64,000 nucleotides of DNA from Methylocystis heyeri. GTDB lineage: Bacteria > Pseudomonadota > Alphaproteobacteria > Rhizobiales > Beijerinckiaceae. A program made the translations under genes and the position numbers. Location of the stretch: contig NZ_CP046052.1 in the NCBI RefSeq assembly GCF_004802635.2, positions 2,914,001 through 2,978,000 of the forward strand, read 5' to 3'. Positions within the stretch are counted from its first letter, which is position 1. Every line of letters begins with the position of its first letter. The notes beneath the pieces were generated by a model. That model ran no database searches. It was not told where the DNA came from and was given only the letters and a program-made list of their open reading frames with translations. Below, in pieces: positions 1 through 64,000 of the stretch.

Positions 1-12
1 GGAGTCGAAACT

Positions 13-1236
13 ATGAGACGAGTCGTCGTCACCGGTATGGGAATCGTGTCGTCCATCGGCGACAATGTCGAGGAGGTGACCGCCTCCCTGCGCGCCGCCA
101 GATCGGGCATCGTCCGCGCCGAAAAATATGCCGAACTCGGATTTCGCTCGCAGGTTCACGGCATGCCCAGGCTCGACGCCAGCAAGGTGGTCGACCGCAG
201 GGCGATGCGCTTCCATGCCGCCGGCACCGCCTGGAACCATGTCGCCATGGAACAGGCGATCGCCGATTCGGGCCTCGGCGAAGACGAGGTCTCCAACGAG
301 CGCACCGGCATCGTGATGGGTTCGGGCGGCCCGTCGGCCAAGGTGATCGTCGACTCGGCCGACCTCACCCGCACCAAGGGACCCAAGCGCGTCGGTCCTT
401 TCGCAGTGCCGAAGACGATGTCCTCGACCGCCTCGGCGACGCTCGCCGTGTGGTTCAAGATCAAGGGCGTCAATTATTCGATCTCCTCGGCCTGCGCGAC
501 CTCGAACCACTGCATCGGCAACGCTTTCGAGCAGATCCAGTGGGGCAAGCAGGACATCATGTTCGCCGGCGGCTGCGAGGAGCTCGAATGGGAGCTTTCG
601 GTGCTCTTCGACGCCATGGGCGCAATGTCCTCCTCCTATAACGATACGCCCGCCACCGCCTCGCGCGCCTATGACAAGAACCGCGACGGCTTCGTGATCG
701 CCGGCGGCGCCGGCGTGCTGGTGCTGGAGGAATATGAACGCGCCAAGGCGCGCGGCGCGAAAATCTACGCCGAGATCGCCGGCTATGGCGCGACCTCCGA
801 CGGCTACGACATGGTGGCCCCCTCGGGCGAGGGCGCGGTGCGCTGCATGCGTCAGGCGCTCGCGACCGTGAAGACCCCGATCGACTACATCAACCCCCAT
901 GCGACCTCGACCCCGGTCGGAGACATCAAGGAAATCGAAGCCCTTCGCGAAGTGTTCGGGGCGGGGGAAAAATGCCCTCCGATCTCCGCCACCAAATCGC
1001 TGACCGGCCACTCGCTCGGCGCGACCGGCGTTCAGGAAGCGATCTATTCGCTGATCATGATGCGGGACGGCTTCATCTGCGAAAGCGCCAATATCGAAGA
1101 ACTCGATCCGGACTTCGCCGACATGCCGATCCTGCGGGAGCGGCGGGACAATGTGTCTCTTCGCGCCGTGCTCTCCAATTCTTTCGGATTTGGCGGCACC
1201 AACGCGACGCTGGTTTTCAAGCACCCCGACGCCTGA
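13..1236 (+). CDS. fabB: 3-oxoacyl-ACP synthase I (KAS I)
   Basis: Condensing enzyme of type II fatty-acid synthesis, extending acyl-ACP with malonyl-ACP in the cytoplasm. The 407-residue protein has the thiolase-fold Cys-His-His triad: Cys161 in SSACATSNH, His296 in [11 protein letters not shown] and His333 in [11 protein letters not shown]. These numbers are almost the same as in E. coli FabB (163, 298, 333). An ATG start with GGAG eight bases upstream supports the start. fabI follows 51 bp downstream on the same strand. In Hyphomicrobiales the set is usually fabA-fabB-fabI, so fabA is expected just left of the window. Dual KAS I/II specificity cannot be judged from sequence. Confidence 0.96.
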
Positions 1237-1287
1237 AGCGGCGCCTTTCGCCAGTTGCGAAAAGAGGATCTGAAGGAACAATAATAG

Positions 1288-2109
1288 ATGACGGTTGCCA
1301 AGGGTTTGATGCAGGGCAAGCGCGGCCTCGTCATGGGCGTCGCCAACGACCATTCGATCGCCTATGGAATTGCTCGGAAACTGGCCGAGCATGGCGCTGA
1401 ACTCGCTTTCACCTATCAGGGCGACACGCTGTTGAAGCGTGTCGCGCCGCTCGCCGGGGAACTGGGTTCGAATCTCGTCATCCCCTGCGACGTCGAGGAT
1501 CTTTCCACCGTGGACGCGGTTTTCGCGCGCCTGGAGAAAGAATGGGGCGAACTCGATTTTCTGGTTCACTCGATCGCCTATTCCGACAAGAGCGAACTCA
1601 AGGGCCTCTACGCGGACACCAGCCGCGAGAACTTCATCCGCACCATGGTGATCTCCTGCTTTTCCTTCACCGAGACGGCGAAACGCGCCGCCGCGATGAT
1701 GAAGGGCTCGGGCTCCATGCTGACGGTGAGCTTCGCCGGCGGCTCCCATGTAATGCCCAATTACAATGTCATGGGCGTGGCCAAGGCGGCGCTCGAATCC
1801 TCCGTGCGCTATCTCGCCGCCGATTACGGCGCGCGCGGCGTTCGGGTGAACGCGATTTCTCCCGGCCCGGTTCGCACCATGGCGGGAGCCGGCATCACCG
1901 GCGCCCGCGCGATGGGCGCGTTCCAGAAGTCGCACTGCCCCCTGCGCCGTTTCATCACGCTCGACGAAATCGGCGGCTCGGCGCTCTATCTGCTTTCAGA
2001 GCTTTCGGGCGGCGTGACCGGAGAAGTCCACCTCATCGACGCCGGCTACAACATCATGCTGCAGCCGCGCCCCGAGGATCTAAGCGGCGACCCCGGCAAC
2101 GCGCTTTGA
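1288..2109 (+). CDS. fabI: Enoyl-ACP reductase (NADH), FabI type
   Basis: Short-chain dehydrogenase-fold enzyme that reduces trans-2-enoyl-ACP in the last step of each fatty-acid elongation cycle. 273 residues. The N-terminal nucleotide-binding stretch is of the divergent FabI type (GLVMGVANDHSIAYGIA), and the catalytic Y-x6-K appears in PNYNVMGVAK (Tyr159, Lys166), followed by RVNAISPGPVRT. The upstream tyrosine of the family (Tyr146 in E. coli) is replaced by Phe149 (SFAGG). ATG start, GAAGGA ten bases upstream. Probably co-transcribed with fabB. It converges on rsmA with only three bases between the stop codons. Confidence 0.95.
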   Translation: MTVAKGLMQGKRGLVMGVANDHSIAYGIARKLAEHGAELAFTYQGDTLLKRVAPLAGELGSNLVIPCDVEDLSTVDAVFARLEKEWGELDFLVHSIAYSDKSELKGLYADTSRENFIRTMVISCFSFTETAKRAAAMMKGSGSMLTVSFAGGSHVMPNYNVMGVAKAALESSVRYLAADYGARGVRVNAISPGPVRTMAGAGITGARAMGAFQKSHCPLRRFITLDEIGGSALYLLSELSGGVTGEVHLIDAGYNIMLQPRPEDLSGDPGNAL

Positions 2110-2112
2110 TGT

Positions 2113-2979
2113 TCAGTCAGGGCGAACCGTAAGCTCCCGAAGCGCTCGGGCCAGGGCGACGAAGCCGGCGACGTCGACCTCTTCGGCGCGCAGGGTCTCT
2201 ACGATCCCTGCGCTCGCCAGCAGAAGTTCCGGCTTCACGCCGAGGCCCTTGAGGCTCTGGCGCAGCATTTTGCGGCGCTGGCCGAAAGCGGCCTGGGCGA
2301 CCTTCGACAAGGCTTGGCGGTCGCAGGGCGGCGGCTCCGGATTGGGCGTCAATTCCACCACGGATGAAACGACCTTTGGCGGCGGGGTGAAGGCCGCGGG
2401 CGAGACGTCGAATAAAATCCGCGCTCGCGTCCGCCATCCGCACAGCACGCCGAGCCTTCCGTAATCCGCCCGTTGCGCCGGCGTCGCCACGATGCGCTCG
2501 GCAACCTCGCGCTGGAACATCAGCACATAACGGTCGAAGACGCTTGGCCAGGGCTCGGCCTCCAGCCATTTCACCAACAGCGCGGTCGCGACATTGTAGG
2601 GAAGATTGGCGCAAATCCGCGCTGGGCCGCCCGCTCCATGGACGCGGACCAGCTCGGCGGGATCGAGCTCGAGCGCGTCCCCCTCGATCACGGTGAGGCG
2701 TCCCGGATAGCGCTCGGCGATCTCCGCGAGCGCCGGCGCGCATCGGGAGTCGCGCTCGACGGCGATCACCCTGGCCGCGCCGCCCGCGAGCAGGGCGCGG
2801 GTCAAGCCGCCGGGACCGGGACCGACCTCCACGACCGTGACGTCTTCCAGGGGCCCCGCGGCTCTGGCGATGCGACCGGTCAGATTGAGGTCGAACAGGA
2901 AATTCTGCCCGAGCGACTTGCGGGCGTCCAATCCGTGGCGCGCGACGACTTCGCGCAGTGGCGGGAGATCGTCGATCAT
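2113..2979 (-). CDS. rsmA: 16S rRNA (A1518/A1519-N6)-dimethyltransferase
   Basis: KsgA/RsmA dimethylates two adjacent adenines in the 3' hairpin of 16S rRNA during 30S maturation, using SAM. 288 residues, the normal length. Seen are the N-terminal LGQNFLFD motif, the SAM-binding loop [16 protein letters not shown] and the catalytic NLPYN motif near residue 125. Its ATG overlaps the TGA of pdxA (ATGA), so the two are translationally coupled; pdxA-rsmA is a conserved order in proteobacteria. Confidence 0.96.
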
Positions 2980-3983
2980 GCCGAGATGCGATCCGCGAGC
3001 CTGATCGCTTCGATCAGGCTGGAAGGATCGGCTATTCCCCTGCCGGCGATATCGAAGGCGGTTCCGTGATCGGGAGAAGTGCGCACAAAGGGCAGGCCGA
3101 GCGTGACATTGACCCCGCGATCGAAGGCGAGCGTCTTGATCGGGATGAGAGCCTGATCATGGGTCGGGCAAAGGGCCACATCATAGTTTCTGCGCGCCTT
3201 TTCATGAAACATCGTATCGGCCGGATGAGGGCCGGACGCGTCGATTCCCTCCGCGCGCAAGATTTCGATCGCGGGAGAAATCACGTCAATTTCCTCGCAC
3301 CCCATCGAGCCGCCTTCGCCTGCATGGGGATTTAATCCCGAAAAGGCGAGGCGTGGGCGCGGCAGGCCAAATCTCGCCGCGAGGTCGCGCGCCACGACGC
3401 GGCCGGTCTCAACGAGCAATTCCCGCGTCAGAAGCTCCGGGACCCTCGCCAGGGCGACATGGATCGTCACCGGCACGACGGCGAGTTCACGCGCCCATAT
3501 CATCATCACCGGAGTCGCGGCGCGGCCGAAGCATCGCTGCGAAAGCTCGCCCAGAAATTCAGTGTGTCCGGGATGCTTGAAGCCGGCATGATAGAGCACA
3601 TGCTTGGCGATCGGATTGGTGACGACGCCGCGGGCTTCGCCGGAGGCCACAAGCTCCACGGCGCGTTCGATCGAGCGGATCGTGGAGGCCGCGTCGCCAG
3701 GGTCGGGCCGCCCCGGCTGGCCGCTTACGTTCAAGCCCAATGGAACGACCGGGAGCGCGGTCGGAAAAATCTCGCCGGCCCGTTGCGGGATCGCTTCTTC
3801 GACAGCGATTTCAAGTCCGAGCGCGCGCGCGAGCCGCTCGAACAGCCCGGGATCCCCGACGACGAAGAAGGGCGCGAGATTCTCCTCGCGCCGTCGCGAA
3901 TAGGCTTTTAGGGCGATCTCGGGCCCGATGCCGGAAGGATCGCCCTGCGTGAGAGCGAGAGGAAGCGCGGCGTGGCTGGTCAT
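2976..3983 (-). CDS. pdxA: 4-hydroxythreonine-4-phosphate dehydrogenase
   Basis: Metal-dependent NAD enzyme of the DXP-dependent pyridoxal-phosphate pathway; it oxidises 4-phosphohydroxythreonine, and the product condenses with DXP through PdxJ. 335 residues. N-terminal [18 protein letters not shown], the HPGHTEFLG region, the metal histidine in [11 protein letters not shown] and the DQALIPIK segment are all typical. ATG start. Coupled to rsmA downstream. The surA/lptD genes often found upstream of pdxA are absent here; the next gene upstream belongs to the polysaccharide region. Confidence 0.95.
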
Positions 3984-4187
3984 AGAGTGTTTTCGAGCGA
4001 AGTGGATACCGGTTCGCCTGTAGAAAACACGACCAAGCCAGGAATCCTAGCGCTGTTTACAGGCTTTATGCGCCCGTCGCCAGCAGCTGCGCGCCATTCC
4101 TGGAGTTCAAGCCCAAGAAAAACAGCTTTTCCTTTGGGGGTTTCCCCGCCAGGGAGGCGCCCCCTCGCCGGGGCCCCTGCAGCCGGC

Positions 4188-4991
4188 TCAGGAACGCAGG
4201 GTTTTGAGGTAGTGCTCCAGCGGATTGAGCTTCTTATCTTTGAGCTCCGGGTGCTGATCGAGATACCAGGAGGTCGAGAACAGCGGATGGGGGTCCCGTC
4301 CCTCCCAGGCCCCATGCAAGTAATAATGGACGAGAGGATTTATATCCGCCTCTCGGACATCCTCGTTCATTTCCAGATACCAGGCGGAGTCGAACATGGC
4401 GTTGGGATTGCGCCCTTCACGGAAACCGTGTTTCAAATAATGCATGTAGGCGCTCGCAGCGAGAACGCGCACATCCGGATTGTGCTCCAGATAATATCGC
4501 TCGTCGAACACCGGAACCGGCTTCCTGCCGATTTCTAAAAGCGCTCTTCTGAGCGCTTTGAGCGGCCTGCGCAGGAGCGGCTGCCGGAGCCTCGCCAGGG
4601 CGTTCAGCTCGAGCCGCTGGGCATGAATGAGATTTCTCGCCTCGGTCATATCGGCGGCCAGGCGCGTGATCTGGCCTTCCAGTTCGGCGATATGGTCCAG
4701 ATAGCTTTTCGAGGTGGCCTTTTCCTGTTCCAGTAGCGCATTGATGCGCATAAGTTCTTCTCGCGCAGACTTGATTTCCTCGCGCGCGAAAATGCACTCC
4801 TGCTCGGCCGCCCGCAGCTGGGCGAGCAGAACAGCTTTCTCCCCGGCTCCGGCGCCGCCGGGATTTTGCTTTGCCGGATGCGCATCGGATTTGGCGCCGT
4901 CACGCGACCAAAGGGCGCGGAGCCTGGCCCCAAAGCTTCGCGATACGCCCTTGTTCGCGTCCGCGCCTCTGGTTGTAGCCTCGAAAAACAT
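4188..4991 (-). CDS. Coiled-coil protein with C-terminal glycosyltransferase-associated repeats
   Basis: 267 residues, no known catalytic motif. Residues about 50-130 are charged and heptad-like (RAAEQECIFAREEIKSAREE and onward), indicating a coiled coil. The C-terminal 105 residues hold three degenerate repeats of about 37 residues, each built as [F-D-x-x-Y-L]-x5-[D-V]-x-[N-P-L-x-H-Y-x2-G-x2-E-G-R-x-P]. The same module heads the large glycosyltransferase encoded next door, so a scaffold or accessory role in the same polysaccharide machinery is inferred. ATG start with GGAG seven bases upstream. No signal peptide is visible. Confidence 0.75.
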   Translation of the reverse strand: MFFEATTRGADANKGVSRSFGARLRALWSRDGAKSDAHPAKQNPGGAGAGEKAVLLAQLRAAEQECIFAREEIKSAREELMRINALLEQEKATSKSYLDHIAELEGQITRLAADMTEARNLIHAQRLELNALARLRQPLLRRPLKALRRALLEIGRKPVPVFDERYYLEHNPDVRVLAASAYMHYLKHGFREGRNPNAMFDSAWYLEMNEDVREADINPLVHYYLHGAWEGRDPHPLFSTSWYLDQHPELKDKKLNPLEHYLKTLRS

Positions 4992-5318
4992 GCAACCGCT
5001 CCATTAGCTGCGCTGGAGCGCATCGCCGCAAAGCTTCACACGCTTTTGCGACAGGAATGCGCTCCAATTGATTGGGCCGGCCCGACTCGACTTCATTCGA
5101 GAATGCCCCCGTTCGACGATAGGCGCGCCAGCTTATCAAAAACTGCGCCAATCGCCTCCGCTTAGACCGCCGCCGTCCGGGTTTGCGGACTCGGACCCCT
5201 TATATTTTCCACGGTTTCCAGAGCATGTCCCCAAAAAGTGCGAAGCGGTTTTTGGAAAAAAACATGCTCCGTCAATGAGATTTGGAGCGCGTTCGACTGC
5301 GTTTGAACCGAACGCGCT
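4992..5318. other. Intergenic stretch with two palindromic repeats
   Basis: No gene is supported in this 327-bp gap between the coiled-coil protein and the large glycosyltransferase. It contains one copy each of the two dispersed repeat families listed separately (5014-5066 and 5221-5323). Both can fold, and they may act in transcript 3'-end formation for the upstream gene. Confidence 0.6.
5014..5066. repeat. Palindromic repeat, family 2, copy 1
   Basis: Perfect 10-bp arms TGGAGCGCAT (5014-5023) and ATGCGCTCCA (5057-5066) flank a second inner stem (GCAAAGC / GCTTTTGC). Related hairpins with the shared core CTTTTGCGGAATGCGC lie near 9110 and 62813. Confidence 0.6.
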
Positions 5319-5323
5319 CTAGA
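5221..5323. repeat. Dispersed intergenic repeat, family 1, copy 1
   Basis: About 103 bp, begins AGAGCATGTCCCCAAAAAGT and ends CGAACGCGCTCTAGA. It contains two stem units: AGCATGT..ACATGCT and GAGCGCGTTCG..CGAACGCGCTC. It is about 85-90% identical by eye to the copies at 55156-55255 and 63307-63405. Its right end overlaps the TAG stop of the large glycosyltransferase gene. Confidence 0.85.
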
Positions 5324-8300
5324 GTTCCAAAGCCTGGCGAAGGCGCTCGCTGAAACGCGCCGGCGAGAAATGCTCGTCGTAGACCTTCCGCGCGTTCGCC
5401 CCGATTTCCGGCCATTTATCCCGCATGTCGAGCGCTCTCTGCAGCGTCTCGGCCACATCCCTGGGGCCGTTGTGCGCCAGAACAAAGCCGGATTCGGAAT
5501 CGGTCACGTAAGAGGAAACGCCGCATGTGGAGCTTATTACGACGATCTTTCCGGCGCTGAGGGCGCTCATGGCGACCAGCGGCCCCGCATCGTCGCGCGA
5601 AGGCACCAGCACGATGTCGGCGGCGGCCATATGGTCGGCGACTTCCTCGGCGTTCAGTTCATTCCTGAAGACGATGCTTTTTTCCTCGGCGGCGATGTCC
5701 TCGATGGCCCTGCGGAAACCTTCGTCGTTCGTCCGACCGGCCAGCACCAGTCTACAATTGCTTCTGTATTCTTCCGGAAGCGCCAAAAAGCCCATGACGG
5801 CGATGTCCTGCCCTTTTCGCGGTTCGTAAGTGCCGGTCAGGGCGATGGTCAGTTTCTTGTCGCCGCGCTCCTTCCCCGCGCCGACCTGCAGGGCTTCCAC
5901 GCCGCACTCCAGTTCGATCGGTTCGATATCGCACCGCCTGCGGATGCTGGCCGCCGCGCGGGGGCCTGCTGCGAACACTTTGGTCGCAGCCGCCAGTCCT
6001 TCCCGAAATCCCCTTACATTGTCGCAGAAGTGGTTCACGAGATCGGTTTCATGGCAGAAGACATAGACCGGAACAAAGGGGGATAGCGCCGCCGCCAACG
6101 ACCAGGTGAGGATGGTGTTGCCGATCACGAGATCGAAGTTCTTCGCCATCGCGACGAATATGTCATGAGCGGGCAACACCAGCGGATCGATGATGACGTC
6201 TACGCCAATTTCCAGCAGCCGTTCCCGATAAACGCCGTCCTCCGGCGATGCGACAACGACGAAATGCCCCTCGCGGATGAGGTTTTTCGCAATTTCGAAC
6301 AGCACGCGCGGGGCGCCGCTGCCCGAAAGATCGTGCGAGACGAGCAATATGTCCTTCCCGCCCTCCGGCTTACGCGGACGCTTGGCCATTTGGTAGGAGA
6401 ACGGCTCCTGGCTGTCGATATAGACCAGGTCCCGCATGTTCGCCGGAAAATAGGGGTCTCGAACGCAATAGTCGCCCCATTGCCTCATGGCGTAGATATC
6501 GGCCTTGTCCTTTTTGAAAGGCTTTGGCTTCTTCTCCACGGCCCCGATGGAAACATGGCCGATATGCGTGAGTTCCGCATGCGGCGTATAGAGGCAGGCA
6601 TAGCCCGCCGCGCGAATGCGAAAGCATAGATCGACGTCGGAATGGGCTATGCCCGCGTTCAGGGGATCATATCCCCCGATTTCGTCGAACAGCCGCCGCG
6701 GCATGGCGAGGCAGGCTCCGCAAATCAGCGAGACCTCGCGAACGCACTGAGCCAGATTGAAATAGGCCGTGGTGTTCGACGGATAGGCGTGAAAAGCGGT
6801 GCCGAACAGCCGCCGCACGCCGGTGACCATGCCCGCATGCTGTATGGTCTCGTTCTCATAAAGGAGTTTGGGACCCACCGCGCCGACGCCGGGCAGCGTC
6901 AGAAATTCGAGGATGCATTCGATCCAGTCCCGGCTGATGACCCGGACGTCGTCATTGAAAAATACGACATATTCGCCTTTGCTGTCCCGGACGCCCTGAT
7001 TGCATTTGTCCGAAAAATTATAGGGCTTGTCGTAGGCGCTGAAGCGGACGTCCTGTTCGTCCGCAAAAGCCTTCAACTCGCCGACAATGCCGGAGTTGGT
7101 TACGACGATGGTCTCATATTTTCCATATGAGCTCGCCTCCCGTAGCGAAACGACCGTTGCTTTGATGTTGTCGACATTGTCGGACGGAATAATCACCGAA
7201 ACCAAAGGTCCGGTGGCGGCGTCGATCGTTCGTTTAAGTCGGTTCGCGGTGGGCAAGGCGATTGCTTCGCCGCCCCAGCCCCGCCGGATCGCGGCGTCCT
7301 GAAGCGCCGCAATATTGGTGTTTCGCGCCGTGGGCTTGTCCCCGACCGCGGCCGAACCCGAAATCATGCGCCAGCCATAGAGAATCCGCTCGATATGGCC
7401 GACCTTGGGGTTCCGTTCGGCGACCCGCAGGGCGAGATCGTAATCCTGCGAGAAATCGAATTCGCTGCGGAATTTCCCGACAGCGGCCACCGTTGACTTC
7501 CTGTACACGGAGAGATGCCCCGTATACATCGAGTTCAGCAGCAGAAAGGGGCTCCAGTCCGGCTTGAAGAAAAGGTCGTCGGCGATGTTGTAGGCGTCGA
7601 TCTTGCACTCGTCCGAGTAGATGAGATCATAGTCGCCATTTTTCTGGATGAGCTCGACGAAACATTCGAGCGCATCGCGCGTGAACATATCATCGTGGTC
7701 CAGAAGAGCTACGTATTCCCCGGACGCATTGTCGAAGGCGATGTTCGTCGCTACGGAAATTCCGCCGTTCTGCGGCGGAAAGAAAACCTTGATGCGCTTG
7801 TCGAGGCCCGCATAATATTCGAGCAAGGTCTTGAGATTGGGGTCTTTCGAGCAATCGTCTACGAGCAGCAGCTCCCAGTTGGCGTAAGTCTGCCCCATGA
7901 CCGAGAGTATCGCGCGCTCGAGAAAAGCCAGCGGCGGCCGGTAGACGGGTATGAGCACGCTGATCTTCGGCCCGCCCGACACAATGCCGGCCAGCGACGG
8001 ATCGATGACGAAGCGCTGCGTCGCATCATGGCGGCCGCGATTGTAGTTGTTGAGGATCGGAACCGGATAGGCCGGCGGATTCTGCGGCGCGCGCTGCGGG
8101 GACAGCCCCAGCGCGGCGAGTCGCGCCGCCATCCCGGCAAGATCGAGCGAGGCCTTGGATTCGACGACGCCGGAAACCCATTCCTGCGGCAAGGATTCAT
8201 CCCGCCCCACGGCGTTGAGCTTGGCGAGGAGCAGCGGAATCTCGTTCGGCGGCGAATCCCGGAAGGGGCTATTGGCGCTTTTTGTGCGAAACGCCTTGAA

Positions 8301-9017
8301 CAGTTCGACGCTCGACAGCGTCGCATGGTTCCAGCCGGCTTCGGCGATCGGCTGAAGCCGAGGCGGCTTGATGCCGGGTTCGGCGGGTTTCGATGGCGGC
8401 TCCTCTTTGGGAGCCGGCGCGGCGTAGGCCGAGGTCTCTATTTGATCCAGGCCGAAATATCGCCTGAAAGCCGGCTCGAAGACCTCACGAAACTCATGCG
8501 GATCGTGAGTGGGCGTGGGACGTCGTCCCTCGCGTTCTCCCCGGATCAGAAAATGAGTGAGGGGCTCGTGCCCCGACTCGACGACGTCCTGATGCTCGCT
8601 CAGATACCAGTCGGCATTGAACAGATTGTTCAACCGAAAGCCCTGCCGCCAACCGACGGTCAGATAATGAGTCAAGGGATCGAGGCCGCCGAGGCTGGGC
8701 CCCTGGGACAGATAAAAGCCTATGTCGACCAGAGGATGCGGCCGGGTTCCTTCCTTCCACCCCCGGCGAACGAAGTGATCCAGCGGTTCGGCCCCGGCGT
8801 CCCTGATGTCCGGCCGCATCGCCAGATAAAACCGAACCGAAAACAACGGATGGGGCGCGCGCCCTTCCTTCCAGCCTTTGGAGATGTAATGCGGGAAAGA
8901 AATCTCGCTTTCCTGGAGATCGGAATTTTCCCTCCGATACCACTCGCGATTGAAAAGCGGATGGGGGGCGGCGTTAGCGCCCGCGAAGCCGGAAGCAGGG
9001 ATGATGTTGATGTTCAT
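5319..9017 (-). CDS. Multidomain glycosyltransferase (repeats + GT2 + GT2 + GT4)
   Basis: A 1,232-residue cytoplasmic glycosyltransferase. Residues about 15-185 hold four HPLF..WYL..HY..G..EGR repeats. A first GT-A domain starts near residue 350 (ISVLIPVYRPP, acceptor motif LLDHDDMF near 440). A second GT-A domain starts near 606 (LVSVIIPSDN, then FFNDDVR). A GT-B/GT4-like domain runs from about 890 (ILLVSHDLSGSGAPRVL) to the end, with GTYEPRKGQD near 1066 and PSRDDAGPLVAMSAL near 1146. Such fusions build heteropolymeric surface polysaccharides by successive transfers. The sugars cannot be predicted. ATG start; the TAG stop lies inside a dispersed repeat. Part of the 4-16 kb polysaccharide region. 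Confidence 0.9.
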   Translation of the reverse strand: MNINIIPASGFAGANAAPHPLFNREWYRRENSDLQESEISFPHYISKGWKEGRAPHPLFSVRFYLAMRPDIRDAGAEPLDHFVRRGWKEGTRPHPLVDIGFYLSQGPSLGGLDPLTHYLTVGWRQGFRLNNLFNADWYLSEHQDVVESGHEPLTHFLIRGEREGRRPTPTHDPHEFREVFEPAFRRYFGLDQIETSAYAAPAPKEEPPSKPAEPGIKPPRLQPIAEAGWNHATLSSVELFKAFRTKSANSPFRDSPPNEIPLLLAKLNAVGRDESLPQEWVSGVVESKASLDLAGMAARLAALGLSPQRAPQNPPAYPVPILNNYNRGRHDATQRFVIDPSLAGIVSGGPKISVLIPVYRPPLAFLERAILSVMGQTYANWELLLVDDCSKDPNLKTLLEYYAGLDKRIKVFFPPQNGGISVATNIAFDNASGEYVALLDHDDMFTRDALECFVELIQKNGDYDLIYSDECKIDAYNIADDLFFKPDWSPFLLLNSMYTGHLSVYRKSTVAAVGKFRSEFDFSQDYDLALRVAERNPKVGHIERILYGWRMISGSAAVGDKPTARNTNIAALQDAAIRRGWGGEAIALPTANRLKRTIDAATGPLVSVIIPSDNVDNIKATVVSLREASSYGKYETIVVTNSGIVGELKAFADEQDVRFSAYDKPYNFSDKCNQGVRDSKGEYVVFFNDDVRVISRDWIECILEFLTLPGVGAVGPKLLYENETIQHAGMVTGVRRLFGTAFHAYPSNTTAYFNLAQCVREVSLICGACLAMPRRLFDEIGGYDPLNAGIAHSDVDLCFRIRAAGYACLYTPHAELTHIGHVSIGAVEKKPKPFKKDKADIYAMRQWGDYCVRDPYFPANMRDLVYIDSQEPFSYQMAKRPRKPEGGKDILLVSHDLSGSGAPRVLFEIAKNLIREGHFVVVASPEDGVYRERLLEIGVDVIIDPLVLPAHDIFVAMAKNFDLVIGNTILTWSLAAALSPFVPVYVFCHETDLVNHFCDNVRGFREGLAAATKVFAAGPRAAASIRRRCDIEPIELECGVEALQVGAGKERGDKKLTIALTGTYEPRKGQDIAVMGFLALPEEYRSNCRLVLAGRTNDEGFRRAIEDIAAEEKSIVFRNELNAEEVADHMAAADIVLVPSRDDAGPLVAMSALSAGKIVVISSTCGVSSYVTDSESGFVLAHNGPRDVAETLQRALDMRDKWPEIGANARKVYDEHFSPARFSERLRQALEL

Positions 9018-10476
9018 GCAGCCTTTTTGTCCTCGCGCCGGTCGCTTGAGGGCGCGCTCCGCCCGAACTCGAACGTTCGAGCGATACAGCGCGTCCTTCG
9101 GTGACTAGAGCGCATTCCAAGCGCAGAAGTCGGCTTTGCGGAATGCGCCCTCGGCCACCCTGAAACCATAAACTCGAATTTTTTAGGGCTCCGATCGGAA
9201 CCCTCATCCTGGGCGATATATCAATTTTCAGGACGTTTTACTTGCAATAATCGGTCCTCGCAACGCCTCCGAGCCTCGACCGGGCTCGCCTCGCTGTTCC
9301 TGGGATGGGCGGAGGACAAGAGAGGGGGCAAAATCAATGTATTATTTTATGGTGACTTAAATTTCAGCAGCACGTTTTGCAGCGATATTTGTGTCCAGAA
9401 CTACTTCTGTCCTGCGAAGACAGCAAGGACTAGGCGCATTCCGCCGACCGCGACTGGAATATAGCCGATTCGCGAGCGTTCCTGTTCCCCTCAAACGGAA
9501 GCGAATTCGTAATTCTCAGCGCCCCCCAGCACTGATTCCGCAGCCCAATGAAAGGGCTGTAGTCGGGAGCGCTCAGCGGTGATTTCATTCCGGAGCCAAG
9601 GGAGACCATCGGCGTCAAACGCCTCCACCGTGGACCGGAAGATACATGCTTTTCCGCGCGCAGAGACAGGCGATCAGCGTCTTTATTCCGAAATGTCCGA
9701 CTTTCCAATTCCAGCTTAGATTTGAACCAGCAGCGCCGGGAATGGTAAGAGTGCAAGTTGTATTATTACACGCGCTGATATAGGCCTCGGCGCCTACAGC
9801 CGCGCTTGAGGTTGGGTTCCGGGCGCCAGCGCCTCTCGCGGGATTATGCAGCGAAACAGTTCAGTTTACACTCGGAAGACCACGACTTCCGCCGCCCATC
9901 TCGCCGGGCTGACTTCGCCGATGGTTCGCGACGATCCGATCCTCGGCAGAGTCTCCCAAGGAAGAATCAAACTACGCGAGGGATTGTCGAGGCTGCTTCC
10001 AGCGACGCAAGAAAGTAGTCGTTATGCGCCGATGGCGGCAGGACAGCGTTTATTCTCCGCATCGTGTCTGCCGGGAACAAGCCCAAGATGCGCTAATCCT
10101 CGCTCGACTCCCCCGGGGACAGCCGTAAATTCTAGAGCGCCAAGACAATTCAAATGCCCAACAACATCTCGTCGCATTCCGCCTTTAGAAATCCAGTCAT
10201 CGTCGCCGAAGCGGCGCCGGTTTCGTGATTTTCGACTTGCGGATGCCAAAGCGCCCGGATGCTATCAGCGCGAATCATCAATGTTCTGCCCCTATCTTTG
10301 CTTTCGCCTTCGCGCTGGCAGGGGATGCCCTACGGCGCCTGAGCAAAATCGGCATCTCAATAGGGACTATTCCTATATCACGGAGCCTTATAAAACGGCC
10401 AGATCAAAGCCTCCAACCGCCCTGAACCCGAGATTTGATTCATCCGGTAAGGAACCGACAGCAAAGGAATTCTCTT
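9018..10476. other. Long non-coding gap (about 1.46 kb)
   Basis: No convincing gene on either strand: the open frames are short, overlap each other, lack ribosome sites and resemble no family I recognise. The 5' part holds a family 2 repeat at 9110-9148 and an AT-rich stretch near 9330-9365. The region may hold eroded gene remnants or an untranslated leader of the 1,232-residue glycosyltransferase. Confidence 0.5.
9110..9148. repeat. Palindromic repeat, family 2, copy 2
   Basis: Perfect 9-bp arms GCGCATTCC (9110-9118) and GGAATGCGC (9140-9148). The interior and right arm (CTTTGCGGAATGCGC) match the copies near 5050 and 62813. It lies about 90 bp upstream of the large glycosyltransferase start, on the promoter side. 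Confidence 0.6.
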
Positions 10477-11196
10477 GTGGAATCGACTCTCAGTTTTGAA
10501 CGCGTTATGCAGGCTCGCGCCGCCGTCACAAACCACTTCATTCGCGGCCTAGGCATTGAGGTAGGCGCAGGCTCGCGGCCTTTTCCCGTTCCCGATCACG
10601 TCCAGGTTCTTTACGGCGACATTCGAGACTCTGGGCGGCTCGAAGCTTATTTCAAGAGCGACAAGATAGTTGGCGGCGACCGCGTTTTTGACGCACAGAC
10701 GATGGCTGGATTCGAAATTAATAGTTTGGATTTCGTTCTTTCGGGGCATGTGGTGGAGCATTTATGGGACCCGATTGGATCGATTGTAAACACGATTTCG
10801 GCCGTGAAACCAGGCGGAGTCTTTATTCTTGCCGTCCCGGATATGCGTTTTACCTTTGATCGGGACCGACCTGAGACAACGACAGAACACGTGCTGGCGG
10901 ACTATACCGATGGCGGCGCCGGAACCGCGAAACAAGCGTATACCGAACACCTACGCTATTGCCATCCTATCATGACGGGGGGGCAGCATTACAGCGAGGC
11001 CGAGATTGAGCGACAAGCCTCGATCTGTGCCGTTAATCGAAGCAAGTTCGATGTGCATGTACACGCCTGGACGATGGCGGGCTTCGGCGACTTGTTAAAG
11101 GCTACCCGAGCATTTTCGCCCTTCGAGGTAGAATTTGCTATACCGATAGAAAACGAAAATATTTTTGTGCTAAAGAAAAAACATTCTAACGCATAG
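10477..11196 (+). CDS. Class I SAM-dependent methyltransferase
   Basis: About 239 residues. Motif I is GLGIEVGAGSRPFP, with an acidic motif II-like VLYGD, and DFVLSGHVVEHLWDP matches the Methyltransf_11/23 pattern of motif IV; AVKPGGVFILAVPD is the post-motif strand. The acceptor is unknown; from context it may methylate a sugar or O-chain. I chose GTG 10477 because AAAGGA lies eight bases upstream; a TTG at 10435 would add 14 residues but has no ribosome site. Codon use is less GC-biased than in the neighbours, suggesting later acquisition. Confidence 0.8.
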   Translation: MESTLSFERVMQARAAVTNHFIRGLGIEVGAGSRPFPVPDHVQVLYGDIRDSGRLEAYFKSDKIVGGDRVFDAQTMAGFEINSLDFVLSGHVVEHLWDPIGSIVNTISAVKPGGVFILAVPDMRFTFDRDRPETTTEHVLADYTDGGAGTAKQAYTEHLRYCHPIMTGGQHYSEAEIERQASICAVNRSKFDVHVHAWTMAGFGDLLKATRAFSPFEVEFAIPIENENIFVLKKKHSNA

Positions 11197-11669
11197 GCCG
11201 TTTTTCGAGACGATGTCATGTCGGTGTCGACTACTATATTGTAACTTAATGTAACGGCGTCACGAGAGAATGTTTCTGTCAGAAAACTACTGGCAGCGGA
11301 CCGATTCAGTTAAGCTAAAAATGCCAATTCATTTGATATTATAAGCTTTTTATGGATCTACATCACAAGCTTTCAATTAGATGATCGCCTAATATTAACT
11401 TATTTCTTTTACATAAATGTATTTACGAGCATAGACATAAGCGTGATCTTTCCTATAATAACTCATGAAAAACAAGAATGCTCGATGATGGTCAGCCCAT
11501 CCTGTTTCTTTGAAGCATTTATTTTCTCTAGACTCCGATCATTCTCAGTGGGCGGGCCTCAAGGCTAACTCGCGCAAAGGTTTTGAACGCTCTTCGTGGC
11601 ATCCCAAGTCCGGCGGCGGTGCATGCCGCCGAAAATTTCGCGCCCCGGCAAGCCGTCTCGGCGACTCCG
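11197..11669. other. AT-rich intergenic stretch
   Basis: No open frame of substance. Base composition is markedly more AT-rich than the genome average between about 11210 and 11530. With the low-GC methyltransferase and the following IS it forms a patch of probable foreign DNA. Confidence 0.5.
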
Positions 11670-12822
11670 CCAGGGGCAATCGGGTGAAGAAGTAGGTGAC
11701 AGAACGAAATTGAGCTGAATCTGTCGACATCCTCTGATTCGAAACGGAGAATGGGCGACGGACCATACGGGCGCGGACTATGCGGCTCTGGTCGAAGCGA
11801 CGATTTTTCTTATATATTTCAAAGATATGTCTGACCCTCGTCAGCCCGGCAAGGTCATTTATCCGCTCGATGAGATCCTGTTCTTGTGCCTGCTCGCGGT
11901 GCTGGCCGGCGCCGAGACCTTCACCGACATCGCGCGCTTTGGCGAGAAGAAGCTCGCCCTCCTGCGCCGCTTGCGGCCTTTCGCCAATGGAATGCCGGCA
12001 CATGATCACCTCGGCGACATCTTCGCCACGCTCGACGCCGAAGCCTTCCGGCACTGCTTCGTCGCCTCGGTTTCGGCGCTCATCAAGACGCCGGCCGACG
12101 TCATCGCCCATCGACGGCAAGACCTCGCGCCGCCCCGGCTCGAAGAAAAACGCCAAAGAGCCCATCCATATGGTCTCGGCCTTCGCCGCCAGGCAGCGGC
12201 TGGTGATGGGGCAAGTCGCCATCGCCAAGAAGATCAAGGACAAGAAGGCTGACTCCATCATCGCGCTCAAGGGCAATCAGGGAACGCTGCTCAAGGATGT
12301 CCAGCTCTTCGCCGCCGAGCAGAAGGCCCTGGACTTCAAGGAGGCAACCGTCTCGCGCCATGAGACGCTCGACGGCGATCATGGCCGCATCGAAACCCCG
12401 CAAGTATACGGCGATCCATGATGTCGGCTGGCTGCAGGAGCGCCATGACTGGCCGGGCCTCGCTGGCATGCTCATGATCGAAAGCACGCGCGAACTGCCT
12501 GGCAGGACCGAGCGGGAAACGCGCTTTTACATCACCTCGCTGACCCTGCCGGCCGAGACCGTCGGTCCAATGATCCGCGACCATTGGGCGATCGAGAACA
12601 GCCTGCACTGGATCAAGGACATGGTCTTCCGCGACGACGAATGCCGGGTGCAGACCGACAACGCCCCCACCAACTTAATCACGCTCAAGCACATGGCCAA
12701 CAATCTGATCCGAAGGGCGCCGGGCAAGGATTCGCAGCGCCTCAAGCGCATGACCGCAGCCTGAGACGACGACTTCCTCGCAAGCCTCGTCGCCGCTCAA
12801 AATCCTTCACCCGATTCCCCTG
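11670..12822 (+). mobile_element. ISAs1-family-like insertion sequence (degraded)
   Basis: About 1.15 kb bounded by imperfect inverted repeats: CCAGGGGCAATCGGGTGAAG at 11670-11689 and its near-complement CTTCACCCGATTCCCCTGG at the right end (12804-12822). No target duplication can be made out next to the ends. The single gene is a frameshifted transposase. The right end is 18 bp from the stop codon of the ABC permease gene, so the insertion abuts that gene without entering it. Confidence 0.75.
11827..12764 (+). pseudogene. ISAs1-like transposase with two frameshifts
   Basis: The product reads as one transposase only if the frame changes twice. Segment 1 (from 11827) has LDEILFLCLLAVLAGAETF and ENGMP-like NGMPAHDHLGDIFATLD, typical of ISAs1. 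Segment 2 carries IDGKTSRRPGSKKNAKEPIH and SIIALKGNQGTLL. Segment 3 carries DHWAIENSLHWIKDMVFRDD and LKHMANNLIRR. Each change is explained by one extra C in a C-run, near 12107-12109 and near 12396-12399. Length and domain order otherwise match an intact ISAs1 transposase, so inactivation looks recent, or the calls are sequencing errors. Confidence 0.8.
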
Positions 12823-12839
12823 GGGTTATTCCTTCCCAG

Positions 12840-13631
12840 TCAGAATCTTCCGCGCAGAAAGCGCTCCCCGAGCAACCCCAAAAACAGCATCCCCGTCGAC
12901 ATCCAAATCACCCCCATTTTGTTGACGACAATCTCGTCGTAGCTGGCGTAATAAGCCGAGCGCAACCATTGAACCAGACCGAACAGAGGGTTGTAGGATT
13001 CGTAATCCAGCATGGCCGGCGACATCATCCATGGCACGATATACACGCCGGATACGAGGTACAGCGGAATCATCAAAATAATTACGATTGTTGCGGCGAA
13101 AGGCCCGGCCAACGCCACCAGCATTACGGTAAAAAGCCCGAGCGCCACCCCAAAATACACTGAGGCAAACACCGCGGCAGCCGCGATATCCATGCTGCGC
13201 GGCATGAAATCGTAATCGGCCGCCCACAGCACCGTGTAAAAGATCATGCAAACGACGAAACTCGACATGATTTCGAGAATCGTGCGGCTGACGATCAGAT
13301 GCATCGGCCGAACCCGCGGAATCGAGAGCAACTGCCGGTTCTGCATTACCGCCATGCCGATCATTCGCGCGGGGTAAATACAGAGAATGTAGGGCAGAAG
13401 GCCAGAGCCGAGGAATATGGTCGGGTCCTCGCCGACGGGCGCTAATTTGTTGACGAGGACATAGCCGAAAATGCCCGATCCCAGATGCGCCAGCGGCCAG
13501 ATGATCGCGATCAGATAGCTGAAATAGGTTCTGCCGAACCTCGTGCGCATGTCTTGAAGGATCACGGCGTGAATGATGCGCCAGTGAGCTTCGAACTGAG
13601 CTTCAAGGGCCGTGAGGTTTTCCGTAAGCAC
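12840..13631 (-). CDS. ABC-2 type polysaccharide export permease (KpsM/Wzm-like)
   Basis: 263 residues with about six hydrophobic helices, starting with HAVILQDMRTRFGRTYFSYL, the amphipathic cytoplasmic entry typical of KpsM/Wzm/TagG permeases. It is expected to form a homodimeric inner-membrane channel with an ATPase (KpsT/Wzt) to export capsular or O-antigen polymer. No ATPase partner is present in the window. Start is GTG 13631, since the only early ATG (Met28) would remove the first conserved segment. It lies 36 bp after the 477-residue protein and probably belongs to the same minus-strand transcript. Confidence 0.85.
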   Translation of the reverse strand: MLTENLTALEAQFEAHWRIIHAVILQDMRTRFGRTYFSYLIAIIWPLAHLGSGIFGYVLVNKLAPVGEDPTIFLGSGLLPYILCIYPARMIGMAVMQNRQLLSIPRVRPMHLIVSRTILEIMSSFVVCMIFYTVLWAADYDFMPRSMDIAAAAVFASVYFGVALGLFTVMLVALAGPFAATIVIILMIPLYLVSGVYIVPWMMSPAMLDYESYNPLFGLVQWLRSAYYASYDEIVVNKMGVIWMSTGMLFLGLLGERFLRGRF

Positions 13632-13667
13632 TATACGAGTCTCTCGCTGTTCGTCATGGACGCCGCG

Positions 13668-15101
13668 TCACCGCGTCTGCTGTTTCGTAAAGATTTTCAG
13701 GGCCGTATCGGGCAGAGAATCGGCTCTGCTCTCGCTGATTTCCGCTCCCGTTTCCTTCGGCTTCGTCGACCAGCTCTGCATCCTGATGAAAGCGTCGCCG
13801 TCAATGACGTCGTGCAAGCGCAGAAAAGCGAACTTGTTCAAAACCGATTTCTGCGCGGCCGCGCTTTCGGAGCCGCCGGCTTCCTTACCCTCATCCTCTT
13901 GCAAAATCATCCGGTCGGGCCCCGCGCCCCTCATCACACAGTGAGCGCGCTCGTTGCACTCGTCGGTGAGGTCGACGCCAAAACCCACGCCATGGGCGCG
14001 GATCGCCGCCCTGTCGCGCCTTATGGCCTCGAGCGCATATTCGGTAAGGTATGTGATATCCATATCGAGATACACCGCGCGGGGGCAGGCGCCCGCTTTG
14101 CACAGACGATCCAGCAGCTGCGAGAGAACAGCGCTGTCGTTGTAGCAGGCATGTGCGAGATAGCGATAATCATGCTCGAATTTGGCGGGGTCGGGATCGC
14201 TTGCGGCGAGCCTGTCCAGGCAGGCTTCGTCGCGCCATTCCCAGCCGGCGATCACATTCCAGTGAAACGAGAAGGCTGGCGGCTTTTCGAAGCGCTTGGT
14301 CATTTCGGCGTGATATTCGAGAAAATCCTCGATGAGGCCGGTTATCCGATCTTCGCCGGAATGGAATTGCGAGGCCCCCGGACAGTCGTCGTGAAGCGCA
14401 TTCGACTTGCGCGCCTCCCAGCCCGCCGAGGGCTCCTGCAGCAGTTCGTCGAGATCGAAGCGAGGCAGCAGGTTGGGGATTCTTTCGTCGAGCACGATTT
14501 CGTCGGGCGTGAAGGATAGTCCGTCCCGGGTGTAGAACCATCCCTTGTCTTTGGGGTCGAAACGCTTGTCGGTCTCCGGGGACAATTTGAAGATCGAGCG
14601 AAACAGATCCGGCCCGGGCGGAGAACGCCCGAAAAACTCCAGCTCTCCCAGTTGCCTTCCGCTCAGACACTGCGTGAAGGCCGGCGTCTCCACGCTGATC
14701 GCGAGCCCCTTGCTCCGGAAGCGGGCGAGCGTCTGGCTCGACATGTGCCCGATCTCGGCGGCATTCAGGCCAAACGCGCCATGCTCGGCGATGAGCAGGC
14801 TCTCGAGGCGCGGCCACAGCGACTCAACGGCGAAGCTTTCCTCGATATGGCCGTTTATGAGTTCGCCGAGCGGCCTGTACCATTTATTGGCGGCGAGCTG
14901 GTTCGGTGCAAAAGTAAGCTTCCCGAACTTGCCCGGGCTGGCGAGAATCGAAGCCGTTTTTTCAGACCCGGCGGCGGGCGGCTCCTTCCCTGGAGCTGCG
15001 ATCCCCTGCCGTCCTGGAGGCGCAAGAAGGTCGGCCAGGATGGCCAGAGCAGCGCCGAGGATCAAAATCGATAAGCTTTTCCGATCACTCTTCTCCGCCA
15101 T
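13668..15101 (-). CDS. Membrane-anchored protein of unknown function
   Basis: 477 residues. One hydrophobic segment near residues 11-28 (LSILILGAALAILADLLAPP) suggests a signal anchor, with the rest in the periplasm. The body has many Asp/Trp/Tyr residues (YLDMDITYL, HGVGFGVDLTD) that would suit a polysaccharide-active barrel, but I do not recognise a family. Its ATG lies inside the 3' end of the preceding P-loop gene (17-bp overlap), so the two are coupled. The permease gene follows. A role in modifying or processing the exported polymer is an inference from context only. Confidence 0.7.
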   Translation of the reverse strand: MAEKSDRKSLSILILGAALAILADLLAPPGRQGIAAPGKEPPAAGSEKTASILASPGKFGKLTFAPNQLAANKWYRPLGELINGHIEESFAVESLWPRLESLLIAEHGAFGLNAAEIGHMSSQTLARFRSKGLAISVETPAFTQCLSGRQLGELEFFGRSPPGPDLFRSIFKLSPETDKRFDPKDKGWFYTRDGLSFTPDEIVLDERIPNLLPRFDLDELLQEPSAGWEARKSNALHDDCPGASQFHSGEDRITGLIEDFLEYHAEMTKRFEKPPAFSFHWNVIAGWEWRDEACLDRLAASDPDPAKFEHDYRYLAHACYNDSAVLSQLLDRLCKAGACPRAVYLDMDITYLTEYALEAIRRDRAAIRAHGVGFGVDLTDECNERAHCVMRGAGPDRMILQEDEGKEAGGSESAAAQKSVLNKFAFLRLHDVIDGDAFIRMQSWSTKPKETGAEISESRADSLPDTALKIFTKQQTR

Positions 15102-16401
15102 CCAGATCCTCTTCGCGAAGCGAAATCAATCGTCGCAATTCGTCGACGCCCGACTGAATCTCTTTTTCGGCGAGGCTCGAGAGCAGGTCGAGCGAGTCCT
15201 GCGCCTGGTCCATTTTGCGCTGCAGGCGAAGACGCTCTCCCAACATGGTGAAAATATGTCCGCGAAGCGCTTCGTAACGGCTCTGGAGCTCCCGGCTTTG
15301 TTCCCGCATCCCTTCGAGAGCTCCCGCTTCGGTTTGGTCGGGCTGGGGCGCGCTTCGCTTGTTGCGGATGGCGGCGCGCATATCCTGGTCGCGGACAAAA
15401 TCCAGGCCGATGATATATTTGAACAGCTCATCGTCCTCGCCGGCCCATCGCTGAGCCGCGACGGCGAGTTCGCCGATGATCCGGTTCCTGCACTCTCGCG
15501 CGTTCCGCAGATCTTCTTCGACGATCGCGCGGGTGCGCTCGAGGCGCCCGACGAAGGACGAATAGGACTGTATCTGCTGCCGGCATCGGTCCTTTTCGAG
15601 TTCCAATTCGTCGAACAAGCCGTCGTGGTCGGCGCCCTTCAGAGGGCGATAGCCGGCGTCCGAGGAAACAAAGCCGGCGGCGTCCATCAAGGCCTGGCAA
15701 TCCGCGTTCAACCCCAGCCAGTCGCTCAGGTTTTTCGCAACCGCCTCCGAGTTCTTCACGAGGCTTTCATAGGTCAGCATGGCGAGGGGGAATTCGGTCG
15801 AAGCGGCGATTTCGGCGAGGGCGCCGTAAACCGAGGATGCGTCCAGCAAGGTGACGATCGGTGGAACGCCCTCCTTGAGTTCCGAGCTTTTGCAGACGTC
15901 GAGGACGTTTCTGAACACGACGAGGATGTGCGGATTACGGAGGAAGGACGCATATTGGTTGAATGAGAACAGATCCTTCGGAGACTTCCATCCCCACACC
16001 GGGAATTTGGCGTTCATGTAATCTATGTTTCGCTTTGTGGCTCTCCGGTCGACCGCTCCATCCGTATATTCCACGGGCGACCATTCGTGTTTCAATGGAT
16101 GGACGAGTTCCTCCGACGTAGCGACGCCCAGATTCCTGAGACAGCCGGAAAGAGCCGAGGTCCCTCCTCTCCCACACCCAAAAATAATTACGGTCTTCTC
16201 ATCGATCGTGCTGATAGAGTTATTTACGATGGTAAGCTCGCCTGTAGAGAGGCATCTCTGCAATTTTACTCTTCGCCCGGCATCTGTTGTTTTTTCTTCT
16301 ACGTCGCCGGACTTTATCTCTGACATTTCGCTTGAATTCATAGCCATATATTCACTATTTCTTTGGAGGGGCGCTGCGGTCATGCGGGCGTAAGGAATCA
16401 T
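15085..16401 (-). CDS. Sulfotransferase-like P-loop protein with coiled-coil tail
   Basis: 438 residues from the chosen start. The segment VIIFGCGRGGTSALSGCL matches the 5'-phosphosulfate-binding loop of PAPS sulfotransferases, and VVFRNVLDVCKSSE resembles their 3'-phosphate-binding motif (R..D....S). Residues beyond about 270 are charged and heptad-like, predicting a coiled coil. ATG 16401 is preceded by AGAGG at good spacing; the frame stays open to 16491 (TTG), and ATG codons at 16383 and 16347 are alternatives. Likely substrate is a surface glycan, inferred from neighbours. The 3' end overlaps the next gene. Confidence 0.7.
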   Translation of the reverse strand: MIPYARMTAAPLQRNSEYMAMNSSEMSEIKSGDVEEKTTDAGRRVKLQRCLSTGELTIVNNSISTIDEKTVIIFGCGRGGTSALSGCLRNLGVATSEELVHPLKHEWSPVEYTDGAVDRRATKRNIDYMNAKFPVWGWKSPKDLFSFNQYASFLRNPHILVVFRNVLDVCKSSELKEGVPPIVTLLDASSVYGALAEIAASTEFPLAMLTYESLVKNSEAVAKNLSDWLGLNADCQALMDAAGFVSSDAGYRPLKGADHDGLFDELELEKDRCRQQIQSYSSFVGRLERTRAIVEEDLRNARECRNRIIGELAVAAQRWAGEDDELFKYIIGLDFVRDQDMRAAIRNKRSAPQPDQTEAGALEGMREQSRELQSRYEALRGHIFTMLGERLRLQRKMDQAQDSLDLLSSLAEKEIQSGVDELRRLISLREEDLDGGEE

Positions 16402-16660
16402 CCCGGAGCCTCTGAGTAAATTACAATATAGATCCGGCATGAAATCGAAAAGCCAAATTCCGCCTGTGGGGAAAACGTCGCATTTCCGCAAACATCGTCT
16501 GAATTCGTTGCGTTTTTCCGATGCTGAAACGTAGCAGCCCGCTCGTTCTGGCCGGTCTTATTCAGGGCAGGCTGAAATTCAGCCGGCGATCGCAGCGCGA
16601 GAGGCGCGGACGGCGGCGTCGCCGCTGACTACCCCTCCCCCTTGAAGCGACTCGCGCCGA

Positions 16661-19600
16661 TTACGCGGCCTCCGTCTCGGTCTCTTCCTGCGCCCTCTTT
16701 GGGGAACTCCCGCGCCAGCGCTCGTCCAGAGTCTGCAGCACGACAAAGAAAGCCGGCACGAGAACGACCGCGAGAACAGTCGAGGAGATCATCCCCGTGA
16801 AGACGCTGGTTCCGAGCGACCTGCGCGCATTGGCGCCTGCGCCCGTCGCCAGAACCAGGGGCAGCACCCCCAGAATAAAGGCGATGGAGGTCATCAGGAT
16901 GGGGCGAAAACGCGTGCGCGCTGCGTCGAGCGCCGCCTCGAGGATCGGCTTGGCTTCGAAAAGCCGCAACTCGCGTGCGACCTCCACGATCAAAATGCCG
17001 TTCTTGGCCGAAAGGGCGATCAGAAGCATCAGCCCGATCTGAACATAGAGATTGTTGTCGATGCCGAGGCTGGCCAGGACCAGCGCCGGCCCGACCAGGG
17101 CCAAAGGAACCGCCGCGATCACCGCAAGCGGCAGCAGCCAGCTTTCATATTGTCCGGCGAGCACGAGATAGACGAGCAGCACGGACATGGCGAAACCCAG
17201 GTAAAGCAGATTGCCTGTGATCTTCTCCTGAAAGGAGACCGCGCTCCACTCGAAGCCCATGTCGCTCGGCAAGGTTTTGGCGGCGATGGACTCCATCTCC
17301 TCCATCGCCTGGCCCGAGCTGGAACCGGGAGCGGGCCCCCCCGTGATGGTGGCGGAAGGATAGAGATTGAACAGCGTGATCAGGGGAGGCGCGGAGCTTT
17401 GCGATAATTGCGCGAGCGTTCCGATCGGCGCCATGTTTCCGTCCTTACTGCGGACATACATGTTCAAGAGGTCTTCCGGCTGGAGACGAAACTGGGAGTC
17501 TGCCTGCACATAGACTTGCAGGACCTGCCCGAACTTGGTGAATTGATTGACATATGTCGAACCGACATAGGACGTCAGAGCCGAGAAGACGTCGCCGACG
17601 GAAACCTTGACCGTCTCCGCCTGAACGCGGTCGACGCTCAGCTCGACATGCGGAGAATTGGCCTGGAAGGTGGTGGAGGGCCGCTGCAGAGAGGCGTCGG
17701 CCCGCGCGTTCTTCACCAAGTTTTGCGAGACCACGCCCAGTTTCGCATAATCGAAGCTGCCGCCGAGCAGATTGACCTGCATCTGAAAGCCGCTGGCGTT
17801 GCCGACGCCCTGGATGGCGGGCGGGGCCACCACCACCGCCAGTCCGTCGGAGATGGCCTCGAACTTCTTTTGCAGAGTTTTTGCAAGGGTAGCGAGGTCC
17901 TGGCCTTTGGCCTTTTCGCGCTTCCCCCAGTCGTCCAGGGTCAAATAGTTGATGCCGGCATTGGCCAGAACGGCGTTGTTGTCGAGGACGGAAACGCCGG
18001 CGATGGTGATCACATTCTTCACGCCCGGCGTCGAGAGCGCAGCTTTCGCCGCCTCGCTCAAGGCGTTGGCGGTGCGTTCGAGCGACGCGCCTTCCGGCAG
18101 CTGCGCCACCGCCATCAGATAGCCCTGGTCCTCGTTGGGGATGAAGGCCTTGGGCAAACGGGCGATTCCCCATACCGCCAAAGCCGAGATCGCAAGCCCG
18201 ACCAGCACAACCGTTCTCGAACGCTCGAGCAGCGCGCCGACGAAGCGAAGGTAACGCGCTTCGATGTAATTATAGGCGATGTTGAAGCCGCGATAGAAAA
18301 GATTGGTCCCCTCGGCGCGCTGGGGCCGCAGCCACTGGGCGCATTGGGTGGGCTTCAGGGTCGCGGCGTTGATCGCGCTGATGAGCGCCGTCGCAGCGAT
18401 CACCACCGCGAATTGCGCCAGCATTCTTCCGGACAGCCCCGGCAAGAAGGCCGGCGGGATGAAAACGGCCATCAGGACGAGCGTGATGCCGATGATCGGC
18501 CCGAACAGCTCCTTCATGGCGCGGACGGCGGCGTCATGGCCGGAAAGGCCCTGCTCGATATATTTCGAAGCGCCCTCGACGATGACGATGGCGTCGTCGA
18601 CGACGATGCCGATCGCCAGCACCACGCCGAACAGGGTCGACATGTTGATGCTGTAGCCGAGCGCCGCCATGCCGGCGAAAGCGCCGATGATCGTGACCGG
18701 CACTGTCGTCGCAGGCACCAGGGTCGCGCGGAAATTCTGCAAAAACACAAGAATGACCAGGAGAACGAGGGCGCCGGCCTCATAGAGCGTCGAATAGACC
18801 TCGTCGATGGAGGTATTGACGAAATCCGTGGTGTCGAGGGGAAGGCTGTATCGCAGATCCTGCGGAAACCGCCGCGCCAGCTCCCCCATCTTGGCGCGAA
18901 CCTCTCGCGAAACCGCGAGCGCATTGGCGTCCGGGGCCTGAAAGATCGCGATGCAGCCGGCGGGGCGATCGTCCAGCCTGCATTGCTGCGAATAGTTCTG
19001 CGAACCGAGTTCGACTCTGCCGATATCCTTCACGCGCACGAGGCGGCCGCCCTGGCCCAGGTCTTCGGACTTTACGATGATATTGGCGAATTCCTCGGGA
19101 TCGTCGAAGCGGGACTGGATGTCGACGGTGTATTGAAAATCCTGATTTTTGGCTGCCGGCGGCATGCCTGCCTGACCGGCGGCCACGATCTGGCTTTGTT
19201 GCTTGACGGCGTCGATGATGTCCTGGGGAACAAGCCCGAAGGCATAGAGCTTGCGCGGATCCATCCAGACCCGCATGGCGTATTTGGCGGCGCCGAATAC
19301 GGTGACATTGGCTACGCCATTCAGACGCGAGAGCTCGTTGACGAGATTTATCGTCGCGTAATTGCTCAGGAAAGAGGCGTCGAAGCTTCCCTTCGGCGAA
19401 TCCAGCGTGATGATTTGCAATATCGCGGTCGATCTCTTCCGAACCGTCAAGCCCTGAGACTGCACGGAGAGAGGAAGCGACGCCATCGCATTGGACACCC
19501 GGTTCTGAACCAGCACCTGCGCCGTATCGGGATCGGTGCCGATCTTGAAGGTGACGGTCAGCTGGTAGCTGCCGTCGGCCGCGGAGGTCGAGGACATATA

Positions 19601-19831
19601 GAGCATGTTGTCGACGCCGTTGACCTGCAACTCGATCGGCAGGGCGACATTGTCGATCACGGTTTGCGGGCTGGCGCCGGGATAGCTCGCCGAGACGACG
19701 ACGGTCGGCGGAACGATATCGGGATATTGGGAGACCGGCAGGCTCTTTATCGCGACGAGCCCGATAACCACGATCACGATCGCGATGACGTTTGCGAGAA
19801 TGGGATGCTCGATGAAGAATTTCGACATCAT
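16661..19831 (-). CDS. RND efflux permease, HAE1 (AcrB/MexB) family
   Basis: 1,056-residue inner-membrane proton antiporter of a tripartite efflux pump. N-terminus SKFFIEHPILANVIAIVIVV, then SYPGASPQTVIDNVALPIE, the TM4 proton-relay motif GIVVDDAIVIVE (two adjacent Asp), and a C-terminal ALSAKNGILIVEVA with the relay Lys. Length is normal for the family. The start is one of two adjacent ATGs (19831/19828) that overlap the TGA of the adaptor gene, showing coupling. The frame is open far upstream but that part lies antiparallel in frame to the adaptor gene and is not coding. Substrate unknown; hydrophobic drugs or solvents are typical. Confidence 0.95.
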   Translation of the reverse strand: MMSKFFIEHPILANVIAIVIVVIGLVAIKSLPVSQYPDIVPPTVVVSASYPGASPQTVIDNVALPIELQVNGVDNMLYMSSTSAADGSYQLTVTFKIGTDPDTAQVLVQNRVSNAMASLPLSVQSQGLTVRKRSTAILQIITLDSPKGSFDASFLSNYATINLVNELSRLNGVANVTVFGAAKYAMRVWMDPRKLYAFGLVPQDIIDAVKQQSQIVAAGQAGMPPAAKNQDFQYTVDIQSRFDDPEEFANIIVKSEDLGQGGRLVRVKDIGRVELGSQNYSQQCRLDDRPAGCIAIFQAPDANALAVSREVRAKMGELARRFPQDLRYSLPLDTTDFVNTSIDEVYSTLYEAGALVLLVILVFLQNFRATLVPATTVPVTIIGAFAGMAALGYSINMSTLFGVVLAIGIVVDDAIVIVEGASKYIEQGLSGHDAAVRAMKELFGPIIGITLVLMAVFIPPAFLPGLSGRMLAQFAVVIAATALISAINAATLKPTQCAQWLRPQRAEGTNLFYRGFNIAYNYIEARYLRFVGALLERSRTVVLVGLAISALAVWGIARLPKAFIPNEDQGYLMAVAQLPEGASLERTANALSEAAKAALSTPGVKNVITIAGVSVLDNNAVLANAGINYLTLDDWGKREKAKGQDLATLAKTLQKKFEAISDGLAVVVAPPAIQGVGNASGFQMQVNLLGGSFDYAKLGVVSQNLVKNARADASLQRPSTTFQANSPHVELSVDRVQAETVKVSVGDVFSALTSYVGSTYVNQFTKFGQVLQVYVQADSQFRLQPEDLLNMYVRSKDGNMAPIGTLAQLSQSSAPPLITLFNLYPSATITGGPAPGSSSGQAMEEMESIAAKTLPSDMGFEWSAVSFQEKITGNLLYLGFAMSVLLVYLVLAGQYESWLLPLAVIAAVPLALVGPALVLASLGIDNNLYVQIGLMLLIALSAKNGILIVEVARELRLFEAKPILEAALDAARTRFRPILMTSIAFILGVLPLVLATGAGANARRSLGTSVFTGMISSTVLAVVLVPAFFVVLQTLDERWRGSSPKRAQEETETEAA

Positions 19832-21057
19832 TGCTGATCGGCGCTCCCCTCGATCGCCGTCAGCCTGGGCGCGACTTTCGCTCCGGCCGAGACCCGCCAG
19901 AAATCCCCGACGACAACGCGATCTCCGCTCTGAATGCCGGAGAGAATGACGCGAAGGGCCCCGTCCCGTTCGCCGAGCTGAACATAGCGCTGCTGGACCG
20001 CGTCTTCCTGGTTGAGCACGAACAGGAAGCGCCCGACCTGGTCGGACTGCACGGCGCGATCGGGCACCAGCAACGCCCCCGGCAATATCCGGGCCTTGGG
20101 CAGACGAATCCGCACGAAGAAGCCCGGCAGCAGCCTGTGGTCGGGATTGTCGAGGACTCCGCGCACGAACAGGGTCCCCGTCTTGGGATCGATGCCGGGC
20201 GCGACATATTGAATGGTCCCGCGGTAGGCGTAAGAGTCCTGGTTCTCCAGCCCGACCTCGACGGGAACCTGCAGGAGTTCCGCGAGGTTGGGCATGCGCT
20301 GGTTCAGGTTCTTTCGGATCGTGAGATATTCCGTTTCGCTGAGATTGGCGACGACGTAGATCGGATCGAGCTGGACGATGTCGGCGAGGACGGTGCGCTG
20401 GCCCGTGCCCCCGACGGTATTGCCGAGATCGACGTAATGCTTGCTCATCTGGCCGTCGAAAGGGGCTCGAACCTCGGTGTAGCTGAGGTTGAGCTTGCCG
20501 ATGTCGACCTGAGCCCTGGCGGAGGCGAGGTCGGCCTCGGTCTTCTTGGTCTGGAAATTCCACTGATCGACGACGACCTGCGCCGCTGCGCCCTTCTTCT
20601 GCAAGGCGCTGTAACGTGCGGCTTCTATCTTCGCATAGACCAGCGCCGCTTCCAGCGCGCGGACCTGGGCTTCGGCCTGTTGAAGCTGATCCTTGTATTG
20701 CTGCTGCTGAATCGTGAACAGAAGGTCGCCCTTCTTCACGATCTGCCCGTCGAGAAAATGGATCTTCTCCAGATAGCCTTCGACGCGGGCGATGATGTTG
20801 ACCGTATTGATCGCGGTGGCGTTGCCGGTGAGCTGGATATATTCGGTCACCTTCTGGATCTTGGGCAGCGCCACCGGGACCGGGGGAGCGGCCGCATCCG
20901 ATCCCGCCGAACAGGGTTGCGCCGATCCTCCGAGCAGCGCGACGGCGACAGCCAGCGCCGCCCCGGTATGCGGCGCCCCCCTGCGCGCGGAGAAGCGGCC
21001 GGCGCTTCGCGCCAGATGAAAAATCGTCTTCATCGCAATCGCCCCTTGCATTCCCAT
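19828..21057 (-). CDS. RND efflux periplasmic adaptor (membrane fusion protein)
   Basis: About 409 residues. A signal peptide (FSARRGAPHTGAALAVAVALL.. cut after PCSA) leads into the family order: barrel entry, first lipoyl half (VNIIARVEGYLEKIHFLDGQ), alpha-hairpin (QLQQAEAQVRALEAAL), second lipoyl half (LSYTEVRAPFDGQMSKHYVD) and beta-barrel. It bridges the permease and the outer-membrane channel. ATG 21057 has GAAGG close upstream; ATG 21033 with AGGGG at eight bases is an equally good alternative. Middle gene of the operon; stop overlaps the permease start. Confidence 0.93.
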   Translation of the reverse strand: MGMQGAIAMKTIFHLARSAGRFSARRGAPHTGAALAVAVALLGGSAQPCSAGSDAAAPPVPVALPKIQKVTEYIQLTGNATAINTVNIIARVEGYLEKIHFLDGQIVKKGDLLFTIQQQQYKDQLQQAEAQVRALEAALVYAKIEAARYSALQKKGAAAQVVVDQWNFQTKKTEADLASARAQVDIGKLNLSYTEVRAPFDGQMSKHYVDLGNTVGGTGQRTVLADIVQLDPIYVVANLSETEYLTIRKNLNQRMPNLAELLQVPVEVGLENQDSYAYRGTIQYVAPGIDPKTGTLFVRGVLDNPDHRLLPGFFVRIRLPKARILPGALLVPDRAVQSDQVGRFLFVLNQEDAVQQRYVQLGERDGALRVILSGIQSGDRVVVGDFWRVSAGAKVAPRLTAIEGSADQQ

Positions 21058-21064
21058 GTCGCCT

Positions 21065-22681
21065 TCACCATTCCGGCGGGCGGACCGCAGGGCCTTTATC
21101 CTCGGGCCCAGGCAGACCGACGTGCGGCGGCGGCGTTTCTCCCGCCGGCGACAACAGCTCGCCCCAATTCGTCCGGCTGCGCATCTCCGACGCGGTCGCT
21201 TCGTTGACGAATCCTCTGCCCTCGCGGATTTGCCAGCCGCCGCCGAGACCGCGAAAGACCGCGACCAATCCGGTCGCGGCGGCGCCGTTCGCCGCGGCGA
21301 GGTTGTTTTCGGCGGACAGAAGATTTTCTTCCGAGGTGAGGACCGTGGTGAAGTCCTGCGTCCCTTGTTGATATTGCAGCAGAGAAATTTCGACTGCTCC
21401 ACGAGCCTCCGAGACGCTTCGCGCGAGATAGTGCGCCTGCTCCCTGGACAGGGTGAATTTGGATATGCCGTCCTCGACCTCTTGTTGGGCCTTGAGCACG
21501 GCGTTCTGATAGTCGATCAGATATTGCTGCAGGGTCGCGTCCTGAAGACGCACGTTGTTCGTGATCTGGCCGTAGTTGAGCAGGTTCCACTTGAACGCCG
21601 GACCAACCGCGAACGCCCTGCCGATGGGATGGAACGCCTGGGCCAGATTATGCCCGCCGGCGGTCGACGCGAGCCCGCCGAAGCTGCCGGTTATGCTGAT
21701 CGCCGGAAAGAGCTCCGCCTGCGCCACGCCGACCTGCGCGCTTTGCGCGGCCGCCTTCAGTTCGGCGGCGCGAATATCGGGCCTGCGGCGCAACAGATCC
21801 GCCGGAACGCCGACTGCCGCCTTGCCTGGAGCGGCGGGAATTCCGCCGCTGGAAGAGGCGAGCAGGCCGCCCAACTGGCCCGGCGCCAGGCCGAGGAGCA
21901 CGGCCAGTGCATTTTGCCCCATGCGCAACTGCAGCGTCAGCTGCGGCACGCTCGCCTCGGTGGTGGCGAGCACATTCTCCGCCTGATGCACGTCGAGCAT
22001 GGTGGCGGCGCCGCCCTTGTAACGATCGCGGGCGATGCGGACCGCCTCACGCTGCCGCACGATATTTTCGCGGGCGATGGCGATCTGGCGCTCGAGCGTG
22101 CGAATGCCGATATAGGTCTGCGCCACATCCCCCAGCAAAGTGACGAGCACGTCGTCGTAGGTCGCGATCGAGGCCAGATAGGCGGCGTCGGCGGATTCCA
22201 CGCCGCGCCGGAACTTCCCCCAGAAATCGAGTTCCCACACCGCGGAAGCGCCCCAGCCGTCGACCCAGAAATTTCCGAGTCTCGACGAGCTTCCGCCCTG
22301 GGACGGCGTCGTCGCGTTGCTGGAGCGGACCCAGGAAGTCGACGCGGAGGCGATTTGCTGCTGGGGATACAGTTCGCCGATCGCGACGCCCAGCTCGGCG
22401 CGCGCCTGGAGCACTTTCGTCCCGGCGCTCAGCAGAGTCAGGTTTTGGGCGTAGGCGGCGTCTATGAGCCGGTCGAGCGCAGAATCGTGAAACACCCGCC
22501 ACCAGTCCCGATATTCCCCGGGACCGGATTTCAGCGACCGGTTGCGCCATTCAATCCAGGCGTCGGCGACCGGCGCTTGCGGCGCGGCGAAGTCAGGCCC
22601 AACGGCGCATCCCGCCAGCATCGATGAAAGGATCATCGCGAAACAAGCCGCGCCCCGGCTCTTCGCTTCAACCGCCCCCAT
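21065..22681 (-). CDS. Outer-membrane efflux lipoprotein, NodT family
   Basis: 538 residues. The lipobox LAGC gives an acylated N-terminus (LAGCAVGPDFAAP is the standard NodT/OprM start). Two outer-membrane efflux domains follow, with the alpha-barrel signatures YVQLRAL-like DVAQTYIGIRTLERQIAIA and VGVPADLLRRRPDIRAAE. First gene of the efflux operon, seven bases before the adaptor. It forms the trimeric exit duct of the pump. Confidence 0.94.
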   Translation of the reverse strand: MGAVEAKSRGAACFAMILSSMLAGCAVGPDFAAPQAPVADAWIEWRNRSLKSGPGEYRDWWRVFHDSALDRLIDAAYAQNLTLLSAGTKVLQARAELGVAIGELYPQQQIASASTSWVRSSNATTPSQGGSSSRLGNFWVDGWGASAVWELDFWGKFRRGVESADAAYLASIATYDDVLVTLLGDVAQTYIGIRTLERQIAIARENIVRQREAVRIARDRYKGGAATMLDVHQAENVLATTEASVPQLTLQLRMGQNALAVLLGLAPGQLGGLLASSSGGIPAAPGKAAVGVPADLLRRRPDIRAAELKAAAQSAQVGVAQAELFPAISITGSFGGLASTAGGHNLAQAFHPIGRAFAVGPAFKWNLLNYGQITNNVRLQDATLQQYLIDYQNAVLKAQQEVEDGISKFTLSREQAHYLARSVSEARGAVEISLLQYQQGTQDFTTVLTSEENLLSAENNLAAANGAAATGLVAVFRGLGGGWQIREGRGFVNEATASEMRSRTNWGELLSPAGETPPPHVGLPGPEDKGPAVRPPEW

Positions 22682-23312
22682 TGAGACCCCAGTTCCGACC
22701 GCACAAAGCTTTACGGCGAATCGAGGCTGCGCCGCAGCCCCGAAGTCCGGCCCTTAACCGAAGATCAACTTCCTTCCGGCAAGCTTTCCGCCGCGCATGA
22801 TAAAAGCGAATCGCCCGAGTCGACTCTCCGGCTTCAGCTTACAACATGCGTGCTGCGCCCGCACCGGCCTAAACGCCGTAATTCTCAAATCCTTCTCCCG
22901 TTTTCCGAAGCCTCTCGTCGATCGGGAAGGCCGATCCGGCGCCTCTCCGCGCGATCCTTGCGCATCGAGATGTTTTCGTCGCGATCACAAAAGAACGTCG
23001 CGTGCCGCGGCGGCGGAAATCGCGAATAGACGACATGTTTCAGCGGGAATTAGGCGAGCGGGCAAGCGCGCCCCAGGTTGCTGAAATCACATCCGGCGCT
23101 CTTTTCCCGCGATCGGTCGAAGCCTCCCGACCAACCCGAACGACTGAGGCTCAGATTTACCTAAACCTATGTTTAAAAATAATTTTCTCGACGCCTTCCC
23201 ACCATCGCCGCTTGTGCCACCTAGAAACGATCAAGAATGATCGGCGACTGCCCGGTTCGATGGAGGTCCCGATCGCCGACGCCGTGAGTGCGCGATTTCC
23301 AGGGAGGACGTC
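22682..23312. other. Intergenic region with no recognised gene
   Basis: 631 bp between the divergent efflux operon and the KGG protein gene. It must contain both promoters. No open frame with a ribosome site or recognisable product was found. An AT-rich patch sits at about 23160-23195. I looked for an EcfG-type GGAAC..CGTT pair upstream of the stress gene and did not find one. Confidence 0.5.
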
Positions 23313-23720
23313 ATGGAACGCGGAAAACATGAGCAGGAAACGAAGAAACACAAAGGGAGCATGACGGTCGAGGAAGCAGGGAAGCTCGGCGGCGAAATAC
23401 GCAAGGAGCAGCTCGGCCACGAAGGATACTCCGAGATCGGCAAGATGGGCGGGGAGACCCGCAAGGAGCAGCTCGGACACGAGGGCTATTCCGAACTCGG
23501 AAAGCGTGGCGGAGAAGCGCGCAAGGAACAGCTCGGTCCCGAAGGCTACTCCGAAATCGGCAAGATGGGCGGAGAGGCGCGCAAGGAGCAGCTTGGTCCC
23601 GAAGGCTATTCCGAACTCGGACACAAAGGCGGACAGCGCGTCAAGGAACTGATCGAGGAAGGCAAGCGCGCCGAAGGCGAGACCGAAGGCAAGAGCGGCG
23701 GAGGACGCGGCAAGCATTAG
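23313..23720 (+). CDS. KGG-repeat / group 1 LEA (Em)-like stress hydrophilin
   Basis: 135 highly hydrophilic residues, no cysteine or tryptophan. Four tandem repeats of the 20-residue form GGExRKEQLGxEGYSExGKx are followed by a final GG and a tail VKELIEEGKRAE. This is the KGG stress-induced repeat and is strikingly close to the plant Em (group 1 LEA) 20-mer. Such proteins are mostly disordered and are thought to protect proteins during drying, osmotic or acid stress. Very strong ribosome site GGAGGA four bases before the ATG suggests high expression. The shorter paralogue follows 94 bp downstream. Confidence 0.9.
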   Translation: MERGKHEQETKKHKGSMTVEEAGKLGGEIRKEQLGHEGYSEIGKMGGETRKEQLGHEGYSELGKRGGEARKEQLGPEGYSEIGKMGGEARKEQLGPEGYSELGHKGGQRVKELIEEGKRAEGETEGKSGGGRGKH

Positions 23721-23814
23721 CCGGCCCGCTTTTCCGGGAGCGCATTTTCATCGCGGGAGCCCGGGTGGCTTTTGCCTGAAGCGCTCTCCGGCAGGACTGC
23801 AGCAGGAGACGATC

Positions 23815-24045
23815 ATGGCGCAGACAAGGGAACATTCGAAGGAACCCGCGCGGCAACCCGGAAAAATGACGGTTCAGGAAGCCGGAAAAATAGGCGGTGA
23901 AACCCGGAAGGAGCAGCTTGGTCCCGAAGGCTATTCCGAACTCGGACACAAGGGCGGGCAGCGCGTCAAGGAACTGATCGAGGAAGGCAAGCGCGCCGAA
24001 GGCCAGGACATCGGAGACGAGGGCGAGCCGGGCGAGGAAGAGTGA
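23815..24045 (+). CDS. Short KGG / Em-like stress protein (paralogue)
   Basis: 76 residues with a single copy of the 20-mer (GGETRKEQLGPEGYSELGHK) flanked by the same N-terminal MTVxEAGKxGG and C-terminal VKELIEEGKRAEG blocks as the preceding gene, then an acidic tail. It has its own AGGAG ribosome site six bases before the ATG. The near-identity of shared blocks at DNA level shows a tandem duplication, with later gain or loss of internal repeats. Confidence 0.88.
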   Translation: MAQTREHSKEPARQPGKMTVQEAGKIGGETRKEQLGPEGYSELGHKGGQRVKELIEEGKRAEGQDIGDEGEPGEEE

Positions 24046-24198
24046 GTCGGACTCCTGTCGCGGCTCTCGTGATGAAGCGGGAGTGGACCCGGTGGAGCGG
24101 GTCCGCTCCGGCGACTCCCTCGCCGCAACACGGCGCCCCGAGCGTCCCGGGCAAGGACGCAATCCCGGCTTTTCGTCAAATCCGCCGGAGGGACGAGC

Positions 24199-24489
24199 AT
24201 GATCAGCAGAAGCGAAAACACCGGCGAAGGGCGCGGCAGCGGCCACAGGGGGCCGGCGCGGGGCTTCGCCTTCGGCGTGGCTTCGGTCACGCAGGCGCTG
24301 GCGGGAGTGAGCTTTCCCATTTCAAAGAAGGAGCTCCAGCGCAAGCACGGCAAGGCGGAGGTCCATTGGACGAAGGAGAGCACCGAGCATCTATCCGACA
24401 TACTCGGGCGCTTGCCTCAGGAAGAGTTCGCTTCGGTTGCGGAAGTGGCTTCGGCGGTCTCGGAATCCCACCATAGCGGAAGCGATTGA
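24199..24489 (+). CDS. DUF2795 domain protein
   Basis: 96 residues. After a glycine-rich, probably disordered head, ALAGVSFPISKKELQRKH and LSDILGRLPQEEFASVAEV match the DUF2795 pattern (inner helix pair with FP.sK.eL and LerLPd..y.s..ev). Function of the family is not known; members often sit beside stress-response genes, as here after two KGG proteins. GGAGGGA five bases before the ATG supports the start. A strong hairpin follows at 24524-24546. Confidence 0.8.
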   Translation: MISRSENTGEGRGSGHRGPARGFAFGVASVTQALAGVSFPISKKELQRKHGKAEVHWTKESTEHLSDILGRLPQEEFASVAEVASAVSESHHSGSD

Positions 24490-24819
24490 TCGTCGAGCGC
24501 ACACCGGCTGGAACGCCGCAATCCGCGCGGGCATGAGGCCCGCGCGTTTCGTGCGAGCGGGTCGCGGGCGACGAGGGCCCGAAGCGCCTTCGGGGCCAGA
24601 AAGCGCCTAGGGTGTGGGTGTTAGACCAGCAAATTGAAAAGCATCGTCTCGGCAAGGGGATGCGTCGCCCGGCGCAATCAGGGGGTTCCGCCGCCCGGAC
24701 GCCCATCGTCGATTTGTCTTGACTTGAACTCCAGACCATGTTGGCAAGGGGTGGCTTGGCCATGCGGCCTGCGGCTATAGGTCGCAGCCTGCGTCATCTA
24801 AAAAGTCAAGGATTTGGAA
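24490..24819. other. Intergenic region with a terminator-like hairpin
   Basis: 330 bp without a supported gene. It contains the hairpin at 24524-24546 listed separately, and a slightly AT-rich part near 24780-24815 that should hold the bactofilin promoter. Confidence 0.5.
24524..24549 (+). terminator. Rho-independent-like terminator
   Basis: Perfect 9-bp stem CGCGCGGGC / GCCCGCGCG with a 5-base loop (24533-24537), followed by a short T-run (TTTCGT). Positioned 35 bp after the DUF2795 gene. Confidence 0.6.
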
Positions 24820-25299
24820 ATGTCGGACTTCAGACCTGAAGAAAAAAACGCTGTATATATTGGCGAAGGAGTTAGAGTGACGGGTGTCATCAGCGCAGAG
24901 GACACCGTTGTCGTCGACGGGATCGTCGAGGGCGAAATCGCCTGCGAGCGTCTCGTGATAGGGCCCACCGGAGTCGTGCAGGGAACCGTCGCGGTTACGG
25001 ACGCGGACATCCACGGCAAAGTCGGCAGCGAGATCACCGTGAAGCAATTGCTCGTGGTGCGCGCCACCGGCCGCGTCGAAGGAAAATGGGGCTATGGCGA
25101 AATCGAAGTCGAAAAGGGCGGAGTCCTCTCCGGCCAGGGCGAATCGACCGGTCTCCTTTTCGAGGAAGAAGAACAGAGCGTCTCGCGCGTTTCCGTCGTG
25201 AACGCGCGCGCCGAAGAGGAAGACGAGGTCGAGGCCGCGAACCTGCGCGTCGCCAGTGTGGCCAGCCGCACCCTTCGCGAGCGCAGGAAGCTCGTTTAA
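24820..25299 (+). CDS. Bactofilin (polymer-forming cytoskeletal protein)
   Basis: 159 residues. The central right-handed beta-helix pattern is clear (GVRVTGVISAEDTVVVDG, IVEGEIACERLVIGPTG, then VVQGTVAVTDADIHGKV) with short disordered ends. Bactofilins polymerise without nucleotide and position wall or stalk enzymes at the membrane. ATG 24820 has AAGGA seven bases upstream; an in-frame TTG two codons earlier is not needed. The acidic C-terminal tail (EEDEVEAANL) is unremarkable. Confidence 0.9.
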   Translation: MSDFRPEEKNAVYIGEGVRVTGVISAEDTVVVDGIVEGEIACERLVIGPTGVVQGTVAVTDADIHGKVGSEITVKQLLVVRATGRVEGKWGYGEIEVEKGGVLSGQGESTGLLFEEEEQSVSRVSVVNARAEEEDEVEAANLRVASVASRTLRERRKLV

Positions 25300-25403
25300 A
25301 AAAAGAGGGCGGCGCGTTCTGCGGTCGAACCAGATTGTTCGGGCGATCGCTCCTATCGGGAGCGCCTGAATCGCAAAAGCCTGTGACTTTCGCGACGTTT
25401 CGC

Positions 25404-25847
25404 TCAGTATCGCCCGCCTGCTCTCGTCGCGTCAAAGGCTTTTCCATCGCCGCGCTGCTGCAGCCGGGCAGTGGGGCCGAGGCTTTGCGAAAGGCGTTCG
25501 GCGATGGAGCGCGCGCTCAGGCACCCCGGGGCCAATATCGGAGTGGCGGCGCCCGCCAGCCGGATCAAATGGCCGGCCTCCGGCGCGCCGCGGTGCAACG
25601 CGATCATTGCGCGACGGCACAGTTCGGCGAGGTCCGCCGCCTCCGGCGCAGTGGGGACCCCCATCCTTCCGACCAGCTTGGCCAGCGCGCGCAGCCATTG
25701 CACCTGCTGAAAACGTCCCTGGGGCGTCGAGCGCTCGAATTCCTCGAGGCAAGCAATCCACCGGTCGGCGCAAGCGGCGGCGTCGACGGCGTTTGTTGAA
25801 GCCGCCTGCTTCTCCAAATCACGACGTATCGCCCCAAAACTCGGCAT
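25404..25847 (-). CDS. Hypothetical helical protein
   Basis: 147 residues, alpha-helical composition, alanine- and leucine-rich, no motif I recognise (FGAIRRDLEKQAASTNAVDA to the end). ATG 25847 is preceded by GAGAGG at five bases, better than ATG 25871. GC at third codon positions is as expected for a real gene, but an opposite-strand frame also stays open here, so coding status is uncertain. Confidence 0.45.
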   Translation of the reverse strand: MPSFGAIRRDLEKQAASTNAVDAAACADRWIACLEEFERSTPQGRFQQVQWLRALAKLVGRMGVPTAPEAADLAELCRRAMIALHRGAPEAGHLIRLAGAATPILAPGCLSARSIAERLSQSLGPTARLQQRGDGKAFDATRAGGRY

Positions 25848-25993
25848 TGCCGCCTCTCGCGCGCGGGGCATGCTGTGCTTTTTCGCGAGCTTCTCCGAAA
25901 ATGCGCCCCATTTTCTGGCAAACTGAGCCTTCAGCCTTTAAGAACGAGTAAACGAAGGCCTGCCGCATTTTGCGCCGCTGCGCGCCCGCCGCC

Positions 25994-26908
25994 CTACTCC
26001 GACTTGAGCACCTCGCGGCATTCCGACGGCAGCTTGTCCATGGTCATGGGAGGCCATGATTTGGCGGGCGTTTTCCTCGGGTGCAGCACTTCGTCGCTGA
26101 ACCACCACGCCAAAGAGGAATCGCAGCCGTCGCCCGTCGGCGTCGGATCCTGATCCTTGCAGCTTTCCGCGCCTCTCGGGCAGAACAGCCTGACGTGAAA
26201 ATGATAGTTGTGCGAGTAATAGGGCCGGACCTTGTGCATCCAGGATTCGCCCGCCGCGACGCGGCACATGGCGCGCTTGATCGCTGCGTTGACGAATATT
26301 CTCTGCACCGCCGGATCTTCGGCTGCGGCGCGCACCACGGCGAGGTGGCCCGGAGTCCATACGTCCGAGATGACGTCCAGCCTGTCCTCCCGCACCATGT
26401 CGGCTGCGGACATTTCCTCGCGCTCCTCCCGGCTGAGATCGCGCGCGGGCATCGGCGTCAGCCATATGTCGGCGTCGAGTCCGATCTGGTGCGAGGCGTG
26501 CCCGCTGATCATCGGACCGCCGCGCGGCTGGGACATGTCGCCGATCAATATTCCCGGCCAGCCCGAAGCCTGAGCCGCCGCTGGCGCGAAGCGCTTGAGG
26601 AAGGCCACCAGCGCGGGATGGCCCCAGTTCCGATTGCGCGAAAGGCGCATCACCTGCCAGTTGGTCCCGTTGACCGGCAATGCGACTCCGCCGGCGAGAC
26701 AGCCTTTGGAATAGAACCCGATCGGCTCCGCTTCCAGCGCCGCCGGCTCCCTGGCGCGGCCGAACAGCTCCTTGGCCGGCGTTTTCGGGTCCGACGGGTT
26801 CGCAAGAGGCGGCAGCGGCCTCGGATTGAGGGTCCCCTTCTCCTGCGCAGCCGCCGGCGGCGCCAGAATTAATGCGAGCATGAGCGGAACGAGCTTTGGA
26901 AGATGCAT
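25994..26908 (-). CDS. mepA: Penicillin-insensitive murein endopeptidase
   Basis: 304-residue periplasmic LAS-family metallopeptidase cleaving D-Ala-meso-DAP cross-links in peptidoglycan. A signal peptide (LVPLMLALILAPPAAAQ) is followed by the zinc motif GHASHQIGLDADIW (His and Asp ligands) and the second site YSHNYHFHVRL. Cysteines characteristic of the family (KGCLAGG, CPRGAESC) are present. ATG 26908 starts the signal peptide; upstream open frame lies opposite the flavoprotein gene and is not coding. Divergent from the glycan cluster. Confidence 0.93.
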   Translation of the reverse strand: MHLPKLVPLMLALILAPPAAAQEKGTLNPRPLPPLANPSDPKTPAKELFGRAREPAALEAEPIGFYSKGCLAGGVALPVNGTNWQVMRLSRNRNWGHPALVAFLKRFAPAAAQASGWPGILIGDMSQPRGGPMISGHASHQIGLDADIWLTPMPARDLSREEREEMSAADMVREDRLDVISDVWTPGHLAVVRAAAEDPAVQRIFVNAAIKRAMCRVAAGESWMHKVRPYYSHNYHFHVRLFCPRGAESCKDQDPTPTGDGCDSSLAWWFSDEVLHPRKTPAKSWPPMTMDKLPSECREVLKSE

Positions 26909-27121
26909 CGGCTCTGACTTGGCGACTGTTGGAGGAATTATGCGGTCTGATTCTGAGACGGCTGTCAACCATGTCCGCGCCCGTAATTCAGGGCCCAGGC
27001 GCGGCGGAATTAGGGCGGCGGGACGGCGGAAGAGGCGCCGTAAGTGCGAAATTAACCTCCCTGCTTCAAGGTCGGACACGAAGCGAAGCTTGGCAGCAAC
27101 AGCTCCGCCATTAGGGCTTAC

Positions 27122-28618
27122 ATGCGCGACATATACGAAACGCTCGTCATTGGAGCCGGCCCCGCCGGCCTCACCGCCGCCTATACGCTGGCCAAGAATG
27201 GTCGCGACGTGCTCGTCCTGGAACATGATCCGGTTTATGTCGGCGGCATCAGCCGAACGGCGAACTACAAAGGCTTTCTGTTCGACATAGGCGGCCATCG
27301 CTTCTTTTCGAAGTCGAAGGAGATCGTGGATCTGTGGAACGAGATCCTGCCCGACGACTTCCTCGAGCGGCCGCGGCTCTCGCGCATCTTCTATCGCGGC
27401 AGGTTCTACGCTTATCCGCTCAAGGCCTTCGAAGCCCTGAGGAACCTCGGCCTGGCGGAAAGCGCCCGCTGCGTCGCCTCCTTCGGCCTCGCCAAGCTTT
27501 TCCCGATCAAGGACCCCCGCTCGTTTCACCAGTGGGTCCGCAATCAGTTCGGCGAGCGCTTGTTCGGCATCTTCTTCAAGACCTACACCGAGAAAGTGTG
27601 GGGCATGGGATGCGACGAGATATCCGCCGACTGGGCCGCGCAACGCATCAAGGGCCTCAGCCTCGGCGCCGCCGTCGTCGACGGCCTGCGCCGCTCGCTC
27701 GGCATACGCAAAGGCTCCGGCGAAGGCGGCGCCAAAACGCTGATCGAATCCTTCCGCTATCCGCGGCGCGGGCCCGGCATGATGTGGGAGGCCGCGGCCC
27801 GCAAGGTCCAGGCTTTCGGCGGCGAACTGCTGATGGGGCGCACTGTCGAAAAGCTCCACTTCGACGAGGCGCGCAAACTCTGGACGGTCACGGCGAGATG
27901 CGGCGACGGCGCCGTCGAGACCTTTACCGCCCGCAACGTCCTGTCCTCGGCGCCGATGCGCGAACTGATCAGCGCCATAGAGCCCAAGCCGCTGACGCTG
28001 TTCAACGCCCGCGCCCTGAAATACCGAGACTTCCTGACGGTCGTGCTGATTGGACGCCCTCAGAAGGAGCTGCCCGACAATTGGGTCTATATCCATGACC
28101 CTTCCGTCAAGGTCGGCCGCGTGCAGAACTTCCGCTCCTGGTCCCCGGAGATGATCGCCGACGGGGTTTCGACCTGCCTCGGGCTCGAATATTTCTGCTT
28201 TGAGGGCGACGGCTTGTGGAATTCCCCGGACGACGAGCTGATCGCTCTCGCCAAGGACGAAATCGGCAAGATCGGACTGATGAACCCCTCCGACGTCTTC
28301 GACGCCTGCGTCGTTCGCCAGCCGAAAGCCTATCCGGTCTATGACGACTCCTATGCGCAGAACGTACAATCGATCAGACGCGAGATCGCGACCCGCTTTC
28401 CGGGCCTGCGTCTGATCGGCCGCAACGGCATGCACAAATACAACAACCAGGACCACGCCATGATGACGGGAATGCTGACCGCGCTCAACATCATGGCGGG
28501 AGCCGATCTATACGACGTCTGGAACGTTAACGAGGACGCCGAATATTCCGAGGCCGGCATGTCGGGCGCTCGGGAGGCCCTGTCCAGCGAACGCCTCACG
28601 CCTCGGAAAGTGGCCTGA
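27122..28618 (+). CDS. FAD-dependent UDP-galactopyranose-mutase-like oxidoreductase
   Basis: 498 residues. The Rossmann FAD motif is VIGAGPAGLTAAYTLAKNG, followed by GGISRTANYKGFLFDIGGHR as in UDP-galactopyranose mutase and related amine oxidases; KTYTEKVWGMGCDEI and IGRNGMHKYNNQDHAM complete the cofactor site. Members act on sugar nucleotides or lipid-linked intermediates. First gene of a tight plus-strand run with GtrA and a membrane glycosyltransferase, which supports a role in glycan precursor formation. Substrate not predictable. ATG start. Confidence 0.85.
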   Translation: MRDIYETLVIGAGPAGLTAAYTLAKNGRDVLVLEHDPVYVGGISRTANYKGFLFDIGGHRFFSKSKEIVDLWNEILPDDFLERPRLSRIFYRGRFYAYPLKAFEALRNLGLAESARCVASFGLAKLFPIKDPRSFHQWVRNQFGERLFGIFFKTYTEKVWGMGCDEISADWAAQRIKGLSLGAAVVDGLRRSLGIRKGSGEGGAKTLIESFRYPRRGPGMMWEAAARKVQAFGGELLMGRTVEKLHFDEARKLWTVTARCGDGAVETFTARNVLSSAPMRELISAIEPKPLTLFNARALKYRDFLTVVLIGRPQKELPDNWVYIHDPSVKVGRVQNFRSWSPEMIADGVSTCLGLEYFCFEGDGLWNSPDDELIALAKDEIGKIGLMNPSDVFDACVVRQPKAYPVYDDSYAQNVQSIRREIATRFPGLRLIGRNGMHKYNNQDHAMMTGMLTALNIMAGADLYDVWNVNEDAEYSEAGMSGAREALSSERLTPRKVA

Positions 28619-28620
28619 AA

Positions 28621-29100
28621 GTGACGCATTCGCTTGACGCGCGCCTTCTGCTCGTTCGTTCGCGATACGGCCGGATCGGCAGACTCTGTCTCGATCTGAT
28701 GAAATATGGCGCGGCGAGCGCCTTTGCGCTCGCTCTCGACGCGGCGACGCTGCTGATTCTCAACAAGCTCCTCGGCGTGCATTATCTCGTCGCCGCCGCG
28801 GCCGGTTTCAGCGCAGGACTGGCGTTGATCTACGTTCTGAGCGTCAGATATGTCTTCAACGACAGCCGCGTGCTTCGTCCGTCGCAGGAGGCGATGGGTT
28901 TTCTCCTCACCGGCCTCGCCGGTCTGCTAATCAACCACGTGCTGATGCTGGTCTTCGTCGAGCATGTCGGGCTTGCCGTCGCCCTCGCCAAGATTCCCAC
29001 GGCAGGCATTGTGTTTCTGTTCAATTTCACCGCGCGCCGCACTCTGCTTTTCTCGCAGAAGGCCAAGCCGCGCGCGGCGGGCCGCGAGCCCCGGCCGTGA
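28621..29100 (+). CDS. GtrA-family membrane protein
   Basis: 159 residues with four hydrophobic helices (FALALDAATLLILNKLLGV, LVAAAAGFSAGLALIYVLSV and two more), the GtrA pattern including the VRYVF turn after helix 2. GtrA-type proteins help move polyprenyl-phosphate-linked sugars across the inner membrane. GTG start two bases after the preceding stop; its own stop overlaps the next gene's GTG (GTGA). Context fits a flippase for the following glycosyltransferase. Confidence 0.85.
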   Translation: MTHSLDARLLLVRSRYGRIGRLCLDLMKYGAASAFALALDAATLLILNKLLGVHYLVAAAAGFSAGLALIYVLSVRYVFNDSRVLRPSQEAMGFLLTGLAGLLINHVLMLVFVEHVGLAVALAKIPTAGIVFLFNFTARRTLLFSQKAKPRAAGREPRP

Positions 29101-30899
29101 CGGCGCCCGGGGCGGAACCGGCTCACTCCCCCGCCAGGGGTTTCCCGATTTGGGCGAGCGTCGCGCTGGCGCTTTTGTGCGCTGTGGCGTTGACCTGGTC
29201 CCGTGCGCTGGAAATCTGGCGCAGCGGCGCCTTTTTCGATTCCGACGACGCTATGCGCGCGGTGCAGGTCCGCGACCTGCTCGCGGGCCAGTCCTGGTTC
29301 GACATGACGGCCTGGCGACTGGATCCTCCCAACGGGGTCGTCAGCCATTGGTCCCGCGTCGTCGACGCTCCGCTCGCGGCGCTGGAATCTTTCTTTCGCC
29401 TCTTCCTCGCGCCGCAATACGCCGAGCGGATCGTCCGGCTGCTTTTTCCGCTGGCCCTGCTCGCCGCCCTGCTGCGGCTCGCGGCGTGGCTCTCCTATAT
29501 TCTCGCGCCTTCGGCCTCGCAGCATCTCGCGGTGCTGCTCGCCTTTCTGTCCGGCGCCGCACTGACCCAATTCATTCCCGGCCGGATCGACCATCATGCG
29601 CCCCAGATCGTCCTGCTGCTGACCGCGCTGGGCCTCTTCCTGAAAGGAATCGAAGCTGAGAAAGCGCGCGCCATGGCGGGGGCGAGCCTCGCAATGAGCG
29701 TTTCCATCGCAATCAGCCTCGAGAACGCGCCCTTCTTCGCAGTCATGCTGGCGGCGCTTCCAGCGCTCTTCGTCGTCGACGGCGAAAGAATGCGCGCACC
29801 GCTGGCGTGGTTCGCCGCAAGCGGGCTCCTTTGCTTTCCGCTACTCTACGGTGCGACCGTCGCGCCCGCGCGTTACCTCGTCTCGGCCTGCGACGCTTAT
29901 TCATGGGTCTATCTCGCCGCCGCGTTCACGGGCCTCCTCGGCCTCGCCGCGCTGGCCGCCCTTGCGCCCTACGCCCGAACGCCGGCGGCGCGCGCCGCGG
30001 CGGCGGCGGCGGCCGGCGCAGCGGTCGTCGCGACGATGGCTGCCGTTGCGCCGAAATGCCTCGGCGATCCGCTCGCCGGCATCGACCCCCTGGTCCGCGA
30101 ATTTTGGCTGTCCCATGTGACCGAAGCCACGCCGCTGCTGAAATTCCGGGACGGCGAATCGAATGTCGTGATTATGATCGCGCTCCCGGTCGCAATTGGT
30201 CTGGCGGCGACTTTGTGGGAGGCGTTCTCGGCGAAACAGGCGGCGGCGCGGCGACGCCGGCTCGTCCTCGCCGGCGTCATAGCCGCCGGTTTCGCGGCCG
30301 GTCTGTGGCAGGTTCGCGTGTTCACCTCCACCATGCCCATCGCGATGATCGCCCTTGCGGGAACGGCGGGCGCCGTCGCCGGCTTCCTCACGCGGGGTTT
30401 CAGCGCCGTCACCCGCGGACTGACCGCAGCCATCATCTGCTTCGCGGTCTCGCCCATGGGCGTCGCTGCGGCTCTCCCCGTCGGCGAGGGGACCGCGGAA
30501 ATGGCGGAGCAGCAAAAGAGCAAAGCCGCTTGTCTCCAGCCCAAAACGCTGGAGCCGCTCGCCGCGCTCGATCCGGCGCCCGTCGCCGCGCCCTTCGATC
30601 TCGGCCCCTATCTGCTGGCCTACACGCCGCACAGCGCCTTCGCCGGCCCCTATCACCGCGACAATCACGGCAACCGCATCGTCATCGACGCCTTCCTTGC
30701 GCCGCCGGACCAGGCGGAGCGCATCCTGCGCGCGGCGGGCGCCCGCCTCCTGCTCTGGTGCCACTATGAGCCGGGCGGCTTCGCCAAAAAGGCGCCGGAC
30801 GGCCTCGGCGCCGCGCTTGCGCGCGGGGAAATCCCCTCCTGGCTCGCTCCCCTGCCGCAAACGAGCGAACGCCTCCTTGTTTTCGCCCTACGGCCGTAA
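29097..30899 (+). CDS. GT-C-like polytopic membrane glycosyltransferase
   Basis: 600 residues, about 11-13 hydrophobic helices and a C-terminal soluble domain of some 130 residues. An acidic motif in the first periplasmic loop (AFFDSDDAMRAVQVRDLLAG) followed by HWSRVVDAPLAAL is characteristic of GT-C enzymes that use polyprenyl-phosphate sugars and of STT3-like oligosaccharyltransferases. GTG start coupled by 4-bp overlap to gtrA. Donor and acceptor unknown. Loop FIPGRIDHHAPQIVLLL is another conserved-looking periplasmic element. Confidence 0.75.
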   Translation: MTAPGAEPAHSPARGFPIWASVALALLCAVALTWSRALEIWRSGAFFDSDDAMRAVQVRDLLAGQSWFDMTAWRLDPPNGVVSHWSRVVDAPLAALESFFRLFLAPQYAERIVRLLFPLALLAALLRLAAWLSYILAPSASQHLAVLLAFLSGAALTQFIPGRIDHHAPQIVLLLTALGLFLKGIEAEKARAMAGASLAMSVSIAISLENAPFFAVMLAALPALFVVDGERMRAPLAWFAASGLLCFPLLYGATVAPARYLVSACDAYSWVYLAAAFTGLLGLAALAALAPYARTPAARAAAAAAAGAAVVATMAAVAPKCLGDPLAGIDPLVREFWLSHVTEATPLLKFRDGESNVVIMIALPVAIGLAATLWEAFSAKQAAARRRRLVLAGVIAAGFAAGLWQVRVFTSTMPIAMIALAGTAGAVAGFLTRGFSAVTRGLTAAIICFAVSPMGVAAALPVGEGTAEMAEQQKSKAACLQPKTLEPLAALDPAPVAAPFDLGPYLLAYTPHSAFAGPYHRDNHGNRIVIDAFLAPPDQAERILRAAGARLLLWCHYEPGGFAKKAPDGLGAALARGEIPSWLAPLPQTSERLLVFALRP

Positions 30900-30974
30900 G
30901 ATGTATAGCGCGCCCGGAGCCGGCCTCCTCGCGCGGCCCGCCGGAAAAGTCGAACCCAAAGGACATAAATCCAG

Positions 30975-31976
30975 ATGACGCAGATTGGCCGCCGTCACTT
31001 CATGCTCGGCGCGGCGAGCGCCGCGCTCGCCGGCCCGAAGGCTTTCGCGTCGCCGACGGCGACCGAGGCCGAGGAGGAACTGCAAATCCGGATCGAGAAC
31101 AATTCGGTCCCCGAGCTCTGCGCCGAGAAGGACAATATCGAGCTCGATTTCTTCTCCGAGCGGCTGCGCCGGATGCAGATCCAGGCCGTCCACCCGTCCT
31201 ACATCAGCATGATCGGCACCGACCGCTACGCCCCCGACTGGTCGAGCTGCGATCTTTCCCATGACCCCAAATTCGCGGCCCAGGCGCGCCGCCTCACCTT
31301 TTGGGAAACGCCCGAATTCTGGCTCACGGGCTATACTTTCCCGAGCTTCTGGCGTCCCAATGCGGTTCCGGTGCGGGTCGGCGATCGCGTGGAGACCGGC
31401 TTCCATCTCGTCCAGCTCTGGATGAGCTACCGCGAGCGGGCGGAGGAGATCCTGGTGTTCTACCCGCCGGACGGCTATTGGCGCGCCCGGCCGCTGCCTT
31501 TCGAAGACATGCGCTGGACCGCATACGGCTCCTCCTTTCTCGTGGGCCCCGTCGAGGTCCAGCAGCGCCCGATCGTCGATTTCCAGGAAATCGCGTTCGA
31601 GCCAGAGACCCGCACCTTCGTCCTCAAGTTCAAGCGGGGCGGCGGCTCGGCTCGCATCCGGCTGGACAAGATCGACCAGGAGCGGATCGCGCTCGACGTC
31701 AGCTACAGCGGCGCGATGCCCGACGATCTGCCTTTCGCTTCGCTGCGTTCGATGTACGCGATGCAGACGATGAGCGACGCCGCGCGCGTCGCCTGGCGCA
31801 CCAAGCGCGGCGCCAATTGGCAGGAGGCCGAGGTGATCGGCTTCCCCGGCGCCAACGCCACCGAATTATGGGTCGGCCGCCATCTGCCGTCCCGCCATAA
31901 TCTCTCGGCGCCCGACATGGTCTTCGGCAAGTTCCAGGGGCCTCCCGCCGTCGCCGCCCGCACGGACGCCCGGTAG
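30975..31976 (+). CDS. Tat-exported protein of unknown function
   Basis: 333 residues. The N-terminus GRRHFMLGAASAALAG is a twin-arginine signal, so the protein is folded before export to the periplasm. The mature part is Trp/Tyr-rich beta-type sequence (WETPEFWLTGYTFPSFW, EEILVFYPPDGYW) with no family I recognise. It lies 75 bp after the GT-C gene and seven bases before the DUF1624 gene, so it is likely co-expressed with them. Confidence 0.75.
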   Translation: MTQIGRRHFMLGAASAALAGPKAFASPTATEAEEELQIRIENNSVPELCAEKDNIELDFFSERLRRMQIQAVHPSYISMIGTDRYAPDWSSCDLSHDPKFAAQARRLTFWETPEFWLTGYTFPSFWRPNAVPVRVGDRVETGFHLVQLWMSYRERAEEILVFYPPDGYWRARPLPFEDMRWTAYGSSFLVGPVEVQQRPIVDFQEIAFEPETRTFVLKFKRGGGSARIRLDKIDQERIALDVSYSGAMPDDLPFASLRSMYAMQTMSDAARVAWRTKRGANWQEAEVIGFPGANATELWVGRHLPSRHNLSAPDMVFGKFQGPPAVAARTDAR

Positions 31977-31983
31977 GCGGCGC

Positions 31984-32979
31984 GTGGCGACGTCGCCGGG
32001 TGAACAAAAGACGAGCGCCGCCGTTCGCGTCGCGGCGCTCGACGCCGCGCGGGGAGCGGCGGTGGTCGCCATGGTGGCCTTTCACCTCGTCTGGGACCTC
32101 GGCAATTTCAATTATATCGATCCCGACATCCCCTTTTCGCCCGGCTTCAAGCTGATCGGCCACGCCATAGCGACGAGCTTTCTGTTCATCGCGGGCGTTT
32201 CCCTGGTGCTGGCGCACCGGCAAAAGGCGGGATGGCGTCCCTTTCGGCGCCGGCTCTTCATCATATCCGGCGCGGCCGCGCTGGTTTCGCTCGGCACCTG
32301 GCTGGCCTATCCGCAGGCTTTCGTCTTTTTCGGGATACTTCATTGCATTGCGGCCGCGAGCCTGCTCGCCGCGCCCCTGCTGACGGCGCCCTGGCCGGCC
32401 GCCGCCGCCGCCGCGCTCGCATTCGGCCTCGCGCCCCTCCTCTACAGCAGCCCGATCTTCAACACCCGCTGGCTGGCCTGGATCGGCTTCGCCGGCGTGG
32501 AGCCTCTCACCAACGACTATCAGCCGCTCGCGCCCTGGGCCGCAGCGCTTTTCGCCGGCGTCGCCGCGGCGAAGTTCTGGAGCGCCCGTTTCTCCGGCGA
32601 TCCCGACTCGTCGGTGTTCTCGTCGCGCGAAGCGGCGCCCGCTTCGCTCGAAAACACGCTAGGCGCCGCCTGCTGGCTCGGGCGCCGCAGCCTTGCGGTC
32701 TATCTCCTGCATCAGCCGGCGCTGTTCGCGCTGTTCGGCCTCCTCGCGCTGCTGGGCGCTGCGCCCGCCGCGCGGGTTTCCGGCGGCTTCCTTGAAGCCT
32801 GCTCCGCCCAGTGCGAAAAGGGCGGAGGCGAAAAGACGGCTTGCCGGGACATTTGCTCCTGCACGGAGGAGAAGGCGTCGCGAGACGCGTCTCTCGCCTT
32901 GGCGGCCGACGAGGGCGAACGCGCGCTGATCGTCAATCGTCTGGCGCAGGCCTGCCTCTCCGACAGGCTGGCGCGCTGA
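31984..32979 (+). CDS. DUF1624 membrane protein (heparan-acetyltransferase-like)
   Basis: 331 residues, about seven to eight helices. The start [21 protein letters not shown], then [14 protein letters not shown] and [14 protein letters not shown], are the DUF1624 / HGSNAT-like acyltransferase signatures, including the conserved His in HLVWD. The predicted role is transmembrane acyl transfer to sugars. Unusual is a soluble C-terminal tail of about 60 residues with five cysteines ([17 protein letters not shown]). GTG start seven bases after the Tat gene stop. Confidence 0.8.
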
Positions 32980-33022
32980 GCGCTTCAAGAAAGCATGCTC
33001 CCCCAAACCGCATAGGATCGAC

Positions 33023-33721
33023 ATGAACCGCTCCGAATTCGTCTTCGCCCCGCCCCCTGTCCCGAGCGTCGCCGTGGAAGGCGGAAGCCTTCGCTTCCCG
33101 GTGCGGCGGATTTTCTGCGTGGGGCTGAATTACGCCGACCATGCCCGCGAGATGGGCAAGGACCCCGGCGCGGAGCCGCCGTTTTTCTTCACCAAGCCCG
33201 CCGATGCGGTGGTCGAGAGCGGCGCGACCATCCCCTACCCTTCGATGACGGGCAATTTGCACCACGAGATCGAGCTGGTGGCGGCGCTCGGCTCCGGCGG
33301 CGCCGACATTCCCGTAGAAGAGGCGCTCGGACATGTTTGGGGCTATGCGGCCGGCATCGACCTGACCAAGCGCGACCTGCAGAAAAAGGCGCGGGACGAA
33401 GGCAAGCCGTGGGATTTCTCCAAGGGCTTCGACCAGTCCGCGCCGATCGGGGCCTTGCGCCCCGCCGCCCGCATCGGCCATCCGCAAAGCGGGCGAATCG
33501 CGCTTTCGGTCAATGGAGAGCCCCGCCAGGCGGGAGATCTCTCCGACATGATCCTCGGCGTCGCCGAGGTGATCGCCGAGATTTCGAAATATGTGCGCCT
33601 CGCGCCGGGAGACCTGATTTTCACCGGAACGCCCGCCGGCGTCGGCCCGCTGCGGCCGGGCGACCGCATCGAGGGAGAGATCGCCGGGGTAGGCGCCGCG
33701 TCGCTGGCCATAGCGTCGTAA
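33023..33721 (+). CDS. Fumarylacetoacetate hydrolase family protein
   Basis: 232 residues, the small FAH-fold type. [16 protein letters not shown], the metal-binding [11 protein letters not shown] (E-x-E) and [15 protein letters not shown] are present. Members hydrolyse or decarboxylate oxo-acids (fumarylpyruvate, 2-hydroxyhepta-diene-dioate, oxaloacetate). The exact substrate is not clear and there are no aromatic-catabolism genes nearby. ATG start. Confidence 0.9.
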
Positions 33722-33833
33722 AACCAAAAAATCCGGGGCATATTCTGACAGGCGCGTAGAATCATTTGCAACTTGCCGGCTTCTGAATATATTGCCCCTC
33801 GATTCCGCCCGGCGCGCCGGGCAGGGAATTCGC

Positions 33834-33923
33834 GGAGGGGTGGCCGAGTGGTTGAAGGCGCACGCCTGGAAAGTGTGTATACGGGAAACCGTATCGCGGG
33901 TTCGAATCCCGCCTCCTCCGCCA
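33834..33923 (+). tRNA. tRNA-Ser (anticodon GGA)
   Basis: 90 nt with encoded CCA. The acceptor pairs GGAGGGG with CTCCTCC (one G-U), the D-arm TGGCCGAGTGGTTGAAGGC, anticodon loop CTGGAAA, a long variable arm (TATACGGGAAACCGTAT) and the T-loop GGTTCGAATCC are clear. The 3' end is the integration site of the following mobile element and stays intact. Confidence 0.97.
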
Positions 33924-33925
33924 GT
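33895..33925 (+). other. attL-like site in the tRNA-Ser 3' end
   Basis: The T-arm and acceptor end of tRNA-Ser (GGTTCGAATCCCGCCTCCTC then CGCCAGT) is the expected core for a tRNA-directed tyrosine recombinase, whose gene begins 180 bp downstream. A shortened version occurs at 42867-42887. Confidence 0.65.
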
Positions 33926-34039
33926 CTCCCGTTCACCAGCCTTCGCCCTTAATCGCCTAACGCCCTGAATTTCCACGGATGAGTTAATCGTAGCAGTCCG
34001 CTGCTGTTCGTTGCCGGACGCCTGCAACCGCGTTATTAT

Positions 34040-34077
34040 GTGGGGAATGGCGTGGGGAAGTTCCCAAGTGTGGGGAA
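34040..34077 (+). repeat. GTGGGGAA direct repeats (left end)
   Basis: Three copies of GTGGGGAA at 34040, 34052 and 34070 just inside the left end of the element, before the integrase start. The first two (spacing 12) recur in the same form at 42792/42804 near the right end. They are plausible arm-type binding sites for the recombinase or its excisionase. Confidence 0.5.
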
Positions 34078-34103
34078 GGGCTGCCCCAAGATGCGGGGCG
34101 GGC

Positions 34104-35306
34104 ATGGGAAAGCTGACGGCAAACGAAGTTAAGGCAGCGTTCGCGAAACCCGGAACCTATGGCGACGGCGACGGCCTTTTCCTGAAGGTGAGCAAGAGCG
34201 GGGGCGCAAGCTGGCTCTTGCGCGTCCAACATGAAGGCAAGCGCCGGGATTTGGGATTGGGCAGCGCCAAGCTGGTTACACTGGCAGCCGCGCGGGCAAA
34301 AGCAGCAGAAGCCCGCAAGGCAACCCGCGAAGACGGGCGCGACCTTGTTGCCGAGAAGCGCAAGGCTAAGGCGGAAGCTGTCACCTTTCGGGAAGCGGCA
34401 TTGGCCTATCTTGAGGTGCATAAGGACCAATGGGCCAACGCCAAGCATGGCGAACAATGGATCAGCACACTCGAAACGTACGCCTTCCGCACGCTTGGCT
34501 CCAAGCACGTCGGTAGCATATCTGCCGGTGACATTATCGCGGCAATCTCCGAGGTATGGACGGCCAAGCCTGAAACCGGGCGGCGCGTGCGTCAGCGGAT
34601 ATGCACCGTGTTGGACTATGCCCATGCTCGCGGCTGGCGGACGACTGAAGCCCCGACCCGCTCCCTTGTTGCCGGCAAGAGCCTGCCCAAGCAGTCGGGC
34701 GGCAAACACCATCCCGCCATGCCCTACGTTGAAGTTTCGGCCTTCCTAACGCGGCTCAGAGCAAGCGGCGGGGTGTGGGGAAGGCTGGCATTGGAATTCG
34801 TCATTTTGACCGCCGCCCGCTCGCAGGAAGTACGGTTGGCGACATGGAATGAGTTCGACCTTGAAAGCGGCCTCTGGACCGTCCCGGCCGAGCACATGAA
34901 GATGAAGCGTGAGCACATCGTGCCACTATCGCCGGAAGCCTTGGCCGTACTGCGAAGCGTGGCGGCTGTCCGGCTGACTACAACCGATCTTGTATTTCCC
35001 GGCTCGAACGGCCGCGCCATGTCTGACATGACCTTGCTGGCCGTTCTCCGCCGGATGGAGGAGCCGGTAACGGTGCATGGCTTTCGCTCCTCGTTCCGCA
35101 CATGGGTAGCCGAGGCTACGACTTTCTCCGGAGAGGTGGCGGAAGCAGCTTTGGCGCACCAGAACCCCAACGAGGTTGAGCGCGCCTATCAGCGGGGCGG
35201 CTTGCTCGATAAGCGCCGGAAGTTGATGCAGGCATGGGGCGCATATTGCACCAATGATACCTCACTGACGAAGATTGTGCCGATCAGGCACGCGCGGGCG
35301 GTTTAA
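34104..35306 (+). CDS. Tyrosine recombinase, P4-type integrase
   Basis: 400 residues. The N-terminal DUF4102-type arm-binding domain ([20 protein letters not shown]) is followed by a SAM-like core-binding domain and a catalytic domain with Arg in [14 protein letters not shown], His-x2-Arg in [11 protein letters not shown], His in [10 protein letters not shown] and the Tyr nucleophile in RAYQRG. All catalytic residues are present, so it should be active. ATG 34104 begins the conserved domain; the frame extends to a TTG at 34011. It integrates the element into the adjacent tRNA-Ser. Confidence 0.93.
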
Positions 35307-35431
35307 TAACTGTCAGTCAGCCGGAACGGAGCGCATTGTACAGGGTATCCAGCCAGCAATTCTGCAGGGCACCCTTCCAGGGCTTGCGCTAGCGTCAATG
35401 TGGTTTTTGTAGAAATAGAGGCAGAAAAATT

Positions 35432-35890
35432 ATGGGCTTAACTCTTCTGTTTTTGGTGGCGCTGCTTTTCGCGATCCCAACGTCAGGGCTCTCGCTATTG
35501 GCGTATGCGGTGTATTTTTTCGTCCACGCTTACATTCGAGCCAGAGCGAGGATGCATTACGCCAACGAGCGCCACGCTGAAAAGGCTATTAAATCTGGCG
35601 GTGGACGTTTCCCTTCCTGGATAAAGGATCGAGGCGAGGTTCTCATTTTCATTGAGGTAGTTCAGAAATCCGCCGAAAGACACGGCGTTCCGTTCGCATT
35701 TTCCCACGCGGTTATGTCGGCGAGCCAGTTCGAAATCTTGTTGCGCTACGCTGGAGCAATGGAAGCCGAAGGCGCTTCCTTCATCGAGCAGCAGGACTCA
35801 GTTGGCAAAAAGGTGGTAGAGATGTGGCAGGGCCTGCCTAGTGAGGAGCGCCAACACTTTATCGTTCGGAGTGGCGATATCCCATTCTGA
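35432..35890 (+). CDS. Hypothetical membrane-anchored protein
   Basis: 152 residues. An N-terminal hydrophobic hairpin or helix (LTLLFLVALLFAIPTSGLSL..) is followed by a charged soluble domain of about 110 residues with no motif I recognise. GAGG ten bases before the ATG. Cargo of the integrative element. Confidence 0.65.
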   Translation: MGLTLLFLVALLFAIPTSGLSLLAYAVYFFVHAYIRARARMHYANERHAEKAIKSGGGRFPSWIKDRGEVLIFIEVVQKSAERHGVPFAFSHAVMSASQFEILLRYAGAMEAEGASFIEQQDSVGKKVVEMWQGLPSEERQHFIVRSGDIPF

Positions 35891-35916
35891 AAAGAAGCCA
35901 TGCCTATCGGCAGCCT

Positions 35917-36237
35917 TTGAACCAGGAAAGAAGACCCCAATTGCTTATAGACAATATCGCCTACCATGCAGGAGGCATTCTTGGAGTCATGCTTGTTCTC
36001 TACCTCCTCAGCCGCCTCATTGAATGGGTTCTGCTAAAGCGCTTTTTGATGAACCCTTTTGCCAAGGTATGGGTCGGCTCTGCTCTTGCTTTCTGCGCAG
36101 TAGCTGCCCTCTTTATCATCCCGAACGGTGAGGGCATTAGCCCTGCTCCATCACTCGTTGTTCAGACCTGCCTTGCAGCAATCCTTCTCCCCGTATTCCG
36201 CAGTGGTTGGAGAAAGCTGAAGCACCGAGACGCATAA
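35917..36237 (+). CDS. Small hypothetical membrane protein
   Basis: 106 residues with three to four hydrophobic helices (GGILGVMLVLYLLSRLIEWV, VWVGSALAFCAVAALFII, LVVQTCLAAILLPVF). No ATG is available; TTG 35917 or TTG 35941 must start it, the latter with a purine-rich AGGAAAGAAG upstream. It lies just after the preceding membrane protein and before a terminator, so the two likely form one transcript. Confidence 0.55.
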   Translation: MNQERRPQLLIDNIAYHAGGILGVMLVLYLLSRLIEWVLLKRFLMNPFAKVWVGSALAFCAVAALFIIPNGEGISPAPSLVVQTCLAAILLPVFRSGWRKLKHRDA

Positions 36238-36249
36238 CGCTGAACCAGT

Positions 36250-36285
36250 GAGGGGAAGCACCACACTTCCCCTTGTGTCTCTCCT
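36250..36285 (+). terminator. Rho-independent terminator
   Basis: Stem AGGGGAAG / CTTCCCCT around a short CACCACA loop, followed by TGTGTCTCTCCT. It lies 15-20 bp after the small membrane protein gene. Confidence 0.65.
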
Positions 36286-36560
36286 ATTCTAAACTAAGTG
36301 ATGCGAAGCTTCATTAATAATTTCAGGAATAATCCAATAAGCCACTTCAAATGTACCAGCGATATAGAGAAAATATTCAATATTATATTTGTAGATCGAA
36401 AGCTTTTAGGCGCATTTTTTAGTTATGTCTTGTGGCAGTGTACACTCTTTACACTCTCTCTACACCAACCACCCCCCCCGGTACACTTGGCTAGACTTCA
36501 GTACACATCCCCATGCTTCGCATGGTGTGGGTAATCTTGCCCAGTAACTGGAGAACTACC
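36286..36560. other. Low-GC intergenic stretch with TACAC repeats
   Basis: Strongly AT-rich to about 36430, then several TACAC-containing units (TGTACACTC, TTACACTC, CTACACC, GTACACTT, GTACACAT) between 36437 and 36507. These could be binding sites for an element-encoded regulator or promoter boxes of the interrupted gene that follows. No gene seen. Confidence 0.45.
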
Positions 36561-36716
36561 ATGGCTACCACTCGTCACGCTCTCGGCTCTGTGCTCGGCA
36601 CTGTGGTCACGACCGCAGAGACACTGAATGGCGCTCTCAACGCAGCATCCAGAGGAATTGGAATGCTCAATGCTTTCGTGGAGAAAGCTGCCACAGAACA
36701 GGAGGGTCGGCACAAG
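36561..36716 (+). pseudogene. 5' part of a gene split by IS66
   Basis: ATG 36561 with GGAGA upstream encodes 52 residues (ATTRHALGSVLGTVVTTAET to EGRHK) before the IS66 end. Removing the IS and one copy of its 8-bp target duplication joins it in frame to 39228-39437. The restored protein is 121 residues, helical, with no family I recognise; it has phage-like composition. Confidence 0.75.
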
Positions 36717-36738
36717 GTAAGCGCAAAGCCGAGGCCGT

Positions 36739-38331
36739 TTAGGCGACGTAATTCCAGGGCATGAGAGCCTCGATGTCGCGGTTTGGCCAGCCGTTGGCGA
36801 TGCGCTCGAGGGTTTGCTTGAGCCAGGCGAATGGATCGGCGCCGTTCATTTTCGCGGTGGTCAGCAGGGTCGCCAAAGTTGCCCACGTCCGGCCACCACC
36901 GTCGGAACCGGCGAAGAGCGCATTCTTTCTTGTAATGGTCTGGGGCCGGATCGCCCGCTCGACTACATTGGAGTCGATCTCGACGTGGCCGTCGGCGAGG
37001 AACAGTTCCAAGCTGGCTCGGCGCCCCAAAGCGTAGCGGATGTGTTCGGCGAGCTTGGATTTGCCCGAGATGAGCGCCAGCTCCCGTTCCCAGCGCGCAA
37101 ACAATTCGGCGACGATCGGAGCCGAGGATTGGCGGCGCGCCGCCAACCTATCGTCCGGCATCAGATCGCGAACCTGGTCTTCCACCGACCAGAGATCCTT
37201 CATCCGCTCGACCGTAGCGGTGGCCAAGCTGGAGCTGCCGGCGACATGCAGTTCGTAAAATCTTCGGCGCAGATGCGCCCAGCAGCAGGCCAGGAGCAAA
37301 GCCTTCTCGCCGCGATCTGCCCCGGCCAGCCGCTGATAGGCGGCGTAGCCATCGACTTGCAGAATGCCGTAATACCCCTTCAGATGCCGCAAGGCGCAAT
37401 CGCCGGAACGGCTGTCCTCGAAGCGGTAGGCGACCATCGGCGGATCGCCGCCGCCAAAGGGCCGATCGTCTCTCGCGTAGGCCCATAAATAGGCTTTCTT
37501 CGCCTTGCCGGCGCCGGGCTCCAGCGTCGGCAACGTCGTCTCGTCGGCAAAGACGCGCGGGCTCTGCTTGATCCGCCACAGCACATGGTCCGAAAGCGGC
37601 TCCAGTTCGAAGCCAAGCCGCCCCATCCATTGCGCCATCAGCGAACGATCAAGCTCGACCCCGTCGCGGGCGTAAATGCCTTCCTGCCTATAAAGCGGCA
37701 GGCCGTCGGCGTATTTGGAGACGGCGATCATCGCCAACAGGGCCTCGGTGGGAATGCCGCCCTCGATAATGCGCGCGGGAGCAGGCGCCTGGATGACGCC
37801 ATCGACGTCGACGTCTTTGAAGGCGTATTTCGGGCGGCGGGTGACGATCACCCGGAAGCGCGGCGGCTCGACGTCCAAGCGTTCACAAACGTCCTCGCCG
37901 ATCTTGATCTTCTCCTTGCCCAGATGTTCGGCGGGTACCTCGGGCTCGATCACCACCTCGACCCGTTCAAGATGAGAGGCGAACGCCTTACGCGGACGCG
38001 GCGCCCGCTTTTGTTTGGCCGAGCCGCCCGCTTTGTCCAGCCCCGCCTTGATTTCGGCGATGCCGGTCTGGATCTCCTCAAACACGAAGGCCTGCTGTTC
38101 GGCCGCGGCAGCCCCCAGCTTTTCCGAGCGCTTGCCGAAGCGGTTTCGCTCCAGCGCCTTGAGGATCGAAGTCAGCCGGGCGATGCGTTCGTCAGCTGCC
38201 GCATTGAGGACTTTGAGGTCGCGGATTTCGCTTTCGAGCGCCTCTGTGCGCGCCGCCTTTTCGGCCATGACGCGGACCAGCGCTTTCAGCGCGTCAACAT
38301 CGTCAGGAAGCGGAAAATCGAGCATTTTCAT
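36739..38331 (-). CDS. tnpC: IS66 transposase TnpC (DDE)
   Basis: 530 residues: leucine-rich N-terminal helix (LARLTSILKALERNRFGKRSE-like), zinc-finger-type VCERLD region, then the DDE catalytic domain with Asp in FADETTLPTLEPG, Asp in LQVDGYAAYQR and Glu in NVVERAIRPQTI. Full length, ATG start. It catalyses transposition of the surrounding element. Confidence 0.95.
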   Translation of the reverse strand: MKMLDFPLPDDVDALKALVRVMAEKAARTEALESEIRDLKVLNAAADERIARLTSILKALERNRFGKRSEKLGAAAAEQQAFVFEEIQTGIAEIKAGLDKAGGSAKQKRAPRPRKAFASHLERVEVVIEPEVPAEHLGKEKIKIGEDVCERLDVEPPRFRVIVTRRPKYAFKDVDVDGVIQAPAPARIIEGGIPTEALLAMIAVSKYADGLPLYRQEGIYARDGVELDRSLMAQWMGRLGFELEPLSDHVLWRIKQSPRVFADETTLPTLEPGAGKAKKAYLWAYARDDRPFGGGDPPMVAYRFEDSRSGDCALRHLKGYYGILQVDGYAAYQRLAGADRGEKALLLACCWAHLRRRFYELHVAGSSSLATATVERMKDLWSVEDQVRDLMPDDRLAARRQSSAPIVAELFARWERELALISGKSKLAEHIRYALGRRASLELFLADGHVEIDSNVVERAIRPQTITRKNALFAGSDGGGRTWATLATLLTTAKMNGADPFAWLKQTLERIANGWPNRDIEALMPWNYVA

Positions 38332-38403
38332 TAGGATGATTAAAGCACAGATCCAGTGGAAACGCTCGTGTTTTCAACGTAATCATGCCGATTTTCCGAC
38401 CGT

Positions 38404-38748
38404 TCAGCCGGCGCTGACCGGGCGTTTGAGGTCGACCGGACGCACCCGTTTCCAATCCAATCCGTCAACCAGCGCCATCAACTGGGCATGATTGAGTTGA
38501 ACCTGGTTTGGCCCGATCCGCGGCCAGCAAAATTGCGATTCCTCCAATCGCTTCGAGAACAGGCACACGCCGGTCCCATCAAACCAAACGATCTTGATTC
38601 TATCGGCTCTCTTGGCCCGGAACACATAAAGCGCGCCGTTGAACGGGTCGGCGCCGACATCGCGCACCAGCGACAGCAAACCGTCCGGGCCTTTGCGAAA
38701 ATCGACCGGTTGGCTGGCCAGATAGATTTTCACGCCCGACGCGATCAT
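38404..38748 (-). CDS. tnpB: IS66 accessory protein TnpB
   Basis: 114 residues with the TnpB signature (VKIYLASQPVDFRKGPDGLL, ADPFNGALYVFRAKRADRIK, WFDGTGVCLFSKRLE). Essential for IS66 transposition but biochemical role unclear. ATG 38748 overlaps the TGA of tnpA (ATGA). Confidence 0.94.
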   Translation of the reverse strand: MIASGVKIYLASQPVDFRKGPDGLLSLVRDVGADPFNGALYVFRAKRADRIKIVWFDGTGVCLFSKRLEESQFCWPRIGPNQVQLNHAQLMALVDGLDWKRVRPVDLKRPVSAG

Positions 38749-39134
38749 GCCGAGCGCACCGCGCGGATCACGCGACGCAGATCGGCTTCGCCAATGTCGG
38801 CGCTGACGCGGATCACTGTGGCGCCGACGGAGATTTCCACCGTTGGCGCAGACCTGCCCTCGACATCCGGCGGATTCGCGCAAGCGGTAGGCGAGGCCGT
38901 CACCGCACCTTCGCGCATCGCTTGCCGGCGCCAGCCAAAAAGCTGAGACGGCGAAATGCCCATCTCCCGCGCGGCCGCGGAAATATTCACGTCGGGATCC
39001 AGTGTCGCCGCAACAGCTCGTGCCTTGAACTCGTCAGACCACCGGCGACGGCGAGAAACCGGAGCGCCATCAAGACGATCAACCACGGCTTCGATCAGTT
39101 GGAAACTTCTATCACCAGGCATAGGCGCAGACAT
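38745..39134 (-). CDS. tnpA: IS66 protein TnpA (HTH)
   Basis: 129 residues with a helix-turn-helix of the transposase_8 type (WSDEFKARAVAATLDPDVN to MGISPSQLFGWRRQAM). First gene of IS66, ATG start, coupled to tnpB. Confidence 0.93.
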   Translation of the reverse strand: MSAPMPGDRSFQLIEAVVDRLDGAPVSRRRRWSDEFKARAVAATLDPDVNISAAAREMGISPSQLFGWRRQAMREGAVTASPTACANPPDVEGRSAPTVEISVGATVIRVSADIGEADLRRVIRAVRSA

Positions 39135-39227
39135 AGATGCTCACAGCAGTACAAATTGTGCTGCTATTGATAGCTGGGCCACCTATGCGCCGCCATCACG
39201 GGGCTGCCTTGGCGCTTACGGCACAAG

Positions 39228-39437
39228 AATGATGCTGCACTCTTCAAGACTCAGTTGGTCATCGAAGGTGCTCAAGCCGAGGCTGAGATGCAGCAAGAGG
39301 TGATCAAGTACTGCAAGAAGAGCGCTGAACATAAGCAGCTCTTCGAGAAAGCGTACGATAAGTTCGCCAAGCTGCATGGACTTGAGGTCGAAGTGGATGA
39401 AACTTCGACTATCACGAAACTCCACGCATCTAAGTAA
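39228..39437 (+). pseudogene. 3' part of the gene split by IS66
   Basis: 69 codons (NDAALFKTQLVIEGAQAEAE to TITKLHASK) continue the frame of 36561-36716 once the IS and one GGCACAAG are removed. The helical, charged sequence shows normal codon structure to a TAA stop. An internal ATG-free start (GTC/GTG-like) makes independent translation unlikely. Confidence 0.72.
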
Positions 39438-39942
39438 CCAACAATCAATTCATTCACAACTGAATGAGTAAGTGACATGGGAGTCACAGCGCAACAGCGC
39501 TGCTCCCACATATTACGTACGGAGTGCCGCTCGATGGTCCCGGTCAATGCAGGCTGACTATCATGAAAGGAACGTTGAGTTATTCCCATCGTCGAACGAA
39601 ATACAGTACGGGTAATGAAGATATTATCGGCGAATCCGCTGGCATCCTAAACCATATTTCTAAAATTCTTCCTCCTAAATCAACCCGATAACCCGACTGA
39701 CATATCAGTCCCGCTTAAAGAGAAAAAATGTCTTCTGATCTAACTAGAAAAAGACATACGCTAGATGACTTTTTAGACGCTTAACGATAATTAACATCCA
39801 ACTTAAAGTTGACATACCTAAACATTGAAAGTTGGAATTTCTTTCCATTCATACTAAGTCAACCCGAAATAGCGCAGGCTTTACATAACCTAATTACTAT
39901 GTACGGCAAATGGATGGAAGTAGTTTCCGGACATCTTCATTT

Positions 39943-40056
39943 TCATCTTCCTCGTGCGCCTTGGAATTCTATTGGCACAGGGAAATAGGCGAGTAACACA
40001 CACATCCCGAATATGAGTAATACTGTTATGAGCATCGCTTCCCAATCTTTCGGCAT
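39943..40056 (-). CDS. Small membrane protein (37 residues)
   Basis: Begins PKDWEAMLITVLLIFGMC after the Met, one hydrophobic helix (residues 8-24), basic end. GGGAG lies six bases before ATG 40056; an ATG two codons earlier would leave no spacer. Low-GC codon use like the surrounding element. Function unknown; such single-helix proteins in mobile elements are often toxins, holin-like or signalling peptides, but nothing here decides. Confidence 0.4.
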   Translation of the reverse strand: MPKDWEAMLITVLLIFGMCVLLAYFPVPIEFQGARGR

Positions 40057-40109
40057 CCACATCTCCCGATCGCTCAACAAACGTTTAAGGAGCATACGCT
40101 GACCTCACC

Positions 40110-40162
40110 GCAACAGGCGATCCGCTGCGCAACCCCGACCAGCTCCGCTGATCGCCTGTTGC
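40110..40162. repeat. 13-bp perfect inverted repeat
   Basis: GCAACAGGCGATC at 40110-40122 and its exact complement GATCGCCTGTTGC at 40150-40162, with a 27-base spacer. No T-run follows, so it is not a typical terminator. It sits between element genes and could be an operator, a replication-related site or a transposon scar. Confidence 0.65.
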
Positions 40163-40406
40163 TACAATCCGCCCTTTCCGTCACGACTCTGGTCGATCAT
40201 ACGCCGGCAGGCCCCTGCTGAACGCCGCGTTCCGGGCATGGCAGAGGACGCTTCACAAGTGACCGCGAGTCGATTTGGCTTCTGCCAATCAGACTCAGTG
40301 ACAGCGCTAGACTAACAGAAGACGGCAGGGCTGAACTTTCCCTGCCCCCTTCCGAAATTGCCGCAACAAGCGCCACGCCGCAACAATGGCCAGAATCGTT
40401 GTGTTT

Positions 40407-41756
40407 TCAGCTTTCTGGTTTTGCAACGCCTTCATCAGTGCCGCCACATGGCGGTGGTGCGGTTTTATCCGCAACACTGGAAGCTCCTGTTTTATTGTGG
40501 CTTTCCTGACTTGTGGCGTCTGTTGCGCATGTTGCGTCGGGTTCGGGGGCGGGCAGGTAGCGTTTCCATGTGTCTTGGAATGAATCGCGCTTGTATCCCT
40601 TCGGCGTAGAACCATCTGCCATGCGGATTGTTGACGACTGAATGCCATAGGGGCGCAGCAGTTCGGCCAGCTTGCGGGCGTCTATCTTCCTGCCCCGAAT
40701 ATCACCCCACGGAGCTTCCTCATCCGCCAGAAGCTTCGCCAACAGATCGGCGGTTGGCAATCGATCCTTGTCGCCGAAGCAGGTTCGAATATCGGCCAGC
40801 AACTGGACGGGGAGGGAAGGCCGCTCGTTTACCTTTGCCGACAGCACCGCCTCTATTGCGGCTTGTCTGGCCAAGTCCGGCCACCGGCCGCCTGCAAGCT
40901 CTGCGACCGTCAGCAGTGGCCCCCATACATCTGCGCCCCGATCAGCAATGCCATCGGGTAAGGCCGGCTGGGCAGTCTCAGCCAAGCCGGACACGCTTGC
41001 CGCCCATGACGCCAGTTCGCCATGCAGGACGCTGGCAGGCTGTTCATGCAGGTGAGGCCGGAAAGCTTCCACTTTCTCACCCTGTCCCCTCCTACGCATC
41101 CGCATAATGACCGACCGGCTCATGATCGTATCCGGCAGATCACCAAGGCCACACATGGCAACAGCTGCATAGGTAGAGAAATCTTGAGTAAGGACTTTAC
41201 CTTTTTCCGTGAAGCATCGCCCCACTGTTGCACCCCGGCGATACCCGGCATTGATCATGCCGCGTAAGTCTTCATTGCCCCTCGCGTTGGGACCGAAGAC
41301 CGCATCTATCTCATCATAGAGGATAGTGGGCCGGTTATTCTGATCGGCTACCTTGCGTAAAATGTAAGCCGCCGAGGAGTTCACCGAAAGGGCCGGGTTT
41401 GGCACGAGCAGCGCCGTGATTTCCAGCACCCGAGATTTTCCGCTTCCTGGCTCCGGGGACAAAACAGCAAGGCGCGGCGTGGAAAACCACGCATCCATGA
41501 GGTGCGTGTGAGCAGCCCACAGCACATGCGCAATGCACGCCGTTTCGGACGGATAGTATATAAAGCGACGTGCAAAATCACTGACACGGTTTAGCACGTC
41601 CGCGCCGTCGATACCGGCCGCACCGGACGGCTCCACGCGTGGCGCTGCCTCCTCTTCCGTGCTAGGTGAAAATGTCGGACTAGGAGCTTTGGCATCATCG
41701 GGGCCGGTAGCTGTTGGCGCAGCTTCGGCCTCTCTCGTCAGGTCGCTACCGTTCAC
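40407..41756 (-). CDS. DUF3631 domain ATPase of the integrative element
   Basis: 449 residues. Walker A SPEPGSGKSRVLE and Walker B-like TILYDEIDAVF lie in the first half; WKRYLPA and the central block LLADIRTCFGDKDRLPTADL match DUF3631, common in phages, plasmids and integrative elements beside primase-like functions. The N-terminal 45 and C-terminal 45 residues look disordered. GTG start overlaps the stop of the AlpA-like gene (GTGA). A role in element replication or maintenance is inferred. Confidence 0.85.
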   Translation of the reverse strand: MNGSDLTREAEAAPTATGPDDAKAPSPTFSPSTEEEAAPRVEPSGAAGIDGADVLNRVSDFARRFIYYPSETACIAHVLWAAHTHLMDAWFSTPRLAVLSPEPGSGKSRVLEITALLVPNPALSVNSSAAYILRKVADQNNRPTILYDEIDAVFGPNARGNEDLRGMINAGYRRGATVGRCFTEKGKVLTQDFSTYAAVAMCGLGDLPDTIMSRSVIMRMRRRGQGEKVEAFRPHLHEQPASVLHGELASWAASVSGLAETAQPALPDGIADRGADVWGPLLTVAELAGGRWPDLARQAAIEAVLSAKVNERPSLPVQLLADIRTCFGDKDRLPTADLLAKLLADEEAPWGDIRGRKIDARKLAELLRPYGIQSSTIRMADGSTPKGYKRDSFQDTWKRYLPAPEPDATCATDATSQESHNKTGASSVADKTAPPPCGGTDEGVAKPES

Positions 41757-41935
41757 GCGACACCGCCAGTCGCACGTTCGATCAGCGCCTTGATGCTGTC
41801 CACCTTGACCAGCCGCCGCGTGCCGATCCGCATAGAAAGCAACTCGCCCTTGGCGAGCATGTCATAGAGTTTCGTTCGTCCGACGCCGAGCATCCTTGCC
41901 GCATCGGCAACGGAGCAAAGATATTGTTCATTCAT
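41753..41935 (-). CDS. AlpA/excisionase-like DNA-binding protein
   Basis: 60 residues with a winged helix of the MerR/excisionase type: LCSVADAARMLGVGRTKLYD and RIGTRRLVKVDSIKALI. These proteins bind att arms and direct excision, or activate the integrase gene. ATG 41935 chosen; the frame reaches a GTG at 41965. Coupled to the DUF3631 gene. Confidence 0.85.
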   Translation of the reverse strand: MNEQYLCSVADAARMLGVGRTKLYDMLAKGELLSMRIGTRRLVKVDSIKALIERATGGVA

Positions 41936-42045
41936 AATCTTCAGTTCCAACTCATCAGTCAGCACACGATTGCGCCGGCTTTCTGCGAGAGCGGACGAAC
42001 AACTACGAGCTTTGAAGGGAGGCGTCGGCTGGAAAGGGTTGAAAA

Positions 42046-42822
42046 CTAGTTTCCGGCCTTTTGGGGCTTGGAAATGACTTTCATGATCTCGCTTGCACGG
42101 TTCCGTATTTCGCTATCGGCAGGAGCATCCCGTTTCTTCAGAATGAACCAGTCGCGCATGATTTTCTCAATCTGCGCTTGCTTTATTCCCTGATCCGTAA
42201 AGAGTCCGTCCGGCTTGTTGGCTTCGGCAATAAGATGGATCAGCGCTCCCTCCCAATCCCATTTTCGGGGGCGGCCACCCGTATTCTTCGAGCCAGTGAA
42301 ATAGGAACGGTGGTTCTCAAGGTTCTGGGATGAACGTTGTCTGACCGCCGCAAATCGTTCACCTGCCACTTTGAGCGTCTCAGGTCGCAGCGGACTTCCA
42401 CACCCCTGTTCAATCTTTCTTTCCAAGTCCAAGAGATGACCCGCCATGGCATCGTGAACCAGACGGAACGCATCCGGCCCTTCCGAAAGGGCCAAAGCAC
42501 CGGATATGGCTTCTGGAAGCAATCGGCTGATGTTGTCCTCCGCTGCCCTCACTGCTTCATGGACCATGCTAACGGGGATGACATAATTATCGGAGTAGAT
42601 TTTCCATATCTGCCTGTCGAACGCTCTCAGAGCGTTCAACCTAAGTTCGCCAAGGAGCAATTTGATTTTTTCAGCCGTATCCATCCGGCCCAATTTGCAT
42701 GGGCGCGGGCCGGTGTCGATTTCTTTCGATGCAAATACCCGCGAGCTACGCGCAGCGCTCGATGCCAACTTGGAGGACACTTTCGGAAAGCGTGGGGAAT
42801 AATGTGGGGACGAGTTTTTCAT
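42046..42822 (-). CDS. Hypothetical protein of the integrative element
   Basis: Up to 258 residues from ATG 42822; the first 46 are low-complexity, so ATG 42684 (DTAEKIKLLLGELRLNALRA follows) may be the true start, giving 212. Mostly helical; GGRPRKWDWEGALIHLIAEA followed by IKQAQIEKIMRDWF resembles C-terminal segments of small element-borne regulators. No ribosome site is convincing for either start. First gene inside the right boundary. Confidence 0.6.
   Translation of the reverse strand: MKNSSPHYSPRFPKVSSKLASSAARSSRVFASKEIDTGPRPCKLGRMDTAEKIKLLLGELRLNALRAFDRQIWKIYSDNYVIPVSMVHEAVRAAEDNISRLLPEAISGALALSEGPDAFRLVHDAMAGHLLDLERKIEQGCGSPLRPETLKVAGERFAAVRQRSSQNLENHRSYFTGSKNTGGRPRKWDWEGALIHLIAEANKPDGLFTDQGIKQAQIEKIMRDWFILKKRDAPADSEIRNRASEIMKVISKPQKAGN
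42792..42811 (+). repeat. GTGGGGA direct repeats (right end)
   Basis: GTGGGGAAT at 42792 and GTGGGGA at 42804, the same unit, orientation and 12-bp spacing as at 34040/34052. Position just inside the right boundary fits integrase arm sites. Confidence 0.5.
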
Positions 42823-42866
42823 TTATAAAAATAAATAATAGATACAATAAGATATATAAGTAGTTC

Positions 42867-42887
42867 GGTTCTCGCCTCCCCGCCAGT
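42867..42887 (+). other. attR-like degenerate copy of the tRNA-Ser end
   Basis: GGTTCTCGCCTCCCCGCCAG is the tRNA 3' end sequence with four bases missing overall. It falls directly beyond the last element gene and is followed by sequence of different character. Confidence 0.5.
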
Positions 42888-42888
42888 T

Positions 42889-43446
42889 ATGCGTTCCAAG
42901 TAGATGATTTTATTTAACCTATGAACTCGCCTGACCCACGGACGACCCCGATCCAGGCAATGAATTTACGCTTCAAGACAATACAAACTTCTTAGCCCGC
43001 GCCAAAAGCTTCAGCCGCCTGAGACTGACTGTTGGCGATGGCAGTCGATGAGGCCGGAGCATATTTCCCGCCAGGGAACCAGCCATGCCCGGTCGGCGAT
43101 AACGATACGGCCAACGGAGCCTGAAGCAATGGCGACCTTTGCCAACAAGCCTGACGCCGGTTCGGTCGCGACGCGCGCCATAATTTCCAGATTTGTGGTT
43201 TTGTCGGCCATGACCGCGCCTCCGCCCGGCTTCATGGATGGATGGACGAAGGACGAGCGGGACAAGTTGTCCGAGGTGTCGTCGATCACAATGGAACGGC
43301 ACTTTGCACTGAACCGGCTCTGCGGATATGCGCCGTCAAATCGCTGGGACGAGACGCCGACGGATACAGAGCGTTTCCTTATTCGATCGTATGAGCGGCT
43401 GTGACGCAAGACGGTCCAGTGCTTCGGTCCGCGGGCCTCTGTCATT
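42889..43446. other. Region without a confident gene
   Basis: 558 bp. Several frames on both strands stay open for 60-200 codons and overlap fully; none has a ribosome site or recognisable product. It may hold a decayed gene next to the element boundary. Confidence 0.45.
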
Positions 43447-43884
43447 TTATTTGCCGGCCCGCGCCGTGAGGGCGTTCCAGGCAGCAAGCGAGTCCATGTA
43501 GTCCCGCCAATGTGCGATCTTGCGGTTCTCGATCCTGACCACCGAGCAGAATCGATTGTCATAATGCACGCCCGTCGCGAGGACGGTTCCGTGAACTTCA
43601 TATTCGATGACGACGACTCGGCCGTCATCCGTCCTGTGGACGATCAGCGCGTCGGCGGATCGAAGCGCTATCATGTCGACATAGCCCCTGAAGGCGGCCA
43701 TCAGCGTCGTACGCCCCGTGATGATGCGGGGCCAGCCGGGAACCTCGTAGAGCACCTCATAGATGGTGGCGTCGGTAATGACGTCGAAAAAATGCTCGCC
43801 GTCGACGAGGTCGCCGAGCGCGCCCCGGATGAGATCGAAATATGGAGCGGCGGGCTCGTAGGCTGCGTATTTCCGGTTGGGCAT
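43447..43884 (-). CDS. SnoaL/NTF2-like protein
   Basis: 145 residues of the cone-shaped alpha+beta type: YFDLIRGALGDLVDGEHFFD, GWPRIITGRTTLMAAFRGYV and VVVIEYEVHGTVLATGVHYD follow the SnoaL-like pattern (ketosteroid-isomerase-related). Members are small cyclases, isomerases or ligand binders. ATG 43884 is preceded by GGGAGAG; the open frame upstream is not needed. Confidence 0.75.
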   Translation of the reverse strand: MPNRKYAAYEPAAPYFDLIRGALGDLVDGEHFFDVITDATIYEVLYEVPGWPRIITGRTTLMAAFRGYVDMIALRSADALIVHRTDDGRVVVIEYEVHGTVLATGVHYDNRFCSVVRIENRKIAHWRDYMDSLAAWNALTARAGK

Positions 43885-44295
43885 CCGGCTCTCTCCCAGC
43901 GTTCCGCGTGAGTGTCGATAAAACGAGAGCCATGCTTCAAACGCAAGCCGATCTGGCAGGCCATTCCAGATCGGTCGCCCGCCCGCGCGACGAGGGTCTT
44001 CCCGCTCTATTACCAGAGCCATCATTGGCTGGAGAGCCGGGCGACGCTCGGAATAAGCTGGAAGTTCAGGCCGGTCGGCGGGAACTGATCAGGTCGCGAA
44101 CTGCCTGCACGACCGCGGGGAGCGCCATCGGATCTTCGGGCGCCGATACGCCTCGCGCGCGACAGCTGCGGCGGCCTTTATGAGTTCCTTATCTCGCGGC
44201 TTGCAATCGGTATGGATTCCTGACGGCGGGCGGCTTCAGAATGCCTTTGTCGACGCGTTTCGCCGCGCAGTCGTAACGCCAAAGGAAACAACGCC
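43885..44295. other. Intergenic region, nothing recognised
   Basis: 411 bp upstream of both the SnoaL-like gene and the small ORF at 44296. No open frame has supporting signals. Confidence 0.45.
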
Positions 44296-44454
44296 ATGAG
44301 CGCTTCCGCCCTGGTCGAACTGTTCTTCGCATCCTTTGCGATGCTGTGCCTCGCCCGCCTGGTGGTGACGGGCTTTATCGGCGACGCCGAAAACGGCCCC
44401 TTCATCGCGAGATGGGGGAGCCGCCCACAGGTAAAACAAAAAAGCCTCCGGTAG
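44296..44454 (+). CDS. Small membrane protein (52 residues)
   Basis: ATG with AAAGGAA eight bases upstream. One hydrophobic helix (ALVELFFASFAMLCLARLVV) and a short basic tail (RPQVKQKSLR). No family recognised. The good ribosome site and GC-rich third positions favour a real gene. Confidence 0.45.
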   Translation: MSASALVELFFASFAMLCLARLVVTGFIGDAENGPFIARWGSRPQVKQKSLR

Positions 44455-44515
44455 TCCCGGCGCCGATGTATCGGAGCCCGGGCCGGCTCCCCGATCTCCT
44501 TCCAGCGACCTTCGC

Positions 44516-45868
44516 TTACTTCCCCTTATAGGCGATACGCCAGATCGCGCCGCCGGCGTCGTCGGTCACGAGCAGCGAACCGTCGGCCGCCACCGCGGGG
44601 TCGACAGGGCGACCCCAAACCCGGCTGTCGTCCGCAGCGACGACGAAACCGGTGAGAAAATCCTCATATTCGCCGGTCGGCGCCCCGTCCCTGAAACGCA
44701 GCCTCACCACTTTGTAGCCCGTGCGCTTGGAGCGGTTCCATGAACCATGCAAGGCGACGAAGGCGTCGCCCTTATAGCTTTCCGGGAATTGCGCGCCTTC
44801 ATAGAAGGCTAGTCCCAGCGGCGCGGAATGGGGCTGGAACAATATGTCCGGCGTCGCGATTTCCGCGGAAAGATCCGGTCGCCGTCCTGCGTGGCGAGGA
44901 TCTTCGTGAGCGCCGATGTAATACCAGGGCCAGCCGTAAAAGGCGGCGGGCTTCACCTTTGTGGCGTAATCGGGCGGCAAGTCGTCGCCGAGCATATCGC
45001 GCTCATTGACGACGCACCAGACGTCGCTGGTCCCGGGACGTATCGTGAGGCCCGAACAATTGCGCAGCCCGGTCGCAAAAACGCGTTTGTGGCCGCCTTC
45101 GGGGTCGAAAGCCAAGACATCGGCGCGCAGAAGCTCCGAGCCGGCGCTGGCGCCGCGCCCACTGTTTTTTTCAAGGACGGAGGTTTCTTCGGCGGTCGGC
45201 TGCGGATGGCCTTCCGCGACATTGGTCTTGGAGCCCACCGCGACATAGAGCGTTCCGGCGTCGGGAGAAAAGACGAGGTCGCGGGTCCAGTGCCCGCCGT
45301 CGCCGGGAAGATCGGCGATTTTTTCGCCTTCGCCCAAAGCCTGCGTCTGGCCGGGCCTGTAGGCGTAGCGCAGCAGCTGCGACGGCGTCGAGACGTAGAT
45401 CCAGCGCGGTTCGGGACCGGGCGGATAGAAGGCGAGGCCCGAGGGGCGTTCGAGCCCGGAGACGAAAACCCGGCCCGGCCCCGGCTGGCCGCCCGGGAAA
45501 ACGCTGATCTGGCCGCCGTTGCTCTCGACGACGAAGACGTCGCCGTTCGGGGCCACTCTGATCGTTCGCGGCCCCTTCAGCCCGGAGGCGAAGATCTCCG
45601 CCGAGAAACCCTCCGGCGTCCTGGGCCAAGCGCCTTCCGGGCGCGGCGCGACTTGCGAGCGGAATGCGGCGAGCTCTCCGGCGAAGGGAGGCGGAAGGTC
45701 GCCGGGCGAAATTTTCCGAACCACGCCCGGCGCGTCGGAACGCCAATCGCCGAAGGCTGCGGCGCCCGTAAGGACGCCGCCCGACTGCGCTGAAAACGCT
45801 TGCGGCGCCGCCAAGGCCAGCGCAGCGGCGGAAAAGGCCAAGGCGATTGGAAATCTTGCAGTCGGCAT
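44516..45868 (-). CDS. Periplasmic PQQ-type sugar/sorbosone dehydrogenase-like protein
   Basis: 450 residues with a signal peptide (FPIALAFSAAALALAAPQAFSA). The six-bladed beta-propeller of soluble aldose/L-sorbosone dehydrogenases is seen in GLKGPRTIRVAPNGDVFVVE, SGLERPSGLAFYPPG, HWTRDLVFSPDAGTLYVAVG and FYGWPWYYIGAHEDP. These use PQQ to oxidise sugars in the periplasm, though many relatives have unknown substrates. ATG 45868 starts the signal peptide. Divergent from the arylsulfotransferase gene. Confidence 0.85.
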   Translation of the reverse strand: MPTARFPIALAFSAAALALAAPQAFSAQSGGVLTGAAAFGDWRSDAPGVVRKISPGDLPPPFAGELAAFRSQVAPRPEGAWPRTPEGFSAEIFASGLKGPRTIRVAPNGDVFVVESNGGQISVFPGGQPGPGRVFVSGLERPSGLAFYPPGPEPRWIYVSTPSQLLRYAYRPGQTQALGEGEKIADLPGDGGHWTRDLVFSPDAGTLYVAVGSKTNVAEGHPQPTAEETSVLEKNSGRGASAGSELLRADVLAFDPEGGHKRVFATGLRNCSGLTIRPGTSDVWCVVNERDMLGDDLPPDYATKVKPAAFYGWPWYYIGAHEDPRHAGRRPDLSAEIATPDILFQPHSAPLGLAFYEGAQFPESYKGDAFVALHGSWNRSKRTGYKVVRLRFRDGAPTGEYEDFLTGFVVAADDSRVWGRPVDPAVAADGSLLVTDDAGGAIWRIAYKGK

Positions 45869-45928
45869 GGCCTTATCTTCTCCCGTGAGGCCGTGGCCGG
45901 GATCGGCCTCTATGTCGTCACAGACCAT

Positions 45929-45938
45929 TATAGCTATA
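45929..45938. promoter_or_regulatory. TATAGCTATA palindrome in divergent promoter region
   Basis: A perfect 10-bp palindrome in a locally AT-rich part (45925-45955) of the intergenic region between the divergent sugar dehydrogenase and arylsulfotransferase genes. Could be an operator or promoter element; no regulator is assigned. Confidence 0.3.
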
Positions 45939-46119
45939 AATTGAATATGTAAATAGCTTCCAATCTCAATGCACGCACACTGCACGAGCGCCTCTATATC
46001 CCCTAATATTGCGCGAATAAAGCCGCAGCTGGCAAAATGCCGATGCCCGTTATAATCATGTTTACTAGACCGATTTGATATGCTTATATCGCGCATCAGC
46101 TCCCAGTACCCCGGGGACA

Positions 46120-47541
46120 ATGACGATGGACGCCAGAAAGACGGACATTTCAACGATTTCGACGAGACGCCGCAAAAAAGCTGTCGCCGCCGGCGCCTCG
46201 ATGCTCGCGCTTTGCGCCTGCGAGGCCCTCGCCGAGCCCAGCGTCTATCCCACCGGAACGACGATCTACGATCCTTCGCGGGCCTATAATTCCTACGTCC
46301 TGTTCGCCGGCGGTGACAATGTCTCCCACTTGATCGACCTCACGGGCAAGGTCGTCCACGAGTGGACCTACGGCGGGCAGCCCGTCGCCTTCATCGATCC
46401 CGCCCTCGTCGACGGCGCGCGCGGGCATATCTTTGCGACGCTCGAAACCGAGGAAGGCAAAGGCACGGATCTTCTTCCCGGCAGGAGCCAGACCCGCATC
46501 GTCAAGCGGGTCGGCGAGATCGACTGGGACGGCAAGCCGGTTTGGGAGTTCGGCCAGAGCGCGCCGGGCGGCCGCGCCCGGCAGCATCACGACATCTCGC
46601 GTCTTCCCAATGGCAATACGCTCGTGCTCTCCAACATCGCCTATCCGCTTCCAGGCTTTGCTCAGCCGCAGGTGCTGGACGACGTCGCCTATGAGGTGAA
46701 TCCGGACGGCGACGTGGTCTGGACCTGGGCGGCCTCCGACCATATCGACGAGATCGGCTTCTCCCCTGAGGAGTTGAAGCTCGTCAAGGCGTCCCCGGAC
46801 GCAGATTTCCTTCACGTCAATAATCTGAAACCGCTCGGGCCCAACCACTGGTTCGACGAAGGCGACAACCGCTTCGCGCCCGACAATCTGATATTCGACT
46901 CGCGCAGCGCCAATTTCATCGCGATCGTCGATCGCAAGACTCGCAAGATCGTATGGACGCTGGGGCCCCATTTCCCGCGGATCGAAGAATACGGCGCCGG
47001 CCGCAAGGTCCCGCGGCCAGTGGATCAGATTTCCGGCCAGCACGACGCGCATATCATTCCCAAAGGCCTCCCCGGCGCCGGAAACCTGCTGGTGTTCGAC
47101 AATCAGGGCGCGGCCGGCTTTCCCCCGGCGCCGACCACATTGACCAGCGGCTCGCGCGTGCTGGAAATCAATCCGGCCACAAAGCAGATCGTCTGGCAAT
47201 ATTCCGCGGCGAGTTCCGGCGCCGCGGGCTGGACCTTTCGCAGCACCCATATCAGCAATGCGCGGCGACTGCCGAACGGCAACACCTTCATCGACGAAGG
47301 CCAGATCGGACGGTTTTTCCAGGTGACGCCGGACGGTGAGATCGTCTGGGAATATCTCAACCCCTATCCCCGCCGCGGCAAGGACGCAGAAACCGGCAGA
47401 ACGACGCTGAACTACAGCGTCTACCGGGCGCAGCCGGTTCCCTACGACTGGGCCCCGCAAGGAACGCCGCATGCGGAGGCGGGCGTAACGCCCCCGGAAA
47501 ATTCGGCCTTCCACATCACGGCCAGGGAGAAACAGCCGTGA
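46120..47541 (+). CDS. Arylsulfotransferase (ASST) family protein
   Basis: 473 residues. Signal segment with KKAVAAGASMLALCACEALA, then a propeller rich in NG(N/D)T turns (RQHHDISRLPNGNTLVLSN, HDAHIIPKGLPGAGNLLVFD, NARRLPNGNTFIDEG), as in aryl-sulfate sulfotransferases, which move sulfate between phenols in the periplasm without PAPS. His in RQHHD and HDAH correspond to the expected active-site region. ATG 46120 chosen; ATG 46126 is possible. Stop overlaps the following GTG. Confidence 0.82.
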   Translation: MTMDARKTDISTISTRRRKKAVAAGASMLALCACEALAEPSVYPTGTTIYDPSRAYNSYVLFAGGDNVSHLIDLTGKVVHEWTYGGQPVAFIDPALVDGARGHIFATLETEEGKGTDLLPGRSQTRIVKRVGEIDWDGKPVWEFGQSAPGGRARQHHDISRLPNGNTLVLSNIAYPLPGFAQPQVLDDVAYEVNPDGDVVWTWAASDHIDEIGFSPEELKLVKASPDADFLHVNNLKPLGPNHWFDEGDNRFAPDNLIFDSRSANFIAIVDRKTRKIVWTLGPHFPRIEEYGAGRKVPRPVDQISGQHDAHIIPKGLPGAGNLLVFDNQGAAGFPPAPTTLTSGSRVLEINPATKQIVWQYSAASSGAAGWTFRSTHISNARRLPNGNTFIDEGQIGRFFQVTPDGEIVWEYLNPYPRRGKDAETGRTTLNYSVYRAQPVPYDWAPQGTPHAEAGVTPPENSAFHITAREKQP

Positions 47542-47780
47542 TCGCCGGAACGCTAGGTGCGCCAGGCTTTCGCGCCTTTCTTGTCGAGATCGGTCCGCAC
47601 GCCGTCGGGGTTGTGACGCAGGAAGACGACGGCTTTCGCTTCTGCGCCTTCAAGAACAGGTTTCGCGCGCTCGAAGACCAGTTGTTCGACGACCCCGACG
47701 CGGCCCGGAGCGCGGCGCTCGAACTTCACTGCAGCGCCGGGCGCGAGCTTTCCGCGCTGACCTCGCTTGCGACCGGTTGA
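47538..47780 (+). CDS. Small hypothetical protein
   Basis: 80 residues (GTG start, GTGA overlap with the ASST stop). Soluble, alpha/beta composition, FRFCAFKNRFRALEDQLF followed by helix. No family recognised. Coupling and spacing before the next gene make it plausible. Confidence 0.6.
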   Translation: MIAGTLGAPGFRAFLVEIGPHAVGVVTQEDDGFRFCAFKNRFRALEDQLFDDPDAARSAALELHCSAGRELSALTSLATG

Positions 47781-47821
47781 AACCCGCCGATCGCCCATTC
47801 CTCACGGAGAGAAACCTCAAA

Positions 47822-48352
47822 ATGATCAGATCTACTGTCGCTGCGCTTGTTGTTTTGTCCTCCGCCGGGCTCGCGCTCGCCCAAGGGGCTCCGCAGCCGA
47901 ATGCGGCGCCGGCCCAGTCTCCCCCGCCTCCCCCGGCCCGCGGACCTTCGTTCGACCTCGCGCTGGAAGCCGCCCAGACCGCCCTGGAGGCGGGCAAGGC
48001 CGCCGATCAGAAGGTCGCGGTCACGGTGATCGACTCGGCCGGCGTGCTGAAAGCGGTGCTGGTTTCCGACGGAACCGGCCCGCGCGCCGTTCAGAACAGC
48101 AACTTCAAGGCCCAGGCCGCGCTCGCCTTCAAGGAGACCTCCGGCGAGCTCGCCGAACAGGTGAAATCCAACAAGGATCTCGCCGAAAAAGTCGCCGCCA
48201 ACCCCAATTATCTCGCCCGCGCCGGCGCTGTTCTCATCAGGGTCAATGACGAAATCATCGGCGCGATCGGGGTCGGCGGCGCGCGCGGGTCCGACAAGGA
48301 CGAGCAATATGCGCTCGCCGGGGTCCAGAAAGTACAGGCGCGGCTGAAGTAG
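47822..48352 (+). CDS. HbpS/GlcG-family secreted protein
   Basis: 176 residues with a signal peptide (TVAALVVLSSAGLALAQ), a proline-rich linker and a heme-degrading HbpS-like domain: LALEAAQTALEAGKAADQKV, VTVIDSAGVLKAVLVSDG and GAVLIRVNDEIIGAIGVGGA. Relatives bind heme or act as extracellular sensors. ATG 47822 starts the signal peptide. Ends the ASST transcript, before a strong terminator. Confidence 0.85.
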   Translation: MIRSTVAALVVLSSAGLALAQGAPQPNAAPAQSPPPPPARGPSFDLALEAAQTALEAGKAADQKVAVTVIDSAGVLKAVLVSDGTGPRAVQNSNFKAQAALAFKETSGELAEQVKSNKDLAEKVAANPNYLARAGAVLIRVNDEIIGAIGVGGARGSDKDEQYALAGVQKVQARLK

Positions 48353-48469
48353 CGCCGCGGACTCGGTTCCGCGCCCCGCGACAAAATGGGGCGCGTCACC
48401 GGAGCGCATGGCGTTCAAGGCTCAGTTGGCTCTATTGTGGTTCATCGTTTCCTTCCTCCCTCGTGACTG

Positions 48470-48495
48470 GCGGCCCTTCGGGGCCGCTTTTTTTT
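48470..48495 (+). terminator. Rho-independent terminator
   Basis: GCGGCCC-TTCG-GGGCCGC stem-loop followed by a run of nine T (48488-48495 and on). Lies 118 bp after the HbpS-like gene; the stem is also symmetric for the other strand. Confidence 0.85.
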
Positions 48496-48804
48496 GCGCG
48501 CGGCTATGGCGGGGGGAACAGAACCGCAGCAACTGCTCGCCCGCGTTGAGCGTCTAGTCGGCGAGCGAAGATCCTGAATGTCGGCTCCCGACGGTTTGGG
48601 AAGCTCCCGAACAGGGCGGCGTCGTATGCGCTCCCCGACCAAAGACCGGCCAAAAGCGACAGCTCCCCTCGCGCTTGCCTTCCGCAACGTCAGCTCTAGT
48701 TCCAAATTTCAGCGTGCAGCGAGGCCAAAGCAGACGGAAGAACCTAACCGCGAAAGGCGCGTGAGATAACTTCTTTTCACGTTGTAAGTGGGAGTAAGGT
48801 CAGC
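48496..48804. other. Upstream region of the cytochrome oxidase operon
   Basis: 309 bp without a gene. It must hold the operon promoter; no strong -35/-10 pair is obvious. Confidence 0.4.
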
Positions 48805-49632
48805 ATGCGCGTCGCTCTCGCCATGGTCGCGGTCTTGATCGCCTCGCTGGCCTTCCATTTTGCGAGCCCGTGGCGCGCGACGCCGATCGCCTCGAACTGG
48901 GGCTTCATAGACGACACCATGGCGCTGACCTTCTGGATCACCGGAGCCGGCTTCGTCGCGGTCGTATTATTCATGGCCTATTGCCTCTACCGCTCTCGGC
49001 ACCAGCCCGGCCGGCGGGCGGCCTACGAACCGGAGAAGCGAAAGCTCGAGGCCTGGCTTTCAATCATCACCACGGTTGCAGTGGTCGTGCTGCTCGCCCC
49101 AGGCCTAACAGTGTGGGGACAATATATCGAGGCGCCCGCGGGCGCTATGGAGGTCGAAGCGGTCGGCATGCAGTGGAACTGGAGCTTCCGCTTGCCGGGC
49201 GACGACAACAAATTGGGCGCGACCGACATTCGCTTCGTCGACAGCGGCAACCCGCTGGGCCTCAACCCGGCCGACCGCAACGGCAAGGACGACCTCATCG
49301 TCACGAACGGCGAATTGCACCTGCCTGTCGGCAAACCGGTGAAGGTGCTGTTGCGCTCGATCGACGTTCTTCACGATTTCTACGTGCCGCAGATCCGGGC
49401 GAAGATGGATCTGGTGCCGGGCATCGTGAGTTCTCTGTGGTTCACGCCGACCAAGATCGGCGAATTTGACATTCTTTGCGCCGCCTTTTGCGGACTTGGG
49501 CATCCGCAAATGCGCGGGAAAATGATCGTCGACACCGACTCCGACTACGCCAGATGGCGAGAGGCCCAGCAGACTTTCGAACAATCGCGGAAGACCGACG
49601 CCGATCGCGGCCGGCGGGAGTCCAATCCATGA
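48805..49632 (+). CDS. coxB: Cytochrome c oxidase subunit II
   Basis: 275 residues. Three hydrophobic segments (one signal-like) precede the cupredoxin domain with the complete dinuclear CuA site: His in DVLHDFYVPQ, and C-x3-C-x3-H-x2-M in CAAFCGLGHPQM. The aromatic patch GMQWNWSF fits electron entry from cytochrome c. No fused cytochrome c domain. CuA shows the enzyme is a cytochrome c, not quinol, oxidase. First gene of a five-gene operon. Confidence 0.94.
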   Translation: MRVALAMVAVLIASLAFHFASPWRATPIASNWGFIDDTMALTFWITGAGFVAVVLFMAYCLYRSRHQPGRRAAYEPEKRKLEAWLSIITTVAVVVLLAPGLTVWGQYIEAPAGAMEVEAVGMQWNWSFRLPGDDNKLGATDIRFVDSGNPLGLNPADRNGKDDLIVTNGELHLPVGKPVKVLLRSIDVLHDFYVPQIRAKMDLVPGIVSSLWFTPTKIGEFDILCAAFCGLGHPQMRGKMIVDTDSDYARWREAQQTFEQSRKTDADRGRRESNP

Positions 49633-49678
49633 CGGACGGCCGACGGGCGCGCGCAAGAAGACGCGGGAGACACAGTCC

Positions 49679-51445
49679 ATGACCGACGCGACTGCAAGAC
49701 CCGAGGATGCGGTTCCGCCCGCCGAAACGCCCGAAATGGAGCTGTTCCACCCGCATGGCTGGATCACGCAATACGTCTTCTCCCAGGACGCGAAGATCAT
49801 TGCGATCCAATATGCCGGCACCGCGATCGGGATCGGTCTGGTCGCGCTCGCGATGTCCTGGATCATCCGCCTGCAGCTGGCGTTTCCCGGCGCCCTGTCC
49901 TTCATCGACGCCAATGTCTATTATCAGGCTGTGACCATGCACGGCATGATCATGGTGGTCTACATGCTGACCGCCATCTTTCTCGGCGGGTTCGGCAATT
50001 ATCTCATTCCCCTCATGGTCGGCGCGCGGGATATGGTGTTTCCCTTCGTCAACATGCTCAGCTATTGGGTTTATCTGCTCGCGACGCTCGTGCTTGCTTC
50101 GAGTTTTTTCGTGCCCGGCGGGCCGACTGGCGCCGGCTGGACGCTTTATCCGCCGCAGTCGATTCTCACCGGAACGCCCGGATACGACTATGGCGTCGTC
50201 ATAATGCTCGCCTCCCTGATTCTCTTCATCATCGGCTTCACGATGGGCGGGCTCAACTATGTCGTGACCGTGCTGCAGGCGCGCACGCGCGGCATGACCT
50301 TGATGCGCATGCCGCTCACCGTCTGGGGAATTTTCACTGCTGCAGTCATGGCGCTGCTCGCCTTCCCGGGCCTCTTCGTCGCCTGCGTGATGCTGCTGCT
50401 CGACCGCACGCTCGGCACCAGCTTCTTCATGCCCAACATCGTCGAGCTCGGCGAGCACAGGAACTACAACGGCGGCAGCCCGATCCTGTTCCAACATCTG
50501 TTCTGGTTCTTCGGGCACCCGGAGGTTTACATCGTCGCGCTGCCGGCCTTCGGCATCGTCTCCGACCTCATCAGCGTTCACGCCCGTAAAAACATCTTCG
50601 GCTATCGCATGATGGTCTGGGCGATCATCGCCATCGGCGTGCTGAGCATGGTGGTCTGGGGCCACCATATGTATGTCAGCGGCATGGATCCCTGGTTCGG
50701 CTTCTTCTTCGCCGTCACCACGCTGGCGATCGCCATACCGACAGCCCTCAAAGTCTACAATTGGGTGCTGACGCTCTGGAACGCCGATATCCATTTCACG
50801 ACGCCGATGCTGTTCGCGCTCGGCTTTCTCGTCACCTTCGTGAACGGCGGGATCACCGGTCTCTATCTCGGCAATGTCATCGTCGACGTTCCTCTTTCGG
50901 CGACGCTGTTCGTGGTCGCGCATTTCCACATGGTGATGGGCATCGCGCCGGTGCTGGTCATCTTCGGAGCCATATATCACTGGTTCCCCAAAATGACGGG
51001 CCGCATGATGGACGAGCGCCTGGGCAAAATCCACTTCTGGATAACGTTCATCGGCGCCTATGCCGTTTTCTTCCCGATGCATTATCTGGGTGTGCTCGGC
51101 ATCCCGCGCCGCTTTTACGAATTGGGGCAGACCGCGTTCGTGCCTCAGTCCGCATCTGCGCTGAACATATTCATCACCTTCGTCGCGCTTGTCGTCGGCG
51201 CTGCGCAGGCGATCTTTTTCTTCAATCTGTTCCGCAGCATCAAATATGGCGCGCCCTCGGGGGGCAATCCTTGGCGCGCCGCGTCGCTGGAATGGCAAAC
51301 GCCACAGACCCCGCCCGGGCACGGCAACTGGGGCGATGAGCCGCCAATCGTCTATCGCTGGCCGTACGCCTACAGTGTTCCCGGCGCTCCCGAGGATTAT
51401 CTTCCGCAGAACGCTCCGCCATTGCACGGAGAGCATTCATCATGA
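49679..51445 (+). CDS. coxA: Cytochrome c oxidase subunit I (A-type)
   Basis: 588 residues, about 12 helices. Heme His in VTMHGMIMVVYM, CuB site GHPEVY with the cross-linked Tyr and the D-channel Glu, GHHMYVSGMDP, K-channel Lys in TALKVYNW and the VAHFHMVMG ligands to both hemes. D-channel Asn/Asp pattern (GFGNYLIPLMVGARDMVFP) is conserved. A-family heme-copper oxidase pumping protons. ATG 49679. Stop overlaps the next gene (ATGA). Confidence 0.96.
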   Translation: MTDATARPEDAVPPAETPEMELFHPHGWITQYVFSQDAKIIAIQYAGTAIGIGLVALAMSWIIRLQLAFPGALSFIDANVYYQAVTMHGMIMVVYMLTAIFLGGFGNYLIPLMVGARDMVFPFVNMLSYWVYLLATLVLASSFFVPGGPTGAGWTLYPPQSILTGTPGYDYGVVIMLASLILFIIGFTMGGLNYVVTVLQARTRGMTLMRMPLTVWGIFTAAVMALLAFPGLFVACVMLLLDRTLGTSFFMPNIVELGEHRNYNGGSPILFQHLFWFFGHPEVYIVALPAFGIVSDLISVHARKNIFGYRMMVWAIIAIGVLSMVVWGHHMYVSGMDPWFGFFFAVTTLAIAIPTALKVYNWVLTLWNADIHFTTPMLFALGFLVTFVNGGITGLYLGNVIVDVPLSATLFVVAHFHMVMGIAPVLVIFGAIYHWFPKMTGRMMDERLGKIHFWITFIGAYAVFFPMHYLGVLGIPRRFYELGQTAFVPQSASALNIFITFVALVVGAAQAIFFFNLFRSIKYGAPSGGNPWRAASLEWQTPQTPPGHGNWGDEPPIVYRWPYAYSVPGAPEDYLPQNAPPLHGEHSS

Positions 51446-52146
51446 GCTTGATGGGCATCTACATCTTTTTCATAGTTTCGATAGCCGTATGGTGGCTGTG
51501 GCGGCAGGGCGTCATGCGCTCGCCATGGCTGGAGGAAGGCGAAATCGCCGCTTATCCCGGCGGCTCTCTCTCCCCGCCGCCCGCTGCGAAACTCGGGCTC
51601 GGCGTCTTTCTGGCGGTTGCCGGCTGCCTGTTTTCGCTGATGGCCGCGGCCTATTTCATGCGGGCGGGCTCGCCGGACTGGCGGGCGCCGCCGACGCCCG
51701 GCATTTTATGGCTGAATACCATGGCGCTCATCGCCAGCAGCGTCACGATTCAACTCGCTGCATTTGAAGCGACGCGGAGCGACCGCAGCAGGCTCGAGTT
51801 CCTGCTGGTCGCGAGCGGCGTGCTGTCTTTGGCGTTTCTGCTCGGCCAGATTCAGGCGTGGCGTGAGCTTGTCGACGCCGGCGTCTTTGCATCGAGCAAT
51901 CCGGCGAGCGCTTTCTTCTATCTGCTTACCGGCGCGCATGGGCTGCATCTCATCGGCGGACTCGCCGCGCTCTCGCTCACGATCCGCCGGGCCTGGACCG
52001 AGCAATCGAACGCCGCTCTTGCGGCCAGCGTGGAGCTTTGCGCCGTCTACTGGCATTTTCTGCTGTTCGTCTGGCTGCTGCTCTTTGCAATGCTGGCCGG
52101 GAAAGCGGATGCGCTCGGCGTCATCTGCCGGCGGATCCTTTCTTGA
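51442..52146 (+). CDS. Cytochrome oxidase subunit III-like protein
   Basis: 234 residues with about six helices. The parts GAHGLHLIGGLAALSL and VYWHFLLFVWLLLFAML match the C-terminal half of the subunit III fold, while the first helix (GIYIFFIVSIAVWWLW) is separate. It lies between coxA and a canonical subunit III, so the operon encodes two subunit III-type proteins. ATG overlaps the coxA stop. Confidence 0.8.
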   Translation: MSLMGIYIFFIVSIAVWWLWRQGVMRSPWLEEGEIAAYPGGSLSPPPAAKLGLGVFLAVAGCLFSLMAAAYFMRAGSPDWRAPPTPGILWLNTMALIASSVTIQLAAFEATRSDRSRLEFLLVASGVLSLAFLLGQIQAWRELVDAGVFASSNPASAFFYLLTGAHGLHLIGGLAALSLTIRRAWTEQSNAALAASVELCAVYWHFLLFVWLLLFAMLAGKADALGVICRRILS

Positions 52147-52174
52147 TCGACCCCTCAAAACCGAGAACGCGATC

Positions 52175-52900
52175 ATGACTGCGGAACCCGTAACGACGAC
52201 CGATCATCAAGCGCCCCCACGGCCGGAGGGCTTCGCAGGCGCCCTGGCCGACTGGAGTTCCGACCAGCGCTCGTTCAAGACTGCATCCTGGCGCAAAACC
52301 ATGATGTGGATATTCCTCGTCAGCGATACCTTCATCTTCAGCTGCTTTCTCATCTCCTACATGACGGTGCGTGTTTCGACGACGGTGGAATGGCCGAATC
52401 CGAGCGAAATCTTCGCGCTCGAAATCGGGGGGAAAAAAATTCCGCTCATTCTCATCGCGATCATGACCTTCGATCTCATTACGAGTTCCGGCACGATGGC
52501 GCTGGCGGTGAATTACGCCTATGCGCGCCAGCGCAGGGCGGCCGCGATCCTGATGGCGCTCACTGCGGTCATCGGGGCCGCCTTTGTCGGGATGCAGGCC
52601 TTTGAATGGACGACGCTCATCCATGAGGGCGTGCGTCCCTGGAGCAATCCTTTCGGAGCGCCGCAGTTCGGCTCCTGCTTCTTCATGATTACGGGCTTCC
52701 ACGGCTTCCATGTGTCGATCGGCGTCATCGCGTTGCTGGTCATCGCGCGCAATGTCTGGCGCGGCGATTACGAGACCGGCAGACGCAGCCCGCTATCGCA
52801 CCGCAGGGGCGATTATGAAATCGTCGAGGTCATGGGCCTTTATTGGCACTTCGTCGACCTCGTATGGGTGTTTATCTTCGCCTTCTTCTATCTCTGGTGA
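52175..52900 (+). CDS. coxC: Cytochrome c oxidase subunit III
   Basis: 241 residues, five to six helices. MMWIFLVSDTFIFSCFLISY, GFHGFHVSIGVIALLVI and VMGLYWHFVDLVWVFIFAFFY are standard subunit III signatures including the conserved Glu and His. ATG 52175, 28 bp after the preceding stop. Stabilises subunit I and its proton uptake path. Confidence 0.93.
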   Translation: MTAEPVTTTDHQAPPRPEGFAGALADWSSDQRSFKTASWRKTMMWIFLVSDTFIFSCFLISYMTVRVSTTVEWPNPSEIFALEIGGKKIPLILIAIMTFDLITSSGTMALAVNYAYARQRRAAAILMALTAVIGAAFVGMQAFEWTTLIHEGVRPWSNPFGAPQFGSCFFMITGFHGFHVSIGVIALLVIARNVWRGDYETGRRSPLSHRRGDYEIVEVMGLYWHFVDLVWVFIFAFFYLW

Positions 52901-52915
52901 CGACGAGGCAGGCCT

Positions 52916-53341
52916 ATGACATCGACGACCGAAACCGGCACAAAGAGCGTCGCCGAGGAGCAGACCGGCGGCGAGACTGTCTCTGCGCATGCCTACCATG
53001 CGGCCGGCGCGCCCCCGAACGCTGCAGCCCATGGCCAACAGCACCCGCTCAGGCTCTATTTTGCCGTATGGATTCTACTGTTCGTGCTGAGCGGCTGCTC
53101 CTATGCCGTCGATTATTTCAATTTCCAAGGCTATCTGCGCTGGACGCTGATCATCATTTTCATGCTGCTCAAAGCCGGCGCGATCGTCGCTGTGTTCATG
53201 CATATGGCCTGGGAGCGGCTGGCGCTGGTCACGGCCATTTTGCTGCCGCCTCTGGCGGTGCTCGTCTTCATGACGACCATGGCCGTGGAGGGTCACTACA
53301 CCTATTTTTTGCGTCAGATTTTCTTTGGACCGGGATCTTGA
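52916..53341 (+). CDS. coxD: Cytochrome c oxidase subunit IV (prokaryotic)
   Basis: 141 residues; a polar 45-residue head followed by three helices (YFAVWILLFVLSGCSYAV, WTLIIIFMLLKAGAIVAVFM, LVTAILLPPLAVLVFMTTM). The family motif K-x-x-x-I-V-x-x-F-M-H is present (LLKAGAIVAVFMHM). ATG start, last gene of the operon. Confidence 0.88.
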   Translation: MTSTTETGTKSVAEEQTGGETVSAHAYHAAGAPPNAAAHGQQHPLRLYFAVWILLFVLSGCSYAVDYFNFQGYLRWTLIIIFMLLKAGAIVAVFMHMAWERLALVTAILLPPLAVLVFMTTMAVEGHYTYFLRQIFFGPGS

Positions 53342-53360
53342 GCATTGCGGGATGGTTCCG

Positions 53361-53391
53361 ATTGGCGAGGCTTCTGCGCCTCGCAGCCAAT
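53361..53391 (+). terminator. Hairpin after the oxidase operon
   Basis: ATTGGC-GAGGC stem pairing with GCCTC-(GCA)-GCCAAT around TTCTGC, 20 bp after the subunit IV stop. No T-run, so termination is only inferred. Confidence 0.45.
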
Positions 53392-53477
53392 GGCCGCTTC
53401 TGCGGATCGCGAAGCGATTTCGCGCAAGCCGTGTCGGACAGCATTTCGCGTAAGCGTGTCGATTGAAACTGAACCGC

Positions 53478-53492
53478 ATGACGCTAGGTCAT
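53478..53492. promoter_or_regulatory. ATGAC-N5-GTCAT dyad upstream of a stress gene
   Basis: Perfect 5-bp arms with 5-base spacer, 57 bp before the stress-protein start. It lies within a weak TGAAC-N17-TGTT match to the EcfG general-stress promoter (consensus GGAAC/CGTT), one mismatch in each box. Either reading is tentative. Confidence 0.3.
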
Positions 53493-53548
53493 GTTAGTGC
53501 CTTCGAAGGGATAGGGCCTGTCTTCCAGTCTTCCTAAGGAGCACCTCG

Positions 53549-54118
53549 ATGAGCGAAGAAAGCAGCGGCGCAATGGGACCGAGAGGCGAGTTACGTGAAG
53601 TGGTCGGGGTTTTCGGCAGTGTCGACTCCCTCCAGGCCGCAATCGACGGTCTCCTGGTTTCCGGGTTCGATCGGTCGGAAATCAGCCTGCTCGAGGAAGA
53701 CAAGGTCGTTCGCGCGAGCAGAGGCTCCGAAGGCGCCGTCGACCTCGAGGACGACAACCGGGCGCCGCGCTCGCCCTATATCGAGACCGAGTCGCTCAGC
53801 GAAGGCAAGGCTGCGCTCGTCGGCGGGCTGTTCTACATTGGCGCCCTCATGGGCGCCGGCGCCTGGTCAATGAGCAGCGGCGTTTTCTCGAGCCCGATCG
53901 TCGCCGGAGCGGTGACGGGCGCGATCGCCGGTTTCGCAGGACTGGGGTTGGCGCTGCTCATCGGAAGACGCCAAGCCAAATGGGCGCGCGCGCAAGTCGA
54001 GCGAGGCGGCTTGCTGCTTTGGGTGCGAACATGGACCGAACAGCGCGAACGCGAGGCGATGTCCCTCATGCAGCAAAACGGCGGGCACCATGTGCATGTT
54101 CACGCCGTCGCGGTATAA
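53549..54118 (+). CDS. General-stress (YflT/DUF1269-like) membrane protein
   Basis: 189 residues. Head GVFGSVDSLQAAIDGLLVSG matches the heat-induced YflT / general stress protein 17M pattern, then a glycine-rich hydrophobic pair (ALVGGLFYIGALMGAGAW, AGAVTGAIAGFAGLGLALLI) and a His-rich tail (GGHHVHVHAV). Strong AAGGAG site before the ATG. Function not established for the family. Upstream of a Usp gene. Confidence 0.7.
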   Translation: MSEESSGAMGPRGELREVVGVFGSVDSLQAAIDGLLVSGFDRSEISLLEEDKVVRASRGSEGAVDLEDDNRAPRSPYIETESLSEGKAALVGGLFYIGALMGAGAWSMSSGVFSSPIVAGAVTGAIAGFAGLGLALLIGRRQAKWARAQVERGGLLLWVRTWTEQREREAMSLMQQNGGHHVHVHAVAV

Positions 54119-54330
54119 CTCGGATCAGGCGGCTCAATTCCATGCGAGCGACGCGCTGGCGCCTGTCGCGGAGTGAAGGTCGGCTCGTTCTCGACGACGA
54201 GGTTCGAGTGGAGGCGTCGTCGCCGGCGGCTGCTCGAACAGTTTGGGAAAAGCGTAAAACGCGCTGCTGAAAAAATCTCCCGAAGGCGCACCAGGCGCTT
54301 CGTGAGTTAGGGGTTCACGAACTGGAGGCG

Positions 54331-54765
54331 GTGGTGCTCGGAAAAATCCTCCTTCCAGTCGATCTCACTCAGCCGGAAATGACCAAGCTGGCGATCGATC
54401 AGGCCAAGGAGTTGGCAAGCGCTTTCAATTGCGATTTCCGACTCGTCAATGTGCAGTCGCTCATTCCGATCTCGTTTTTCGACTATGTTCCTCAAGATTT
54501 CGACAGTCGGATTCGTCAGGGCCTCGAAGAGGAAATCGCCGCCATCGCGCAGGAGATCGGTTGTGGGCCGGACCGCATTTCGACCAAAGTGCTATTTGGG
54601 CCGGTTTATCACAAGCTGTTGGAGGAAGCCGAAACCTGGGGCGCCGACCTGATCCTTTTGTGTTCTCACAAGCCGGGCATGGACAGGTTTCTCATCGGCT
54701 CCACCGCCGACGCCATCGTGCAGCACGCCAAGTGCTCGGTGTGGGTCGTGCGCGCGGCCAGATGA
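54331..54765 (+). CDS. Universal stress protein, UspA family
   Basis: 144 residues, single Usp domain. GKILLPVDLTQPEMTKLAID at the start, GADLILLCSHKPGMDRFLIG then STADAIVQHAKCSVWVVR at the end, close to the ATP-binding G-x2-G-x9-G-(S/T) form. Two adjacent GTG codons (54331, 54334) can start it; GGAGG five bases upstream favours the second. Stress-linked like its neighbour. Confidence 0.9.
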   Translation: MVLGKILLPVDLTQPEMTKLAIDQAKELASAFNCDFRLVNVQSLIPISFFDYVPQDFDSRIRQGLEEEIAAIAQEIGCGPDRISTKVLFGPVYHKLLEEAETWGADLILLCSHKPGMDRFLIGSTADAIVQHAKCSVWVVRAAR

Positions 54766-54789
54766 CGGCCTCTTTGATATGTCGAGTTC

Positions 54790-55110
54790 TCAGATCGCCG
54801 GGGCGGCGACGAAGCCTTCCTCCCCACAGCCCTCGCGCAAAGCGGCTTCGTCGGCGTCTTGGATGCTGAAGGAGTCGATGCGAGCGGTAGCCGGCCCGCG
54901 CTTTGCCGCCTCAAGGAATTCCGAGACTCTCTCCGCCTCGCCCGCGACCAGCGTCTCGACGGTTCCATCGCGACGGTTGCGGACCCAGCCCGGAAGGCGC
55001 AGCCGGCCCGCCTCCCTTGCGACGAAGACGCGATAGCCGACGTTCTGCACCTCGCCACGAACGATTATTCTGGCGAAGCGCTTCCCTGTGATTTCCCGGC
55101 TCGTCGTCAT
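54790..55110 (-). CDS. acyP: Acylphosphatase
   Basis: 106 residues. The family signature IIVRGEVQNVGYRVFV carries the phosphate-loop and catalytic Arg, and GWVRNRRDGTVET carries the catalytic Asn. It hydrolyses carboxyl-phosphate bonds such as acetyl- or carbamoyl-phosphate. ATG 55110; the frame extends into the downstream repeat but is not coding there. Confidence 0.93.
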   Translation of the reverse strand: MTTSREITGKRFARIIVRGEVQNVGYRVFVAREAGRLRLPGWVRNRRDGTVETLVAGEAERVSEFLEAAKRGPATARIDSFSIQDADEAALREGCGEEGFVAAPAI

Positions 55111-55155
55111 CCTCTCCGCCTCGCGTTTTGATCTCTGCACCCGCACTTCGGAACC

Positions 55156-55255
55156 GGAGCAGTTCCCAAAAAGTGCGAAGCGGTCTTTGGAAAAGAACAT
55201 GCTCCGTCAATGAGATTTGGAGCGCATCCGACTGCGTTTGAGCCGAACGCGCTAG
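55156..55255. repeat. Dispersed intergenic repeat, family 1, copy 2
   Basis: About 100 bp; GGAGCAGTTCCCAAAAAGTG to GAGCCGAACGCGCTAG, collinear with the copies at 5221 and 63307. Its right end overlaps the TAG stop of the PepSY gene (55252-55254). Confidence 0.85.
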
Positions 55256-56817
55256 GTCAGCGCCTCGCGCGCGGTGCGCCGCAAGCGGCGCCAGCCCAGC
55301 ACGACGGCGCTCGCAGCCAGCGCGAGGCCGAAGGAAACCCAGACGATCATCCAGGCGTTCCACAGCCAGATCTGGCGGAACCAGCCGAAATCCCAGTGAT
55401 GAACGGCGGAATAAAGCCAGCGATAGGCCCGCCGGCTGTCGTCGAATTTGGCGAGCAGGCGCCCGTCGACCGGATCGATGTAGAGGGAGGTGTTCCCGGC
55501 GTCGGCGAGATCGACCCGCAGCACGGGAAGCGGCTTGTCCGCGGCGGCCTGTCGATGACCCGGATAATAATAGCTGTCGTAAACCTGCAAGAGCTCATGG
55601 CCGGCGAGCCTGGTTTCGCCGGCGAGACGCTGGGCCGCGGCGAACAACGCGGCCTCGGAAAAGGTCCCCGCCGTTCCGGAAATGGGAAGCGCCCGCCGCG
55701 CGCCGTCGCGCGAGACCGCAAACAGCGTCGCCTCTTCGCCGACACGGCTCCATTGCAATTCGACGACATCGGGGTCGAGCGTAAATTGCGCGTCGGGTTT
55801 CCAGTCCGCGACGATCGTGGACTCCGGTCCGCCGCGATAGCGCGACAACTCGTCGGGGCTGGCCGCGGCAGACGAAAAGATCTGCCCCGGATTGGTGGAA
55901 AGAAACCCGCTCGCCGCCCACAGCAGGGCGAAAGTCCCGCCGATCAGGCCGGCCCAGAAATGATATTTGAACCAGAACTCCCGGAACGGCTGAGTGCGGC
56001 CGCCGGAATAGGTCGGCCTGCCGAAATAGCCCGGTCGCCACCGGATAAAGCCGAGGATCATCCCGGTCAAAGCGCCGAATGCAGCGAAGAACCCGGCATA
56101 GGTGAGCACGTCGCGGCGATATTCTCCGACGCCGAGCGCGTCGAGCCAGCGAAAGAGATGCAGCCAGGCGCCGGCATAGGCGACAGCGCGGCCGGCGCGC
56201 GTCGTAAGCTGAACCACTTCGCCCGTTCGTTCGGACACCACCGCCTGCGAGCCGGCGCCGTCTTCTATTGCGATGCGGTGAAACGGCTTCAAAGCATCGG
56301 CGTTGCGCAAACCCACCACTGCGTCGACCGTGTCGCTGTAGGAGAGCTGTAAAGACGCCGGCGCCGCAAGCCAGCTGCGCACGATCCTTTCGGCCTGCGC
56401 CGCCGAGACGTCGAGGACGGCGCCGTCGAGCGCGGAAATCGCTCGGCGCCGGCCGCCTTCGGCCTCGACGATCCAGGCCGGCGCGCCATCGATGCGGGTC
56501 AGGCGCGCATCCACCACAGCGCCGTCGCCCCGGGATCTACCCGCTCCATGTTCGTGCATGGGCGCAGCGGAGACTTTCGGCGCAGCGGCGCGCCCCTCCG
56601 CCGAAACATGGGCGGCGGCGCTGAGCTTCAGCGCCTGCCCGAGCGACAGCCATCCCTCCTGCGGCGCGAGGCTGGAGGCGTGCAAAAGCTGTTCGCTGCG
56701 CGTCGACGGCGGACCGCCGACAAGGGCGATCACCAGGCCCGAGGAAAACCATCCCAGCATGAAAATCGCCAGCGCTACGCCGAACCAGCGATGGGTGAAG
56801 GTAAGCAGGCCGAACAT
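55252..56817 (-). CDS. PepSY-domain membrane protein
   Basis: 521 residues, four helices in the PepSY_TM arrangement: FGLLTFTHRWFGVALAIFML, then long periplasmic part, LTYAGFFAAFGALTGMILGF, KYHFWAGLIGGTFALLWAAS, and a last helix WMIVWVSFGLALAASAVVLG. His in THRW and YHFW are the conserved pair. Relatives include iron- or flavin-reductase-like and siderophore-associated membrane proteins; role here unknown. ATG 56817; stop provided by the adjacent repeat. Confidence 0.85.
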   Translation of the reverse strand: MFGLLTFTHRWFGVALAIFMLGWFSSGLVIALVGGPPSTRSEQLLHASSLAPQEGWLSLGQALKLSAAAHVSAEGRAAAPKVSAAPMHEHGAGRSRGDGAVVDARLTRIDGAPAWIVEAEGGRRRAISALDGAVLDVSAAQAERIVRSWLAAPASLQLSYSDTVDAVVGLRNADALKPFHRIAIEDGAGSQAVVSERTGEVVQLTTRAGRAVAYAGAWLHLFRWLDALGVGEYRRDVLTYAGFFAAFGALTGMILGFIRWRPGYFGRPTYSGGRTQPFREFWFKYHFWAGLIGGTFALLWAASGFLSTNPGQIFSSAAASPDELSRYRGGPESTIVADWKPDAQFTLDPDVVELQWSRVGEEATLFAVSRDGARRALPISGTAGTFSEAALFAAAQRLAGETRLAGHELLQVYDSYYYPGHRQAAADKPLPVLRVDLADAGNTSLYIDPVDGRLLAKFDDSRRAYRWLYSAVHHWDFGWFRQIWLWNAWMIVWVSFGLALAASAVVLGWRRLRRTAREALT

Positions 56818-56953
56818 CAGCGATCCGTGGGGTTAATCAGGTAGAAAGCGCCGCCGCGCGGGATCTGAAAAGCCCGCTGGTCCGCGCGGCTCTGCATATC
56901 AGATGCGGGGGCGAAATATTTGCCTGCGCCTTGTCCGGCTTTTCCGGCCCGTC

Positions 56954-58075
56954 TCATATCCCCTCTCCGGCGTCGGAAAACGCCGCGGCGCCGGCCGCAT
57001 CGGAGGGGAAGATTCGCGCTCTCGAAAGCGACAGGGGAACGCGTTCCCCGAGCGTGGCCGCATCTTCGATCGACGAGTCGATTTCCAGAGTCTGGTTGTA
57101 GCCGTCGATCGAAATGGTGGCCCGAACGCCCGAGGGCGTCCGACGGAGATTTTCGACGCGGCCCTCGATTTCACCGCCCCCGTCGGCGGCGATGGCGATG
57201 TCCGCCGGACGAAAGAACACGCGAGCCGGACCGTTGTCGAGCCCGTTGGCGTCGACATGGATTTCGCGATCGCCGAAAACGACGCGCCCGTTTGCGACCT
57301 TCACGGGAAGCGCCACCGCCTCGCCGACGAAGGAGATGACGAAGGGCGAAGCCGGCTTGTCGTAGAGTTCTTCGGGAGCGCCGACCTGCTCGATCTGTCC
57401 CTGGTTCAACACCACGACCCGGTCGGCGAGCTCCATGGCTTCGTCCTGATCATGGGTGACGAAAACGGTGGTGAGGCCGGTTTTCTTGTGAATGTCGCGC
57501 AGCCACCGCCGCAGATCCTTACGCACCCGGGCGTCGAGCGCGCCGAAGGGTTCGTCCAGCAGCAGCACGCGCGGTTCGATCGCCAGCGCGCGCGCAAGCG
57601 CCACACGCTGGCGCTGACCGCCCGAAAGCTGGACGGGATAGCGCCGATCAAGGCCTTCGAGCTGCACGAAAGCGAGCAATTCCTTGACGCGATCCGCAAT
57701 CGCCGCCCGCGACGGCCGCTCGCGGCGCGGTCGCACCCGCAGACCATAGGCGATGTTGTCCGCAACCGTCATATGCTTGAACAAAGCGTAGTTCTGGAAC
57801 ACGAAGCCGACGCGCCGATCCTGCACGCGCAGATTGGTGGCGTCCTCGCCGTTGAAGAGAACGCGGCCGCGATCTGGCGTATTGAGGCCGGCGATCACGC
57901 GCAGCAGGGTTGTCTTGCCCGACCCCGAAGGACCGAGCAAAGCGACGAGTTCTCCAGGCTTGATATCGAGCGTGACGTTGCGCAGCGCCGGAAAGGCGCC
58001 GAAGTCCTGCTCGACGCCCTCGATGCGGATTGCCGAACCCTGCGCGCCCTCAATGGCGCCCGCCGTGTCCGGCAA
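56954..58075 (-). CDS. cysA: Sulfate ABC transporter ATP-binding protein
   Basis: About 373 residues. Walker [20 protein letters not shown]-loop [20 protein letters not shown], signature [20 protein letters not shown], Walker [13 protein letters not shown] and switch [12 protein letters not shown]-terminal TOBE-like regulatory part. No ATG or GTG is available near the domain start: TTG 58075 gives the normal family length; an ATT at 58054 is possible. The start region overlaps the cysW end. Powers the importer encoded upstream. Confidence 0.9.
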
Positions 58076-58946
58076 GCTCGCCGGCGTGGCGCCATTCGAG
58101 AAAGGTCTTGAGTCCGAGGGTGACGAGCGCCAGGCTCGCCAGAAGAACAGCGAGGGCGAAAGCGGCGACGTTGTTATACTCATTGTAGAGAATCTCCACC
58201 TGGAGAGGCATGGTGTTGGTCATTCCGCGGATATGTCCGGAGACGACGGACACCGCGCCGAATTCGCCCATCGCGCGCGCATTGCAGAGCAGCACGCCAT
58301 AAAGCAGTCCCCATTTGACGTTGGGCAATGTGACGGTGAGAAATGTCCGCAGGCCCGAAGCGCCGAGCGTCAGCGCCGCTTCCTCCTCCACCGGGCCCTG
58401 TTCCTGCATCAGCGGAATGAGCTCGCGCGCGACGAAGGGGAATGTGACGAAGACGGTCGCCAGCACGATGCCCGGCACCGCGAAGACGACGCGTACGCCA
58501 TGGGCGTTCAGCCAATCCCCGAACAGTCCCTGCGCCCCGAAGACGAGCATATAAACAAGTCCCGAAACCACCGGCGAAACCGAGAAGGGCAGGTCGATCA
58601 GCGTGATCAGCAGGCTTTTGCCGGGAAAGGAGAATTTGGCGATCGACCAGGCCGCCGCGAGGCCGAACGAGAGATTGGCCGGAACCGTGATCGAGGCGAC
58701 GATCAGGGTTAGCAGGATCGCCGCCTGCGCGTCGGGATCCGAGAAACTCTCGAGGAATTTCCCCGCGCCCTTGGCGAAGGCCTCCGTAAACACGACGGCC
58801 AGCGGCGCAAACAGGAACATGGCGAGAAAGAGAATGGCGACGCCGGTGAGCGCATAGCGCGCAAGCGGCGGGTCCTGCGTCGCCGAACGCGCTCCCGAGC
58901 GCTGCGCCGGCGCGCGCGTCAGGATGGGCGCGGTGAGATCAGACAT
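58050..58946 (-). CDS. cysW: Sulfate ABC transporter permease CysW
   Basis: 298 residues, six helices; the EAA loop [19 protein letters not shown] and [22 protein letters not shown] are typical for CysW. ATG 58946 with GGAGG seven bases upstream; it overlaps the cysT end by eight bases. Forms the membrane channel with CysT. Confidence 0.94.
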
Positions 58947-59799
58947 GTCCGAACCTCCTGCGGCTCCAGGCCTGGACGAGATTGATCGCGAGGAGAGAAC
59001 CAAAGGAAATCGCGAGCATGATAGTCGCGATGCCGGTCGCGCCGGCGTAGTCATATTGTTCGAGCTTCACGATGATCAGCAGCGGCGCGATCTCCGAAAC
59101 ATAGGCGATGTTGCCGGCGATGAAGATCACCGATCCGTATTCGCCGACCGCGCGCGCAAAGGCGAGCGCGAAGCCCGTCAGCAGGGCCGGAACCAGCGGC
59201 GGCAGCAACACGCTGCGGACCGTACGCCAGCGCGAGGCGCCCAGCGTCGCCGAGGCCTCTTCCAGCTCCACCTCCAGCTCCGCGATGATCGGCTGCACGG
59301 TTCGCACGATGAAGGGCAGCCCGACGAAAATGAGCGCGACATAGATGCCGAGCCGCGTGAAGGCGACCTTGACGCCGATCTCCGCGAGCGGCGCGCCGAA
59401 CCAGCCGTTGGGGGCATAAAGAGCGGCGAGCGAAATGCCCGCCACCGCCGTCGGCAGCGCAAAGGGAAGATCGACGAAGGCGTCGAAGACGCGCCGGCCG
59501 GGGAAGGCGTAGCGCGTCAGCACCCAGGCGACCACGAGGCCGAAGAAGAGATCCGTGACCGCCGCCAGGAAGGAGATCAGAAAGGTGGTCTGGAGACCCG
59601 CGGCGACGCGGGGCTCCGTTGCGACTGCGATCAATCCCGACAGGCCCAGCCCCGAAGAACGCCAGACCAGCGTCGAGAGCGGAAACAGAACCAGCAGCGT
59701 AAGATAGAACAGCGTGAAGCCGAAGGTGAGACGAAACCCCGGGATGACGCTCGGCGCCGGAAAGGAGCCGAGCCCGCCCCGCTGCGCGAGCGAACTCAT
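58939..59799 (-). CDS. cysT: Sulfate ABC transporter permease CysT
   Basis: 286 residues, six helices; [20 protein letters not shown] at the start, EAA loop [40 protein letters not shown] near the end. ATG 59799 overlaps the TGA of the binding-protein gene (ATGA). Confidence 0.94.
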
Positions 59800-60830
59800 T
59801 TGCCCGCGCCCTGCTTCTGGATCTCGTCGAACACGCCGCCGTCGGCGAAATGCTTCTGCTGGGCCGCGGCCCAGCCGCCGAAAACGCCGTTCACCGTGAA
59901 GAATTCGATCTTCGGAAACAGGGCGAGGTCCTTCTTGTCGGCTTCTTCGGGATGCGCCGGACGATAGAAGTTCTTGGCGATGATCTTTTGCGCCGCAGGC
60001 GTATAAAGGAAGTTCAGATAGGCCTCGGCGGCCTTGCGATTGCCGTCGGCGTCGACATTCTTGTCGACCAGCGCGACCGGCGGCTCCGCGAGAACCGAGA
60101 CCGGCGGAGAGACGATCTCGAATTTATCGGCCCCGAATTCCTGCAGAGCGAGATAAGCTTCGTTCTCCCAGGCGATCAGCACATCGCCGAGGCCCCGCTG
60201 CGTGAAGGTGATGGTGGAGCCGCGAGCGCCGGTGTCGAGGACGGGCGCGTTCTTGTAGATCGCCTTTACGAATTCCTTGGTCTTGTCCTCGTCGCCATTG
60301 AATTTCTTCAGCCCGTAGCCCCAGGCGCCCAAATAGTTCCAGCGCGCTCCGCCGGAGGTTTTCGGGTTGGGCGTGATCACCGCGACGCCCGGCCTCGCGA
60401 GATCGTCCCAATTATGAACGCCCTTGGGATTGCCCTTGCGCACAAGGAAGACGATCGTCGACGTATAGGGAGAGGAATTGTTGGGGAGACGCTTCTGCCA
60501 GTCTGCGGGAATCTTTCCCGTCTTGGATGAAATCGCATCGATGTCGGCGGCGAGCGCCAGGGTCACGACATCGGCGGCGAGTCCATCGATCACGGCGCGC
60601 GCCTGCGCTCCCGAGCCGCCGTGCGACGCCTGGATCTGGAGAGTCTCTCCGGTCTTGGCTTTCCACTCCGCGGCGAAGGCGGGGTTGATCGCTTTATAAA
60701 GCTCCCGGGTCGGGTCGTAGGATACGTTCAGCAGCGTCGTCGCAGCCTGCGCGGCGGCCCCGCAGAAAACAGCGGTCGCCGCTGCGGCGACAAGAAGACG
60801 ATGGAAAAGGTTGCGGCGGCCTGAGAGCAT
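59796..60830 (-). CDS. sbp: Periplasmic sulfate-binding protein
   Basis: 344 residues. Signal peptide ([18 protein letters not shown]) and the sulfate-site motifs [33 protein letters not shown] and [20 protein letters not shown]. Delivers sulfate or thiosulfate to CysTWA. ATG 60830. First gene of the operon, behind the promoter and dyad described separately. Confidence 0.95.
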
Positions 60831-60871
60831 TCCTGAGGGCTTCCATGTTTGGGTTCTGGACTTGTATATTA

Positions 60872-60904
60872 ATTCAATAGACTATGTAATCTTTATTTTG
60901 TCAA
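60872..60904 (-). promoter_or_regulatory. Sulfate operon promoter with dyad operator
   Basis: On the minus strand TTGACA (60904-60899) and TCTATT (60881-60876) are 17 bp apart. Overlapping the -10 is the dyad ATT-CA-ATAG-A-CTAT-GT-AAT (60872-60890), likely an operator. The regulator is not identified; sulfur-responsive Rrf2- or LysR-type proteins are candidates. The region is AT-rich in a GC-rich genome. Confidence 0.55.
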
Positions 60905-60944
60905 CATCGCGGCGGCGCTGAGCCGGCTGGACCGAAAGGGAAAC

Positions 60945-61715
60945 ATGATCGATTGGAATTCAGCGCTTTATCTGAAATTCGAACGCGAGCGCACCCGCGC
61001 GGCGCGCGATCTCCTGTCCCGCATTCCGTCCTTCGAGCCCGAAACGGTCTATGACCTCGGATGCGGACCGGGAAACAGCACCGAATTGCTCGCGGCGGCT
61101 TTTCCGAGGGCGGAAATCATCGGCGTCGACTATTGCGAGGAAATGCTCGAGGTCGCCCGCAGGAAGACGCCCGGCGCCCTGTTTCTGAACCAGAACATCG
61201 AAGATTGGCGCCCCGACCGGAAGGTCGGGCTGATTTTCTCCAACGCCGCATTGCATTTCGTGGCCGATCACGAGCGCCTGATGCCGCGGCTGATGTCTTA
61301 TTTGACAGAGGGCGGCCGGCTCGCCGTGCAAATGCCTCACAACATCCATGAGGTTTCACATGCGCTCATGCGCATGGTGGCGGCGGAAGGGCCATGGGCC
61401 GACCGGCTGATTCCGATCGCAAAATCGCGCCCCGTGATCGGAACGATCGAAGACTATTACCGTCTGCTCGCGCCCGCGAGCGCCTGCTTTGAAAGCTGGC
61501 AGACCACCTATGTTCACCCGCTCGACGGGGCCAGAGGGATCGTAGAATGGTTTGAAGGCTCGGGGCTTCGGCCTTTTCTGGAACCCCTCAGCCCATGGGA
61601 GCGCGAAAGCTTCCTCGTCCGCTACGAGAAGGAACTCGCAGCCGCCTATCTGGCGCAGCCCGACGGCAAGCTCCTGCTGCGCTATCCGCGGCTGTTTTTC
61701 GTCGCCGGACGATAG
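60945..61715 (+). CDS. tam: Trans-aconitate 2-methyltransferase-like protein
   Basis: 256 residues. DWNSALYLKFERERTRAARD is the Tam N-terminus, motif I VYDLGCGPGNSTELLAAAFP, then VDYCEEMLEVAR and LIFSNAALHFVADH. E. coli Tam methylates trans-aconitate, an inhibitory by-product of the TCA cycle. ATG with AAAGGGA upstream. Divergent from the sulfate operon. Confidence 0.9.
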   Translation: MIDWNSALYLKFERERTRAARDLLSRIPSFEPETVYDLGCGPGNSTELLAAAFPRAEIIGVDYCEEMLEVARRKTPGALFLNQNIEDWRPDRKVGLIFSNAALHFVADHERLMPRLMSYLTEGGRLAVQMPHNIHEVSHALMRMVAAEGPWADRLIPIAKSRPVIGTIEDYYRLLAPASACFESWQTTYVHPLDGARGIVEWFEGSGLRPFLEPLSPWERESFLVRYEKELAAAYLAQPDGKLLLRYPRLFFVAGR

Positions 61716-61854
61716 AGGCGGGAGCCCCTGTCGCCCCCCGGCGGCGATGTTTCCGGCGGCGACGCGGCGACGGGCCGAAAGCGGGAGCGCGCTGAGCGCC
61801 CCCGCCCCCGATTGCCGAAAAGCCCGCCGGCGCTCCTTGCCGGTCGATCAGCCC

Positions 61855-62376
61855 TTATTTGCCGCGCAGCGCCGAGAAGGGCGGCGGGGCGGTCACGGGC
61901 ATATATTGCAGGTTGAGGTTGCCGACGCCGGCCGAAACATTGAGGCCGGTGCCGACCGAGACCGAAAGCGGCTGAAGCGAGATCGTATTGTTGGAGCCGC
62001 CGACGAGAACGGCGCCGCCGGCGCCCGCCCCGACGGCGACGGAGCCTTGCGCCCCCGCATAATCGCCCGCCAGCGCGCCCGGACCGAGCTGATTGGTCGC
62101 GGCGACGACCGCCCACACCATCTTGCCCGGACCGCTTATGCCGATATTGGCGCCGACATTGGTCAGCCGCCCGATGTAATGGGAAGGCGGTCCGCCTGCC
62201 TGGTTCTTGAACACGCAATCGAGCGCCTGGTTTTCAATCAGGATCATCCCGACGCCCCCGGAGAGATGGCACTGGAGCGCACCCACTCTGGAGGATTGGG
62301 CGAGGCTCGCGGCAGGAGCCAGCATTGCGGATAAAGTGGCGGCGTAAAGCGCCAGCCTAAGCAAATTCTTGGACAT
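61855..62376 (-). CDS. DUF992 secreted protein
   Basis: 173 residues with a signal peptide (RLALYAATLSAMLAPAASLA). The mature part VGALQCHLSGGVGMILIENQ then LDCVFKN, YIGRLTNVGANIGISG and VWAVVAATNQ match DUF992, frequent in Hyphomicrobiales; two Cys probably form a disulfide. Function unknown. GGAGG before the ATG. Confidence 0.88.
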   Translation of the reverse strand: MSKNLLRLALYAATLSAMLAPAASLAQSSRVGALQCHLSGGVGMILIENQALDCVFKNQAGGPPSHYIGRLTNVGANIGISGPGKMVWAVVAATNQLGPGALAGDYAGAQGSVAVGAGAGGAVLVGGSNNTISLQPLSVSVGTGLNVSAGVGNLNLQYMPVTAPPPFSALRGK

Positions 62377-62898
62377 TTTTCCTCCCCGGTCTGAATCAGA
62401 CGCGGTTCAACTGCGACGATAGAGTTTCGCGCCGGCCTCTGCGTTTAGCTATGCGACCACGCGCCGCAGCATCGCGCCCGACCGGCCAGCGGCCTCGAGA
62501 GGCGCTCCGGTCATCGAGCCGCCGCTTGTCGATCGACGCCAGCCCGCCATATTCGCCGTGGAAAATTGGCGCGGCGACAGACATCGAACAGCCCTTTTTC
62601 CAAAGCAGAGTCCCGCGCGGCGCCCGACCGGCCTGCGCGCAGACAAACGCGAAGCGCAGCCGGATCGGTCGGCCGCCAAACCCGTCGCAGAAGCCAGTCG
62701 AGATGCCGCTCTGGTGCGAGTTCTGCTTGGACGGAACCGTTCCAGCGGTCGGAAATGACGTCATATAAAGTGGATGTGCCGCATTCTTGGAGCGAGAGCC
62801 TGTCAACTTTTGCGGAATGCGCTAAGACGGGCGGACGAGGGCCGCTCCCGAGCATACCGAGCGCGAGCATACCGGCGAGCAGAAGTGGAGAAACCTTG
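62377..62898. other. Intergenic region with a family 2 repeat
   Basis: 522 bp. All frames open on both strands for 60-170 codons but overlap and lack signals. A family 2 hairpin lies at 62781-62825. Confidence 0.45.
62781..62825. repeat. Palindromic repeat, family 2, copy 3 (diverged)
   Basis: Arms GCATTC (62781-62786) and GAATGC; the right half CTTTTGCGGAATGCGCTAAG is the best preserved form of the shared core. About 75 bp upstream of the VanZ-like gene. Confidence 0.5.
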
Positions 62899-63309
62899 GT
62901 GAACGTAACTCCGATTTTAGACGCCTTCGCCACTCCGCCGGTTACGCGCCTGATTCGCGCGCTGGCGGGACTGTGCGTCGGCGTAATTACGGTTCTGTCT
63001 TTGCTCCCGGGAGACGAACGGCCGCACACCGGCATGCCGGGGCAGTTAGAACATTTCTGCGCCTACGCGGGCACGGGTTTCCTTTTTGGACTGGGCTTCG
63101 CCAACAGCAGGCGAATTCGTATCATGATCTGGGGCGGGATGACGGCGGCCAGCGTGGCTTTCGAAGGGCTGCAATTTTTCGTTCCGGGTCGCTCGCCCAG
63201 CCTTGTCGACGCGCTCGCGAGCACGCTCGGCCTCAGCTTTGGTCTCGTCGCGGCGGCCCTGATGTTTCCAATCTTGAAAAGATGGCTCGAATTTGCGCTC
63301 AGGCGGTAG
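62899..63309 (+). CDS. VanZ-like membrane protein
   Basis: 136 residues with four hydrophobic helices. VITVLSLLPGDERPHTGMPG then LEHFCAYAGTGFLFGLGFAN and FEGLQFFVPGRSPSLVDALA follow the VanZ-like pattern (P-x-x..H..aY and Q..vpgR..s..D). GTG 62899 has GGAG eight bases upstream. The TAG stop is part of a dispersed repeat. Confidence 0.8.
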   Translation: MNVTPILDAFATPPVTRLIRALAGLCVGVITVLSLLPGDERPHTGMPGQLEHFCAYAGTGFLFGLGFANSRRIRIMIWGGMTAASVAFEGLQFFVPGRSPSLVDALASTLGLSFGLVAAALMFPILKRWLEFALRR

Positions 63310-63405
63310 AGCATGTTCCCAAAAAGCGCGAAGCGCTTTTTGGGAAAAGAACATGCTCCGTCAATAAGTTCTGGAGCGTGTTCGACTGCGTTTGAACCGA
63401 ACGCG
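63307..63405. repeat. Dispersed intergenic repeat, family 1, copy 3
   Basis: About 99 bp: TAGAGCATGTTCCCAAAAAG to TTTGAACCGAACGCGC. The left stem (AGCATGTTC..GAACATGCT) is perfect here. Its first three bases are the stop codon of the VanZ-like gene. Confidence 0.85.
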
Positions 63406-63612
63406 CGCCAGGGCGCAGGTTTTGACCCGATCAAAACCGGCGCTCCGGGTTATTGATTTACCGCATTGCGCGAGCCGTCGGCTGTTTCCGCCCGGTCGAG
63501 AAATGCGCCAGCTTCATCGCGAGCCGGTAGGGGAAAAGCGCGGCAAGCGCTCTCCTGCGACGGGCTCACGACATCGAGGGTGGAACGAAGCCCAAAGGCT
63601 AATTGGGCGCCC

Positions 63613-64000
63613 TCAGCCCTCCTCCATCGCCTCCAACTCGCCGATCAGCCCTTCGATCATCTCGAGGCCGATGTTCCAGAAGGCGGGATCGCGCGCGTCG
63701 AGCCCGAATGGCGCCAGCAGCTCGTTGTAGGGGCGCGACCCGCCGGCCTCGAGCAGCGAGAAGTAGCGCTCGGCGAAGCCCTCATGCGCGTTCTGATAGA
63801 CGCCATAGAGCGAATTCACGAGGCAATCGCCGAACGCATAGGCGTAGACATAGAAGGGCGAATGAATGAAATGCGGGATATAGGCCCAGAAGGTCTCATA
63901 TCCCGGCCCGAGACGAATGGAAGGTCCAAGGCTCGACGACTGGACGCTCATCCATAATTCGCAGATCTTTTCCGCGGTGAGCTCGCCATTGCGTCTTTCG
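63613..64000 (-). CDS. pepF: Oligoendopeptidase F family protein (3' part)
   Basis: C-terminal 129 residues of an M3-family zinc oligopeptidase; the gene runs off the right edge of the window, where the HExxH motif would lie. IHSPFYVYAYAFGDCLVNSL and AGGSRPYNELLAPFGLDARD are typical of the PepF C-terminus. The frame is open to the window edge beyond the internal ATG at 63951. Confidence 0.85.
   Translation of the reverse strand, partial: ERRNGELTAEKICELWMSVQSSSLGPSIRLGPGYETFWAYIPHFIHSPFYVYAYAFGDCLVNSLYGVYQNAHEGFAERYFSLLEAGGSRPYNELLAPFGLDARDPAFWNIGLEMIEGLIGELEAMEEG

Follow-up and report, generated by a model that had tools for sequence, protein, structure and literature searches.

The window analysed here, a 64,000-nucleotide stretch of Methylocystis heyeri (contig NZ_CP046052.1), holds three copies of a short repeat, each of which overlaps the TAG stop codon of a neighbouring gene. 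A sequence-only reading of this DNA had pointed out the three overlaps, and their coordinates are right for all three copies:

5221-5319, forward strand: copy 1 of the two-hairpin element, 98% identity to the query
5319-5321, reverse strand: stop TAG (CTA on the forward strand) of a glycosyltransferase gene, 5319-9017, 1,232 aa, Pfam PF00535/PF00534
55157-55252, forward strand: copy 2, both ends degenerate, with GCGCTA replacing GCGCTCTA at the right end
55252-55254, reverse strand: stop TAG (CTA on the forward strand) of a PepSY_TM gene, 55252-56817, PF03929
63307-63309, forward strand: stop TAG of a VanZ-like gene, ORF 62566-63309 with an uncertain start, PF04892 slightly below cut-off
63309-63408, forward strand: copy 3 of the two-hairpin element

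The element proper is 99 bp long, GAGCATGTTCCC...CCGAACGCGCTC, excluding the flanking TAs. In the copies of this genome the left flank reads YTA followed by GAGC and the right flank GCTC followed by TAR, with much decay. Read inward, both ends start with G or, more rarely, with A. This agrees with the earlier remark that the repeat ends give TAG in both orientations, with one refinement: because the TA is a target duplication, the element owns only the G of each TAG in the window. The glycosyltransferase TAG thus consists of the target TA plus the complement of the last base of copy 1. Copy 1 retains its right TA (5320-5321) and its left one (5219-5220) has decayed to CA; copy 3 retains its left TA (63307-63308) and its right one (63409-63410) has likewise become CA; the boundary of copy 2 is short by two bases. 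The hairpin proposed in the sequence-only reading is real, and there are two of them in copies 1 and 3. Element hairpins are strong (-34 to -52 kcal/mol), and no T-run terminator follows them. At gathering scores, a tRNA is the sole Rfam match in the window; the left arm of copy 2 matches the Brucella sRNA CI408 weakly (E 1.4e-4, far below the gathering score), and a left arm like that of copy 2 is also present at an Ochrobactrum locus (L272). The left TA is present in most of 61 near-full copies in this genome, and the right flank is often CA rather than TA, with C at +1 in 21 of the 61, an asymmetry between the ends. Because many TAs have decayed, the histories of individual copies are uncertain. 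At C1:1995107-1995213, 3600484-3600749, 4480962-4481123 and 3408278-3408525, either the left arm by itself or the whole copy is repeated in tandem, as if the left arm could multiply on its own.

The 4.73 Mb genome gave about 110 first-look candidate copies, of which 40 were scored; the stretches around 69 sites were analysed, the 61 near-full copies were measured, and genes were called by a home-made codon model trained on the stretches around copies. None of the 61 copies lies within a called gene, only 3 lie between divergent genes, and their neighbours present 87 gene 3' ends against 35 5' ends. A stop falls exactly at an element end in 24 of the 61 copies. Counted by gene, 24 of the 87 3' ends stop exactly at the boundary (23 copies, one of them at both ends), and adding window copy 2, at its boundary minus two bases, brings the totals to 25 gene ends in 24 copies. 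Another two genes read on into an element without stopping at its boundary, and the next-nearest stop is 9 nt off. On the far side of stop copies, the third base is a purine in 20 of 21 scorable cases. One old copy (C1:3709102-3709208) has ends that form the stops of two convergent genes, for a ferrochelatase and a histidine kinase, and its far side reads TAT, unlike an old stop for the left (ferrochelatase) gene.

The same pattern recurs outside this genome. The left-arm pattern was found at at least 118 loci, mostly in Bradyrhizobium and also in Ochrobactrum and Xanthobacteraceae. Among the matches listed there are 110 usable left ends; a coding frame reads into 45 of them, and 42 of these 45 stop at the junction of TA and the element's G (P about 4e-17). 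Again among the matches listed, Bradyrhizobium-type copies are 98-124 bp long, all 12 frames that run into their right ends stop at the boundary, the far-side triplet is TAR in 19 of 19 left-stop copies, and the 38 stop loci form 37 clusters and so are independent. Two Bradyrhizobium-type copies (L343 and L290) have no TA in front, and there a TGA is re-formed from a flanking T and the GA of the element. In a sister species (genome G007), whose 34 copies have diverged and carry a different second arm and GATTC in the loop, 8 genes have their stop precisely at an element boundary.

Whether insertion created these stops or re-formed stops that already existed can be asked of relatives, since same-genus relatives mostly do without the element. 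Orthologues of PntB, a sugar kinase, an acyl-CoA synthetase, the ferrochelatase, a CobW-like protein and gene 2782982 end at the same C-terminal residue; a globin-like protein does so in most same-genus relatives, and several other stop-copy genes differ from their orthologues by 1-3 residues (PntB, kinase, synthetase, ferrochelatase, CobW-like and globin-like are putative names from sequence reading, not family searches). Some genes depart from this. The PepSY gene at copy 2 is shorter than its orthologues, which are 12-25 residues longer, one porin is shorter by 11 residues, and gene 4098034 is shorter by 7-21; orthologues of the VanZ-like gene at copy 3 differ in length by -7 to +25 residues, and for the glycosyltransferase at copy 1 the 38 other genomes of the genus yield no orthologue at E<=1e-20. 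For the three window copies themselves, we infer restoration of the stop from the repeat family as a whole. We also searched the joined flanks of seven loci against 40 genomes reached through the repeat loci. The site of locus L246 is empty in six of them (L350 and L352-L356), with the junction GAACTAGC in all and GAACTAGCAG in L350; the filled Bradyrhizobium alleles read GAACTA, then 100 bp, then TAGCAG, against the empty GAACTAGCAG. The site of L337 is empty in three genomes (L348, L349 and L351), which read GCCTAGC, and at the L260 site some relatives stop at the same place. Filled and empty alleles together are direct evidence for duplication of the TA inside a stop codon.

These observations bear on the proposal in the sequence-only reading that insertion near a 3' end provides the stop codon, which would then be a new one lying earlier in the gene. 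The shorter PepSY gene, gene 4098034 and porin would fit such a history, as would the copy ending at 3709208, where the far-side TAT was no stop for the left gene. But most repeat-free orthologues share the end residue, the empty sites already hold the same stop codon, and frames entering the element are in phase rather than out of phase by 24 to 2 in this genome and 42 to 3 at the left ends elsewhere, when random entry near 3' ends would leave two thirds of them out of phase. Orthologues and empty sites thus refute a new stop as the general case, a shared end residue in repeat-free orthologues being an outcome that the sequence-only reading had itself named as refuting, and we hold it highly improbable overall, though it could be the history of single copies. 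The probability that the three window coincidences are mere chance is practically nil. A YTAR is often a stop codon, so given the choice of YTAR their frequency is unremarkable in this genome, but the stop-codon tallies refute chance: in three data sets independent of one another, stops spike at an exact distance and frames favour one phase.

The reading we favour, at a probability of roughly 0.87, is that a non-autonomous repeat inserts at the TA of YTAR, restores TAA and TAG stops and survives near gene 3' ends. The repeat of about 100 bases is mobile, common in rhizobium-type bacteria and often located in the TA of TAA or TAG stops. With its two hairpin arms, the element would enter the TA of YTAR and duplicate it; where that TA belongs to a TAA or TAG stop, TA plus G would give an in-frame TAG, and the old stop would remain as a TAR beyond the far side. 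Because the element ends read inward as G, the TAG is re-formed at the same residue and the protein is unchanged, so the repeat can sit against genes without altering their products. Insertions within genes or upstream of them would be removed by selection, leaving the survivors concentrated at the 3' ends of genes or a short way behind them, in places where a YTAR is frequently the stop codon. The structure of the ends, the target, the phase, the agreement of C-termini and the empty sites are directly observed, and selection presumably shapes the distribution of copies. The earlier idea that the stop-codon coincidence accounts for tolerated insertions holds up in this form, enriched as the coincidence is genome-wide and in other genera.

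How much of the enrichment is specific to stops is a separate matter. Random TAs in the same spacers would give 15.3 stops against the 24 observed (P about 1e-4), so stops are indeed in excess of random positions, yet random YTARs in the same spacers would give 22.4 (P 0.29), and relative to YTARs lying up to 100 nt downstream of a gene, stops in this genome are 1.8-fold in excess (P 0.04), the intergenic control sites including some uncalled genes. At the Bradyrhizobium-type loci among the matches listed, elements coincide with stops more often than noncoding CTAG sites would lead one to expect (odds ratio 6, P 4e-11). Within 60 nt of a gene end, however, stop and non-stop elements number 38:18 against 38:22 for CTAG sites, which match. 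Because this split follows CTAG availability within 60 nt, much of the bias is closeness to 3' ends: 56 of these elements lie within 60 nt of gene ends and 3 at 61-199 nt, against 60 and 49 CTAG sites. The coincidence with stops therefore exceeds chance, but the choice of YTAR as target largely accounts for it. The stop excess reflects that choice together with the survival of copies lying no more than about 60 nt from a gene's 3' end, and any further preference for stops as such has weak support at best. That the ends are shaped to re-form a stop in TAR for harmless insertion, with machinery or selection actively favouring the first 60 nt or so, seems to us unlikely. Somewhat better placed, and compatible with restoration of existing stops, is the possibility that copies are kept at 3' ends for a useful role of the hairpin in mRNA stability or termination. 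The crowding within 60 nt and the strength of the hairpins speak for such a role, which we would still call possible rather than probable, since the hairpins have no T-run terminator and much of the bias would be expected simply from avoidance of 5' regions.

A likely mover of the repeat would be an IS711-like transposase of the IS5 family (IS427-type), judging by a shared target and a partial likeness of ends. This genome holds three IS5-family types (PF13586) of 838, 833 and 874 bp, in 27 copies found (including L193-L209). All 27 duplicate TA in YTAR, and 9 adjoin the GCTCTA/TAGAGC sequence typical of the repeat's ends, but only 1 lies at a gene stop. The likeness between IS and element ends is partial only (GGGCCTGTT against GAGCATGTT), and when ISs bearing the ends of the repeat itself were sought, repeat copies and near matches came up, with no clear parent among the matches listed. 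The same insertion rule could be served by another TA-targeting transposase of the IS630/Tc1-mariner type, since TA duplication is a trait of IS630-type elements too, and a transposase of that type is believed to mobilise the RUP repeats of pneumococcus (PMC2229807). We find this quite unlikely here: the IS630-type transposase domain (DDE_3, PF13358) has no match in this genome, yet the 27 IS5-family copies obey the YTAR rule.

Repeats of the Bru-RS, CIR and RIME types resemble the element described here, and it shares TA duplication at YTAR with IS5-family (IS427-type) MITEs. RIME1 of Rhizobium is an intergenic repeat of about 108 bp with two palindromes. Within partial open-access coverage we found no paper stating a rule that links YTAR insertion to stop codons. 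Such a rule offers a simple, sequence-level reason why short repeats crowd genes, namely that the target is itself a stop and the ends restore it, and it lends itself to computational checks wherever a genome has many repeats of the Bru-RS, CIR or RIME type. It also carries a caution for annotation: where a stop codon falls inside a repeat, in most cases it belongs to the gene itself and does not mark a truncation.

Bru-RS1 and Bru-RS2 of Brucella are described as palindromic intergenic repeats of about 103-105 bp, and the 842 bp IS711, which duplicates TA at YTAR, often sits in Bru-RS (PMC2266754, PMC3163539, PMC2267715). The ISs of 833-874 bp found here obey that rule as well, 9 of the 27 copies lying beside sequence of this element type; in contrast, the parts of those papers available to us do not mention stop-codon insertion by Bru-RS itself, a comparison made by description. 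RUP of pneumococcus, Correia/NEMIS of Neisseria and ERIC are also small non-autonomous repeats with TA ends (PMC2229807), but they differ from the present element in sequence and host and form a single hairpin from paired ends instead of two arms, and the mover of RUP is thought to be IS630-type. The CcrM-associated intergenic repeats (CIR) of Caulobacter and Brucella are about 110 bp long, with two arms and a linker, TA ends and no intragenic copies (PMC2229807). Our element shares the two-arm architecture (99 bp plus TA), the TA termini and the intergenic location. GANTC occurs in the arm loop of 31 of 34 sister-species copies, as in CIR, whereas it is largely lost from the copies of the present genome (4 of 61). 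The sister species (L211-L229) has two or more diverged two-arm families whose loop holds GATTC (GANTC).
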